DNA from: Porphyra umbilicalis
Taxonomy: Eukaryota > Rhodophyta > Bangiophyceae > Bangiales > Bangiaceae
Direction: 5' to 3'
NCBI GenBank assembly: GCA_002049455.2
Contig: KV918955.1
Coordinates: forward strand, 62,001 to 126,000
Length of the DNA: 64,000 bases
This document shows positions 1 through 64,000 of the stretch, one piece after another; position 1 is the stretch's first letter, and every line of letters starts with the position of its first letter. The notes under the pieces are model-generated. The model saw nothing but the letters and a program-made list of their open reading frames with translations, was not told the DNA's origin and made no database searches. The translations under genes and the position numbers were made by a program.

Positions 1-3000
1 CGGGGTGGGGGGGGTCCGGGGGGGAGGGCCGCCTCGCCCCCGGCCGCCGGGAGGCGGGTTGGGGGGGGTCCGGGGTGGAGGGCAGCCTCGCCCCGACCGC
101 CGGGTGACGGGGTGAGGGGGGTCCGGGGGGGAGGGCCGCCTCCCCCCCGGCCGCCGGTTGGCGGGTTGGGGGGGTCCGGGGGGATGGGCCGCCCCTCCCC
201 TGGCATATAAGGCCGCGCCACAATCATCTATTCTCAGAACTGAGAACGAATTATTCTCTCTCTGGAAAAGTAGCCGATTCCATCGGCCTGGAGGCACTTT
301 TTCTCTTTCTTCGGCGCTCTGTATCTCCGGGACGGCTGCCCTACGGACAAATCTGAGCATCGCCAATGGGGGAAGGGGGGAGGCATTGGCAAATGTTTGC
401 AAGCTATCGAATGAGCTCGGTCGCGTGGTCGCACGGCGATTTCATGAAGACGCGTCTGTGGGGCATGTGAGAAAATGCGCCTCGCTTTAATGTGGGCTCT
501 CAGAGCCCGCGCGGGTCCTACCTAGTCCCTTTATATAAGGCTCGCGGTCGGCCACTTGCGTCTGTCTGTATGTGCAGCCCACCAATGGGACGCTCGCGAT
601 CGGGTCGCACACAGGGGCTACAATGACAAACAAATGGATTGCGCGACGGCCCGGGTTTTCAGCGCATTCCGACCACAAACATTCTAAGGACCGGCCTGCA
701 CGTCTTGGTCAAGTACATCCCAGCGGGATGGCCGCGATCGGGTTTCGCACAGGGGCTCCATTAGCAAACAAATGGATTGCGCCAGCGCCCAGATTTTCAG
801 CGCATTTCGAGCACACACATTCTAAGGACCTGCATGCACGCCCGGATCAACTCCATCCAGAACCGCGAGCGGCGCAGCGCGAGGCCGTCGAATTGATCCC
901 CTGATTCACAGTATCCCGAGGTGGAAAAAACAGAGGTGTTTGGGGACGGCCCAGATTTTCGGCGAGCGGCGCAGCGCGAGGCCGTCGAAGTAAACACGTG
1001 ACTTTCCGTCCGCCAAGTTGGTGCAATCAGAGGATTTTGGGGAACGCCCAGAGTTTCGGCGAGCGGCGCAGCGCGAGGGCGTCTTCACACCGGCCGCTGG
1101 GTGGCGGGGTGGGGGGGCCGCCGGGTGGCGGGGTGGGGGGGTCCGGGGGGGAGGGCCGCCTCCCCCCCGGCCGCCGGGTGGCGGGGTGGGGGGGTTCCGG
1201 GGGGGAGGGCCGCCTCCCCCCCGGCCGCCGGGTGACGGGGTGAGGGGGGTCCGGGGGGGAGGGCCGCCTCCCCCCCGGCCGCCGGTTGGCGGGTTGGGGG
1301 GGTCCGGGGGGATGGGCCGCCCCTCCCCTGGCATATAAGGCCGCGCCACAATCATCTATTCTCAGAACTGAGAACGAATTATTCTGTGCCTGGGAAAGTA
1401 GCCGGTTCCATCGGCCTGGAGGCACTTTTTCTCTTTCTTCGGCGCTCTGTATCTCTGGAACGGCTGCCCTACGGACAAATTTGTGCAGCGCAAATGGGGG
1501 AAGGGGGGAGGCATTGGCAAATGTTTGCAAGCTACCGAATGAGCTGGGTCGCGTAGTCGCACGGCGATTTCATGAAGACGCGTCTGTGGGGCATGTGAGA
1601 AAATACGCCTCGATTTACTGTGGGCTCTCAGAGCTCGCGCGGGTCCTACCTAGTCCCTTTATATAAGGCGCGCGGTGGGCCACATGTCTGTATGTATGTC
1701 TGTATCTCTGTGCAGCCCACCAATGGGATGGCCGCGAATGGGTATCGCGCACGGGCTACATTGGCAAACAAATGGATTGCGCGACGGCCCAGATTTTCAG
1801 CGCATTCCGACAACAAACATTCTAAGGACCTGCATGCACGCCCAGATCAACTCCATCCCAGTGGGATGGCCGCGATCGGGTTTCGCACAGGGGCCGCATT
1901 AGCAAACAAATGGATTGCGCCAGCGCCCAGATTTTCAGCGCATTCCGAGCACACACATTCTAAGGACCCGCATGCACGCCCGGATCAACTCCATCCAGAA
2001 CCGCGAGCGGCGCAGCGCGAGGCCGTCGAATTGATCCCCTGATTCACAGTATCCCGAGGTGGAAAAAACAGAGGTGTTTGGGGACGGCCCAGATTTTCGG
2101 CGAGCGGCGCAGCGCGAGGCCGTCGAAGTAAACACGTGACTTTCCGTCCGCCAAGTTGGTGCAATCAGAGGATTTTGGGGAACGCCCAGAGTTTCGGCGA
2201 GCGGCGCAGCGCGAGGGCGTCTTCACACCGGCCGCTGGGTGGCGGGGTGGGGGGGCCGCCGGGTGGCGGGGTGGGGGGGTCCGGGGGGGAGGGCCGCCTC
2301 CCCCCCGGCCGCCGGGTGGCGGGGTGGGGGGGTTCCGGGGGGGAGGGCCGCCTCCCCCCCGGCCGCCGGGTGACGGGGTGAGGGGGGTCCGGGGGGGAGG
2401 GCCGCCTCCCCCCGGCCGCCGGTTGGCGGGTTGGGGGGGTCCGGGGGGATGGGCCGCCCCTCCCCTGGCATATAAGGCCGCGCCACAATCATCTATTCTC
2501 AGAACTGAGAACGAATTATTCTGTGCCTGGGAAAGTAGCCGGTTCCATCGGCCTGGAGGCACTTTTTCTCTTTCTTCGGCGCTCTGTATCTCCGGGACGG
2601 CTGCCCTACGGACAAATCTGAGCAGCGCCAATGGGGGAAGGGGGGAGGCATTGGCAAATGTTTGCAAGCTACCGAATGAGCTGGGTCGCGTAGTCGCACG
2701 GCGATTTCATGAAGACGCGTCTGTGGGGCATGTGAGAAAATACGCCTCGATTTACTGTGGGCTCTCAGAGCTCGCGCGGGTCCTACCTAGTCCCTTTATA
2801 TAAGGCGCGCGGTGGGCCACATGTCTGTATGTATGTCTGTATCTCTGTGCAGCCCACCAATGGGATGGCCGCGAATGGGTATCGCGCACGGGCTACATTC
2901 GCAAACAAATGGATTGCGCGACGGCCCAGATTTTCAGCGCATTCCGACAACAAACATTCTAAGGACCTGCATGCACGCCCGGATCAACTCCATCCCAGTG

Positions 3001-6000
3001 GGATGGCCGCGATCGGGTTTCGCACAGGGGCCACATTAGCAAACAAATGGATTGCGCGACGGCCCAGATTTTCAGCGCATTCCGAGCACAAACATTCTAA
3101 GGACCCGCGTGCACGCCCGGATCAACTCCATCCAGATCCGCGGGCGGCTCAGCGCGAGGCCGTCGAATTGATCCCCTGACTTACAGATTTCCGAATTGGA
3201 ATAAACGGAGGTTTTTGGGGACGGCCCAGATTTTCGGCGACCGGCGCAGCGCGAGGCCGTCGAAGTAAACGCGTGACTTTCCGTCCGCCAAATTGGTGCA
3301 TTCAGAGAAGTTTCGGGAACGCCCAGAGTTTCGGCGAGCGGCGCCGCGCGAGGGCGTCTTCACACCGGATGCTGGGTGGCGGGGTGGGGGGGCCGCCGGG
3401 TGGCAAGGTGGGGGGGTCCGAGGGGGAGGGCCGCCTCCCCCCTGGCCGCCGGGTGGCGAGGTGGGGGGGGTACGGGGGGGAGTGCTGCCTCCTCGCTGGC
3501 CGCCGGGTGGCGGGGTGGGCGGGTTCCGGGGGGGAAGGGCCGCCCCGCTCCCAGCATCCATCAGTGAATCCTATCGCGTTGCTCTCAGTCTGAAAATCAT
3601 TGGGGGCTTACTGCACAGTACCGACGCCAGCCTTACGGCGAGCGGCGCAGCGCGAGGGCGCCTTTCCACCGGCTGCTTGGTGGTAAGGTGGGGGGGCCGC
3701 CAGGCGGCGGGGTGGGGGGAGCCGGGGGGGAGGGCCACCTCCCCCCCGGCCGCCGGATGGCGGAGTGGGGGGGTCCGGGGGGGAGGGCCGCCTCGCCCCC
3801 GGCCTCCGGGTGGCGGGGAGGGGGGGGTCCGGGGATGAGGGCTGCCTCGCCCCCGGCCTTCGGGAGGCGGGGTGGGGGGGGTCCGGGGGTGAGGACCGCC
3901 TCCCCCTCGGCCGCCGGGTGGCGGGGTGGGGGGGGTCCGGGGGGGAAGGGCCGCCTCCCCCCCCGGCCGCCGGGTGGCGGGTGGGGGGGGTCCGGAGGCA
4001 TGGGCCGCCCCTCTTCCTGGCATATAAGGCCGAGCCACAATCATCTATCCTCAGAACGGAGAACGAAGTTTTCTCTCTCTGGACAGTAGCCGATTCTATC
4101 GGCCTGGAGGCACTTTTTCTCTTTTTTCCGCGCTCTGTATCTTTGGAACGGCTGCCTTACGGACAAATCTGAGCAGCGCAAATGGGGGAAGGGGGAAGGC
4201 ATGGGCAAAAGGTTGCAAGCTGTTGAATGAGCTGGGTCGCGTGGTCGTCTGGCGATTTCATGAAAACGCGTCTGTGGGGCCTGTGAGAGCATGCGCCTCG
4301 ATTGACAGTGGGCTCTCAGAGCCCGCGCGGGTCCTACCTAGTCCCTTTATATAAAGCTCGCCGTGGGCCACATGCGTCTGTCCGTCTGTATGTGCAGCCC
4401 ACCAATGGGACGCCCGCGATCGGGTCGCGCACAGGGGCTACAATGGCAAACAAATAGATTGCGCGACGGCCCGGGTTTTCAGCGCATTCCGACCACAAAC
4501 ATTCTAAGGACCGGCCTGCACGTCTTGGTCAAGTACATCCCAGCGGGATGGCCGCGATCGGGTTTCGCACAGGGGCTACATTAGCAAACAAATGGATTGC
4601 GCTAGCGCCCAGATTTTCAGCGCATTCCGAGCACACACATTCTAAGGACCTGCATGCACGCCCGGATCAACTCCATCCAGAACCGCGAGCGGCGCAGCGC
4701 GAGGCCGTCGAATCGATCCCCTGATTCACAGTATCCCGAGGTGGAAAAAACAGAGGTGTTTGGGGACGGCCCAGATTTTCGGGGAGCGGCGCAGCGCGAG
4801 TCCGTCGAAGTAAACACGTGACTTTCTGTCCGCCAAGTTGGTGCAATCAGAGGATTTTGGGGAACGCCCGGAGTTTCGGCGAGCGGCGCAGCGCGAGGGC
4901 GTCTTCACACCGGCCGCTGGGTGGCGGGGTGGGGGGGCCGCCGGGTGGCGGGGTGGGGGGGTCCGGGGGGGCGGGCCGCCTCCCCCCCGGCCGCCGGGTG
5001 GCGGGGTGGGGGGGTCCGGGGGGGAGGGCCGCCTCCCCCCCGGCCGCCGGGTGGCGGCGTGGGGGGGTCCCAGGGGGAGGGCCGCCTCGCCCCCGGCCGC
5101 CGGGTGGCGGGTGGGGGGGGTCCGGGGGGATGGGCCGCCCCTCCGCCTGGCATATAAGGCCGCGCCAGAATCATCTATTCTCAGGACGGAGAACCAATTA
5201 TTCAGTGTCTGGGAAAGTAGCCGATTCTATCGGGCTGCAGGCACTTTTTCTCTTTCTTCGGCGCTCTGTATCTCTGGAACAGCTGCCCTACGGTCAAATC
5301 TGAGCAGCGCCAATGGGGGAAGGGGGGAGGCATTGGCAAATGTTTGCAAGCTACCGATTGAGCTGGGTCGCGTAGTCGTCCGGCGATTTCATGAAAACGC
5401 GTCTGTGGGGCATGTGAGAGCATGCGCATCGATTGACAGTGGGCTCTCAGAGCTCGCGCGGGTCCTACCTAGTCCCTTTATCTAAAGCTCGCCGTGGGCC
5501 ACATGCGTCTGTCTGTCTGTATGTGCAGCCCACCAATGGGACGTTCGCGATCGGGTCGCGCACAGGGGCTACATTAGCAAACAAATGGATTGCGCGACGG
5601 CCCGGATTATCAGCGCATTCCGACCACAAACATTCTAAGGACCTGCGTGCACGCCCGGATCAAATACATCCCAGTGGAATGGCCGCGGTCGGGTTTCGCA
5701 CAGGGGCCACATTGGCAAACAAATGGATTGCGCGACGGCCCAGATTTTCAGCGCATTCCGACCACAAACATTCTAAGGACCTGCGTGCACTCCCGGATCA
5801 ACTCCATTAGGAACCGCGAGCGGCGCAGCGCGAGGCCGTCGAATTGATCCCACGACTTACAGTTTCCCGATTTGGAATAAACAGAGGTTTTTGGGAACGG
5901 CCCAGATTTTCGGCGAGCGGCGCAGCGCGAGGCCGTCGAAGTAAACGCGTGACTTTCCGTCCGCCAAGTTGGTGCAATCAGAGGATTTTGGGGAACGCCC

Positions 6001-6808
6001 AGAGTTTCGGCGAGCGGCGCAGCGCGAGGGCGTCTTCGCACCGGCTGCTGGGTGGTGGGGTGGGGGGGCCGCCGGGTGGCGGGGTGGGGGGGTCCGGGGG
6101 GGAGGGCCGCCTCCCTCCCGGCCGCCGGGTTGCGGGGTGGGGGGGGTCCGGGGGGGAGGGCCGCCTCGCCCCCGACCGCCGGGTGGCGGGTTGGGGGGGT
6201 CCGGGGGGGAGGGCCGCCTCGCCCCCGGCCGCCGGGAGGGGTCCGGGGGGGAGGGCCGCCTCGCCCCCGGCCGCCGGGAGGCGAAGTGGGGGGGTCCGGG
6301 AGGGAGGGCCGCCTCGCCCCCGGCCGCCGGGAGGCGGGGTGAGGGGGGTCCGGGGTGGAGGGCAGCCTCGCCCCCGACTGCCGGGTGACGGGGTGGGGGG
6401 GGTCCGGGGGGGAGGGCCGCCTCGCCCCCGGCCGCCGAATGGCGAAGTGGGGGGGGTCCGGGGGGATGGGCCGCCCCTCCCCTGGCATATAAGGCCGCGC
6501 CACAATCATCTATTATCAGAACTGAAAACGAATTGTTCTCTCTCTGGAAAAGTAGCCGATTCGATCGGCCTGGAGGCACTTTTTCTCTTTCTTCGGCGCT
6601 CTGTATCTCTGGAACGGCTGCCCTACGGACAAATTTGTGCAGCGCAAATGGGGGAAGGGGGGAGGCATGCGCAAATGTTCGCAAGCTATCGAATGAGCTG
6701 GGTCGCGTAGTCGCACGGCGATTTCAAGATAACGCGTCTGTGGGGCATGTGAGAAAATGCGCCTCGATTGACAGTGGGCTCTCAGAGCCCGCGCAGGTCC
6801 TACCTAGT
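1..6808. repeat. Higher-order satellite array, ~1.1 kb units
   Basis: Six successive units can be phased on the motif CATATAAGGCCGCGCCA or a close variant at 204, 1332, 2469, 4021, 5151 and 6486, giving spacings of 1128, 1137, 1552, 1130 and 1335 bp. Each unit holds three parts. One is a block of G-rich minisatellite with a ~53-54 bp period built on GAGGGCCGCC and GGTGGCGGGGT. The second is a unique-like stretch starting with the TATA-like CATATAAGG. The third starts at TTTATATAAGG and contains ~138 bp subrepeats (CAAACAAATGG) and ~97 bp subrepeats (GAGCGGCGCAGCGCGAGG). Length differences come mostly from minisatellite copy number; the 1552 bp unit also carries about 140 bp of extra sequence near 3545-3690. 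Many long ORFs cross the array in all frames, but they follow the repeat and I do not regard them as genes. The last unit runs directly into Helitron copy 1. Confidence 0.9.
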
Positions 6809-7069
6809 CTACTCTCTTAAAGACGCTTGTAGGCTACTTTGTCCGTCCGCGACCACCCCGGATTGCTGATCGTTCAACAGTGTCAGTTTTTCACACCCGA
6901 TTCCAGGCAGGCAGGGGCCAGTGTTCACGCGTATTTGAGAAATTCATGACACGGCGTGCACATGAAGTGCAGATCGGTCGGAATTCCAGCCCCTATGACA
7001 GAATTATGTACCCAACAATTGACGCTTTTTCAGACGAATGACAACAGAAAACTGACTACGACGAGCTAC

Positions 7070-7603
7070 TCACTGACCGCCCAGACCACCGGGGTGGTGC
7101 GTGTCGTAAGTCATGACCGCCTCTTCACGCTCCTCTCGCTCCATCTCCGACATGCAACGCGCACCGCCCTCATACACAAAAATAAAGAAATGCGTGATGG
7201 GGTCAGTGGGCCCCACCTCTTCGTCCCAAAGGTGGTGGTTCAGCTCCCACTCCTGGTCCGCCATCATGACGATCTTGGGGGGGTTGGTGTGGAGCTCGAT
7301 GAGCTCGCCCAATGCCCGCTGGTCAGCCCACCGAGCGAACGACTCCCCGTAGGACCCGAGCACGACGTAGCTGAGGGGGTCAATTGACACGAAATCCCCA
7401 ATAAAGACGTTCGTCCAAAAGTAGTCCCAGTGTCTGTAGTTGTCGCCCCCCTCGCGGTAGTCCAATTCCTCCGCGCGGAGCACGGCCTCCTCGGCCGCGC
7501 TCATCCGGGCGCCAATGCGGCCGGCGCCCCACACCCGACGCCGCTTGCGGAGCCGTTCTAGCTCCGACAAGACGCGGTGGACCTCTGATAGAGACCGGCG
7601 CAT
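7070..7603 (-). CDS. Helitron accessory protein A (177 aa), unknown function
   Basis: An ATG at 7603 opens a 177-codon frame ending in TGA at 7070. I do not recognise the family. The N-terminus (about residues 1-25) is a basic helix rich in Leu, Arg and Lys. The middle and C-terminal part is rich in Trp, Tyr and acidic residues, with stretches such as NYRHWDYFWTNVFIGDFV and WELNHHLWDEEVG, which look like a folded globular domain. There is no signal peptide or membrane segment. The second Helitron copy encodes the same protein at 32092-32625 with only about three residue changes (for example T/N before DPITHFF and I/F just after), so the frame is maintained between copies. It is transcribed away from the zinc-finger gene. 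A G19 homopolymer (7634-7652) lies just upstream of its start. It could be a DNA-binding or regulatory partner of the Helitron, but that is inference. Confidence 0.6.
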   Translation of the reverse strand: MRRSLSEVHRVLSELERLRKRRRVWGAGRIGARMSAAEEAVLRAEELDYREGGDNYRHWDYFWTNVFIGDFVSIDPLSYVVLGSYGESFARWADQRALGELIELHTNPPKIVMMADQEWELNHHLWDEEVGPTDPITHFFIFVYEGGARCMSEMEREEREEAVMTYDTHHPGGLGGQ

Positions 7604-7633
7604 ATCGATCCGCAGAGGGGGAGGGAGTCGTCA

Positions 7634-7652
7634 GGGGGGGGGGGGGGGGGGG
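7634..7652. repeat. G19 homopolymer tract
   Basis: An uninterrupted run of 19 G lies in the intergenic space between the two Helitron accessory genes. Copy 2 has 20 G at the matching place. This length difference is typical of slippage. Confidence 0.9.
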
Positions 7653-8437
7653 CAAGTCTGCTTGCCAAAAGTGGGGGGTTTGTGGGTGATGGGAGAGGGG
7701 GGGGCAGGCACAACGAGCCTGGTACTCGCGCCGTAGGCAAGCGGGCGGCCTTTTTTTATGCACTTGCGGCGGCGCTGCTCGCGCCACATGCTCGGGTCAT
7801 CCCACCTACATCCGACGCGGCTTAGCTGGAGTTCACTCTTTTGCGATGCCTGACAGTAATTCCAAACCGTCGCGACGGACCGACCTGACCCCCTGCGATG
7901 ACTTGGATCTGTGTGACGAGCACCGAACTGAGCCGGTCGGCTGACTGCCTCACAGCGCCTTCGGGCTGGTAGATGACTTGGATCTGACGAGGACCAAAAT
8001 AAAACGGACAGCTTACGGTCTGACAGCTTCACTGACAGCGCCTTCAGGCTGGTCGATGACTTGGATCTGACGAGGACTTAATGAAACGGTCAGCTTATGG
8101 TCTTACAGAGTCAATTTGCTGGTTGCAGCGCGCGCTGTTCGTTGCAGACCAAAGGAAAGGAGCGGTTGATGACATGGCGAAAGTATTCTGCGGTCGCCCA
8201 GCCAGATACGTTCGCAGTCAACTCCTCCCCCAGGGTGTCAGGCATGAAACCCTCATTTTTCTTACGATTGGGGCCTGTACGAGGCTCTAGTGAGGCCAGG
8301 ACTCAGATGACGGGCAGCAGTGGCACCGCCGGAAAAGGCGGCCGGGGCGCAGCCACCCATGAATTTAAGCGCACCCAGCAACACCATGGAGCTCGAGCAG
8401 CTTTCGACCCGCCAAGCACCCTTCAGGAGCCAACGCA

Positions 8438-9252
8438 ATGGCCTCCTCCCCCTCATCCCCCGGGCCCCTGAGCCCTGAGTTTCGAATCCCCCGCCTGCCG
8501 ACCGGCTCGCGCACCCCCTCCTTCGGCGGCCACCCCACCCCAGCCGCGCACACGACGCTGGCCACCCCCCCCCATCGCCTGAGCGCGTCGCGGCGGCGTC
8601 CGACGCCCAGTCGGTCGGCGGGGCTGTGCCGTTTGTGCCAGCGCCCCTGCCCTGGGCGGCGGTCGCTGCGCCTCTGCCTGGTCACGACGGGCCCTTTGTG
8701 GCCCAGGCGGGGCCGGTCGCCTCATCCGAGGCGGCCAGCCGTCCGCTGTCGCTTCTGTTGCCACCGCGGCGGGGTGGGCTTTCAGCTGGGCCACCCAATT
8801 CGGTTTGGGCGGGCGGCCGCGTGACGCAGGGTGGCGGCGGGCCAGCTGTTGGGACTGAGGAAGAGACGTCTGACCCCTTCGCTCCTCGCCGCGTGGCGGC
8901 GTTTGCTGCGAGTGGCGGCGGGGCCGCCGTCCCAGAGCCCCGGCAGGTGGCCGGCATTCGTCCTCGCACGGCCCGGGCGATCGAAGCCCGGGCCACGCGC
9001 GCCGAAAAGAAGGCGAGGCGACGCAAGCCACAAGTGTGGCACTGTAAGACTTGCAAAGTCGATTGCACCAGTGCCAAGAATATGTTGGCCCACAAGGCGT
9101 CCTCGGGCCATCAACGCAAGGCAGCCGAGCACGCTGGGACACCCCATTGTGGGACGTGTGACAGGACTTTTGAATCGGCTGGCCATTTGGCCACCCACAT
9201 GCAGAGTCGACGCCACGCTTCGACTGCTGTTCGCTTGAATTTGAAGAAGTAA
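8438..9252 (+). CDS. Helitron accessory zinc-finger protein, frame changes at a C9 tract
   Basis: An ATG at 8438 starts a Pro/Ser-rich frame (MASSPSSPGPL...). At the C9 tract 8565-8573 the coding character passes to the -1 frame, which continues as SPERVAAASDAQSVGG and ends at 9252. The C-terminal 70 residues hold two zinc fingers with spacing C-x2-C-x12-H-x5-H, starting CKTC and CGTC. This is the U1/matrin-type C2H2 pattern, associated with RNA or structured nucleic-acid binding. A basic stretch (RAEKKARRRKP) precedes the fingers. The in-frame upstream part has no ATG, so the first frame plus a -1 shift, or an unseen splice, is needed. The CCC CCC C context is a possible slippery site. The identical layout in copy 2 (33461-34275), with no changes in the fingers, argues against a sequencing error in one copy. 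A fixed ancestral frameshift remains possible. Confidence 0.6.
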
Positions 9253-10410
9253 ATTTTTGTTTTGCGTCCGCGAGGCGTGCCCACTTTGGAAGTGCGCGTG
9301 GCCCGGTTGCCAAGCGGCGAACGCTGGCTTGGGGCGCTTGCAGACGATCCGCTGCCAAATCGGTGGAGGCGGGCCCAGTGATTTCGAGGGACGCTTGGAT
9401 CAGAATCTAGCCGAAACGGTTGCATTTCTTTTGCGCCACAGCAGGAACATTACGCTCACATTTCTTTCGCGCCAGTGTGCCAACGTACGATCAGGTCTGC
9501 ATATCTTTGGCGAGTGGAGTGTCGATGCCACTTCACACTCGAAATCCTTTGCACCGTGCATCTCGGATTCCTGGCGTCGCCGTCGTCGCGCCCGTCTTGA
9601 TCCCGCGCGCCGTCACCGGCGCGATTGGTTCTTGGCGGGCGTGCCCGACACGCCGACGGCAAGGCGCCCCTGTCGGGCGCCGGGCCGCAGACCGAGACCG
9701 GTTTGACTGATCGACTGTTGGAGAGGGGAGTTCACAATTCGGACAGGACTTTCGTTTGCTGTTTTGTACGGTCGTCCCCCTGCCGATTGCTTCGGGCATA
9801 TAACGTGTTTTGGGGCGCCCGTACTATTCGCAAGGGATCTTGAGGTTGCAACTTTTGGTTGGTTCTCACACCACCAGGATTGCTTCCCAGGACAGATCCC
9901 TCCTCACACCCTGGTGTCTCGGCCGTGAGCTTTCGGGCTTTCGGTCGGGAGGACCAATCCGGCAGTCGGTACCCGTGAGGGACTACTGCCGGTGGACAGA
10001 GGAGCGAAGGCCCTGTTCGATTTATGAACGGGGGACCCTTTGCGGCTGGCACTGCGCCACGACCCTGTTTTGATTTCGCGCGAAGCGCTGCCCAAATTTG
10101 TGACGGTGCGGGACGGACGGCTTCGCGTGTCCCCACAAAGACCGACCCTGCGCTGACCCGCCTCCTGCCCTGAGCGCGCCACGATTTCGTCATCCAAATT
10201 GGAATCTGTTGCCCGTGCTGTTATCTTGAGCTGGACTGAGTTCGTGGTTGAGGGGTGAACTTGTGGATCTCGAGAGCGACCGATTTTGGAATCACGCGAA
10301 GCCCTTGCACTTTCGATCTCGCGGGACCACCAGATAGTTATCCATCGTACGTTAATTTGGCGTGCGTGGGAATAACTTTGTAGTTGTTTTCGTCGCGTAA
10401 TTCATGCAAC
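9253..10410. other. Helitron internal non-coding region
   Basis: No supported gene. The stretch is near-identical to 34276-35433 in the second copy and leads into the Rep-helicase start. It probably serves as 3' UTR of the zinc-finger gene and promoter or 5' UTR of the Rep-helicase gene, but no TATA or splice signal can be assigned with confidence. Confidence 0.6.
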
Positions 10411-10880
10411 ATGGCGGACTCCGACGATGAAATTCGACCTGGCGCGAGTAGGGAGCTGCCTGCAAGTGAACCACAAAATGCAGCAGGTGTCACCTCTGTT
10501 GTGGCGTCAATGGCACATCGTCACTGCTTCGAAGCTGTGGACCGCAGCATTGTGGATGTGATGGGGCCAGACGTGGCATCGCAAATCACATGGCTGGTGT
10601 GCGCAGACTTCCGTCAGGTTCCCGCAGTGGTACCCAAGGGGTCCATAGCACAAATCATTCGTGCTTCTCTTCGACAGTCACCGTTGATGTGGTCACGCTT
10701 CACGCGAATGCAACTGACGACAAATATGCGCGTGAAGACCAGGGCAGACGCAGGTCAGGCTGAGGAGGCCAGCCTTTTCGAGGCCTTTGGGGGATGGCTG
10801 TTAGCCATTGGCGATGGGGTTATCCGGTCCGCTGTGGTGCTTCAGACCGAGGAGTCAGCACGCGGCACACCTGCACAGGG
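10411..10880 (+). pseudogene. Helitron Rep-helicase remnant, 5' part with in-frame internal deletion
   Basis: The ATG at 10411 matches the copy 2 start at 35434. After about 30 codons, ending in the sequence for VTSVVA, the frame jumps to codons for SMAHRHCFEAV. In copy 2 that sequence lies 3819 bp downstream. The junction carries a 3 bp microhomology (GGC at copy 2 positions 35526-35528 and 39345-39347). The loss is 1273 codons, exactly in frame, and removes the zinc-binding region, the whole HUH Rep domain and helicase Walker A and B. Helicase motif III (here with A for G: CADFRQVP) and later parts remain. The frame then enters the 5' LTR at 10881 and stops at 10921-10923. Confidence 0.9.
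10876..10880. repeat. Target site duplication CAGGG, left
   Basis: CAGGG directly precedes the 5' LTR and is repeated at 21129-21133 directly after the 3' LTR. The uninterrupted Helitron copy 2 has it once, at 39718-39722. Confidence 0.95.
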
Positions 10881-11274
10881 TGTAGCATATCTCTGCTACC
10901 AATTGGCAATTAGCCACGGGTAGCCCCCTTGACTGGCCGAATCCACGGATGTGTGTGACTCGGCTTGTGGCACGCCCTTTGGGGGGTTACTTCCGCATTG
11001 TTTATTTTTTATTGCTTGTTTGCTTGCCTGTCTTATCTGTCTGCCGGCACTCATTACGATCGCTTGATCGGATGGTCGATCGACCAGTGCCGTTGTTTGT
11101 ATTAAACCACCATGGGTCCGGGGTCGCCGTCGTGGGCACCACCCGGCTCCCCATCGGATGCCCGTCAACAAAAGGTCTTTCTTCCTCGCCGCGACGGCGA
11201 TAGAACTCGCTTTATTGCTTGGCTACGGTCGGTCTCAGTACACTGGTAATTGAACTAACGTGATTAATACCACA
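10881..11274 (+). repeat. 5' LTR (394 bp)
   Basis: It starts TGTAGCATATCTCTGC and ends TTAATACCACA, with TG...CA termini. It matches 20735-21128 over its whole length with about two substitutions. Confidence 0.95.
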
Positions 11275-11276
11275 TT

Positions 11277-11292
11277 TGGTGGAGCAGCGGGG
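11277..11292 (+). promoter_or_regulatory. Putative primer binding site
   Basis: Two bases after the 5' LTR lies TGGTGGAGCAGCGGGG. Its reverse complement ends in CCA, as a tRNA 3' end must. It is not the initiator-Met type (TGGTATCAGAGC); the TCCACCA end would suit an Ala-like tRNA. The tRNA is not identified. Confidence 0.55.
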
Positions 11293-11504
11293 GATACCCT
11301 CGCCTTCATCGTGCCTCGCGGCACGGTGTCCCCGAGAACTTTCTCGCTGCCTCGTGGCATTGTGACGGTGTCGATACGGTCGCTTGGCGCGCGGGGCGTA
11401 AGCCATTTGACTTGTGGGCGTGGTGCCGGGGGCATCACGGTTGAGATCTCCGACGTTGGCGCGCAGGGCGTAAGCCAAGTCGGAACACTTGTTCAGGTCC
11501 CAGT

Positions 11505-13151
11505 ATGTCTACTGGTGGTACCGGCGGCACTCGGCGAGCCAGAGACGGCAAGTTGCCATCTGGCTACCGGCCGCCGGGCGGGGGACAAGGCACTCCTGCC
11601 GCCTCCGACGCCCCCACGGACGGTGCTCTAACTCCTCCCATCCCTGCGGATCAAGCCGCCTCCGGGCAGATGCAGGTGGTGGAGAGCCTGAAGGCGGCCG
11701 TTGAAGCACTTCAGCGACGCCTAACGGCCCAAGAACAGACTAACGAGTCTCTGGCGCGAGCCAATGACAAGTTGGTCGACGACGTCGAGGCCCTGCGCAA
11801 GGTCGACTCCCATGAGGAGGAACGCCGTGTGGCTAAGTCTCGCCGCCAGTCGGGCGACAAGACCAAGGACGACAAGAAGACGAACAAGGTGATCAAGGAC
11901 AAGTCCGTCCGCAAGGACGCTCCGGCTAACGCCGCGCTTTCCTCATCTTCCGACGATTCCGCGTCTGGGTCAAGCCCGACGTCGTCAGACGACGACAACC
12001 CCAACGCGACGGACACGTCCTCTTCGGACGATGGCCACGGGCCCCCACACCCGCCGTCGCCCCCAAGTGGGTCCTCGCCGAGCGAAAGCTCGAGCGAGTC
12101 GGACGCGGCCGCGCGCAAGCGCCCCACGCCCCCCACCAAACGGAAGGAGCGACTTGAAAAAGCCGATAGGATCAAGGTGATCCGCCCGGCTAATAGCCAC
12201 TTCAAGACACTCCTGGACTACAGGACGTACTTCCTGATCCGCCGTCAACTGACGTATACGCCTAAAGAGGCACAGCGGTCGAACCGTCTCAACAAACGTT
12301 TGGACGGAGCGTTCCATGGGCAACAGCCATTCACGGGAGGCCTGCCCTTGGGCATCTTCACGTTCTTGACGACCTTTCGCCGCGCGTGCGACGCGGCTGG
12401 GCTGACGCACGGTCAAGCCCTTCCGCTTATGGTCTTTCGACTAGCCGGCAACGCCAAGATGGCCTTCTCCGGCGCGCTTAACAGCACCCTCGGACGTAAG
12501 CGTTACGCCATCCGTACCTACGGAGATGCCGTCAACTGGCTTCTTTCGAAGTATGCGACACACGCAACTATGGCTAACGCCTATCAAGACATCATTACGA
12601 TGAAGCAACAAGACAACGAGGCGCCCACGGCCTTTGGCCATCGCGTGGAAACGCAATGCGACCTCCTGAACGGTTTGTTCGACATCCAAGACGTTAAGGA
12701 CGTCTTCATCACTGGTCTTTCGGACCTTGTGCAAGCGCACGTCCGGGTACTGAACGACCAGTTCCCCGACCGAACCCTGTCCGAGACGGTCGCCACCGCC
12801 CAGATGTACTGGGACGGCACCAACAAGTTGCGTTTGCAACTCAAGATTACCCGCCCCACGGCGATCAAAGTCGCTTACGCGACACAAGACCAGCGGACGA
12901 CGACGGAACGACCGTTCACACCGGTTCGCACCCCGCCGCCCCCTCGGGCAGCCGTCCCTCAAGCCAATCGGGTTGACATCTGTTACAACTGTAACAAGCC
13001 GGGGCACTTCGCCGCACAGTGTGCCGAGCCTTATCGCCCTCGCGAGCGTCGGCAACCGCCTATCGGCGTTCATGCCCTTGCCGACGGCAACGTCGAGGAA
13101 GACGAAGTCGAGCATCCGGCCGACGCCGTGGACGACTCGAAAAACGTCTAG
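11505..13151 (+). CDS. gag: Gag polyprotein (548 aa)
   Basis: Structural protein of the retrotransposon particle. ATG at 11505 follows a ~230 bp leader after the 5' LTR. The first ~220 residues are charged and Ser/Asp/Pro-rich, with a predicted coiled segment near residues 50-100 (LKAAVEALQRRL and what follows). A folded capsid-like region follows (about 240-450; LPLGIFTFLTTFRRACDAAG and WLLSKYATHATMANAYQDI are typical of gypsy Gag). A CCHC zinc knuckle, CYNCNKPGHFAAQC, lies near residue 490 and would bind the RNA genome. The frame ends in TAG at 13149-13151 and overlaps the pol frame, which is offset by -1. Confidence 0.9.
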   Translation: MSTGGTGGTRRARDGKLPSGYRPPGGGQGTPAASDAPTDGALTPPIPADQAASGQMQVVESLKAAVEALQRRLTAQEQTNESLARANDKLVDDVEALRKVDSHEEERRVAKSRRQSGDKTKDDKKTNKVIKDKSVRKDAPANAALSSSSDDSASGSSPTSSDDDNPNATDTSSSDDGHGPPHPPSPPSGSSPSESSSESDAAARKRPTPPTKRKERLEKADRIKVIRPANSHFKTLLDYRTYFLIRRQLTYTPKEAQRSNRLNKRLDGAFHGQQPFTGGLPLGIFTFLTTFRRACDAAGLTHGQALPLMVFRLAGNAKMAFSGALNSTLGRKRYAIRTYGDAVNWLLSKYATHATMANAYQDIITMKQQDNEAPTAFGHRVETQCDLLNGLFDIQDVKDVFITGLSDLVQAHVRVLNDQFPDRTLSETVATAQMYWDGTNKLRLQLKITRPTAIKVAYATQDQRTTTERPFTPVRTPPPPRAAVPQANRVDICYNCNKPGHFAAQCAEPYRPRERRQPPIGVHALADGNVEEDEVEHPADAVDDSKNV

Positions 13152-16100
13152 GCCGGGTGCCCGACTTGGGGTTGCCCGGCGGAACGCGAAAGCGTACGGT
13201 GACAAGACTCTTACGTCGTGCCCTTCGGCACTATGAGATCGCAGCCACGTTAGGCCCATGCCTGCGCATAATGCGAAGTTGCCGCCCTGTCTTAGACACG
13301 GGCGCCGGGGTGAACATAGTGCGAACTAGTGTTCTCCCTTCGAACTGGATGGCTTACGCCGAAGAGTTGACTACGCTTCCGCGCATCCGAGATGCAAACA
13401 ACAATCGTCTTGTGACGAAGTATGCCATACATCTGTATGTAGACACCGGAGGTGTGCGTCTATTTGACCGATTCCTCGTTGCCGACAACTTGTCAGTCCC
13501 GTGCATTCTTGGCACCGAGTTCATTGAACAAAACATCGAGGGCATTCTGCCGCGCTTGCGCAAGATCGTCTGGCAAGAGCACGTGCGATGCACGGAAGAG
13601 CAACCTCGGCCAACGCCGATCTTAGCTTGTCTTAACGACAGCGCGTGGGACCGCCACTGGCAAGATAAACCCGCTCGGGTTCGAGCCTGTAAACAGGTGC
13701 GTGTCAACGGACACAAGGAGGAGTGGATCATGGCCACGTGCGACACGCCTGGTATGGTTACCATCACACCGAACATTCGGTTGTGCCGACACAAGTCCAT
13801 GGCAGTCGCCCGCGGCATCGCCATCGTCAAACCGGACGAACCATTCCTGGTCAAGTTATGCAACTTCGGCAAGGACCAAGTCATTGTTCGCAAGAACTCT
13901 ACCTTGGGGTTTGCGGAACCCTACCAAGGGCCGATGCTTTCCGCCGTCTTGGATGACAACACCCCAAAGGGTGGAGCCGATAACTCATCGGACGACGCAA
14001 GTCGTGACCCACTCGAGGACCTCGACCTCAGTGAGGCACCCGAGTACCTGCACAAGCAGATTCGAGACATGCTGAAGACGCATTCGTCTATGTGGGATGG
14101 AACCCTTGGCGTCATCCGTGCTACGGAACACGCCATCGTCACTCCTCCCGACGCTCTGCCCATACGGGCCCAACCCTACCGCACCGGGCCGTTCAAACGG
14201 CAGATCATCGCTGATCAGATCAACAAGATGTTGAAGCTCAACGTCATTGCCCCTAGCCATAGTGCTTGGGCAAGCCCCGTGGTAATTGTACCCAAGAAGA
14301 ACGGCAAAGCCCGGTTCTGTGTCGACTATCGTCGGTTAAATAATATCACCAAGAAGGATGCTTATCCCTTGCCTCGGATGGAGGACTGCCTCGACTCCTT
14401 GGGAGATGCCCAGGTGTTCACGTCTCTCGACTGCACCGCGGGGTACTGGCAAGTACCCTTACGCAAGGACGACCAAGAGAGGACGGCGTTCACAACGCAC
14501 TGTGGTATATACCACTGGTTATCCATGCCGTTCGGCTTGACGAACGCGCCCGCTACCTTCCAGCGCGCGTTGGATATTATCCTCTCCGGTTTGAAGTGGC
14601 AGATATGCCTCGTCTACTTAGACGATGTCATCATCTTCTCCGCAAACGCGGAACAACACGTCAAGGACGTTGACACGGTTCTTCACCGTCTCCGCGAAGC
14701 CGGGGTCACCCTCAACTTGGAAAAGTGCACGTGGTTCTCCGATGAGGTCGAGTACCTAGGACACATTGTCCGCCCCGGGCAACTGCATGTGCACAACAAG
14801 AACGTGGATGCTCTGAAGCATGCCAAGTTCCCAACCACAAAGACCCAGCTGAAAAGCTTCTTGGGCATGTGCAACGTCTATCGACGGTTTGTCAAAGACT
14901 TTGCCAAACGAGCAAAGCCCCTGAACGCCCTGACAAGGGCCGAGATCCCACCGGATTTACCACCACCGACGGACGTGGCTATCGCCGCCTTCGAGGACCT
15001 TCGCAACGCACTGTTGTGCCCACCGGTACTTGCCTTGCCGAAGGCCAATCGGAAGCTCGTCGTTGACGTGGACGCCTGCGCCGACCAAGTTGGTTGTACC
15101 CTCCTCCAAGAGGAGCCGGGCGAACTGCTTCACCCTGTCGGGTATTGGAGCCGAGGACTCACTGCTGCAGAGAAAAACTACTCCACCACGGAGCGAGAAT
15201 GCCTCGGCGTTGTGTGGGCTGTCCTCAAGTTGAGGCACTTCCTTGACGGACAACGCTTCCTCATCCGAACGGATCACCAAGCACTTAGCTGGATCTACAG
15301 CACAACCGACTCAAGCGGACGCTTGATGCGATGGCGACTTCGCCTCTCCGATTATATATTCGATATGGTTTATAAACCAGGTGCATCTCACCACTTGCCC
15401 GACTTCCTGTCGCGCGCCTCTACGGCGGCGCCGCCAGAAGATATCCATGATGATATACCTTGTCTGGCATTGGCCGAGACGGCCAACGGCTTAAGAACGG
15501 GGAGGTACACGGGTACCGACACACCGGAACCGGTGGAGTTCGACGACGTTGTCGAAGCACAACAAACAGACGACTTCTGCGTCGAGATGTCCACTCGCGT
15601 GGAGCGCGGAACGGCCAAGGCCTTCTTCCGCGATGAGCATCACGCTCTGTACCGCCGTGCGCCTTACGGCAAACAGTTGGTTATTCCAAAGTCGCTACGC
15701 GAACGCGTGTTGACCCTCGAGCACCACGCAACCGTGGCCGCCCATCCTGGTATGAACCGGATGTATTACACCATGCGCAAGGCATACTACTGGCCTTCAA
15801 TGGTGACGGATATTCATTCGACCATCACCAAGTGTACAACGTGTGCGCAAAACCGCCTCGCCTTGCGGCGACACACCACGCCCTTGACCCTGTTCCAGGC
15901 TACCGAGCCTCTCACGGAGCTATCCGTTGACATCTTTGGGCCCATCCCGGCCTCCAAGAAGGGCAACCGCTTCATCTTGGTTATCACCGACCGCTTCGCC
16001 AAGCTCACCAAGTGCGTCGCCTTGCGGCGAATCACGGCTATGTCAGTGGCGTCAGCCATCATCGACGCGTGGGTGTCAGCCTACGGGCCACCGGACCGAA

Positions 16101-17620
16101 TCCTATCGGACCAAGGGCCCCAGTTCATGTCGAACTTCTTCATCGCTGTGATGAAAATGCTTGGCATTGAAACGGTTCGCACCACGGCGTATCACCCCCA
16201 AACCAATGGGCAAGTTGAACGGTACAACCGTACCATGGCTACGCAGCTGCGACACTACGTCGCCGACGACCCATCACGATGGGATGAGCTACTCCCGGTA
16301 ATCACCATGGCGTATAATAGCCAACCACATCGGTCGACGGGCATCGCCCCATTTGAGCTTGTTATCCCAAGGCGGATCCCCAACCTCACGGTTCGCAACT
16401 TGCCCCCGGGCACTCCGCTTACCAATAAGGGAACGCTCAAGGATGGGTCACCCCTAGCTCGCAAGCGCGAGTTCATGGCCCGCCTGCGCAAGCAGATCCC
16501 CATCGTGGTCGAGGCCTTGCGTAAGACGCAACAACGTTACAAACGTAACTTCGACCATCGGGTCGCAACCCGCAATGCGGACGTCAAGATCGGCGACTAC
16601 GTATACACGACCAACCACGATCGGCAAAACAAGCTGCAAAGCAAAGCCATTGGACCCTTCGTGGTCGTCGACGCGGACGCGGACGCCTCCACGTTTGTCA
16701 TTGACATTGACGGCGAGGAGAAACGCGTCAGCAGTGACCATGTCACCCCCGCTCCTCGTCCAACGACGACGGACAAGGTTCCACACCCCTTGCTAGATGG
16801 TCTAGACCAACGCAAGTCAACCCCGGCAACTGCCGATGAGTATGTGATCGACAAACTCCTAGGCTTACGCCAGACGGGTGACAGCTATAGCGCTAAGGTG
16901 CGCTGGTTCGACTACGGGTCGAAAGACGACACCTGGGAACCCCTGGAGAACCTCCCCCGCAACCTGGTGGTGCGTTTCCTTCGACAGAAGAAGAAGCATG
17001 TACCGGGGTACGAGTGGCAAACGCCAACGCGACGAAGTCGCCGACAGGCCGGGCTCACAACCGTGGCCAACATCGTCATGGACTCCACGTGGATACCCAC
17101 TATCCAACATGTCCATGTTACCGGTGACGGAGTTATCCATGCCGATGTCTCTTGGACAGAGTCAAGTACCGACGTTGCAATTAAGGAAGTAATTCCTGTG
17201 GCGTGGCTCAAGTCCACTCTGCCGTCCATGACGCGCAACTTTGCGTATGACCCCCAACTTGCCTTGCGGCATTTCTCTCGGCTGAACCGTGTTTACGGCC
17301 CGTACACATATGTGTGGCCGAAATCCGCACAGGCGACACTGATCGGGAGCGATCCCCCCGTACCAGTGCTCCCCAACGGGTTTCTGGTACCTCCGGTGCA
17401 ACACTTGGACTCAGTCCTTCGACGCTTGGTAACAACCACAGAAGGAGCAACCGTGGTAATACCACAATGGACCAACGCCAGTTGGTACGCTACTGCCATA
17501 CGTGCATGTTTCGAGTACGAAGTGCTTTTATCAGCAGACTCAAGGGATACAAATCCCACAACATGGGCCATGATGGCCTGCCACTTCCTTCATCGCTATG
17601 ACGATAAGCAGAAAAACTGA
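13019..17620 (+). CDS. pol: Pol polyprotein: PR-RT-RNase H-INT-chromodomain
   Basis: Residues are counted from the open-frame start at 13019; translation probably enters by -1 shift near 13142. Protease: LDTGAG, catalytic D93. Reverse transcriptase: FCVDYRRLN, FGLTNAPATFQ and YLDD at 533. RNase H: VDVDACADQVG, TERECLGVVWA and RTDHQALSW. Integrase: HHCC zinc site (HPGMNRMYYTMRKAYYWPSM then CTTCAQN) and catalytic D971, D1031 and E1067, the last two 35 apart. A chromodomain lies near 1273-1325 (VRWFDYGSKDDTWEPLENL). About 190 further residues follow, including VVIPQWTNASWYATA, a part not usual in chromoviruses. The frame is intact to TGA, so the element looks capable of transposition. The chromodomain would direct integration to modified histones. 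Confidence 0.95.
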   Translation: MCRALSPSRASATAYRRSCPCRRQRRGRRSRASGRRRGRLEKRLGRVPDLGLPGGTRKRTVTRLLRRALRHYEIAATLGPCLRIMRSCRPVLDTGAGVNIVRTSVLPSNWMAYAEELTTLPRIRDANNNRLVTKYAIHLYVDTGGVRLFDRFLVADNLSVPCILGTEFIEQNIEGILPRLRKIVWQEHVRCTEEQPRPTPILACLNDSAWDRHWQDKPARVRACKQVRVNGHKEEWIMATCDTPGMVTITPNIRLCRHKSMAVARGIAIVKPDEPFLVKLCNFGKDQVIVRKNSTLGFAEPYQGPMLSAVLDDNTPKGGADNSSDDASRDPLEDLDLSEAPEYLHKQIRDMLKTHSSMWDGTLGVIRATEHAIVTPPDALPIRAQPYRTGPFKRQIIADQINKMLKLNVIAPSHSAWASPVVIVPKKNGKARFCVDYRRLNNITKKDAYPLPRMEDCLDSLGDAQVFTSLDCTAGYWQVPLRKDDQERTAFTTHCGIYHWLSMPFGLTNAPATFQRALDIILSGLKWQICLVYLDDVIIFSANAEQHVKDVDTVLHRLREAGVTLNLEKCTWFSDEVEYLGHIVRPGQLHVHNKNVDALKHAKFPTTKTQLKSFLGMCNVYRRFVKDFAKRAKPLNALTRAEIPPDLPPPTDVAIAAFEDLRNALLCPPVLALPKANRKLVVDVDACADQVGCTLLQEEPGELLHPVGYWSRGLTAAEKNYSTTERECLGVVWAVLKLRHFLDGQRFLIRTDHQALSWIYSTTDSSGRLMRWRLRLSDYIFDMVYKPGASHHLPDFLSRASTAAPPEDIHDDIPCLALAETANGLRTGRYTGTDTPEPVEFDDVVEAQQTDDFCVEMSTRVERGTAKAFFRDEHHALYRRAPYGKQLVIPKSLRERVLTLEHHATVAAHPGMNRMYYTMRKAYYWPSMVTDIHSTITKCTTCAQNRLALRRHTTPLTLFQATEPLTELSVDIFGPIPASKKGNRFILVITDRFAKLTKCVALRRITAMSVASAIIDAWVSAYGPPDRILSDQGPQFMSNFFIAVMKMLGIETVRTTAYHPQTNGQVERYNRTMATQLRHYVADDPSRWDELLPVITMAYNSQPHRSTGIAPFELVIPRRIPNLTVRNLPPGTPLTNKGTLKDGSPLARKREFMARLRKQIPIVVEALRKTQQRYKRNFDHRVATRNADVKIGDYVYTTNHDRQNKLQSKAIGPFVVVDADADASTFVIDIDGEEKRVSSDHVTPAPRPTTTDKVPHPLLDGLDQRKSTPATADEYVIDKLLGLRQTGDSYSAKVRWFDYGSKDDTWEPLENLPRNLVVRFLRQKKKHVPGYEWQTPTRRSRRQAGLTTVANIVMDSTWIPTIQHVHVTGDGVIHADVSWTESSTDVAIKEVIPVAWLKSTLPSMTRNFAYDPQLALRHFSRLNRVYGPYTYVWPKSAQATLIGSDPPVPVLPNGFLVPPVQHLDSVLRRLVTTTEGATVVIPQWTNASWYATAIRACFEYEVLLSADSRDTNPTTWAMMACHFLHRYDDKQKN
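13139..13145 (+). promoter_or_regulatory. Candidate -1 frameshift site between gag and pol
   Basis: GAAAAAC lies two codons before the gag stop, read as TCG AAA AAC GTC TAG in gag. A slip of -1 gives GAA AAA CGT and enters the long pol frame. It resembles, but is not, the ideal A AAA AAC heptamer. The position and the -1 offset of pol support it. Confidence 0.5.
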
Positions 17621-17762
17621 GAAGTGGATACGAACATGTCAAACGACAAACAACAACAAGACGAAGAAACATCAACACCCTAAAAAGGCGTAAGACCCCG
17701 ACATTGTCAACCCCACCCCCCCACCGGGGTCAACCGAGCAAGTCACTGAGCAGTGAACCTCG

Positions 17763-19721
17763 CTACTCCTCGTCGTCACGACGACGCGAGTCCCGACGGG
17801 AATCGCGGCTCGCGCCAACACTGGCCGCCGACTCCTGCGAGACACTACGCGCACGCGTGTTGCGCGCCGAGTGCGGAACCCCCGTCGACGGGCCTCCGCC
17901 CTCGTGGGTCCGACGACCAAGGATGCTCTGCGCGTTGAAGCGCGCCGGCGCGGCCTCCTCCTCTGGCTGTATAGCCTCGAGGTGCTGGGCGAAGCGCCCG
18001 TAGTTGGCTTCGCCGTCAACGGCGCGAGCCACGGCATGTCCAATAATGGACAAAGCCGACTCGACACCCCGTCCGTCCGCGCGCTCAACAGCGGTACGCA
18101 AGCCTGCGATCTGCTCGACCCAGGCGCTAGCCACCGCCGACAAGGCTGCCCCGCGGGGCGCGCGAACGCGTACATCGCGCGCGCGCGCCGACCCAAACAA
18201 GGCAACCGCCGCGGTTGACGACGCGCGGGTCGGCCAAGTGGCATCCACCGACCGTGGCGGAGAGGGCGAGCGATCGCGCCGCGGTGAACGCGGGCGGTAG
18301 CGGCCCTCGCGGGCGTCGCCAACGGCGTGAGCCCAGGTCCGACGACCACGACGCCACACCCCGGGATGGTTCGAAGTAATTCGAGCCATCGGGAGTGGCG
18401 CGTTCGGGTCCAACGCCCAGTCGAAATCGACACAAGGGTGGCGCAGGCAAAAGCCGTATTCCTTGGTCGGGTCGACCGTGACCCGCACCTGCCGGGCTTC
18501 CCCGGAGTCGCGGTCGCGCCAGACGACGTCCTTAAGGACCTCCCGCCAGGGAAACGCCGTCACGGCTTGACGCATCTTGCCGTACAAGACGTACTTGGCC
18601 TCGCCGTCGGGCGCGTCCTTCAACTTGGACGTATCCAACGCGTCAAAATGACGAAGCGTCTTCGTGTCCAAGTGGACGAAGAGCTTGTCCTCCTGCAGGG
18701 TGTGAACCCACGCAGCAACTAAGTTGCAGTAGTACTCGGAGTACACCTCCTGCCAGACGGAGCTGTAAGCGTTGCGCAACGCGTCCGCCATGTAGGACAC
18801 CACCACGGGGGTCGCCACCCACAACCCCGTGTGGGGCTCCCAGTCCGGGATAGGCGGAAGCCAACGGGACAAGTCGAACGCCCGTGGCGCACGGAGAAAT
18901 CCAGCCGCCCACGCGGTAGGCATCAACTCGCGACCGCGAAAGAAGCGCGTGTCAGCGGCCCGACGGTGGTCGGAGGGGAACATCGGCAGCCGAAAGGGGT
19001 TCGGCAACCCGGTGACCCGCGGACTGCGGTCATCTTCGACATTGTCGTTCTCCTCGTGCTTCACCAGCGCGAGCTGCTCGAGGTACGGCTCCAGACCGGA
19101 GTCGTGCCCGAAAGGGACCGAAAGGTCCTCGGCGAGAGCCCTCTTGAGGAAGACGGCCTTCGGCCAGTTGCGCAATAAGCGACAAAACGAGTTGGCCGCT
19201 GCCTCGATCGACTCTGTACCCTTCACAGGGAACATAAGCGCATTGGCGTACACCAAGCGGTGGAACGGGTGCAACGGCAGTTGGTACCGCACGACCTCGT
19301 TGCAAAACGACATCACCTCGTACACACGACGCTGAGGTCCCTGGTTCCCGAAGTACGGGTCCCCATGGACCTCGGCCACGCGGTCGCCCGCGTGGTCCGG
19401 CAACCCGGCTTGCGCCATCACGTCGATGAAGTCGGGCAACGCCTCGTAGTGAGCGTAAACACGGCGCGTGTGCGCACGAGCGCGATTGCGTACGCACATC
19501 TCGTACAGACGGTTGTCGGTGACCCGCGGGACCCCATCGACCACCTCTACAGGGTTGGCGTGCACGTAGTACGAGCCGCGAGGCCGAAACTGGCGCAAGA
19601 CCTCTGGGTCCGCGGAGCAATCCACTTCCGCGTGGCCACCCGCGGCGGCATGCGCCCCGTCGATGGCCTCACCGCCACCGGCAACGCCGCCGTCCACCGC
19701 CATCGCGGCGGAATCCGCCAT
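17763..19721 (-). CDS. Antisense accessory gene of the retrotransposon (~652 aa)
   Basis: A long frame runs opposite to gag-pol between the pol stop and the 3' LTR. It stays open upstream to 20183 (806 codons), but the first ~154 of those are low-complexity repeat. The ATG at 19721 (MADSAAMAVDG) is the first that precedes complex sequence. Residues ~50-450 look like a folded domain: regular hydrophobic spacing and aromatic segments such as LPLHPFHRLVYANALMFPV, LCRLLRNWP-like stretches and SSVWQEVYSEYYCNLVAAW. The tail is Arg/Ser-rich (RYRPRSPRRDRSPSPPRS and RDSRRDSRRRDDEE), as in RNA-binding or nuclear proteins. I recognise no family. There is no clear membrane span, so an envelope is unlikely. 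Antisense ORFs at this position are known in a few plant gypsy elements; homology to them is untested. Confidence 0.6.
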   Translation of the reverse strand: MADSAAMAVDGGVAGGGEAIDGAHAAAGGHAEVDCSADPEVLRQFRPRGSYYVHANPVEVVDGVPRVTDNRLYEMCVRNRARAHTRRVYAHYEALPDFIDVMAQAGLPDHAGDRVAEVHGDPYFGNQGPQRRVYEVMSFCNEVVRYQLPLHPFHRLVYANALMFPVKGTESIEAAANSFCRLLRNWPKAVFLKRALAEDLSVPFGHDSGLEPYLEQLALVKHEENDNVEDDRSPRVTGLPNPFRLPMFPSDHRRAADTRFFRGRELMPTAWAAGFLRAPRAFDLSRWLPPIPDWEPHTGLWVATPVVVSYMADALRNAYSSVWQEVYSEYYCNLVAAWVHTLQEDKLFVHLDTKTLRHFDALDTSKLKDAPDGEAKYVLYGKMRQAVTAFPWREVLKDVVWRDRDSGEARQVRVTVDPTKEYGFCLRHPCVDFDWALDPNAPLPMARITSNHPGVWRRGRRTWAHAVGDAREGRYRPRSPRRDRSPSPPRSVDATWPTRASSTAAVALFGSARARDVRVRAPRGAALSAVASAWVEQIAGLRTAVERADGRGVESALSIIGHAVARAVDGEANYGRFAQHLEAIQPEEEAAPARFNAQSILGRRTHEGGGPSTGVPHSARNTRARSVSQESAASVGASRDSRRDSRRRDDEE

Positions 19722-19753
19722 CGCGTTGGCCGTCCGGGGGGTGTTTACCCTGA

Positions 19754-19905
19754 CCGTCGCCGCCGGGCTGGCCGCGCTTGCCGCCCTTGCCGCCGTCGCC
19801 GCCGGGCTGGCCGCGCTTGCCGCCCTTGCCGCCGTCGCCGCCGGGCTGGCCGCGCTTGCCGCCCTTGCCGCCGTCGCCGCCGGGTGGCCGCGCTTGCCGC
19901 CTTGC
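19754..19905. repeat. 39 bp tandem repeat, about 4 copies
   Basis: CGCCGGGCTGGCCGCGCTTG recurs at 39 bp steps (19761, 19800, 19839; a variant at 19878). It lies just upstream of the likely start of the antisense gene and is in frame with it (13 residues per unit), so it could be either leader or N-terminal coding sequence. Confidence 0.85.
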
Positions 19906-20734
19906 CGCCGGCTTGCCGCCTTGCCGCCGGGCTTGCCGCCTTGCCGCCGTGCGCGCCGCCCCCCCCCACTCCGCGCAAACCCACACTCACCGGGCCCAAC
20001 ACCTCGCGGTGTGCCACCTTGCGGCGACGCACCCCTACTCAACCTTGCCGTTAGGCAGCGACCTGTGCGCGAGCACGAAGACACGGGATGGCCCCGTGCC
20101 GATAACAACGCGGACCCGCACCCCGGCTTCCGCCGTGTCGTCGGGGGAGTCAACACCCCGACGAGGGCGGCGCCTGCCGGCACAACGACAACCAGCTGGT
20201 GCTACCCCGCGCGCCCGACTCGGTGCTAACCGGCCTGGAGGTGTGAACCCCACAACCACGCTCGGCACCACGGACCCGCGCCCCGGCTTTCGCCGTGTCG
20301 TCGGGGTAGTCAAACCCCCGACGAAGGAAGCGCCACTCGGCGCCGACGACGGTTGTCCCAACGCGTGTTGCACGACGCACCCGCGCACCAACGGGTCTTA
20401 ACCCCGACGCTGGTCGCCTGTCAACCGGCCGTCTGGCCACCACGCCGACGCCGACGCCGACTCCTCTGCGAGGGCGCGTGTGCGCGCAAGCGCCGGTCGG
20501 ATCCGCAGCGTCAGCTGCCCGCCACCCACGCCCACGCGTGTGTGGCGGGACGGTCGCGACCGACGACGGCGAACCGCCACCTCCCCCCAATCGGGACTGG
20601 GCGGCGCGCCCCCCCACGGCTCCCACCGCCTGGGCGGTTGCGCCCGCGCGGGCCCGTAAGGGGCCGCGATCGCCCAATCGGGTTTCACCATCCTCGGATC
20701 TCACCGGGACGGTTCGAATCTCGCGTTGGAGGTA
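19906..20734. other. Retrotransposon non-coding region before the 3' LTR
   Basis: No convincing gene. Two diverged direct copies of a ~60 bp stretch beginning CGGACCCGC lie at 20111 and 20271. The last bases before the 3' LTR (GTTGGAGGTA) form only a weak polypurine tract. The region is positioned to hold the promoter of the antisense gene. Confidence 0.5.
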
Positions 20735-21128
20735 TGTAGCATATCTCTGCTACCAATTGGCAATTAGCCACGGGTAGCCCCCTTGACTGGCCGAATCCAC
20801 GGATGTGTGTGACTCGGCTTGTGGCACGCCCTTTGGGGGGTTACTTCCGCATTGTTTATTTTTTATTGCTTGTTTGCTTGCCTGTCTTATCTGTCTGCCG
20901 GCACTCATTACGATCGCTTGATCGGATGGTCGATCGACCAGTGCCGTTGTTTGTATTAAACCACCATGGGTCCGGGGTCGCCGTCGTGGGCACCACCCGG
21001 CTCCCCATCGGATGCCCTTCAACAAAAGGTCTTTCTTCCTCGCCGCGACGGCGATAGAACTCGCTTTATTGCTTGGCTACGGTCGGTCTCAGTACACTGG
21101 TAATTGAACTAACGTTATTAATACCACA
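20735..21128 (+). repeat. 3' LTR (394 bp)
   Basis: Same length and termini as the 5' LTR and near-identical to it. CAGGG follows directly at 21129-21133. Confidence 0.95.
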
Positions 21129-21797
21129 CAGGGCTTCGACTTAGAAACAGACCTGAGAGCAGCGCTCCCTTTGGCCTCAGGACAGGGCGGTGCCCGTCGC
21201 CGTTCGCCGAGGCCAGGAAGTACTGCCGCGGAGCAGTGTACGACGAAGATCCGCATCCCTCGGGCCATGTGTCTCCCGAAAGGAAGTGGGATGCAGGAGC
21301 TGCTAAACTCTGTGTTTCCAGAGATGAGCACGGTCAACCCCACGAACGCTGCCGCGCTGGACGCGATGGGAGAGCGCATGATTCTCACCACTCTGAACAA
21401 GGACGTTCTAGACCTCAACGAATTGGCTATCGATCAGTTTCCAGGTCAGGCACGGACCTACTACAGTATCGATACAGTCAGCGATGAGGACATGGAGCTC
21501 GCGGAGGTCTATACGACAGAGTTTCTGAACACGATTGACCACTCCTCAGTGCCAACGCACGCAATGGTGCTCAAGGTAGGCATGACTGTCATGCTCCTAC
21601 GAAACCTGGCGGCCCAAAATGGCGACTGCAATGGAACGCGGTACATAGTTACACGGCTTGGCGACAATGTCATCGAGCTCCGCCAAATTGGCACCAACAG
21701 GCGCATCCTCATTCCAAAAATTGACGTGACCACCAGCGATTGTGGGCTACCGATCAAGCTCAAGCGACGGCAATTCCCCATCCGCGTGGCATTCGCC
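21129..21797 (+). pseudogene. Helitron Rep-helicase remnant, 3' part
   Basis: This continues the reading frame interrupted at 10880 and matches 39718-40386 of copy 2 with a few substitutions. It encodes the last third of the SF1 helicase, including MVLKVGMTVMLLRNLAAQNG, and breaks off at IRVAFA. The final motif (INKAQGATL in copy 2) is missing because the sequence changes at the N. Confidence 0.9.
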
Positions 21798-21798
21798 N
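21798..21798. other. Single ambiguous base at an abrupt sequence change
   Basis: The only N in the window. To its left the sequence follows the Helitron helicase gene exactly. To its right it is unrelated. This is most simply a gap closure or misjoin, so linkage of left and right parts is uncertain. Confidence 0.8.
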
Positions 21799-21812
21799 AT
21801 GGGACGACGCAG

Positions 21813-23297
21813 CTAGGCGGCCCGCCGGTCATTCTCTGGGGCAAGCGCCATGGCAATTGCCTTGGCATCTTCCACTTTGACGACCACGCTGTCACTCTTG
21901 CCGCCGCGCCCGCCACCACCGACGCTGTCAGTGCGGTGTTTGCCGTCCTTTCCGCTCGTTGCAGACTGCACTGCCACGCGCAGCGACGCTACCGCCATCG
22001 CCGTGCGCTCGTTGCTCTGCCCCTGGCCGTCGACGCGCGCCTCGAGGCGGTTGGCGTCTGCACGCAGGTGCTCAACCTGCAACGTCGACTGCTTGAGTGC
22101 CGCCCACAGCTCCTTGTTTCCGGCTCGCACCGCTTTGGCCACCTGCCCGCTGACGAGGTTCCACACCGCCGCCGCCTCTGGCGTAGGGGCCGACGCGGGG
22201 GTGGCTGCGGTCAAACCGTCCTCGGGGCACATGCCAGCCGTACCACCCACCGACGTCTTGGTTTTTTTCCCGGGCGGCGAGGCGGACTTGGCCGAGGGCA
22301 ACCTGGTCGGGGTGCGCTTCTTGCGGCCTCCCGTCCTCGTGGCCGCGGCCCCGGTGCGCCCACGGGACGCGGGCGGTGAAGGGAATGGGGCAGCCAGGGA
22401 CGCGGGCATCGACGACGGCCGGCCCGCGATCACCTCTGCCGCTGCCGCAGCGCACGCCGCCTCCGCCTCCAACACCGACGCTGACGATAGGGCAGGAAGC
22501 GCCCGTGCGACACCAGACGCGTTTGCCCGCGTTGCCGACGCAGGCTGCGCCGCCACCCACGGAGCCGCCACCGCGGATGCTGTCGTTGCCGCCGGCAACG
22601 AAGACGGAGTCCACGACTGCGACACGGGGCGCCGCGCCACCGACGCTGGCAACGTGTGCAATTCCGCCTCACCCGTGTCGGCGACCGCCGCCGAGCCAGG
22701 AAGCGGAAGTGGAAGCGGCCAATGCGGCGGCGGCGTCATAGGCGTGAAGAGCGGGGGCGGAGCCAGGGGCCCGTAAAAACAGCGGCGGTCGCGGTTATCA
22801 ATGCACGTGGGGTCGGCAACGCCGGCCGCCGCGGACCCGGCGCCGGACGAGGGCATTGGCACCGACGGCGGCGGTAGCGGCCAGAGATGGCCAGAGACCG
22901 ACGCCGTGCCGAGGGACAGGACGGTGGGCGCGGGGGCGACGGCGGGGGCGACGGCGGGGGCGACGGCGGGGGCGACGGCGGGGGCGACGGCGGGGGCGAC
23001 GGCGGGGGCGACGGCGGGGGCGACGGCGGGGGCGACGGCGTGGGCGACGGCGGGGGCGACGGCGGGGGCGACGGCGGGGGCGACGGCGGGGGCGACGGCG
23101 GGGGCGACGGCGGGGGCGACGGTGGGGGCGGCAGCGGCGGCAGGGCCGGCGGCGCCGTCGCCGTGTCGCGCGTCAAGCTCGGCAGCGTCAAGTTCTTCTA
23201 GGCGCTTGTGCTTTGCCTCCGAAGCTGCGAGCGACGCAGCCGTCGTTGGCGTGGCCGACATGCGTGGGGCACGCCCGTTCGGTCGATAGCCAACCAT
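21813..23297 (-). CDS. Low-complexity protein with APAV repeats and C-terminal coiled coil (~494 aa)
   Basis: ATG at 23297, TAG at 21813-21815. The order is: an N-terminal charged helix (ASEAKHKRLEELDAAELDAR), about 17 repeats of Ala-Pro-Ala-Val encoded by a 12 bp minisatellite, a Pro/Ala/Ser-rich middle with a basic patch (GRKKRTPTRLPSAKSASPPG), and a C-terminal region (about 370-450) with heptad-like spacing (ELWAALKQSTLQVEHLRADA). The coiled-coil end reads like real protein, but the bulk is compositionally biased and other frames are open too. It stands head-to-head with the Plavaka-like transposase at 25638 and could be its second gene. No family is recognised. Confidence 0.4.
   Translation of the reverse strand: MVGYRPNGRAPRMSATPTTAASLAASEAKHKRLEELDAAELDARHGDGAAGPAAAAAPTVAPAVAPAVAPAVAPAVAPAVAPAVAHAVAPAVAPAVAPAVAPAVAPAVAPAVAPAVAPAVAPAPTVLSLGTASVSGHLWPLPPPSVPMPSSGAGSAAAGVADPTCIDNRDRRCFYGPLAPPPLFTPMTPPPHWPLPLPLPGSAAVADTGEAELHTLPASVARRPVSQSWTPSSLPAATTASAVAAPWVAAQPASATRANASGVARALPALSSASVLEAEAACAAAAAEVIAGRPSSMPASLAAPFPSPPASRGRTGAAATRTGGRKKRTPTRLPSAKSASPPGKKTKTSVGGTAGMCPEDGLTAATPASAPTPEAAAVWNLVSGQVAKAVRAGNKELWAALKQSTLQVEHLRADANRLEARVDGQGQSNERTAMAVASLRVAVQSATSGKDGKHRTDSVGGGGRGGKSDSVVVKVEDAKAIAMALAPENDRRAA
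22931..23130. repeat. 12 bp minisatellite GGGGGCGACGGC, ~17 copies
   Basis: Near-perfect head-to-tail repetition of GGGGGCGACGGC with occasional substitutions (GTGGGCGACGGC at about 23040). Confidence 0.95.
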
Positions 23298-23599
23298 GGC
23301 CGGCAACAAAGCAGGTAGGGAGTGTGCGCCAGGTGTGGATGTTGTTCAAGATACAGAGGAGGAACGTCGGGAGGGGGGGAGCGAGACAAAGGAGCACGGG
23401 TCAACGCGACCAGCTGCAGTCAGCGAAGGCTCTGGTGTTGGGATGGAAAACAGACGACGCTCTGCTCGCATTCTCAGACACCGACTTATGTACCATTTCG
23501 GAGTGTCCGAGGACCACCCAGGGAGGGGTGCGGCCCGTCCACTCACGCCCGCTCCCCTCGTTCCGTCTCTGAGGGGGGGGCGTTTAGAAGGGCACCGGA

Positions 23600-23880
23600 G
23601 ACGGTAGAAACCGTGCCCAACCTCGCAACGGCGGGAAAACTCCAATGCAAACGGCTCCGACAAGGGCGTGGGAAGGGGGCGCCCAGGGCAGCCGTCTGTG
23701 AGGGGGAACAGAAACCCCGCGCAGCCGCAAAAGGCGGGAACCGAGGCAATGCAAACGGCTCCGGTAAGGGAGTGTGCAGGGGGCGCCCAGGGCAGCCGTC
23801 TGTGAGGGGGGACAAAAACCCCGCCCAACTCCGCAAGGCGGGAACCGAGGCAATGCAAATGGCACAGGAGGGTACCAAGA
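23600..23880. repeat. 104 bp tandem repeat, about 2.7 copies
   Basis: AATGCAAACGGCTCC or a close variant occurs at 23644, 23748 and 23852; GCGCCCAGGGCAGCCG at 23679 and 23783. Each step is exactly 104 bp. It lies in otherwise gene-free sequence. Confidence 0.9.
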
Positions 23881-25637
23881 GAGGGGGGGGACTAGGGGCA
23901 CGTCTAGGAGGCCGGGGGCAGTGCTCCCACCGAGTTGGGCCGGAAAAGTTCGAGACAACCGACGCAGTTGAGGGAGGGGGGGGGAGACGGCGCTCAGCGA
24001 ACCCCGTCGGTGAGGGGGGGGGGCGTCGACGGCTTACCTCTCAAACCACGACCGGAAAAAAGTGAAACAGAGACCGCCCACAGGGGCCGGGCAGACGCCC
24101 GTTGACAGAGTTTTAGACCAGTGAGTTCGGCGTGTCAGGCACCCCCGTCAAGCAGAGGGGACCGCACGTTGCAGACGCACCCTAGTTGCGGAGAGCCGGC
24201 GTGGCCCGTGATGCGAGCACCAGCGTAGGGGAACTCGACATTGTTGCTTGGGCCTGTCCGTGCCAATCGTGTATCATGGGAGGGGTGGTGGTTGCGCTCT
24301 GGGGCCAAGAGGGACCGTCGTCGCTTGGTGGCACAAAAAGGCGCCACTTTGACGCCGCCTCTGCAATCGATCGAAAACCAGCTCTGTTCGACTTAATTAG
24401 AAGTACACACTTGATTTGGCTCAAATTAGTTATGCTTTTGCCTCTGGGGGCCAAGTGGGGCACAAGAGCGCAGCACAGCTGTCGAGAGAGAGACGAGAAG
24501 TATTGATCGACCACACGTGCGGTCGGTAACTCCACGCGGTGGGGAAATGCGGCTGGGCGTCACACGATCGATACAATGTTATGTCCTCTGCACGACTCGT
24601 TGCCTTGGTTGAAACGCGAGCGAGTGGGACTCTGCCGACTCTTCGTCGGCCCGTCCCATCCCATTTTGTGTGGATGGGACCTGTCGTCGTCCACCACGTC
24701 CCATCTGTGCGTCCGCGCCGCGTCACCCCCCTGGCTGCCTGAGGCAGTCCGTGCAATGAGTGCCTTTGTGGCCAGCACTGGCTCCTTCGCCTACTCGCTG
24801 CTCTGCGACTGGCTGTGACCTACCGTTCTCCTTTCGGGGCGTTTAAAACACCCACCGCCGCATGTACGCATGCAGCGTGCCTGCCGTCCTTCTTTGGCCA
24901 CACCTGTGATAGGTGTGAGCCTGAATCGACGTGCACGCCTCGTCAGGGGGGCATTGAATAGACCGGGGGGGGCTCCAGGCTTGGAATTGCATGTGCTGTT
25001 TGCTTTCGTCACCAGCACCTCTCTCTGCCTCTGCAGGGAGAGGTGTGTATCCGGCTGCTCATTGCTTTGTGATGCGCTTTCTGGCGGGCCGCTTTCTGTC
25101 AGTAACTGCATGCTCGACGGCGCAGAGCCCCCCACAGTCTGACCCTGTGGAGACTGACACGAAGGCCCCGAACTGCTCCTCTGACGCAGTGCTCGCGCCG
25201 GTTACTGCTGCGAGCCTGTCGGCTGCCGCGCGCACAGGTCTTACTGCATCCGGTTTCCACGGCGAGCGCTTGGCTCTCGAACCCGAGCGTCATCGCCGAT
25301 ATGAGGCGCCACATGTCGGTGAACAGACTGCTGAGCCTTGCACCTCATGTGCACCACTTCCGGCAACGCCCCCATCGTCTGTACGTTACCACCAGTTTAG
25401 GTACTTCGGCAATAGTGGTGCTGGTAGGGGGGGGTCGGAGGAGCGCGAGTACGTAGCAGGGGCGTCAGCAGGGATGCGGGTGCTCGGAACTTGTGGCGTT
25501 TTCGCGCTTCAAGACCGTGTGCTTACTTTCGAATGCCGTCTCCACATGTATTTTATATCTCTGGTGCTTGTGCGTCTGCCTGTTTGTTTTCGACCTGCTG
25601 ATTCCTTGACGCCACGCACCTTTCCCAGGCCGCCATC
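23881..25637. other. Gene-free stretch upstream of the Plavaka-like transposase
   Basis: No supported coding region. It holds a 9 bp inverted repeat, GTCCCATCC (24653-24661) and GGATGGGAC (24672-24680), able to form a hairpin. G-runs occur at 23880-24030. Promoter elements of the transposase presumably lie near its 3' end but cannot be assigned. Confidence 0.5.
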
Positions 25638-28600
25638 ATGTCCGACGTGCCGCCAACCAGGCCGTTTCTGGTGTGCGAATGTGACTTTGTGGCCGAGTTC
25701 CTCTCGGGGCTCCGCCGTCACCAGTACGCCATTCACGGGGGCGTGATTGGACACCACACGCAGCTGCCCCCGCGGCGGCATCGTGGTGACTCGACGGACG
25801 CCCGTGGCGCCGTTGGGAATGACAGCCGCGTCGCCTTCCGCCGCGTTGGTGCCAATGTACGGGGCCGTGCGCCCGGCGCGGTGCGTGCTGGTGGTGCACC
25901 GGACACGGACGGCAGCGTCGCCGACGACGAGTCGGAAGCTCTGTCCGCCTCTTCCTCCCCTCCAACGCCGCATCATTCGTCCGAGTCCGACTCGACCGCG
26001 CACAGCGCCGTAGAGTCGCAGCTCCGCACGCTGCTGGAGCTCACTCGAATCCTCGTGCCGCCTGCGGCCGGCGGTGGTGCTGCTGCAGACGCGGTCCCGG
26101 AGTACCTTTACTCATCGGTTGGACTACATGTGCGTGCGCTGTACGAGGCGCTCGGAGACGCGCGGCGCGCGGAGCCCCTCGTCAAACGCAGTAAGCACGC
26201 CAAAACTGGCCGATTTAACACCGTGCGGCTTCGGGCCCTGCAGCGTTTTGTGCTACAAGTCGGCGGGGCGGGCCTGTCCGAGAAGGATCAGGAGTTCTTG
26301 TATGACTTTTTGGACTGCTGGGATGGAACCAAGGCAGGAATGGCGGAAGATGCGGGTCACCATGCAACGCTGCGGTACGCGTTTCCCTCTGTCAAGTCGT
26401 TCAAGCAGGCGCTGAGGGACGACCTCGACGACGCCGCTCTCAGCGCGGGGTGGAAAAAGGTCAGGCTTGTGGAGGGTGGGGTTTCGTACGAGGCGTACTT
26501 TCGAGATGTGCTCCAAGTTATCCGGTCGCTCCTCAAGGTGAAGGAGGAGAACATTCGGCTGTGGAGCGGCGTGTTGGGGCCGGCGCCGCCCAGTGACAAG
26601 CGTGAGACGCCAATGGACGGCGACGCCTTCAGGCTCTGCGGGGAGCTCGTGATGAAGAACAACGAGGAGCTTGCGTGCGTCTTCGGGCTGCATGTGTTTT
26701 CGGACAGCAGCCAAGTCTCGTGGTCCGGTGGTACGTTGTTACTTGTGTGATGGAGGGATTCATCCAGCACACATCGAAGCGCATGCACCTGTCGTCTTGT
26801 GTCGTCTTGCTTTTTGGCAGTTTCTTACTGGACCCATCGTGTTGCTTTCTCTTCCGTTTCTGCCCGCTTGGACGACTCCTCCCAGCACACAAACTGTACC
26901 CAGTCCGTGTGCGCCTGGTCAATGACGTGTCGGACACCATTGAGTGGGTGACGGTCGCGTACGTGCCCATCGTGCGCAAGCTTCAAGAGGCAGGGGCGGA
27001 TGAGAGAGCTCGAATCAGGCGGTGCGGCATCCTGAAGCGAGTGATCTATGCCGCCTTCACAAACGTCATTGGCAGAAGCCACATTGGGTTCCGGGTCAAA
27101 GTCAACAGTCAGAGGGCACTGGCCTTCCCCCGCGTCCTTCTCTACTTATGCGACCAACCAGAAGAGCGGACGGTGCTGGGGCTGAAGGGCGGACAGTGTG
27201 CGCACCCCTGCACGTCATGCATGGCCAAAATCGACGTTATTTCGGCACCTGAGGCCGTGACAGCGGACGAGCGCAACGTCATCAACACGTTAACAAACCA
27301 AATGGAGGCATATGAGCACACGCGCCGCCAACGACAGCGGCAGAGGCGTTTGGCCCTGGGCGCACTCCAATCGACGTCCGGCGGCGTGCCGGGGCTTGCA
27401 GCTATGGCTGGCCTGGGCACAGCGCCGCTGCTGCTGTACAACATGATTGGATTCGATGTGTTGCACGTAAGTTGTCGTTCTGGTGCCCCGTCGTGCGTCG
27501 CTGTGTGCTTCTTGGGCCGACGTGCGCCCCCCTGGTGTTGTTTGCAATCGATTTCTGACCGCTTCTGATCTCCTGCATTCGTCTGTGTAGCTGCTCTTAG
27601 ACACGCTCCCCACTGGCGCAGGTGATGGACCTGGGCGTCACCCGTATGCTCGTCCACCGCCTCGTACGCGTTTTCCCCTACCTGTGCAAGGGAAAAAAGC
27701 CACCCGCTGGGTCAGGCACCGCCACGCGCCGCGCCACCTTCAAGAGGCTGCTGCGCCTTAGTCGACGGAGCAAAGCGTGTAGAACGCCACCCGGGTACGT
27801 TCCGCTGCACTTGCCTCATTGATTCCTATTCGCATCCGTCCTGCTTCCGTGCTCTCAACAGTGCCCGAAAGCTTCTCGCCGTTGCACTGTGGCGGGCCAT
27901 GTCTGAACAATGTCGTGTTTCCAGCTTTGTTTCCGTTCCCTTTTCTTTGTCTGCGTCTGCTGCACAGGTATATCGTTCGAGCAAATGAGAAGCAGGCCGT
28001 TTTTACCGGCAAACAACAGCGAGACGGCGTCGCCATCTTGGCGTTCATCGTCGCCGGTCTTTTCGGCCCGGTCGGGGACGAGGACAGCGGCGGGGCATTC
28101 GCAGCGGAGCACGCCGCGGAGGCCGCATCGGCGGACGCGGGGGGCTACGAGGGAGACTGTGACGATGACGCCGCCAAGGTGAGCAAGAATTTTGTGTTTG
28201 ACTGGGATGCGTACCACAACGAGTGGGGCGACACCCCTGTCCACGTCGCCGTCACGTCCATGTTTGCGGAGTACGCGGTGCTGTATGCCCGCATCGCCGG
28301 GCGGACCATCTCCGCCGTGCCGCCACCGATGACCCTCACTGAAGGGCTCGACATTGCCAAGCAGGCCAACAACTTCGTGAACAAGTTTGTGACTCCCATC
28401 CTCGGGCACATAGCTTCTGTCAAAGTGCACAAGCTGCTTTGTCACGTCGCCGACGCCATCAAGTGGCACGGCAATTTGCAGAATGGCAACACCGCGGCCA
28501 ACGAAAGCGGACACAAGGCAGACAAGTCTTTTTATGCCCGCACCAACAAGGACAGCCGCACGTTCACTCGCCAGATCGTCCGGCACGCGCATGGAGCGCG

Positions 28601-29471
28601 AGGAATCCTCGCCCGCCACGCCGCGGACGATAAGGCGGCGGTCGCCGAATGGCAAACCCAGCTCGCCCAACGCGCGGCCGCGAGGGGCAGTGCCGCCCCT
28701 GCAGCGCAACACGACGACGCAACGGCGACGACGGCTGCTGCGGCGGTTGATGGCCGTCGGGTGGCAGTGGGTGGTGGCGCGGCAGTGGGTCGTCGTGAGG
28801 CGGCAGCGGGCGGTGGAGCGGCGGCGGTTCGTGGGGCGGTGGCCGTTGGTGCCCTAACTGAGGCAGAGCGGACGCGCAGACGCAAGCGGCGCTTGTACAA
28901 TGTTTCCAGCGTGTCCGTCAGCGATTTGGCGAGGCGGCCGGACTTGGCCAATGTCGGCGCCCTGTTGGGCATGGCTGCTCATCGCCAAGTGCGCGTGACA
29001 ACGCGCACGCCGATACAGGCGCGTTTCGAGTGCGGCACGCGCATCCAGCAGCACCTACGTGCGGCCGAGGACTTCCTCGGCGCGCCGTGGTACGACTCTG
29101 TCCTTTATCACCCCGGCGGCGACTCTTCGCGGCTGTGCGTTGGTGAGCTCCGCACAATTGTGAGGGGGCCGAAGGGGGACGCGGTGGTCCTCGTTCCGAT
29201 GGAGAGCGTCTCAGCCGAGCCTCTCTGCCCCTTTGTGGCCCGTGGGTGCGTGCGCCTGAAGTGGCGCATCGCTGACAACGCGTCGGACGTGACGTTGCGG
29301 CTGGTACCCGTTGCTCACGTGCGGCGTCTGGCTGTTGTCGTCCCCGACTTTGCCGACCTTGCAGGTCGCCGAGGGGTGGACGCCGACCTCCCCGCAATGG
29401 ACAGCCCGCTGCAAGACCGCCTTGACATGAGATATTTTCTCAATGTATTCTTTCCTTGGGACGTGAAGTAA
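25638..29471 (+). CDS. Plavaka/CACTA-like (KDZ-related) DDE transposase, four exons
   Basis: Exons 25638-26730, 26886-27466, 27622-27794 and 27968-29471 join in frame across GT-AG introns of 155, 155 and 173 bp, giving 1116 codons and TAA. Residues ~12-32 form a C2H2-like finger (CECDFVAEFLSGLRRHQYAIH minus the last residue). The catalytic core resembles Plavaka/CMC transposases: HVFSDSSQVSWSGG continuing over intron 1 into HKLYPVRVRLVND; LLYLCDQPEERTVLGLKGG followed by HPCTSCM; FDVLH joined over intron 2 to VMDLGVTRMLV; and in exon 4 NTAANESGHKADKSFYAR, where the acidic residue would complete the triad. The C-terminus (SVLYHPGGD ... RYFLNVFFPWDVK) is also typical of transposon proteins. No break is seen. 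The superfamily is confident; the exact family and terminal repeats are not resolved. Confidence 0.75.
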
Positions 29472-30598
29472 AGACAAACGTGTTTCCTGTTCTTCATCCC
29501 CCCATTACGTGCGCTCGTACGAAAAGGCAGCGCAACGCACAAGGACGGCACACATGCCACATCTACGGGTACGCGGGACTCAGCTCTAATTACTATCCCT
29601 GCCTAGCGTGAGCCCTGCCGTCGCCAGAACCGTTCCGGCGGCCACCCTACTTGCCATCATGCAGACTCTCCATGCGCCATCCCGCACCCCCCCCCCCGCC
29701 ACGGCATCCGTCGCAGGCATCGTCTCTACTCACCGACGTGGCTGCGGCTGGGCAACCGCCCGGCAGCTGCCGAGCCACCGGCAAGTGGCGGCTCCGCCGT
29801 CGGGGGAGCTCTGAGAGTCGCACGCAGAGGCGCGTCACCCCTGAGGTGGCGCCGATGCTCTGGGGTGTCTTCCAACGATGGTGCCGCCGTGGCCACTACC
29901 ACAGCGTCCTTCTTACCTGTCTCGTGCTCACGCTTACCCCGCTTCGCACCGCAGACGTGCCCGTGCCGACAGCAGGTGTGTCTGTGCAAGCAGCAGGGTG
30001 TCGCAGACCTGCTGAAAGTGTCGAAGACAGAGAGCTCTTCTGAAGGCCACAGTAAGCATTAGGGAACAGCAATGCCGAACTGTTAGGTCGAATCGGCTGA
30101 CGTATGCTGGCCCAATCATTTCTCATCCAACCTCCGCGGTCTCGTGCGAGCATCAGGCGAAACGGCTTCGCGGCTCGTCTTCGGTGCGAGGCTCAGCCTC
30201 GGGTCGGACTGAAAAGCCCATCCAAAGCACGTTCGGATGGGAAATGGGAGGGTGCCCACAGGACCCAAAATGGCCCATCCAAAGCACGTTTGGATGACCG
30301 ATGGGCTTGGATGGGGATGGATGGGCTGTGCGGGGAGCCGTGACGATAGTAGGGATCCATTCGTGTTCTCAACGCTCAGGCAGCCACGTTGCAAAGAATA
30401 GATGGCCCTAGTCGATTTGATGGTCACCCTCTAGGCCATTTGATTGGATGATCCCATCTGCACGCCCAATCAAGAATATCCACGTTTCAGCATTCGATGC
30501 CTCACGATCGCTCTGGTCCAGATGGATTACACACGCAAGCGATTACAGATTCCGCCAAAAGCGTTTACAGATGCCTTCGGGGAACCCCCACTGTCTAT
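29472..30598. other. Gene-free stretch between transposase and array
   Basis: No gene supported. Two copies of GCCCATCCAAAGCACGTT lie 57 bp apart (30216, 30273). Both are followed by GGATG, so each forms a small inverted repeat around AAGCACGTT. These might be remnants of a small transposon end. Confidence 0.5.
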
Positions 30599-31831
30599 TT
30601 ATATAAGGCTCGCGGTGGGCCACTTGCGTCTGTCTGTATGTGCAGCCCACCAATGGGACGCTCGCGATCGGGTCGCGCACAGGGGCTACAATGGCAAACA
30701 AATGGATTGCGCGACGGCCCGGGTTTTCAGCGCATTCCGACAACAAACATTCTAAGGACCGGCCTGCACGCCTTGGTCAAGTACATCCCAGTGGGATGGC
30801 CGCGATCGGGTTTCGCACAGGGGCTACATTAGCAAACAAATGGATTGCGCTAGCGCCCAGATTTTCAGCGCATTCCGAGCACAAACATTCTAAGGACCTG
30901 CATGCACGCCCCGATCAACTCCATCCAGAACCGCGAGCGGCGCAGCGCGAGGCCGTCGAATTGATCCCCTGATTCACAGTATCCCGAAGTGGAATAAACA
31001 GAGGTGTTTGGGGACGGCCCAGATTTTCGGGGAGCGGCGCAGCGCGAGGCCGTCGAGTTCAACGCGTGACTTTCCGTCCGCCAAGTTGGTGCAATCAGAG
31101 GATTTTCGGGAACGCCCAGAGTTTCGGCGAGCGGCGCAGCGCGAGGGCGTCTTCACACCGGCCGCTGGGTGGCGGGGTGGGGGGGCCGCCGGGTGGCGGG
31201 GTGGGGGGGTCCGGGGGGGAGGGCCGCCTCCCCCCCGGCCGCCGGGTGGCGAGGTGGGGGGGGTCCGGGGGGGAGGGCCGCCTCGCCCCCGGCCGCCTGG
31301 TGGCGGGGTGGGGGGGGTCCGGGGGGGAGGGCCGCTTCGCCCCCGGCCGCCGGTTGGTGGGGTGGGGGGGGTCCGGGGGGGAGGGCCGCTTCGCCCCCGG
31401 CCGCCGGTTGGTGGGGCGGGGGGGGTCCGGGGGGAGGGCCGCCTCCCCCCCGGCCCCCGGGTGGCGGGTGGGGGGGGTCCGGGGGCATGGGCCGCCCCTC
31501 CCCCTGGCATATAAGGCCGCGCCACAATCATCTATTTTCAGAACGGAGAACGAAATATTCTCTGTCTGGGAAAGTAGCCGATTCTGTCGGCCTGGAGGCA
31601 CTTTTTCTCTTTCTTCGGCGCTCTGTATCTCTGGAACGGCTGCCCTACGGACAAATCTGAGCAGCGCAAATGGGGGAAGGGGGGAGGCATGGGCAAATGT
31701 TTGCAAGCTATTGAATGAGCTGGGTCCCGTAGTCGTCCGGCGATTTCATGAAAACACGTCTCTGGGGCATGTGAGAAAATGCGGCTCGATTTACAGTGGG
31801 CTCTCAGAGCCCGCGCAGGTCCTACCTAGTC
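30599..31831. repeat. Single unit of the higher-order array, 5' of Helitron copy 2
   Basis: Homology to the 1-6808 array begins abruptly at TTTATATAAGGCTCGCGGT (30599) and runs through the 138 bp and 97 bp subrepeats, the G-rich minisatellite (about 31160-31490) and the CATATAAGG segment (31508). It ends at CCTACCTAG before Helitron copy 2. It differs from the last unit before copy 1 at scattered bases, more than the downstream Helitron sequence does. The ORFs across it are repeat shadows. Confidence 0.9.
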
Positions 31832-32091
31832 TACTCTCTTAAAGACGCTTGTAGGCTACTTTGTCCGTCCGCGACCACCCCGGATTGCTGATCGTTCAAC
31901 AGTGTCAGTTTTTCACACCCGATTCCAGGCAGGCAGGGGCCAGTGTTCACGCGTATTTGAGAAATTCATGACACGGCGTGCACATGAAGTGCAGATCGGT
32001 CGGAATTCCAGCCCCTATGACAGAATTATGTACCCAACAATTGACGCTTTTTCAGACGAATGACAACAGAAAACTAACTACGACGAGCTAC

Positions 32092-32625
32092 TCACTGACC
32101 GCCCGGACCACCGGGGTGGTGCGTGTCGTAAGTCATGACCGCCTCTTCACGCTCCTCTCGCTCCATCTCCGACATGCAACGCGCACCGCCCTCATACACA
32201 AAAAAAAAGAAATGCGTGATGGGGTCGTTGGGCCCCACCTCTTCGTCCCAAAGGTGGTGGTTCAGCTCCCACTCCTGGTCCGCCATCATGACGATCTTGG
32301 GGGGGTTGGTGTGGAGCTCGATGAGCTCGCCCAATGCCCGCTGGTCAGCCCACCGAGCGAACGACTCCCCGTAGGACCCGAGCACGACGTAGCTGAGGGG
32401 GTCAATTGACACGAAATCCCCAATAAAGACGTTCGTCCAAAAGTAGTCCCAGTGTCTGTAGTTGTCGCCCCCCTCGCGGTAGTCCAATTCCTCCGCGCGG
32501 AGCACGGCCTCCTCGGCCGCGCTCATCCGGGCGCCAATGCGGCCGGCGCCCCACACCCGACGCCGCTTGCGGAGCCGTTCTAGCTCCGACAAGACGCGGT
32601 GGACCTCTGATAGAGACCGGCGCAT
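32092..32625 (-). CDS. Helitron accessory protein A (177 aa), copy 2
   Basis: Same length and start context as the gene at 7070-7603, with about three residue differences. It is intact. Function is unknown. A G20 tract at 32656-32675 lies just upstream of its start, against G19 in copy 1. Position between the array and the zinc-finger gene is conserved, so both accessory genes moved with the Helitron. Confidence 0.6.
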   Translation of the reverse strand: MRRSLSEVHRVLSELERLRKRRRVWGAGRIGARMSAAEEAVLRAEELDYREGGDNYRHWDYFWTNVFIGDFVSIDPLSYVVLGSYGESFARWADQRALGELIELHTNPPKIVMMADQEWELNHHLWDEEVGPNDPITHFFFFVYEGGARCMSEMEREEREEAVMTYDTHHPGGPGGQ

Positions 32626-33460
32626 ATCGATCCGCAGAGGGGGAGGGAGTCGTCAGGGGGGGGGGGGGGGGGGGGCAAGTCTGCTTGCCAAAAGTGGGGG
32701 GTTTGTGGGTGATGGGAGAGGGGGGGGCAGGCACAACGAGCCTGGTACTCGCGCCGTAGGCAAGCGGGCGGCCTTTTTTTATGCACTTGTGGCGGCGCTG
32801 CTCGCGCCACATGCTCGGGTCATCCCACCTACATCCGACGCGGCTTAGCTGGAGTTCACTCTTTTGCGATGCCTGACAGTAATTCCAAACCGTCGCGACG
32901 GACCGACCTGACCCCCTGCGATGACTTGGATCTGTCTGACGAGCACCGAACTGAGCCGGTCGGCTGACTGCCTCACAGCGCCTTCGGGCTGGTAGATGAC
33001 TTCGATCTGACGAGGACCAAAATAAAACGGACAGCTTACGGTCTGACAGCTTCACTGACAGCGCCTTCAGGCTGGTCGATGACTTGGATCTGAAGAGGAC
33101 TTAATGAAACGGTCAGCTTATGGTCTTACAGAGTCAATTTGCTGGTTGCAGCGCGCGCTGTACGTTGCAGACCAATGGAAAGGAGCGGTTGATGACATGG
33201 CGAAAGTATTCTGCGGTCGCCCAGCCAGATACGTTCGCAGTCAACTCCTCCCCCAGGGTGTCAGGCATGAAACCCTCATTTTTCTTACGATTGGGGCCTG
33301 TACGAGGCTCCAGTGAGGCCAGGACTCAGATGACGGGCAGCAGTGGCACCGCCGGAAAAGGCGGCCGGGGCGCAGCCACCCATGAATTTAAGCGCACCCA
33401 GCAACACCATGGAGCTCGAGCAGCTTTCGACCCGCCAAGCACCCTTCAGGAGCCAACGCA

Positions 33461-34275
33461 ATGGCCTCCTCCCCCTCATCCCCCGGGCCCCTGAGCCCTG
33501 AGTTTCGAATCCCCCGCCTGCCGACCGGCTCGCGCGCCCCCTCCCCCGGCGGCCACCCCACCCCAGCCGCGCACACGACGCTGGCCACCCCCCCCCATCG
33601 CCTGAGCGCGTCGCGGCGGCGTCCGACGCCCAGTCGGTCGGCGGGGCTGTGCCGTTTGTGCCAGCGCCCCTGCCCTGGGCGGCGGTCGCTGCGCCTCTGC
33701 CTGGTCGCGACGGGCCCTTTGTGGCCCAGGCGGGGCCGGTCGCCTCATCCGAGGCGGCCAGCCGTCCGCTGTCGCTTCTGTTGCCACCGCGGCGGGGTGG
33801 GCTTTCAGCTGGGCCACCCAATTCGGTTTGGGCGGGCGGCCGCGCGACGCAGGGTGGCGGCGGGCCAGCTGTTGGGACTGTGGAAGAGACGTCTGACCCC
33901 TTCGCTCCTCGCCGCGTGGCGGCGTTTGCTGCGAGTGGCGGCGGGGCCGCCGTCCCAGAGCCCCGGCAGGTGGCCGGCATTCGTCCTCGCACGGCCCGGG
34001 CGATCGAAGCCCGGGCCACGCGCGCCGAAAAGAAGGCGAGGCGACGCAAGCCACAAGTGTGGCACTGTAAGACTTGCAAAGTCGATTGCACCAGTGCCAA
34101 GAATATGTTGGCCCACAAGGCGTCCTCGGGCCATCAACGCAAGGCAGCCGAGCACGCTGGGACACCCCATTGTGGGACGTGTGACAGGACTTTTGAATCG
34201 GCTGGCCATTTGGCCACCCACATGCAGAGTCGACGCCACGCTTCGACTGCTGTTCGCTTGAATTTGAAGAAGTAA
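33461..34275 (+). CDS. Helitron accessory zinc-finger protein, copy 2
   Basis: ATG at 33461, C9 tract at 33588-33596 where the coding frame shifts by -1, end at 34275. The two C-x2-C-x12-H-x5-H fingers are unchanged from copy 1. The few replacements (for example G-H/R-DGPF and GT-E/V-EET) fall in the disordered N-terminal half. Either programmed frameshifting or an inherited disabling shift would explain the layout. Confidence 0.6.
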
Positions 34276-35433
34276 ATTTTTGTTTCGCGTCCGCGAGGCG
34301 TGCCCACTTTGGAAGTGCGCGTGGCCCGGTTGCCAAGCGGCGAACGCTGGCTTGGGGCGCTTGCAGACGATCCGCTGCCAAATCGGTGGAGGCGGGCCCA
34401 GTGATTTCGAGGGACGCTTGGATCAGAATCTAGCCGAAACGGTTGCATTTCTTTTGCGCCACAGCAGGAACATTACGCTCACATTTCTTTCGCGCCAGTG
34501 TGCCAACGTACGATCAGGTCTGCATATCTTTGGCGAGTGGAGTGTCGATGCCACTTCACACTCGAAATTCTTTGCACCGTGCATCTCGGATTCCTGGCGT
34601 CGCCGTCGTCGCGCCTGTCTTGATCCCGCGCGCCGTCACCGGCGCGATTGGTTCTTGGCGGGCGTGCCCGACACGCCGACGGCAAGGCGCCCCTGTCGGG
34701 CGCCGGGCCGCAGACCGAGACCGGTTTGACTGATCGACTGTTGGAGGGGGGAGTTCACAATTCGGACAGGACTTTCGTTTGCTGTATTGTACGGTCGTCC
34801 CCCTGCCGATTGCTTCGGGCATATAACGGGTTTTGGGGCGCCCGTACAATTCGCAAGGGATCTTGAGGTTGCAACTTTTGGTTGGTTCTCACACCACCAG
34901 GATTGCTTCTCAGGACAGATCCCTCCTCACACCCTGGTGTCTCGGCCGTGAGCTTTCGGGCTTTCGGTCGGGAGGACCAATCCGGCAGTCGGTACCCGTG
35001 AGGGACTACTGCCGGTGGACAGAGGAGCGAAGGCCCTGTTCGATTTATGAACGGGGGACCCTTTGCGGCTGGCACTGCGCCACGACCCTGTTTTGATTTC
35101 GCGCGAAGCGCTGCCCAAATTTGTGACGGTGCGGGACGGACGGCTTCGCGTGTCCCCACAAAGACCGACCCTGCGCTGACCCGCCTCCTGCCCTGAGCGC
35201 GCCACGATTTCGTCATCCAAATTGGAATCTGTTGCCCGTGCTGTTATCTTGAGCTGGACTGAGTTCGTGGTTGAGGGGGGACCTTGTGGATCTCGAGAGC
35301 GACCGATTTTGGAATCACGCGAAGCCCTTGCACTTTCGACCTCGCGGGACCACCAGATAGTTATCCATCGCACGTTAATTTGGCGTGCGTGGGAATAACT
35401 TTGTAGTTGTTTTCGTCGCGTACTTCATGCAAC

Positions 35434-38400
35434 ATGGCGGTCTCCGACGATGAAATTCGACCTGTCGCGAGTAGGGAGTTGCCTGCAAGTGAACCACAAA
35501 ATGCAGCAGGTGTCACCTCTGTTGTGGCTGCACAAGTTGAAATTGATCGTGCACTTGCGCTGAGCACCGCCATGGACGAAAAGCGACGTCGGAGACGCGA
35601 GCAAGACGCAGCACGAAGGGCACGCCTGGCGCAGGATCCCGTGGCTGCGGCGGCCGCGCGCGAGAGGGCTGCAGCGAACCGGGCGAGGCGCCGAAAACGT
35701 CTTCGCGACACTGATCCAGAAGCTTCCGCGTCTGTGCAAGCCGAGAATACTGCTGCCCATGCTGCAGCGCGGCGCCGGTTGCAAGCGGGTGCTGCAGTAG
35801 CTAGCGCCCATGGCTCAGCAGCTAGGGCTGACCTCCGTAGCCGTGTGGCTATCGACGCCCTTTCGTCAGATAGCGAGGGCTCCGAGAACGATGAGGAGAC
35901 GGCCGGCATGGAAGGGACTGCTCGGCCGCGGGGTCTTTGCGCGGCTGAGATCTTCTCTGGCGTCGAGGGCTACGATGTAGAGCCGTCCCACTTTGGTGAC
36001 ATGGACGTTGTCTGCCAGAAGTGCAAGGCGTACCACTGGATGGATGAACGCCTGAAGTCCTCTTCCGAGAGCCGCTCGCTTTTCTCAATTTGCTGCGGAA
36101 ACGGATCCGTGGACCTTCCGGCGTTCCCTGATCCTCCCGAGCCGCTGCGGGCATGGGCACTGGGGGAGACCGCACAAGGCAGAACAATTGCAAATAATTT
36201 TCGACTCTTGAACAATGCCATGGCCCTGACTTCTTCCCAGGGAAAATCACCCCCGCCGCTTCCTGGAGGAAGCGGCTGGGAGCCCGCCGTGCGCCTACAT
36301 GGAAAGCTCACTCACTACGCTGGCCCCCTCCTTGCAGCTGAAGGGCGCGAAGCCTCTTTCCTTCAAGCGTACTTCTTGGATTCTGAGGAGAACGGCGAGC
36401 GGTTGGCCGCTGTGTGCCGTGCTGTTGCTCACGGGAGAGGTGGCCAATTGGGATTTGGCCGCATCCCTGTGAGTGAGCTGGATACGACCTCGCGGGGGCT
36501 CTTTGACGCCGTTCAAATGCTCTATGGCATGCTCTTGAGGGAAAACAACCTGGTGAAGCAGTTTCTCACGGCTCGCGAGCGCGTGCAGGAGATTGAAGCT
36601 ACCACCGGCAGACCTGTTCCCAGCCTTCGTGTCGTTGTGCACGCGAATGCTGTTCCAGCGGGATGTCACGTCCGCGTGTACAACGATGCGGCGAGTACCA
36701 ACGGAGAGGTGGCCGCCGTTGTGCCTCAGAGTGATTTGGATGTGCCGTCGATGCCGCAAGGTACGGGACATTCCGGGGAGCTCAAGCGGGATGTTGTCCT
36801 CATGGTTCGCGCGCCACCTGAAGGGGCCGCTCCGCAAGGAATCCTGCGCAAGGTGAGCTTTATGAACTCTTGGTTTGATCCGACACGGTTTCCTCTGCTT
36901 TTCCCACTGGGCACCGATGGATGGCATGATGGGATTCGAAAAACCCGGGGAGGCAAGAAAGTGAGTCTGCTCGACTTCATGGCGTATCATCTGTTCACTC
37001 ACGAGGGCCAGTTCGCCTACCTACAGCGCTGCAAGCGGCTTTGGGGTGAATATGTGGTCGATCAATTTATCAAAGTCGAGCACGCCCGCCTGCTCTGGCA
37101 GCGGCTAAACCAGAAAAGCCTACGGTGTGAAATGTATAGTCGCGTGGTGGACGCTGTCAGGGATGGCTCGGCCGCAACGGGGCGGATCGGAAAAGGAGTC
37201 CTCTTGCACGCATCGCATGTTGCGAGCCCGAGGTACATGGCTGAGAACTTTGCGGACTCCATGGCTGTCGTACGTGCCTTTGGCAAGCCAGCCCTCTTCG
37301 GGACATTCACCTGCAATCCTCAGTGGAAAGAGATTCAGGATGCACTGCTGCCGAACCAGACGCCGAACGATCGCCCAGATTTGATCACACGCGTTTTCAA
37401 ACTGAAGCTGAAAGAGCTGATCAAAATGATCAAGGAGGACAATGTGTTTGGCTATTGTCTGGCATTCGTGATGACCATTGAGTTCCAGAAGCGTGGCCTG
37501 CCGCACGCTCACTGGCTGGTCATCCTGCGCCGGCAAGATGTGCCTCAGACGGCAGATGCGTACGACAAGTTCATCCGCGCCGAGATCCCAAAAGAGAGCG
37601 ACAGCCCATCACTGCGTGCTAAAGTGCTGAAGCACATGGTGCATGGGCCATGCGGATCCCACAACGTGGCGTCGCCGTGCATGGGTATGGATGGTAGCTG
37701 CTCCAAAAAGTTTCCCAAGGACCTCGCATCGGCCACAACGGCCACCGAGGACTCCTATCCAAACTACCGGAGGCGCTCGCCGCAGGACGGAGGGGAGTCC
37801 GTGGCCTTCACACGTGGCAATCGCGCGTCGCAGATCGACAATTCGTGGATTGTGCCCTACTCCCCGCTGCTTCTGGAGAAATTTGATTGCCACATCAATC
37901 TGGAGATCGTTTCCTCTGTCGCTGTTGTCAAGTACATTTACAAGTATATTTACAAGGGACCGGATAAGGCCATGGCGTCGGTTGTAGCAGCGACTCGGGA
38001 CGACGAAGGGGGCGAAGAGGTCGGACGGCAGCCCAGAGATGAAATACAGGAGTATCTGGACGCCAGATGGATTGCTGAGTGCGAAGCAGTGTGGAGGGGA
38101 CTGTCCAATCCAGTTATCTTTCGTGACCCTGCGGTGATGAAGATGCCCGTTCACTTGGAGAACCAGCAGCCCGTGTTCTTCGCGCCTGGAGAGGTGGAAG
38201 GTGTTGCGGCAACCGCACCAAAGGAGACAAAGCTCACAGCCTTCTTCTCCTTGATGCAGGCGCCAGATGATGGAAAGTCTCCCTCCACGACAGACCTCTT
38301 ATATGCGGACATCCCCAGGTACTTTACTTGGCAGACCAAAACGCGCAAGTGGCGGCGCCGCCAGCGCGGTGTGCAGAGATCGTCTGAAGATACGCCAACG

Positions 38401-40605
38401 ATGATTGGCCGGGTTCCTGGCCTCCACCCCTCCATGGGCGATGTTTATTACATGCGGCTGCTTCTTTACCGCGTGAAGGGACCTGGATCGTTTGTGGATC
38501 TTCGAACGTACGAGGGTTTCGTGCATCCCACATACAAAGATGCATGTGCAGCAAGGCAAATGCTGGCCACCAATGCGGTCTGGGATGAGACACTGACGGA
38601 AGCGGCTTCGTGGAAGATGCCGGCGGCTCTGCGGGAGCTGTTCGCGTCCGTGGTGGCTCTCATTGCTCCGGCTGATGTGCCCGACTTGCTGCAAAAGCAC
38701 TACACCGCTCTCTCCGAGGACATGACCTACAGATTGGCATCTCGGCAGGCACAGGGCTTGGACCTGGACGCTACCGAGGACGACCTGCGCCGCATTGTGC
38801 TGCTCGATATTAAAAAGCACATGAGAGCGCGTAACAGCTGTCTTCAAGACCACCAGATTCTGATTCCGGCAGCCCGAGTTGGAGAAGACGGGGAGGCGCT
38901 GGAGGTCCTCGGCGAAGCTCCTCCACCAGCCAGGAGGGCTGGCGGGCAAGCGCTCGCAGAACAGCTTCCAGGAAATCGGGATGAGCTCCTCGCTGCAGTG
39001 GCCCACCGTGTGCCGACACTGCAGCCGGACCAGAAAGTTGTTTGGGATGCAGTGAGCGAGTCAATCGACGGCTCCATGGGGAGATTATTCTTTCTGGACG
39101 CCCCTGGTGGCGCTGGGAAGACGTATATGGCGGAGACTCTCTTGAACTACACGAGAGGCAGCGGTCACATCGGGCTAGCGGTTGCATCCAGTGCAATTGC
39201 AGCAACTCTCATGCCGCTTGGCCGCACCGCGCACAGCCGCTTCAAAATTCCCATCGAGATCAATCAGACTTCGTTCTGCGGCTTCACGCAAAGCACTGAT
39301 GTTGCAAAAATGCTGAAGAAGACCAAACTGATTGTCTGGGACGAGGCGTCAATGGCACATCGTCACTGCTTCGAAACTGTGGACCGCAGCATTGTGGATG
39401 TGATGGGGCCAGACGTGGCGTCGCAAATCACATGGCTGGTGTGCGGAGACTTCCGTCAGGTTCCCGCAGTGGTACCCAAGGGGTCCATAGCACAAATCAT
39501 TCGTGCTTCTCTTCGAAAGTCACCGTTGATGTGGTCACGCTTCACGCGAATGCAACTGACGACAAATATGCGCGTGAAGACCAGGGCAGACGCAGGTCAG
39601 GCTGAGGAGGCCAGCCTTTTCGAGGCCTTTGGGAAATGGCTGTTAGCCATTGGCGATGGGGTTATCCGGTCCGCTGTGGTGCTTCAGACCGAGGAGTCAG
39701 CACGTGGCACACCTGCACAGGGCTTCGACTTAGAAACAGACCTGAGAGCAGCGCTCCCTTTGGCCTCAGGACAGGGCGGTGCCCGTCGCCGTTCGCCGAG
39801 GCCAGGAAGTACTGCCGCGGAGCAGTGTACGACGAAGATCCGCATCCCTCGGGCCATGTGTCTCCCGAAAGGAAGTGAGATGCAGGAGCTGCTAAACTCT
39901 GTGTTTCAAGAGATGAGCACGGTCAACCCCACGAACGCTGCCGCGCTGGACGCGATGGGAGAGCGCATGATTCTCACCACTCTGAACAAGGACGTTCTAG
40001 ACCTCAACGAATTGGCTATCGATCAGTTTCCAGGTCAGGCACGGACCTACTCCAGTATCGATACAGTCAGCGATGAGGACATGGAGCTCGCGGAGGTCTA
40101 TACGACAGAGTTTCTGAACACGATTGACCACTCCTCAGTGCCAACGCACGCAATGGTGCTCAAGGTAGGCATGACTGTCATGCTCCTACGAAACCTGGCG
40201 GCCCAAAATGGCGACTGCAATGGAACGCGGTACATAGTTACACGGCTTGGCGACAATGTCATCGAGCTCCGCCAAATTGGTACCAACAGGCGCATCCTCA
40301 TTCCAAAAATTGACGTGACCACCAGCGATTGTGGGCTACCGATCAAGCTCAAGCGACGGCAATTCCCCATCCGCGTGGCATTCGCCGCAACCATCAACAA
40401 AGCCCAGGGTGCCACCCTCAAGCGCCTTGGTCTATGGCTGCCGCAACCAGTTTTCGGACATGGGCAGGTGTCTGTTTCCACTTCCCGTGTTGGTGATCCG
40501 CGAGAAATCATTGTCGGAGCGCCTGCGGCCTATTATGATGACGCAGGGTACATTGTGACTGACAATGTGGTGTTCACGCAACTGTTGAACGACGATGCTG
40601 TTTAG
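35434..40605 (+). CDS. Helitron Rep-helicase (1723 aa, intact)
   Basis: Rolling-circle transposase of the Helitron. The ATG at 35434 is preferred over a TTG nine codons upstream. Order: Ala/Arg-rich N-terminus; a Cys-rich probable zinc site (VCQKCKAYHWM followed by ICCGNG, about residues 190-230); Helitron-like N domain; HUH nuclease with RGLPHAHW (His 691 and 693); catalytic tyrosines in KYIYKYIYKG (Y834 and Y838, four apart). A Pif1-type SF1B helicase follows with Walker A GGAGKT (1225-1230), Walker B WDEA (D1303, E1304), GDFRQVP, and the late motif INKAQGATL. It nicks and joins single strands and unwinds DNA. It has no stop or frameshift. No OTU, RPA or AP-endonuclease domain is fused, unlike some animal and plant Helitrons. 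Confidence 0.97.
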   Translation: MAVSDDEIRPVASRELPASEPQNAAGVTSVVAAQVEIDRALALSTAMDEKRRRRREQDAARRARLAQDPVAAAAARERAAANRARRRKRLRDTDPEASASVQAENTAAHAAARRRLQAGAAVASAHGSAARADLRSRVAIDALSSDSEGSENDEETAGMEGTARPRGLCAAEIFSGVEGYDVEPSHFGDMDVVCQKCKAYHWMDERLKSSSESRSLFSICCGNGSVDLPAFPDPPEPLRAWALGETAQGRTIANNFRLLNNAMALTSSQGKSPPPLPGGSGWEPAVRLHGKLTHYAGPLLAAEGREASFLQAYFLDSEENGERLAAVCRAVAHGRGGQLGFGRIPVSELDTTSRGLFDAVQMLYGMLLRENNLVKQFLTARERVQEIEATTGRPVPSLRVVVHANAVPAGCHVRVYNDAASTNGEVAAVVPQSDLDVPSMPQGTGHSGELKRDVVLMVRAPPEGAAPQGILRKVSFMNSWFDPTRFPLLFPLGTDGWHDGIRKTRGGKKVSLLDFMAYHLFTHEGQFAYLQRCKRLWGEYVVDQFIKVEHARLLWQRLNQKSLRCEMYSRVVDAVRDGSAATGRIGKGVLLHASHVASPRYMAENFADSMAVVRAFGKPALFGTFTCNPQWKEIQDALLPNQTPNDRPDLITRVFKLKLKELIKMIKEDNVFGYCLAFVMTIEFQKRGLPHAHWLVILRRQDVPQTADAYDKFIRAEIPKESDSPSLRAKVLKHMVHGPCGSHNVASPCMGMDGSCSKKFPKDLASATTATEDSYPNYRRRSPQDGGESVAFTRGNRASQIDNSWIVPYSPLLLEKFDCHINLEIVSSVAVVKYIYKYIYKGPDKAMASVVAATRDDEGGEEVGRQPRDEIQEYLDARWIAECEAVWRGLSNPVIFRDPAVMKMPVHLENQQPVFFAPGEVEGVAATAPKETKLTAFFSLMQAPDDGKSPSTTDLLYADIPRYFTWQTKTRKWRRRQRGVQRSSEDTPTMIGRVPGLHPSMGDVYYMRLLLYRVKGPGSFVDLRTYEGFVHPTYKDACAARQMLATNAVWDETLTEAASWKMPAALRELFASVVALIAPADVPDLLQKHYTALSEDMTYRLASRQAQGLDLDATEDDLRRIVLLDIKKHMRARNSCLQDHQILIPAARVGEDGEALEVLGEAPPPARRAGGQALAEQLPGNRDELLAAVAHRVPTLQPDQKVVWDAVSESIDGSMGRLFFLDAPGGAGKTYMAETLLNYTRGSGHIGLAVASSAIAATLMPLGRTAHSRFKIPIEINQTSFCGFTQSTDVAKMLKKTKLIVWDEASMAHRHCFETVDRSIVDVMGPDVASQITWLVCGDFRQVPAVVPKGSIAQIIRASLRKSPLMWSRFTRMQLTTNMRVKTRADAGQAEEASLFEAFGKWLLAIGDGVIRSAVVLQTEESARGTPAQGFDLETDLRAALPLASGQGGARRRSPRPGSTAAEQCTTKIRIPRAMCLPKGSEMQELLNSVFQEMSTVNPTNAAALDAMGERMILTTLNKDVLDLNELAIDQFPGQARTYSSIDTVSDEDMELAEVYTTEFLNTIDHSSVPTHAMVLKVGMTVMLLRNLAAQNGDCNGTRYIVTRLGDNVIELRQIGTNRRILIPKIDVTTSDCGLPIKLKRRQFPIRVAFAATINKAQGATLKRLGLWLPQPVFGHGQVSVSTSRVGDPREIIVGAPAAYYDDAGYIVTDNVVFTQLLNDDAV

Positions 40606-41948
40606 CCATGCTTTTTTTGTGTTGGCCGGATCATCTTTAGATAGCTACTTTGATATAATGTTTCATGATTCGCATGCTGTTTTTCGGTAGTTCCCGCCCA
40701 TACCAGATAGTGCAAAAAAATACATTTTCCATTTGTAACATAGCTTTTCGACGGGTAGTGAGAGGACCCTTTCACTCTGAGGCTGCTTGAATGCAACCTA
40801 ATGTCACAGACGAGGCGCTAGCCGGCCCACGGGCACTAGTACAGTATATTGCTGATGTCCCAATTTTGTCCTCATCGGCCAAGACCGGGACTGCTTTGTA
40901 AAACAGGCCAACCATTGGTCTAGAACAGCATCAAACAGCTGCTGAGTGCGTATCTTCGACGCGCCATTGGCTCTCCAACCGCCAGGTCCGTGCAGAATCG
41001 AGATTCTCCGTTTTCTTGAGATATTCTTCCTTTCTCAGTCGTCTCATGTGGTAAAGAAGCCCAAAGCAGAGAGTTATCGAGATTTTCTTCAGGATTCTCA
41101 GATAATCTCAGAAAAACGAGTGCGCCGATTGTGCGTTTGCGGGCCGTACGGGCACATTCTGTAACGATGAGACCCGACATGCACTGCTGTTGCTCCTCTT
41201 GGCCAATCACAAACGTCCCTGCATTGCTGTTGCACTCCCGTTCTCTGGCAATGAGGACAAAATTGGGGGATCAGCAATACACTCCACACCAAGGCCCAGA
41301 AATGGTCAGCAGCGCGCCTTCACTGCCTCCCCGCTCTCTTCCGTCGTTTCACCATCTTGTCATCTGGCCCCTCCGTCGGGCCTTTCACACCACCACTCCA
41401 TCGTCGTCACCGCACCGCCATGCTCTCTCTTTGACGCGCGCGCCGCATCCGCTCCTTCTTCGGGCCCGCGCTCCGCATCCGCCCCTTTTTTTGCCCCCCC
41501 CCCTTCCCCTTTCTTTGCGCCCGCGCGCCGCATCTGCCCCATTCTTTGCCCCCCTCCCTCCCCCCATCCGCACGCCATGCAAGTCGCGCTGTACTGACGT
41601 TCGTTTTTTTCCTCCATGCGTTTCACGTCCTTCCCCGTTCCCCCTTCCGGCCCCTGCCGGAGTGTTTACTCATCTCTTGTTCATTTCTTGAGGCATCTGG
41701 CGGCCTCCGCTGTCGACCTCCCCCTGGGTGTGGCGGCGCGCCGGGTGCTGTGTTTATTTGCTTTGCTGACCATTGTTTTATACTGAGAACCATACGACAA
41801 AGATGAAGATATCAAATGGGGACCGACAATGGGGACGCGACAACTGGAGAAGAGAAAAAGACACAGCGACAACTGGGTAAGAAAAAAGGGACCCAACGCC
41901 ATGGTGGTCACAAGAGCAAAGGGACAGGACGACTAGCCGTCATTACAG

Positions 41949-41973
41949 TGACGGAAGGATCATCCTTCCGTCA
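41949..41973. repeat. Perfect inverted repeat, 12 bp arms
   Basis: TGACGGAAGGAT and its exact reverse complement are separated by one C. It forms a tight hairpin or cruciform. Confidence 0.95.
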
Positions 41974-41975
41974 AT

Positions 41976-41994
41976 AGCGTCCATGATGGACGCT
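41976..41994. repeat. Perfect inverted repeat, 9 bp arms
   Basis: AGCGTCCAT and its exact reverse complement are separated by one G. It lies two bases after the previous hairpin. Confidence 0.95.
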
Positions 41995-42173
41995 GGCGCT
42001 GTACAGTTAGAGCAAAGCCAACAATGTCGGTCTATCACAACGTGTCTATATTGTTGGTGAAACGTGTCTAAATTCGCTTAATAGGCCACAGACGGCTGTG
42101 TGTCAATGTGAACGTGCCCTATTGAACGTCGAACCACCTCCTCGAATTTAGATAATTCCAACTCGGTTCGATA

Positions 42174-42196
42174 CAGTGTGTTCTCGTTATAAGAGA
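42174..42196 (+). repeat. Left terminal inverted repeat of pogo-like element
   Basis: Begins CAGTGTGTTC and ends ATAAGAGA. Preceded by the TA target duplication. Confidence 0.95.
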
Positions 42197-42426
42197 ATCG
42201 TCTACAAGAGAATTAACCCCGAAAAATCGATTTATCGGCGAATCAAGTCGACAACGGAGCTTACAGATCTGGTGAACCGGTTCGTCGCAGGTTCCTGAGA
42301 ATTCTCTGATGTCTTCGCAACAATTTTCAACGATCGCTCTGGCCAGCAGTGGCAGCGACACGCTGTCGTCGCCAGCTCCACAGCCCTGCCACTGTGGTAC
42401 CACAGGCAGAGTTTTGGAGAGCTGCC

Positions 42427-44796
42427 ATGACCGAGTCGCCCTCCACTATGGTGCCTTCGGAGGTCTCCCCGGACAGTGACAGCCCGACCGCTCCAGGTAT
42501 GCGCAGAGTCCGTTCCAGAGGCAGTACCTGTCTCACTCTGCTACAGGCTTCACTTTTTTATTTGTTTCCCACTGTGCGCACGTTCTAACTGCTGCCTCGT
42601 GCTGTATTCCATTCCCCCGTTGATGCGATTCTCTTGCTTCGTGTTCCTCTGCGACTCAGATGCACACCCTACAGTGGTCGTGGTAGTGCCGCAATCGCAT
42701 GACAACGAGAGCAGTTCCGGAGGAGAAGGTATGCACTCGTATGTTTCTACTTGGAGTGGGCAAGCGCCGCCACAGTATGTTTTTCGCACGCTTCGGTGAT
42801 TTAATTGCGTATACACGACATTTTCTGACCGTGCCTATCTCTTTTTCCCCTACAATCTAGACTGTTCTCTTTTCCTTTTTGTTTCTGCTGGCCGTGGATT
42901 TCCCTGTATTTCTGTTCCCTTTTGTTATTTTTCTCGCACGTTGTATTGTCCAAAGGTTCCAGCAGCACGCCGGCGTCGTCCCCAAGCGAGGGCTCCCCCG
43001 AGAAGGGCAAGCAGAAGCGTAAGCAGGTTGGGGTCGCGACCAAAGTCCTGATGGTGAAGGACGTGTCAGCCGGCATGGCAGTACACGAGGCTGCGGACAA
43101 GTGGGGCGTCAAAATTAAGACGGCCTACGGCATTTGGAAAAAGCGCGACAGCCTTCTCTCGTGCCTGGAGGGCAGCAGTCACTTTGCCGCGCGCAAGCGC
43201 CTCACCACCGGCCGGTACCCTCTGCTCGACGCCGCCGTGTCGAATTTTGCCAACCGCATCCGGGAGCTGCGGCTGCCCCTCAGCTTTGGCCTGCTGCAAG
43301 CCAAGTGCAAGAAGCAGGCCGTAGCGATGGGCATGACGGGCTTTTCGGCGAGCGCCGGCTGGGTCTCCCGATGGCTCAAGCGCAGCGGGTTTGGTGGCTT
43401 TGTGCGGTTGCACGGGGAGGGTGGCTCCGTCGACGAGGACTTAATCGCGGAGGAGATGAAGCGCGTGCGGTCGGAGCTCGCCCCGTTTCATCCTGACAAC
43501 ATCTACAATGAGGATGAATCCGGATTTACGTATCAGTGCCTGCCGACGGGGACCTACCTGTCTCCGGAAGAGTCCTAAAAAACGGCGCGCGGGACCAAGG
43601 CCATGAAGAACAAGGCGCGGATTACGTACGCGGTGTGCTGTAATGCCACTGGCTCGCACATCCTCCCACCCTTCTTTATTGGTAAATCCGCTGTTCCTGT
43701 TTGCTTTGTCGACGCCGACGCGGAGGAGCGCCGCCTCTACCAATCAAGCTCCAAGGCTTGGATGGTCAGCTTCCTTTTTGAACACTGGCTCACATTGGTG
43801 TGGTACCCTGAAGTGACAGCCCGGTCATTGGGGCCATGGGCTTTGCTGTTGGACAATTGCTCTGCCCACGGCAAGCTGCTGCAGCTGTCAGGCGTCACCT
43901 ACGTGTTTTTGCCGCCGAACGTGACGGCGCAGCATCAGCCAATGGACCGCGGCTTTATTTCTGGCAACAAGACACGGGCGCGCTCCGACATGCTGTCCCA
44001 GACGGCCGACTCGTGGACCAATCGGGACGAGCGCTTGGCTCAAGCGCGGCTTCGGAAGCGGGGCGCCTGCGGGCTGGCCTATGGCAAGCTTCCACATGTA
44101 TTGGACGCGATCCGAATGATCAACAGAGCCGTGGCACACGTCACGCAGCAGCAGGCGGCGCGCTATTGGCTGAGCGCCAGGGTGCTCTCAGTCGAGCAGG
44201 CGGTGTATGTACGGTCGGCAGCGGGCCTACCCCCGCCCGCGGGGGACTGTACCCCTGGCCCAGATGCCACCGGAAGCGAGCCGTGGCGGTGCGATGTGTT
44301 TGTGGTCCGCGGGACCGTGCCCACTGAAGGGACAGGTACCGCGTCGGCTGCCGCTTGTGCCCTGCCCACCGACGATGACGGCGTGTTCTTTGTGGGTGGT
44401 GTGGGGGACGGGGTTGAACGCGCTGATGGGATCGACCAGTGTGAAGTTAGAGAAGTGGATGGGCTCGCATGTGTGGAGGCTGATGAGGAGGACTCGGCCG
44501 CAGGGGTGGCGCGGATGGCGGCGTTGCTGGCACGAATTCCTGGCGCAGACGCGGACGGAAGCGCCAGCGCGGATGAGGCAAGTGCTTCCGATACGGGTAC
44601 AGAGGGCTCCACTGACTCTGAGGGGAGTGATTTGGTTGTTGTGGCAGGGGCGCCCCCGGTTATGTCCAGCGCGATGGACTGCGAGACGCGCGTCGAGAAT
44701 TGGTTGCAGGATGTGAGTGAGTACGAACGCAACGCATCCCAGTTGGCGGCATTGCCGGATGAGGAGTACGACTTAGCGGTGCGCGAGTTGTTGTAG
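42427..44796 (+). pseudogene. Pogo-like transposase, three exons, one internal stop
   Basis: Exons 42427-42496, 42660-42728 and 42956-44796 join in frame over GT-AG introns of 163 and 227 bp. The spliced frame is 660 codons, counting the final TAG and an internal TAA at 43576-43578 (codon 254). The frame is otherwise continuous on both sides of the TAA. A Ser-rich N-terminus precedes a psq/CENP-B-like helix-turn-helix (MAVHEAADKWGVKIKTAYGI). The catalytic triad is D233 (NEDESGFTYQ), D346 (LLDNCSAHGK) and D377 (QPMDRGF). The last two are 31 apart, i.e. DD30D, as in pogo. The acidic C-terminal tail is long. The stop lies 20 residues after the first catalytic Asp, so a truncated product would be inactive unless the stop is read through. 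Confidence 0.9.
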
Positions 44797-47025
44797 TCTT
44801 GTGTCTTGTCTTTCTCTTAGTTGAAACCGGCCAGTTGTCAAGTCTGTCTGCTACGACATCATGGAGCAACCAAGTCCATCCCGCAGAGGACCCAGAAGCA
44901 CTGTATCCTGGACGGCCGTATGCATAGATAGCAGCCGTAAGCAGTTTGATGGCACACCCTAAAGCCGCTTTTCAACGCTCTTGTATCCGCATTCGTGTCC
45001 CGCTTTTGGTCAAGCCCACATACATGTGCAGGCTCTGTCACTTTCTTTTAGGTCGTGTATCAGTAGAGGTGAGGACAAATAGCGCGGGTATGTACGAAGC
45101 TACCGAGAGTACATGTACACACAACGTCAATCACACAAGTGCCGAACACATAACGTCAATCAGACAAGTGCTGAACACACAGCATCAATCACACAAGTGC
45201 CGAACACACAACGACGATCACACAAGTGCCCATCTTTGGCGTGGCCACAACCTGAGAGAGGAACGACCAAGGCAGAAAGAAATCTTTACTCTGAAGCAAC
45301 GTTGTGGGTGGAAACAATACAGATGCACAGGGTAGGAACAGAAGCGAGACTGTCAGAGAGGCCATAGCACGCTTTGAGTACGGCTACCAAGCCAGCACTC
45401 GGGGGCATAGGGTCGGGGGATGGCGAGCGCAGAAAGTGGAGCGATAGACAAGCGTTGGATATTGAAGCAGGTGCCAGCAGTCAGCGAGGAAAAGGAAAGG
45501 CATTGAGGGGTCATACAGAAGCGCGAACACATGCACGGAGCAGCACAGAGTGGGGGGGAGGAGGTGTGGGGAGTGCCCACCAGAGGAGCGAAAGCTGCAT
45601 TCGACGGGGACGCCAACGCAAGCTGAGTGAGACCTAAACACGGAGCACAGACGAGAGGACAGAGTATATATCGATGCTGTGACAAAACAAATGTGTCAAA
45701 GAGAGAAGTATGAGCGTGTAAGGAGAGCAGGCAAGGGAATGTCCGCAGGCAATCAATAAGAAGAACGCGTGTTTCCTGTGCGGGGCAATGGGTGGGGAAG
45801 AGGGTGCGTGGTAGCGGACGCAGAAAGACAGAGCTATTGGGAACTGTCGTGTCAGACTGGATGAAACAGACAAGTCGTGGGCCGGTAGTACAAGCGTCGC
45901 TAGGTGAGCAATACGGCAAGCACCCACGCAAGCAGATGAAAAAATGTCGACATAGAAAGGGGCCACCGAACGCACATTCAGCACAGCGCCAGAAGCAACG
46001 GCCGATGGGGGACAAGTCCTCGGCCGCAGAACGGGGGCAAGATGGTGCCGAAGCATAAGATCCTCTCCAAAAATAAGCGACTCATCAGGGGTGCAGGGTC
46101 TTCACCGCACCCAGTGGCACAGTGGTCAGGGGGTGTGGGCGGATCGGCAAAAAGAGCGCCATCCCGCTTAAGTGAGGGGTGTGTGGGGCACGCGGTCGCA
46201 CAAGAACGCGAGCGTGCGGCCGCGGAAGGCGATCATCAGGCTGGGGAGGGGGGCTAGAGTGGGTCGCGGGCCACCCGGGCGGCCGCGGGTACATGGATAC
46301 ACATCCACGGGCGCTGTGCACAAAGAAGAATCGGGGCGCGGACCCTCCGACGCTCCGCACGACTGACGATGGGCACCACACGGGTGGCATGCATCAAAGC
46401 GAGCAGTCCGTGTCACTCACCGCAGCAGCCACGGCTGCCGGCCACGCACGAGCTCCAGCGGCCCTGTAAGCGCGGGCGCGCACGCGCTGAGAAAAAAAAG
46501 AGACCCGCTCACGACGTCAAAAGAGCTGGGGCAGGACTGCTGGCCCGACACTGCGACGAGCGAGTGCAGCGTATCCCCCCCCCCCCTGCCCACGCCTGTC
46601 TCCACGCAACCCGTCATACAGCTCCGAGCGGGGATTCGGTCCGCGTCGTGTTCCAGCGTGCAGGCTCGATGCTGTCGCCGCGCCAGGGCCCCCAAAAAAC
46701 CGACACAAACTGGTCCTCCGCGGCCCACTAGGGGCGTGGCTCTGGTCAAGCAGAGTGGATGCTCGGATGAACGATCGTAGACCATTCAATCTGGGTGAAC
46801 AGCTGGTCTTCCTGTCACGGATCGCTCAATTAGAATCGATTCTGCGCCGCACAAGGGAGCTGTAGAGATGCCTCGACAGAATTGCAATGCAGCTTACTGA
46901 TGGATGACAGCCAATGGGCTGCGACCGAAGCGTCACCGGAGGGCATTGCGTTGTTCGCCATGCCTCCGAGAAATCGGATACAAGAGAATTTAAATTCATT
47001 TTGTCAACTTTTTCTGAATCAGCTG
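44797..47025. other. 3' non-coding region of the pogo-like element
   Basis: About 2.2 kb without a convincing gene. 45250-46260 is purine-rich on the plus strand, which opens long Ser/Cys/Pro-rich frames on the minus strand that I treat as compositional. Unusually long for a pogo element, so an older insertion may be hidden here. Confidence 0.5.
45120..45232. repeat. 29 bp tandem repeat, four copies
   Basis: ACAAGTGCCGAACACA-like units at 45135, 45164, 45193 and 45222, exactly 29 bp apart and about 90% alike. They lie within the 3' non-coding part of the pogo element. Confidence 0.9.
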
Positions 47026-47048
47026 TCTCTTATAACGAGAACACAGTG
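47026..47048 (-). repeat. Right terminal inverted repeat of pogo-like element
   Basis: Ends AACGAGAACACAGTG, followed by TA at 47049-47050. One mismatch to the left repeat. Confidence 0.95.
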
Positions 47049-47050
47049 TA

Positions 47051-48185
47051 GTCCGAGTGTCACAATAGATCACGCATGTCCTATTCGAAGACGAAATACG
47101 GCACGCGCACTATTCAGGACACTTGGACTATGCTACGGGCTCTCTCATTGGCTGGGCGCAAATCGGTTTCAACGTAAAACGTGTCTGACGACGACCGACA
47201 ACGCAAAACAACGACCGCAACACGATCGAGGCGCAATGCACTGATCAGATTCTGACGCGTGACGGACGCATCGATTCACCTCAACACTGGAGACAAAGAC
47301 GCGAACTGCGTGAGAGGTCGCGACGTATGAGGGCGACAGAGATCCGTGGCATGCGGCCAGGATCTTTGCGACCGCGCCCCAGGATCGAGGAGGGTGGCAG
47401 ACAACACTCGAGTTGGTCTTCGGGCCGCTTTGTCAGACTTGGGCGCCATGATCAATGTGACTGTGTGTTTTGGAAGACGCCCAGGGCAACGACGTAGCAA
47501 CATTGAGATTGTCAGCGCCTGGCTCGGTCAATTGTCCTATGAGTCCTAGGAATCCGGACCGTCCATTCATTCTGTGTCACGGGCGGGGCGTCATGCATGA
47601 TACGCTGATGCTCAAGAGAGAAACTCTCCTGACCTAGCCGATACGGTGGTACCAGCGTCAGGCTCCTGGACATGGAGGACGCTGCGTAACCGTCTCTCGC
47701 GGGTGACAGCCCGTCATGACAACCAGTCGGTACGTATGTGCCACTCGAAGGTCGAAGTATCTCATACGGATTAGTGAGTCGGAAGGATCCTTGCGTACGA
47801 TTGGTCATGCGACAGGGACAAACAGCACGATTGCAAGGGTGTGCCGGATGGCAGGTTCCGGTACGTCCGAGAAACTATTCTTGGGGCGGCCAGGTGGGTC
47901 CCAACTGATGGGAGGGGGGGAATCCTGTATATCAGGCCCAGGCGCGCCCATGTCGTCGACGTGCGCCGTCGACGACCGCGCTCGCCATCGTCGTGCTCGC
48001 TACCGCCGTGTGCGTTTCCGCCGCGCGCGTCACCGTTGTGCTCGCCATCGTCGTGCTCGCTTCTGCCGTGCGCGTTACCGCCGTGCGCGTCACCGTCGTG
48101 CTCGCGATCGTTGTGCTTCCTACATCCGCGCGCGCCACAGACGGTCTCGCGCCCAGTACGTGGTGCCGGCGCTGTGGACGGCGCG
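47051..48185. other. Gene-free stretch before the Harbinger transposase, with 60 bp repeats
   Basis: No gene supported. CTCGCCATCGTCGTGCTCGC recurs at 47981 and 48041, with a variant at 48101, a 60 bp period of about 2.6 copies ending 60 bp before the transposase ATG. The transposase frame is open across it from 47841 but with no ATG, so I take the repeat as 5' leader or promoter. Confidence 0.55.
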
Positions 48186-49931
48186 ATGGCTCTGAGCGGG
48201 TGGGAGGAGGACGAGGGGGCTAACGACGACGTTACGACGTCGGTCGTAGTGGCCGCTCATGTCGCTACATTGCTGGAGGCGCGACGGCGGGCACTTGCCG
48301 CAGCGCAAATCCATCGGCCGCGGTACCGGGGCTCCGTACCCGGTCGGATCCCTAACCGGCCACGCAACTTTGCGCTTGGGTTGCAGTGTATTCTACGCGA
48401 TTACTTTGGCGTGGACGGCCTGCCCCCGGTTTTCGGTCGTGAGCAGTTTGAGCGGCGCTTTCGCGTTCCAATGTCGGTCTTCCTTCGGATCTACCGGGCG
48501 ATCAAGGACCGCCCTTTTTGGGTGCAACGCGTCAATGCGACTGGGCAGCCGCAGGCTCATCCCCTGCAGAAGCTGGTGGCCGTGTTCCGCGTACTCGCCT
48601 ATGGCGAGTCATATGACCGCGCGGACGAGTATGTGCGGTTGTCCCGATCGACCATCGCGACCGCGGTCAAGCTCTTCACTGAGTTCATGGTGGATGACTT
48701 CGGCCCACTGTACCTACGACCCCCCACGAGACGCGAGATTGAGAGCATCCTGGCGCGCAATGCTGAGCGGGGGTTACCTGGGTGTCTTGGGTCGCTTGAT
48801 TGTTCGCATTAGGAGTGGTCGTCGTGCCCCAAGGCGCGTGCGGGCACGTACCAGGGTCGGGACGGGCGACGATCCATCGTCATTGAGGCTATCTGTGATG
48901 AAGACACGTGGATCTACCACATTTTTGCGGGGAGTCCTGGGAGTCTCAATGATATTAACGTCCTGTACCAATCGCCTATGTACATGGATGTCGTCACTGG
49001 GAAGTGGCCACCGCGTGACTTTTCGTTTACTGTCAATGGGAATACTCGCACCTTGCTGTATTACCTTGTGGACGGAATTTTCCCCCGTTTTGCGTTTTTC
49101 GTGGCCCCGTACCCCAACCCCCAGACGCCTGAGCAGCGCACCTTCAATCGCCTGCAGGAGGCTCTGCGGAAGGACGTTGAGCGGCTTTTCGGCATCCTTA
49201 CTGCACGTTTTCATGTCATGCTTCACCCCTGCCGGATGTGGACAGTGCCCCGTATGGTGCTTATAACCCAGACGGTCGCGATACTCCACAACATCGTGGT
49301 GGAGGCACGCCGAGACAACTTTTTGTCTCGGTCGCGATCCACCCACTACGGGGCGGGTGGTGCGGGCGGAGCGGACGGGGCGGGTGGGGGTGGAGTGGAC
49401 CCTGACGCCGCCGACGGAGCGGGCGTCGGCGGGGCCCCCGCGGGAGGAGGCGGCGGTGCGGCTGTTGGGGTTGGTGCGGCGGACGCGGTGGGCGGGGCCG
49501 GCCTGGGCGCTGGAGCCGCAGATGGCGCGGGCGCCGGCGGGTGCCCTGCAGGGGACGGTGGCGGTACGGCTCTTGGGGCGACGGGAGAGGCGGGCGGGGC
49601 CGGCGCGGGCACTGGCGCCGCCGTCGGCGGCGGTGGGCCCGGAGGCGCCGGAGAGGGAGGGGATGAGGCGGGGGGTGCCGGGGCAGGAGGGGCCGCGGAT
49701 GGAGGCGGAGCCGGTGCTGCCGCGGGGGGGCTGGCAGACCTGGGCGGTGCACCTGGCTATCCACCACCTGCAGTCGGAGCCGCCGGTGTGGCGCCCATGA
49801 GCGAATTTATGCGCATTCTGGAGGCCACCGGTGAGGCCAAGTGCCGGGAGGAGCATGAAGCGCTTCGCGAGGACCTATGCGTGCACGTTTTTACGCAGCG
49901 CGGTGACTTGCTGAGTCCGTATGTTGATTGA
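48186..49931 (+). pseudogene. PIF/Harbinger DDE transposase, one internal TAG
   Basis: ATG at 48186 (MALSGWEEDEGAND) opens a frame of 582 codons to TGA with a single TAG at 48810-48812 (codon 209). It sits where the family has Trp (CSH-stop-EW against the usual CSHWEW), so a TGG to TAG change is the simplest reading. Catalytic residues: D206 (GSLDCSH), D296 (LVDGIF) and E332 (RKDVERLFGIL), the last two 35 apart. PGSLNDINVL is a hallmark of the family. After the catalytic core there is a ~150 residue Gly/Ala-rich insert (about 385-535). A short conserved end follows (FMRILEATGEAK and LREDLCVHVF). A truncated product would keep only the first Asp. Confidence 0.9.
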
Positions 49932-50099
49932 TGATTTTCTGTCTGTACTGTATTCGTTACGTACTACTTTTGCGCGCCGTGAGATGCTGTGTGTGACAGT
50001 TGCCTGTGACGATGGGGTGTGGTCGTTAAATGTTTTGTTCCTACGTGTTAACCTACGTCTGATCATATTTACCACGACAACATGTCACATGTGACGTGC

Positions 50100-51500
50100 T
50101 TGGGCGGCAGCGGCGACCGCCGCTTTTGACTTTGACGTGCGACGGCCGCCGCCAGGCAGCCGCTGTCGTGAGCTCTTGGACAACGCAGCGGCCGCCGCAC
50201 TCGTCAGAATTATGCGGCGGCCGCCGACAGGTGCCGTCGCGCATGCCTTTGTTGAATGGCGGCCGCCGCCGAGCACCGGCGCACCCTACAGCTGCAAAAG
50301 AGCCTGTCGTTCGCCAGCGGCGGCCGCCGTCGTGGACTTTTGCACGACGCGGCGGCCGCCGCACTGGAACTTGATGTGCGGCGGCCGCCGCCCAGCACCT
50401 CCGCGCCCGCCGAAGGCAGCCGAGGATGTGGCTGGTCGGCGGCGGCCGCCGACGTGAACTCTTCAACGACGCAGCGGCCGCCGCACTCGTCAGAATTGTG
50501 CGGCGGCCGCCGACAGGTGCCGTCGCGCACGCCGCTGTTGGGTGGCGGCCGCCGCCGAGTACCGCCGCTCTCGAAAACCGCAGACGAGCTTGTGGTTGGT
50601 GGGCGGCGACCGCCGTCGTGGACTCTTGCACGACGCGGCGGCCGCCACACTGGACCTTGATGTGCGGCGGCCGCCGCCGAGCACCACCGCGCTCGGCGAC
50701 GGCAGTCGAGCGTGTGGTTGGTCGGCGGCGGCCGCCGTCGCGAACTCTTCGACAACGCAGCGGCCGCCGCACTCGTCAGAATTGTGCGGCGGCCGCCGAC
50801 AGGTGCCGTCGCGCACGCCGCTGTTGGGTGGCGGCCGCCGCCGAGTACCGCCGCACTCGAAAACCGCAGACGAGTTTGTGGTTGGTGGGCGGCGACCGCC
50901 GTCGTGGACTCTTGCACGACGCGGCGGCCGCCGCACTGGACCTTGATGTGCGGCGGCCGCCGCCGAGCACCTCCGCGCTCGCCGACGGCAGCCGAGGGTG
51001 TGGCTGGTCGGTGGCGGCCGCCGTCGTGAAATCTTGGACGACGCAGCGGCCGCCGCACTTGTCAGAATGGTGCGGCGGCCGCCGACAGGTGACGTTGCGC
51101 ACGCCATTGTTGGGTGGCGGCCGCCGCCGAGCACCAGCGCACTCGACAACGGCAGAAGAGCTTGTGGTTGGTGTGCGGCGCCCGCCGTTGTGGAAACTGG
51201 TCCCCCGTGGCAGCCGCCGCACTCAACCTGATGCGCGGCGGCCGCCGGCCACAGCTGCAGTCAATGATGCGGGGCGGCCGCTGGCGTGAGCCGTCGCGCA
51301 CGCCGTTGTTGGGTGGCGGCGGCCGCCGATCACCGCGAATCCAGACGACGGCGAACGAGCTGGTGCTTGTTGGGCGGCGGCCGCCGTCGTGGGCACAAGT
51401 ACACCGCGGCGGCCGCCGTACGTGACATTACGTGTGGCGGCCGCCGGCCGCAGCTCCGGCCGTTAACGCGCGGCGGCCGCCGCCGTGCGCTGTCGCTCAC
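50100..51500. repeat. 286 bp satellite built on GGCGGCCGCC palindromes
   Basis: GTCAGAATTGTGCGGCGGCC or a variant occurs at 50203, 50489, 50775 and 51061, exactly 286 bp apart. Each unit is made of about three ~95 bp subunits. More than twenty copies of CGGCCGCC, mostly within the palindrome GGCGGCCGCC (containing a NotI site), occur in 1.3 kb. The last units are degenerate. ORFs in all frames here are repeat shadows. Confidence 0.95.
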
Positions 51501-52100
51501 ATCGTGGCTGGGCGGTGGCGGCGGCTGAGCGCCGCCGAGCCCTGCGCACCGGGCAGGGGATGCCAATCTCGTGGGTGCTTGGCCGCGGCCAAGCTGTGTA
51601 GAGCCGCCATTGTGCGGCCTTCACAGTGCGCCGCCAAGAACAGCGGCGGCGGAGTGAAAGCGCCCGCTCAGCGGCCACGGCACCGGCTGCCGCCGCTCCC
51701 CTCGCGAGACCACCGCCAGCGTCCCTCCCCCCCCCACTCGCACATCCCCATCGGCCTCTGCACGAGCACACGCGGGAGACAGCCGACAGCCCCAGGTATG
51801 GGCGGGTCTGCATTCAGCGTAGGGCTGGACTAGTGTGAGCCAATCACGAGCGCCACTGTGTTTTGCACACCACCCTTCGTTCCTGTCAAATCGCGGTGGG
51901 GAGGAGGCCTCGCCGCGAGGAGAGACCTTTGGTGCATTCGTGCCACATCAGCCGCCGGTTTGACGTCGTCTCGGAGAGGGGCTATGTCAGCAAGCAGAAT
52001 TAGGCTTATTACGGACCAATGAGAAATCAGATCGTTCTCGGCGCTAAAAAATCAGCCAACCAGGAGGCGAGAAGCAAAAGAAACGACCGCAGGCCCGCAC
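51501..52100. other. Gene-free spacer between two GC-rich arrays
   Basis: No gene or clear repeat seen. Less GC-rich than the arrays on either side, especially at 51830-52080. Confidence 0.5.
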
Positions 52101-52109
52101 GCACCAATC

Positions 52110-53320
52110 CCGCGGCCGCCGCCCCCGCCTTTGGAGCACGCCCAGAGCTTCCCAGCGCTGGCGCGGCAGCGGCGGCCGCAGGCGAAACAACCGCACGCCC
52201 CCCCGCACACAGCCGGCGGCCGCCGCCCCCGCCTCGGGCGCCCGCTCGGGGCTGCCCGGCACTAGAGCTGCAGCGGCGGCCGCAGGCGAGTACGTAGCCC
52301 CCACGCCCGCGTGCACCAACCCTGCGGCCGCCACACCGTTTTCGCGCATTCTCGGAGCTCCGCAGCGCTGGTAGGGCAGCGGCGGCCGCTGGCGAACCGA
52401 CGGTGCGGCCGCGTGGACCAGTCCTGCGGCCACCGCCCGCGCCTCGGGCCCCCCCTCGGGGCTGCCATGCGACGGCGAGGCGGCGGCGGCCACTGGCGCA
52501 CCGACAGCACGCCCACGCGCACCAATCCCGCGGCCGCCGCCCCTGCCTTGGGCGCACGCACGGAGCTGCCCAGCTCTGGCGCGGCGCCGGCGGCCGCAGG
52601 CGAGCAGCCCGCACGCCTGCTGCGTGCACCAATCCCGCGGCCGCTGTCCCCGCCTTGGGCGCACGCGCGTAGCTCCTGAGCGCTGGCGGGGCGGAGGAGG
52701 CCGCAGGCGAGCAACTTCCACGCCTGCGTGCACCAAGGCCGCGGCCGCCGCCCCCGCCTTGAGCGCACGCCCTGAGCTGCCGAGAGCTGGCGGGGTGGCG
52801 GCGGCCCCAGGCGAGCAAGCGGCACGCCTGCGTGCACCAAGTCCGCGGCCGCCGTCCCCGCATTGGGCGCACTCGCGCAGCTGCTGAGCGCTGGCGGGGC
52901 GGCGGCGGCCGCAGGCGAGCAACCGGCCCGCCTGCGCGCACCAAGGCCACGGCCGCCGCCCCCGCGTTGGGCTGCTGAGAGCTGGCGGGGCGGCGGCGGC
53001 CGCAGGCGAGCAACCGGCCCGCCTGTGCGCATCAATGCCACGGCCGGCGCCCCCGCCTCGGGCGCACGGGCGTTGCTCCTGAGCGCTGGCGGGGCGGCGG
53101 CGGCCGCAGGCGAGCAACCCCCACGCCTGCGTGCACGAAGGCCGCGGCCGCCGCCCCCGCCTTGGGCGCACGCCCTGAGCTGCTGAGCGCTGGCGGGGTG
53201 GCGGCGGCCGCAGGCGAGCAAGCGGCACGCCTGCGTGCACCAAGTCCGCGGCCGCCGCCCCCGCCTTGGGCGCACGCGCGCAGCTGCTGAGCGCTGGCAG
53301 GGCGGCGGCGGCGGCCGCTG
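52110..53320. repeat. ~100 bp tandem repeat, GC-rich
   Basis: GCGCTGGCGGGGCGG or a variant recurs at about 52680, 52784, 52888, 52980, 53079, 53190 and 53290, 92-111 bp apart. Each unit also contains GCGGCCGC-type palindromes and a GTGCACCAA segment. It is a different sequence from the 286 bp array but has the same palindrome core. Confidence 0.9.
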
Positions 53321-53701
53321 GTGCGGCCATGCTCTGTCCTGTTGCGGTGGCCTTGTGGCCCGCAGGGGCGAGCGCGCGTGGTGCGCCAGTGGACAGGGCG
53401 AGGGTTGAGATGAGTAGGGGCCTGAGGGGTGTGTGGGTTGGGAGGCGGTGGCATCGCGCGGTGCATGATACGAGCACACAGACAAGTTGCATAGGAAAAA
53501 AAAAACCCTGCCCAACGGGGAAAAAAAAAACCATGTGTTGCTACGATGGCCCCCCCTACAGCTCTCCGAGGCACCACAGTGACATAGCAACACGAGGCAG
53601 AAAGCACAATCCCCTACAAAGCTGCACCGCCACACGCAGGGTGCACTGGGCAGCAGCAAGCAAGACAAAACAAACAACACAGTGGGCATAGGCATGTCGG
53701 T

Positions 53702-55435
53702 CTACTCGTCGTGTTCGGACTCACTGGATGAACGCCCACCGTTGCGCTCAAACGCTGCAATCAGATCGCTGTCAAAGCCGTCAAAGCCGCCGCCGTCAGA
53801 TAGGGATTCGTCAGAGGAAGACCCGGGCGGCGGCGGCGGCGGCCGCTGCCGGCTGGCCGGCGGCGGCGTGCGGCGCGCGTCATTTGACGCCGCCACTGCC
53901 GCCGCGGCCGCCGCCGCGGCCGCCGCCAATGAAGATTGCGCCGCACGCGCCGTGGACGCCGCAGGCGCCACTGGCAGAGGTGAATTCAGGTCGACTGTCG
54001 TCTGCATCTGCTTGTTCATGGACAAGGCTGCCTGCTTGCGCTTCGTCGCCTGCGCTCGGCGGCCGCGCTGCTTGTTGGCGGTCGACGGTGCCGGCGACGA
54101 CGAAGGCACTTTCCCCGCCGGTGCCGCTCCGGACGTCGGCGTTGACGATGCCGCCGCTAGTGTCGGCACAGACCCAGCGGCGGCCGTCGTTGCTGCCGCC
54201 GTCGCTACTGGTGCTGCCGCAGACGTCGGCCTCGTGGACGCGTCCGCTGTCTCCTCCACCAACGCCGGTGGCGCCACTGGTGGCGACACCGACGACCTGG
54301 TGTCCGCCACAACCGTCACGTCCTCCTCCGCGGCCGCGTTCCCCGTCGCGGATACGTCGTCAATGGCGGATAAGTCCGCCACGTCCCCCAACGGGGATGG
54401 CGCGACGACCTTGTCCTTGCTCGTGTCTTGTGCGTCTCCTTCAGCGGCAGCCGACGCGTCGCCCGCCTTCTCGGGCGCCTTGACCTTGATGCCTTCCGTC
54501 GCGAGCATCTTCTTGGCCTGGTGAGCCCAAAATGCAGCACGCTCAGGTGTTGTGCGCATAAAGGGAAGACTGAAGGCCATCATTGGCGTCCTCTGTGTCG
54601 TCGCGTCGCCCAGCTTTTCGACGGCGCTCGCGACGCGGCCGATGGTGCGGTCGTCGGCAATGCTGTCTGCGCGGGCGCGCTTGGCCGCCTTGCTGCCAAT
54701 GGGGCGGCCGCCCGCCCACGGGCCCTGCTCGTCTTCGTCGCTCTCAACCTTGTCGGCGGCCGCCGTGTTGCCCTCATCGTTGCTGGCGGCCGCCGCGTTT
54801 GCAGCGGCCGCCGGAGCGGGGTCCGCCCCGGCAGCCGCTTGCTCAGCTGCTGGTCCACCGTCGCCCGACGCGGCAGCCGCCGCCGCCCTCGCCGCGGCAC
54901 GAGCCTGCGCGGTCGCCGCCTTCTTCTGGAGGGCCGCAAACGCGGCGGCCGCCGACTTGAATCGGTCCTGGTCCTTCAGCTGCTCCCAATACTGCGCCCA
55001 CGGGCACGACACTTGCTTCTTCCGGCGCTTGGTCTTTTTCCCCTTGGCCACGTCGTCGGCATGGTCACCGCGGATGCGGCCGTACACGTTTGTCCCGCAG
55101 AAAATCCCCTCAGCACAGTTCACAAGATCAGCGTGTGTAGAGATGCCGGTCGGCTTGGCCAGCTTCGCTTGCACGATGCAGCTTGAAAACTCCATCACCC
55201 CAGCGACCATCTTGGCCCACTGCTTGCGCAGCGCCTCAAAGCCGCGCTGGTCCCGCGCCGCCTTGACCCGCGCGTCCGCCTCGCCCTGCAGGATGTGCTG
55301 CCAGCTCTTGAGCACTCGGCCCCAAAACTCCTTGCCCGACTGGTCCGTCCCCCGGATTGGGTTGTTGGACTCAAAGAGCCACGCCGTAATAAGCGCCATG
55401 TTCTCGGCCACCAGCCAAGCGGCACCACGCCTCAT
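53702..55435 (-). CDS. Myb/SANT-like Harbinger partner protein (577 aa)
   Basis: ATG at 55435; an in-frame stop lies three codons upstream. Residues 5-90 match the Myb/SANT-like fold of PIF/Harbinger second proteins: AWLVAENMALITAWLFES, then GTDQSGKEFWGRV and RKQWAKMVAGVMEFSS. CPWAQYWEQLKDQDRFK (144-160) and RPIGSKAAKR (244-253) are hallmarks of the associated C-terminal domain also found next to plant NAM-type proteins. The remainder is Ala-, Thr- and Pro-rich with an acidic end (SESEHDE). In characterised Harbinger systems this protein binds the element ends and brings the transposase to the nucleus. Convergent with the transposase at 48186-49931. No stop is seen, in contrast to the transposase. 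Confidence 0.85.
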   Translation of the reverse strand: MRRGAAWLVAENMALITAWLFESNNPIRGTDQSGKEFWGRVLKSWQHILQGEADARVKAARDQRGFEALRKQWAKMVAGVMEFSSCIVQAKLAKPTGISTHADLVNCAEGIFCGTNVYGRIRGDHADDVAKGKKTKRRKKQVSCPWAQYWEQLKDQDRFKSAAAAFAALQKKAATAQARAAARAAAAAASGDGGPAAEQAAAGADPAPAAAANAAAASNDEGNTAAADKVESDEDEQGPWAGGRPIGSKAAKRARADSIADDRTIGRVASAVEKLGDATTQRTPMMAFSLPFMRTTPERAAFWAHQAKKMLATEGIKVKAPEKAGDASAAAEGDAQDTSKDKVVAPSPLGDVADLSAIDDVSATGNAAAEEDVTVVADTRSSVSPPVAPPALVEETADASTRPTSAAAPVATAAATTAAAGSVPTLAAASSTPTSGAAPAGKVPSSSPAPSTANKQRGRRAQATKRKQAALSMNKQMQTTVDLNSPLPVAPAASTARAAQSSLAAAAAAAAAAVAASNDARRTPPPASRQRPPPPPPGSSSDESLSDGGGFDGFDSDLIAAFERNGGRSSSESEHDE

Positions 55436-55469
55436 TGTTGCCTACAGCGTCGCCTTACACGTCGACGAC

Positions 55470-56963
55470 CTACTTAGAGGCGCCGCCACGTCGGCGTCGA
55501 GACGATGGATGGAGGGGGGGTCGGCTGCCGCTGCAGCCTACTCTCAGCCGCTTGGACGTCGGCCGCTCGGCTGCGACGCCAGCAGCGGGGGCGCCGGCGG
55601 CCGACGCCAACTGCGGCAGCACGTGCCTCCCGGTAAGGTAGGACACGGCCGCCACGGCGGTCTTCGATGCCACAGCCGCTCGTGCCGCGGTCGCCTGCGC
55701 TCTCTTGGCCACGCGCTTTGCCAACGCGGTGACCGCCGCCGACTCCCGGTACGCCGCCTGGGCGGTCGCCGACTCGGCTGCCGCAGTGGCGGCGGCAGCG
55801 GCCGCCTTAGCAGCTGCGGTAACCGCCGCCGCAGTAGCCTCTGCTGCTGCGGCCTGTCGGCTGGCGACGACGCGCTCCGGGCTTGGAGGGCGCTGGATCC
55901 TCCGCTTGCGCACTGCTAGTTGGGCCCACTGCTTACGCGGGGTCCACACACCGAACAGGGAAAAGGAGGTGGCCGCCGAGCTTGACTCGTCTGGCAGCCC
56001 GGCGGCCGACCCACCAGAACCAACAGCAGCTCTGTCGCACTCGCGACGCGCGGTTGTCTCGGCCGGCGCGGCTGCGGTCCACAGTCGGTCAGGAGGCCGC
56101 CCGACAACGCTGGCGGCCTCGTTGGTCAGGGGTCGGGCCGCTACGCACTCCCCCACCTCGGAGGGCTCGGCGTGCGGCGGTCGGGCGGCGGCCCGCCCCC
56201 CCACCACTGCGGGATCGGCGGTCGGCAGCCCGGCAGAGGCCCGCCCGTCCACCTCAATGGGCTCGGCGGTCTGTGGTCGGGCGGCGGCCCGCCCGTCCAC
56301 CTCGGCGGGCTGCCTGGCGGGCGGTCGGGCGGCGGCGCGCCTCCCCACCTCGGCGGGCTTGACGCGCGGCGGTCCGGCGGCCGCCCGCCCGTGCACCTTG
56401 GCGGGCTCGGCTGCCGGCGGTCGGGCGGCGGCCCGCCCGTCCACCTCGGCGGGCTCCCTTGCCTGCGTTCGGGCGGCGGCCCGCCTCCCCACCTTGGTGG
56501 GCTTGACGAGCAATGGTCCGGCGGCCGCCCGCCCGTCCACCTTGGTGGGCTCGGCTGTCGGCGGTCGGGCGGCGGCCCGCCTCCCCACCGTGGTTGGCTT
56601 GACGAGCAATAGTCCGGCGGCCGCCCGCCCGTCCACCTTGGCGGGCTCGGCTGTCGGCGGTCGGGCGGCGGCCCGCCTCCCCACCTTGGTGGACTTGACG
56701 AGCGGTGGTCCGGCGGCCGCCCGCCCGTCCACCTCGGCGGGCTCGGCTGTCGGCGGTCGGGCGGCGGCCCGCCTCCCCGCCTTGGTGGGCTTGATGAGCG
56801 GCGGTCCGGCGGCCGCCCGCCGGTCCACCTCGGCGGGCTTGGCTGCCGGCGGCCGGGCGGAGGCCCGCCCGCCCACCTCGGCGGGCTTGGCTGCCGGCCG
56901 TCCGGCACCGGCCGCCGGCGCCGGGGCGGTTGCCACGGTCTTGGTGGCGGTGGTGGGCAGCAT
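55470..56963 (-). CDS. Ala/Pro-rich repeat protein, uncertain (~497 aa)
   Basis: ATG at 56963. The first ~230 residues are 32-residue repeats of the type PPTAEPAEVDGRAAA followed by GPPLVKPTKVGRRAAAR. Then comes a more complex stretch (SLFGVWTPRKQWAQLAVRKR), an Ala-rich probable helix (about 350-440), and a basic tail. It is on the same strand as, and upstream of, the Myb-like gene, with 34 bp between stop and ATG. A plus-strand frame is open over the same DNA, as expected of GC-rich repeats, so coding is only a possibility. No family is recognised. Confidence 0.3.
   Translation of the reverse strand: MLPTTATKTVATAPAPAAGAGRPAAKPAEVGGRASARPPAAKPAEVDRRAAAGPPLIKPTKAGRRAAARPPTAEPAEVDGRAAAGPPLVKSTKVGRRAAARPPTAEPAKVDGRAAAGLLLVKPTTVGRRAAARPPTAEPTKVDGRAAAGPLLVKPTKVGRRAAARTQAREPAEVDGRAAARPPAAEPAKVHGRAAAGPPRVKPAEVGRRAAARPPARQPAEVDGRAAARPQTAEPIEVDGRASAGLPTADPAVVGGRAAARPPHAEPSEVGECVAARPLTNEAASVVGRPPDRLWTAAAPAETTARRECDRAAVGSGGSAAGLPDESSSAATSFSLFGVWTPRKQWAQLAVRKRRIQRPPSPERVVASRQAAAAEATAAAVTAAAKAAAAAATAAAESATAQAAYRESAAVTALAKRVAKRAQATAARAAVASKTAVAAVSYLTGRHVLPQLASAAGAPAAGVAAERPTSKRLRVGCSGSRPPLHPSSRRRRGGASK
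56300..56930. repeat. 96 bp tandem repeat (two 48 bp halves)
   Basis: GCCTCCCCACCTTGGTGG-like sites at 56483, 56579, 56675 and 56771 are exactly 96 bp apart. The half-units (GCCCGCCCGTCCACC and GCCCGCCTCCCCACC) alternate. The period is a multiple of three. Confidence 0.95.
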
Positions 56964-57163
56964 CACTGGCACTGGCAGTGCTCAAGGTGGGGGGCGACCG
57001 CCGCCACCCACTGCGAGACGCGTTCCCGATTCCGCTTCCGCTGCCCCCTTCGACGCTCGGTCTTGCTCGTCCACCGCATGCCGGTCATTGCTTGCGGTCC
57101 CGTGGGCTGCCGCCGCCGCTCCTTTTATAGGCGGTGGGCAGCCCCAGATGGTCCGCCGCAGCC

Positions 57164-57420
57164 GCCGGCGGCCGCCGGCAATCGCGGCCGGCAGCCGCCA
57201 GAACACCCGTCGCCGGCGGCCGCCGGTAATCGCGGCCGGCAGCCGCCAGTACACCCGTCGCCGGCGGCCGCCGGTAATCGCGGCCGGCAGCCGCCAGAAC
57301 ACCCGCCGCCGGCGGCCGCCGGCAATCGCGGCCGGCAGCCGCCAGAACACCCACCGCCGGCGGCCGCCGGCAATCGCGGCCGGCAGCCGCCAGAACACCC
57401 GCCTCCGGCGACTGGCCGAG
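57164..57420. repeat. 48 bp tandem repeat, five copies
   Basis: GCAGCCGCCAGAACACC or a variant starts at 57191, 57239, 57287, 57335 and 57383. Each unit includes GGCGGCCGCCGG. Same 48 bp spacing as the half-units of the neighbouring array, but a different sequence. Confidence 0.95.
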
Positions 57421-59530
57421 CGGTCGCGGCTGGGTGGACCGCCGCGTCAGGCCGCCGAGGGAAAAAGCGCGGGCACTCGCCCCACAAACGGCACCCGCGG
57501 GTGCTGTCGGTCCGACGGCCTGCACCAGGAATCTGGCGGCGGCGGCCGACAACGACGCGGCCGCCGCCACGGCAAGGGGGGGAAAGAGGGGAGAGTGGCT
57601 TGGTGGGCAGAAAAACGCACACAGGAAAAGCGCGGTCACTTACCAATCGACACGGGCGGTCACTCCAGGATGCCAACTCAAACACCGACGAAGAGGGCAG
57701 GAATAAAGCGCGCGCGCAAAGTCCGAGCTCGAAAAAAGTGCGCGCAAAGGTCGTGGGCGAGGACAGAGTAGGCCGGCGAATCGTAGCAGGAGCGGAAAGG
57801 GTGCCTCGGTCCCAGACCGATTGCAGAAGCGCGTCCACGGTCGTGCCGCCCTCACGGAGGGCCCTGCGCGTGTGGGTGTCCCCCGCGTGCGGTTGTCGCC
57901 CTACGGGCCCTAACGAGGGTTCGAAAGCGTATACGGCGCCGCACGCCCCCCACAGCATCGATTGCGCAGCACTGGAGCGTCACCGGCTCTGACAGCACAG
58001 AAACGAGATGGTCCCCCCCACCCCCCAGCCCCCCCCAGGCAGCACGCAGGCAGCGTAAGGTACTCGGCAGGGGCCTCGGCAGGGGCGAGGCAAGGCAGGG
58101 CGACGATGCACGGCACGCCTCAGCCGGCATACGGGGCCGTTCCGGGTCGTGCGCCTGTTCAGCCCGGCGGGAGGCTGCGTCACCCCCACGCTGCGAAAGC
58201 CTCTTGGCCAAGTGCTCGCCCGACGTGCTGGGTCACCGCTTCGCGGTGAGAGTGCGTGCCGCGGCGCCTCATTTTCGCAGGCGGTGAGGGAACGGCAGGC
58301 TCTCCCGGGCCAAGGATGCGTGGCAACAGCCAAGGCACAGTCAGCAGCAGGGCCGCATGTCATTGGTGGACGGGAAGCTCCATTAGAGGCCAAAATCAGC
58401 GTAGAAATGCGGCCTCTGATCGCTCGTGCAAGACTACAGTTTCATTGGCTGCTCTCTTCGCACCTGACGCTGGGTGTCACGGGCTGCCAGGTTTTCGTCG
58501 ATGGCTCCAGTCCACTCGTTTTTCTTGTAGTCACTCGTCAGTTCTGCCAAATCATGGGCGGCTGATGTCCACGCCTTGTGCTGCACAGGGTGACGTTCGA
58601 CCGCGCATCCTTCTGTTTGCTGGCCCTCTTGTCTCGCCTTCGAGGCCCACGTGACTGATCGCTCAACGGCGCGCGCGTGTCGTTGTCACCCTCTGACTCC
58701 GACAGCGAGTGCGTGGGTGCCATGTCCCGCCGTGCGGCTGTCTGCTGGAGGGCCCGTGGCCACACCAACACAGGGCCACACACGTCACAGGCCATGTGGC
58801 CCTCTGACAATCTCTCACGCCTTCTGCCAGCTTCTCTCGCTCAGACAATGCCGTGGAGCAAACGACGCAAGGGACACGTAGCGTGCTTCTCTGTCCTGCT
58901 GTCGAGTCTCATTCGATCTCAAGTATCATTGGCTTAACGGATATCGCGTGGCGCCTCGGTGGCAGTTTGTGGTGCCGCCATGTGTCACATGATCGACGTT
59001 TTTCAGGACGATCGCCCACTTCGCGCCCTGCATGTGCTTCGTGTCTGCGTCGTGTCAAACGATCGCTGCTTTCATTGTGCCTGTCGGCCGCAATCTGCCG
59101 CGGATCACGTCGATCTCGCCTCGCTCGTGCCGTGCCGATTCCGCTGAATCTATAATCCATCGGAATGGGCCACCGACGTCCCACCGATACACCGGCCTAT
59201 CGATGGAAAGGTAGCCTGCTCCCGAATAACTCTATTGCACATATTGTCCATTTCGGGCCTCGCCGTTAGGCGACCTCTGGGAGGACGCCACGTCGCATGC
59301 CCAATTGAGAATTTAACAATATAGTCCCGACATTGCTGGCTTTGCTCTTAGTATCCGCTTATATGACACCCTTGCGCACTTGGTCAGCTGTCCAGGTTGC
59401 TGGGTTGTTGCTGACTGCGTCGCCACATCTGCAGGATCTGACCAATGAGATGCCCTCGGGCGACTCGGTCGTCTGCAAACAGTTGAATACTGTAATGCGT
59501 TCTCGTGCGCCCTCGGGCAAGGAAAATCCC
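57421..59530. other. Gene-free stretch
   Basis: No supported gene. A few frames of 60-140 codons are open without recognisable motifs. I see no long tandem repeat here. Confidence 0.45.
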
Positions 59531-59558
59531 CCAGTTATATGACATGTCATATAACTGG
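59531..59558. repeat. Perfect 28 bp palindrome
   Basis: CCAGTTATATGACA is followed directly by its reverse complement with no spacer. It is followed closely by CATATAACCGGATATTGACT, which resembles pogo-type terminal sequence. Confidence 0.95.
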
Positions 59559-59719
59559 AGCGCATATAACCGGATATTGACTGTACTGTACTTGCACGCG
59601 GTGGTTATTGCTTCGGTCGTACGCAGCCTCTGATCCTGTTGCACTCGAACCCAGACGTCGGTTTGCCCATAGCACTACGCGCCAGAGGGTCCTCCATACA
59701 GTCATTATTCGAATATGTC

Positions 59720-59756
59720 CGGCTTGGTTATATCCACAGTGGATATAACCAAGCCG
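59720..59756. repeat. Perfect inverted repeat, 18 bp arms, 1 bp loop
   Basis: CGGCTTGGTTATATCCAC, then A, then the exact reverse complement. Shares a GTTATAT core with the 28 bp palindrome 160 bp upstream. Confidence 0.95.
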
Positions 59757-62674
59757 AACAAATCGTGGAAATTTGCATTGCTGGAGGACTGGATGCGATG
59801 GACTCGATGCCGTCAGCCGATGCACCCCCTTCACCAGCGCGCCTCGGTCCACAGCACGTTGTCAAATTGGGTCACGGAGAACTTAAAATATATGCGAACC
59901 GTGAGAGGTCGTGAGAGAAATGTTTTTCCATGCAGCAAACCTCGTGACACCATCCTCGCAAATGTCGCTGTGTCGATCTCTAAAAGGCTCTGTCTGAGAA
60001 GGCTTTCTGACACCCCCAGAGACCTTCTTACCCCACCCACCTGGTCACCCCTACCCATGTGCGTACTCGTCTACTCCCAATAGCTGCGGGCACCGCCCAA
60101 CCACGGACACTTGTGCTTGCCTCCTTTCCTGTCCTCTCCCACTCCTTTCTCCTGCTGGCAGGGGGGGGGGGGCGAGGGGGGCTGCACATACATGCCGAGG
60201 GGGTCGGGGAGGATGGGGGCGCAAACGGTGTCGCTAGAGTGGGACGGCTGCTGGCATTGCCGTGCAGAGCTCTGGCAGGGTCATGGGGCAGGTCCTCCTT
60301 GCGCGATCAAACGGCACCCTTCACACCCAGTTCAAGGCAGACTTGGCGTACACAGTATGCATTCTTGCGGGCACATGGAGACCTCTGCTCGGACGCCTCA
60401 CCGTCGTAGCTTGTGTCAGCCAGACTTTGTTCAGTACCTGTTGGTATGATAGTCTGCTACCAATGGGGACCCAGGATGCGCCCCCGGTCAACCGGGCAGC
60501 CAACCAGCGGGCTGGAAAACGTCAAGCCTTGTGCTTGGGGATAGCGGGGCGATTAATAATAATTCGAAGTGCTGGGCGGCGCCAATGCGCGCCCTCGGCA
60601 TGTGTGCAGGTGACTGCCATGCTGCCCCCAGCCCCGCTCCTGGCTGCCGCCCAAGTGCACAAGTGCTGCCAACATCCCCGCTCGCTCTCCTGGCCGACCG
60701 CTCGGCCCACCCTCCTTGCGGACCGCCCCGCCCACCCTCTGGTCGACCGCCCCACCCACCCTCCTGGCCGGAAGCCCCGGCCACCCTCTGTTCGATCGCC
60801 CCGCCCACCCTCCTGCCGACCGCCCTCGTTCCTGTCGTATTCTTATCTGCATCCCCTCCATCCCACGCATTCTCTCCAGCTCGCACGGGGGCGGGGGGGA
60901 GTCACTCTACGACGGGCCGGACGACGTTTGCAGTCGCTGGACTAGTGGTGGTGGCGATTGGGTGGGGATCCACACTGGCGCAGTGTGGATAGTGTGACGC
61001 GCGCGGTGGGTGGGTGGTGGATGGGTTGGATGAACTGACCACGTACTTCTTTTTCGTGTTCGCTCGCCCGTCCCCCATGTATCCTTACCATGCATATGTG
61101 CGATGGCTTCCTCTTTCTTGGCTTCTGTTTCTTTGCAAACCAATGGGTGTTGCTGACATCGAAGTCGAGTAACTTGTGTCATACGCACATGCATGCGTGG
61201 TGTCCGCGAGTCGCTGACATGGTGAGCTTGCTGTTGTCCGGTGGCCTGTAGCTCTGTCAGAGTTTGCGGCTGTGTGCAGTTAGCTACATGTCTGCGTGAC
61301 TCTGTAGCACACCGTGGCTTTCTTATCGATTTCGTGTCTGCTCTGTCACCCGTGCCCGCGCCGAGCAACAATAAAGCGACCGTGTCTTTCAATGCATCTT
61401 TGGCATGTATCCTCAATGCTGGCCGGTGTCACATCCTTTCCTCCGTCAGGGTCTTGCTCCACTTCTTCCCCGAGACCTCCGAGGGATCATTGCGGCGAGT
61501 CTCGCAACATATGTCTCGAAGGATGTGAACTTCTCCTTAAAGATTGGGCAAAGAGGAGTTATGTACTCATTTTCGATCTCTCTCTGAACGCAAAGGGGTC
61601 GAGCAGCAATACGGTTCGGCCTTGTTGCAGATACCTTGGAACCTGACACGAGATTTCATCAACGCGCTGTGTCCTGGTGTCGCCCTCATCATCGCACGCA
61701 ACGCTTCTCGCATGCAACCATCGCCCGCAGCCACCGCATCCAACCATCGTCATCCACAACGAGCCATTTATTGGTCCCCATCCTCCCCCGCCAAAACCAA
61801 GTCCACCGTTTCATCAACAGCCCCACAGCCGTCCTCGGCCGCCAACCACCGTCGCACAGCGTCCTCGCGGTCCGCCGTGCTCATACCTCCAAACTCCTCT
61901 GACAACGTGGTGTTGGCCATCAGGGCCACGAGGTCGGAAACGTCGGTGTGTGCGTTATCGGTCACGGGCTGCACCCCATGCACCTGCCGCCACACCTCCG
62001 CCACCGCCTCTCTCGGTAGGACGTCAGCTTGTAGCCAGCAATTGTCCTTCAACAGCGGACAAATATGCAGTAAACTCTTGATGGTGAGGTCTCGCACACC
62101 AACCGAATACTTCCCGGTTTGTTAAATACACCTGTGAAACGCAGGCTACTTCTGCAACGACCCCCTGACATAATCGGATAATGACTGTACCGGCAAAACG
62201 TGGCATCCCATGCTCTGCGCATCTCTGTCTGACTCCTACGGGACTTGGAGGTCGGCTTGATTCGCGACCCTAAATCTTACCAATTACAGCCAAGATCCTC
62301 TTCTGGACAGTATCTCAAGTCGACTCGTAGAATTGGTGGAAGGAGAGTGACGTGCAACCGCAGACGCGCGCCACCGGTCTTGAGTGCTCGAGGCGATTGA
62401 GAGTGGGAGGGGCAGGCCTACCGTCTGCGGACGATATCGTGCTCGTCCGGGGCCTTGGAGGTCGCCTCCTCGCCACCGGCCTGTGGCAGCCGCGTCTGCC
62501 GTGGCCACGGCGCCCCCCTCGCCGCCCCTCTCTACCGCTCAACGGGAAGCAGTCGTCGGGGAGCGCCGCGCCGATCCCCCCTGCCCTTCCGGCTCTACCG
62601 GCCCGGTCTCCACACCTCGGCGACACAGCTGAGCCCCCCCCACCTCCACCAGGCCAAGCGACCGCCCGACGGAT
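59757..62674. other. Gene-free stretch with a 24 bp GC-rich repeat
   Basis: No supported gene. About six ~24 bp units of the form GACCGCCCCGCCCACCCTC lie at 60690-60830. A G10-plus tract lies near 60162. TAATCGGATAATGACTGTAC at about 62169 resembles the sequence at 59569, suggesting another small transposon end. Confidence 0.45.
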
Positions 62675-63235
62675 TCACGCGGAGGGCACACCCCGCGACG
62701 TGTGCAACCGTGCGTGCCGCACGAGCCGGTTCCGAAAAGCAAACCGGGCACCGCAGGTGGGGCACGCAAACCGGCGCTGCCGCTCGTGGACGGCGCGCAC
62801 GTGCTTGTTCCTGTTGCGCAGAGCGGGTGGGGGTGGGGGGGGGGGAGTGGGTGGGATAAAAGGAGCCCGCAGAAAGAGAACAATGACAATATCAACACAC
62901 GAAAGGACAAACAACGGGCGGGCGCTGCTCCATCCAACGGCGGCTGCCACGCGGCAGCGCCCGGGGCGGGTCAGCAAGATGCACGGGCGTCGCTCCCAAA
63001 ACGGACAAACCAGGGGGTCGGCCTGGCGAGCACTCACCCGTGCGACGTCGCGTGCTTCCGCCGCGCGGCAGCGGCCTCTCCCTGCCAACGCACACGGGCG
63101 CACGGCTGATAAGAGGAGGGGAGCCGCCCCCGGTGGCGCGCGCCAACCTACCGGTTGCCCGTCTCGCCAAAGCGGCGCTCGCATGCCGGGCACGCAAACG
63201 GGCGCACCCCGTCGTGAACGGTGCGCTCGTGTTTT
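62675..63235 (-). CDS. C2H2 zinc-finger protein, partial (two exons)
   Basis: On the minus strand, exon 63235-63152 and exon 62810-62675 join over a 341 bp intron with pyrimidine-rich acceptors ending CAG and a GTAGGT donor. The join restores a finger: CPACERRFGETGNR ends the first exon and NKHVRAVH starts the second, giving C-x2-C and H-x4-H. A second, complete finger follows (CPTCGARFAFRNRLVRHARL, then H), then a stop. The first exon starts with the His half of an earlier finger (KHERTVHDGVRPFACP), so at least one more 5' exon is expected. It was not found. The same intron phase splits successive fingers just before the His pair. Likely a nucleic-acid-binding protein, possibly a host gene or a transposon cargo. 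Confidence 0.55.
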   Translation of the reverse strand, partial: KTRAHRSRRGAPVCVPGMRAPLWRDGQPVGWRAPPGAAPLLLSAVRPCALAGRGRCRAAEARDVARVSARQADPLVCPFWERRPCILLTRPGRCRVAAAVGWSSARPLFVLSCVDIVIVLFLRAPFIPPTPPPPPPPALRNRNKHVRAVHERQRRFACPTCGARFAFRNRLVRHARLHTSRGVPSA

Positions 63236-64000
63236 CTGCAGCGACCGTGGGAGGGGGGGAGAATTGTCCAAGTGGCGGGAGCACCAGAGCGGTGCCCCAC
63301 GTGAGACACACGGGAGCGACAGGTCGCGGGTGGCCGTCAGTATCGTCCCGACCACGCCCGCCACAGCCGCCCGCCGACCACGGGCGGGCCCGCCCCGTGG
63401 TGCTGGGCCCGCGGGGACAGCGTTGCGCGCGCGCCGCACACGCCAAAAAAGCCCACACAGCGATGCCCACGCGCCGCGCGAGGCGGTCGCCGCCGACCCG
63501 TTTGGGTGTGGCGGCCGCCGCCGCCGCGCGGCCCCGCACCGCCCGTCGAATCGACACGGGTGCGGCGGTGGCGGGGGCGGCCGCGTGCCGCATGGGGAAC
63601 CACCGACGGCCGCTGGTCACGCGTCACAGGCGTGGTGGCGGGAAAGAAAATCATCACGCACCGGCCGTCTGCGGCACCGCGCCCACACGGTGGGATTGCC
63701 ACCGCGGATGACCCGGCGCTCGTATGGGCGAGGGAGGTGCAGAAGTGAGCGCGCGGGCGGGTGTTGAGTACAAGTCAGTAACCGTCGTGCGCGTCAGCGG
63801 CCGTGGCAGTGCCCGCATGGCGGGAGTGGGGAGTAGGAGTGCCAACCAAAAGAGGCGCCATCTCTGGCGAGCAGTCGAGGCCCACGTGGCGGCCAACGGC
63901 CGAGCCCGCGCGCCCGCTTCCGTGGCATTGAACCATTGTGCACTGCGTGGCAGATAAATCAGGCGAAAGCCGACCGCCAGAGACCAAACCGGTCCTGGAG
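63236..64000. other. Gene-poor end of window
   Basis: GC-rich, with several short open frames. 5' exons of the zinc-finger gene should lie here. A pyrimidine-rich tract (minus strand) leads into the acceptor at 63236. I could not identify the donor exon. Confidence 0.4.

Follow-up and report, generated by a model that had tools for sequence, protein, structure and literature searches.

The young LTR retrotransposon at positions 10881-21128 of the window (the whole 64,000-nucleotide stretch analysed here, positions 62001-126000 of its contig in an 83.8-Mb assembly) carries, between pol and its 3' LTR and opposite to gag-pol, a protein-coding frame on which purifying selection acts as the element multiplies. 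Comparisons with protein and domain collections suggest that the product of this antisense gene (aORF) represents an unrecognised protein family. The aORF is a genuine accessory gene, carried by a chromodomain Ty3/Gypsy lineage that is probably one of red algae.

Table 1 Features of the retrotransposon and its flanks, in window coordinates
Feature	Position	Strand	Basis or remark
Target-site duplication CAGGG, left copy	10876..10880		read from sequence
5' LTR, 394 bp, TG...CA	10881..11274	+	repeat and other-copy boundary
gag ORF, 548 aa	11505..13151	+	zinc knuckle over cut-off; Retrotrans_gag weak
pol open frame, 1533 aa	13019..17620	+	protease (weak), RT, RNase H, integrase, chromodomain
Convergent gap, 142 bp, pol stop to antisense-gene stop	17621..17762		82% identical in subfamily B copy L059
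Antisense gene (aORF), 652 aa	17763..19721	-	ORF, copy alignment, dN/dS
39-bp tandem repeat, 5.3 copies	19754..19958		just upstream of aORF start
27-bp near-palindrome copy 1, arms TCGTCGGGG / CCCCGACGA	20138..20164		
27-bp near-palindrome copy 2	20298..20324		160 bp beyond copy 1
3' LTR	20735..21128	+	repeat and other-copy boundary
Target-site duplication CAGGG, right copy	21129..21133		read from sequence

The LTRs, target-site duplication, domain order and chromodomain place the element among the Ty3/Gypsy chromodomain retrotransposons (chromoviruses). Its two LTRs differ at 2 positions, and the LTR end was taken as the point where other copies cease matching (21128 in the 3' LTR). The pol domains are ordered RT, RNase H and integrase, with the chromodomain after the integrase. 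Matches to RVT_1, two RNase H models, Integrase_H2C2, rve, Chromo (27.1 bits, cut-off 25.1) and zf-CCHC exceed the Pfam cut-offs, and those to RVP (protease) and Retrotrans_gag (17.9 bits, cut-off 24.1) fall below them. These features bear out a preliminary description of this DNA, in which the element was held to be young and otherwise complete. Directly before the 3' LTR (20711-20720, plus strand) stands GGTTCGAATC, which resembles the consensus of a Pol III B box; the final stretch ahead of this LTR is well preserved in L059, a copy of subfamily B. The element is inserted in a PIF1-helicase gene, perhaps that of a Helitron, with the PIF1 domain to its left and the Pif1_2B domain to its right (gene parts at 10384-10923 and 21171-21800, plus strand). 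Further to the left are direct repeats at 5008-6695, among them copies about 53 bp apart within 6034-6482 and two 300-bp repeats at 5061 and 6396, and a plus-strand ORF (8626-9252) whose 208-aa product has zf-met-type C2H2 zinc fingers. To the right, a long array with 12-bp spacing (22870-23208) encodes Ala-Pro-Ala-Val repeats within a 498-aa minus-strand ORF.

The antisense frame comprises 652 codons from its ATG and is open for 806 codons from an upstream GTG, in agreement with the 650-800 codons first noted, and the other five frames of the same stretch contain 9, 10, 4, 14, and 14 stops. Its start lies about 1 kb from the 3' LTR. The protein was scored at 68 genomic places (a lower bound, with 487 candidates), 46 of which have no internal stop. 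Fifty of these places and one found by DNA, the window copy included, form a set of 51 aligned copies, from which L001 and L003-L008 were excluded because they fell on places already covered. At least 35 of the 36 copies with a readable 3' flank occupy distinct insertion sites (L010 and L011 have one common flank, and both were retained in the counts). Alignment gaps are present only in L002 (one base) and L046 (nine), short ends are missing in four copies (L032, L035, L054, and L056), and 39 of the 51 are free of internal stops.

Variants shared among copies (minor allele in at least five of the 51) have passed through active elements, and in the aORF they fall on the three codon positions in the ratio 7:4:32. 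Single-copy variants are spread evenly (about 135:122:131), as expected of dead copies decaying. Replacement and silent changes stand at 10:33 among the shared variants and at 275:103, with a further 12 stop changes, among the singletons (Fisher P = 1.3e-10); the pol tail is similar (1:14 versus 146:60 with 4 stop changes). One plus-strand frame is also silent-biased, its third positions coinciding with those of the aORF, but has 14 stops; the antisense frame alone is both open and silent-biased. A dN/dS near 1, which had been named beforehand as evidence against the gene, was not seen: at unsaturated divergence the ratio is 0.20 and 0.21 between subfamilies A and B, 0.25 within B, and 0.16 between A and L061. 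The comparison with the C91 copy gives 0.41, at a near-saturated distance and from only 485 codons of a broken gene. It is the bias in exactly one open frame, together with a dN/dS of about 0.2, that demonstrates selection on the protein.

The antisense gene is old in its retrotransposon lineage. Subfamily B copy L059 is identical to the window at 88% of the pol tail, at 90% of the LTR (358 columns), and at 69-71% of the antisense protein. Only five of the 22 listed subfamily B places are stop-free, and the gene is therefore decaying in many older copies. In the more distant C91 copy (L062) the antisense protein is about 40% identical to that of the window, an LTR piece is 74% identical over 129 columns, and the integrase lies on the opposite strand, downstream of the antisense gene. 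This convergent layout is common to all three subfamilies (window, L059, and L062). Protein searches returned 36, 4, and 9 relatives in overlapping sets, mostly nameless metagenome proteins. The sole organism named among them is Pyropia vietnamensis, whose relatives are known as proteins only and include a cluster that stands for 74 sequences. On this basis the host is probably a bangialean red alga. The window aORF, subfamily B, and the P. vietnamensis proteins P0039 and P0042 all begin with MAD. P. vietnamensis P0037 is longer, with a sub-threshold match to glycosyltransferase-61 in its extra part, and we read it as a gene-model fusion. Titles and abstract openings listed by searches of the open PMC library yielded no case of an antisense gene in a red algal element.

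Many close relatives of the element have lost the gene. Scoring of 150 RT places showed 53 with a listed antisense gene at the appropriate spacing, and where the RT is at least 98% identical to that of the window (79 places) the split is 33 with and 46 without one, according to a gene list that is incomplete. Three of these 46 (C142, C24, and C391) were examined and have the same junction, with window position 17632 joined to 19461; about 40 codons of the gene remain, next to 0.9 kb of repeats with a G+C content of 76-77%. Tandem repeats of this kind stand in the place of the lost gene at 630-1556 of L063, 433-1344 of L064, and 693-1635 of L065. The expectation that other copies carry the frame thus holds for the 51 aligned copies and fails for the deletion set: genome-wide, 67 matches to the deletion junction (identified by pattern, three of them checked) compare with 161 to the intact flank, and the reversed controls gave 0. 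The junction lies at the expected distance in 24 of the 46 places without a listed gene, the remaining 22 being undecided, so at least 24 of the 79 copies have the deletion. In the short tails examined, the pol of gene-less copies is open to its end, in L064 to just past it. A gene-less, pol-bearing subfamily has therefore spread recently alongside the gene-bearing one. The gene is thus dispensable in cis, which counts against an essential role there and fits a trans-acting or optional factor. Since some deletion derivatives have an RT protein identical to that of the window, the gene may simply be optional. With gene-bearing and gene-less copies of near-identical RT in the same genome, whether the gene acts in cis or in trans, and whether it is needed or optional, can be tested directly.

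The gene has also diverged differently from its neighbours. Per 150 bp, identity between the window and L059 declines from 0.94 to 0.81 along the pol tail, is 0.69-0.81 in the gene and 0.61 at its start, and rises again to 0.93 in the LTR; conservation is lowest in the gene and in the non-coding DNA that lies upstream of it. At fourfold non-CpG sites the same pair (A-B) differs at 75 of 189 positions in the aORF versus 17 of 128 in the pol tail, and the window and L061 differ at 22 of 191 versus 1 of 49; silent-site divergence of the gene is about three times that of the adjoining pol tail between two subfamilies. Mutation after insertion amounts to 0.0049 per base per copy in both the gene and the pol tail, and the gene is therefore not a mutation hot spot; the corresponding values are 0.0066 upstream of the gene and 0.0075 in the LTR. 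In a set of 27 copies, the four-gamete test is failed by 38-62% of frequent site pairs, whether the two sites lie in one region or in different ones. This points to pervasive recombination, although recurrent mutation can contribute to such failures. The pattern strongly suggests that antisense modules are exchanged between elements as cassettes. Silent-site constraint in pol is an alternative explanation.

The antisense protein begins with an acidic region of variable sequence, followed by a conserved helical core (about residues 46-430), an RS-like linker from about residue 476, a helical region (about 500-583), and an RS-rich end from about residue 618. The "complex central domain" of the preliminary description corresponds to the conserved, mostly helical region, and its Arg/Ser-rich tail to stretches at about residues 476-490 and 618-652. 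Some structure is predicted, in a weak model of the core (mean pLDDT 58, fair mainly for about residues 49-224), and no meaningful fold match was found for this model in PDB or BFVD; a structured fold, which had been named beforehand as support for the gene, is predicted only in part. The window protein matches no family in Pfam or NCBIfam, so that the earlier failure to recognise a family holds across these collections as well as the structure searches. Domain searches found no capsid, zinc-knuckle, RNA-binding, or known DNA-binding domain in the antisense protein, and the window protein has no transmembrane-like stretch (best 19-residue hydropathy 0.98). The RS-rich end hints at a nuclear location, although it is only suggestive.

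Upstream of the gene, the 39-bp tandem repeat is the most variable of ten stretches compared. The near-palindrome has 253 matches at three or fewer mismatches, counted across the whole genome, and its reversed control has 0. Copy 1 is unchanged in 37 of the 51 copies and copy 2 in 41. The arms are imperfectly kept in L059, and the corresponding stretches of L059 and L062 contain no perfect palindromes. We regard the near-palindromes as candidate binding sites, no more.

We lean, by a modest degree, towards reading the aORF product as a nuclear accessory factor, comparable to the antisense gene products of Grande and Retand, that is at least in part supplied in trans. The nuclear, trans-acting role is suggested by the anatomy of the protein, the deletion derivatives, and analogy. 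The aORF would be transcribed toward pol from a promoter of its own, located in the interval of about 1 kb that separates its ATG from the 3' LTR. The protein, with its helical core and an Arg/Ser-rich, probably phosphorylated end, would act in the nucleus as a regulator of element RNA or chromatin. Supplied at least partly in trans, it would allow deletion derivatives to keep moving, and would benefit gene-carrying copies enough to maintain the frame. Its action would resemble that of the Grande and Retand antisense genes, through a protein without a TRP28 profile match.

Several other explanations bear on the same data. A sequence-specific anti-silencing factor like VANC, which would bind the near-palindromes or the 39-bp repeat of its own element and lift host silencing while gene and motifs co-diversify, is rather unlikely. 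The pairing of the near-palindromes upstream of the gene, their abundance over the control and their retention among copies are consistent with such a factor, as are the low conservation of the gene together with its upstream stretch and the precedent of VANC, with its short motif in fast-diverging tandem repeats (PMC5735166, PMC10398659). However, the lack of perfect palindromes in L059 and L062 and of a known DNA-binding domain argues against it, and motif binding is putative. We consider it unlikely that the gene is an exchangeable self-recognition cassette, in which a new nuclear protein family, independent of VANC and TRP28, would read element-specific repeats upstream of its own gene, counter silencing, and be parasitised in trans by the gene-less, pol-bearing sister subfamily. 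The Arg/Ser-rich basic stretches towards the C-terminus and the helical core could also belong to a particle or RNA-handling protein (Rev-like or like a second Gag) that binds genomic RNA for export, packaging, or import of the pre-integration complex, but the domain and fold searches that bear on this came back empty, and we hold this to be distinctly improbable.

Given the layout, any aORF mRNA is complementary to genomic RNA, and the transcript itself might matter by forming dsRNA, the protein being secondary; such roles have been proposed for plant antisense ORFs (PMC7264820). Selection on the protein already disfavours this explanation, and we give it very little credence. That the frame is open by chance in a GC-rich sequence, or is a host gene captured recently and without use, has next to no probability: stops are rarer at the GC3 of the aORF (0.79), but codon-position bias, dN/dS, and the same layout in three subfamilies contradict it, and the restriction of the replacement:silent counts to the open antisense frame refutes it.

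Among known systems, a possible parallel is offered by the VANDALs of Arabidopsis, which are DNA transposons. Their VANC is likewise an accessory gene, with repeated motifs in the non-coding DNA of its element and fast divergence; motif binding and loss of silencing have been shown for VANC, whereas here they are only suggested (PMC5735166, PMC10398659).

Antisense ORFs between pol and the 3' LTR have been described in Grande, RIRE2, Retand, PvRetro13, and the fungal Boty (PMC7264820, PMC11963269). The preliminary description, which had placed such genes in a few plant gypsy lineages, was right about plants but not in confining them there. The Boty gene brtn (Botrytis cinerea) is an additional antisense gene at this place outside plants, although in a fungal host and likened here by description only (PMC7264820, PMC8365987). 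Grande gene23 and the RIRE2 antisense ORF have the same place and orientation as the aORF; lineage and host differ, and they too are likened by description only. For Grande, a nuclear GENE23 protein and a promoter located upstream of gene23 have been reported (PMC7264820). The Retand survey reports TRP28 antisense ORFs in 97% of clusters, and Retand, a non-chromovirus, was seen there only in flowering plants (PMC11963269). The aORF resembles these ORFs in orientation (opposite to gag-pol), in place (from pol to the 3' LTR), in the tandem repeats that accompany it, and in its conservation across many elements (PMC11963269); unlike them, it belongs to a chromodomain element, probably of a red alga. 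None of the nine antisense proteins searched matches TRP28 (Transposase_28, PF04195) at E <= 10. The host genome has no PF04195 match either, in a search without a positive control, as 14 control genomes also lacked a hit over the cut-off. In the literature examined, antisense genes located at this place have no established function. The arrangement itself is already known, and what is new here is a selected accessory antisense gene of an unrecognised family; since the protein of this chromodomain lineage lacks a TRP28 match, such an arrangement may have originated, or been filled, on more than one occasion.
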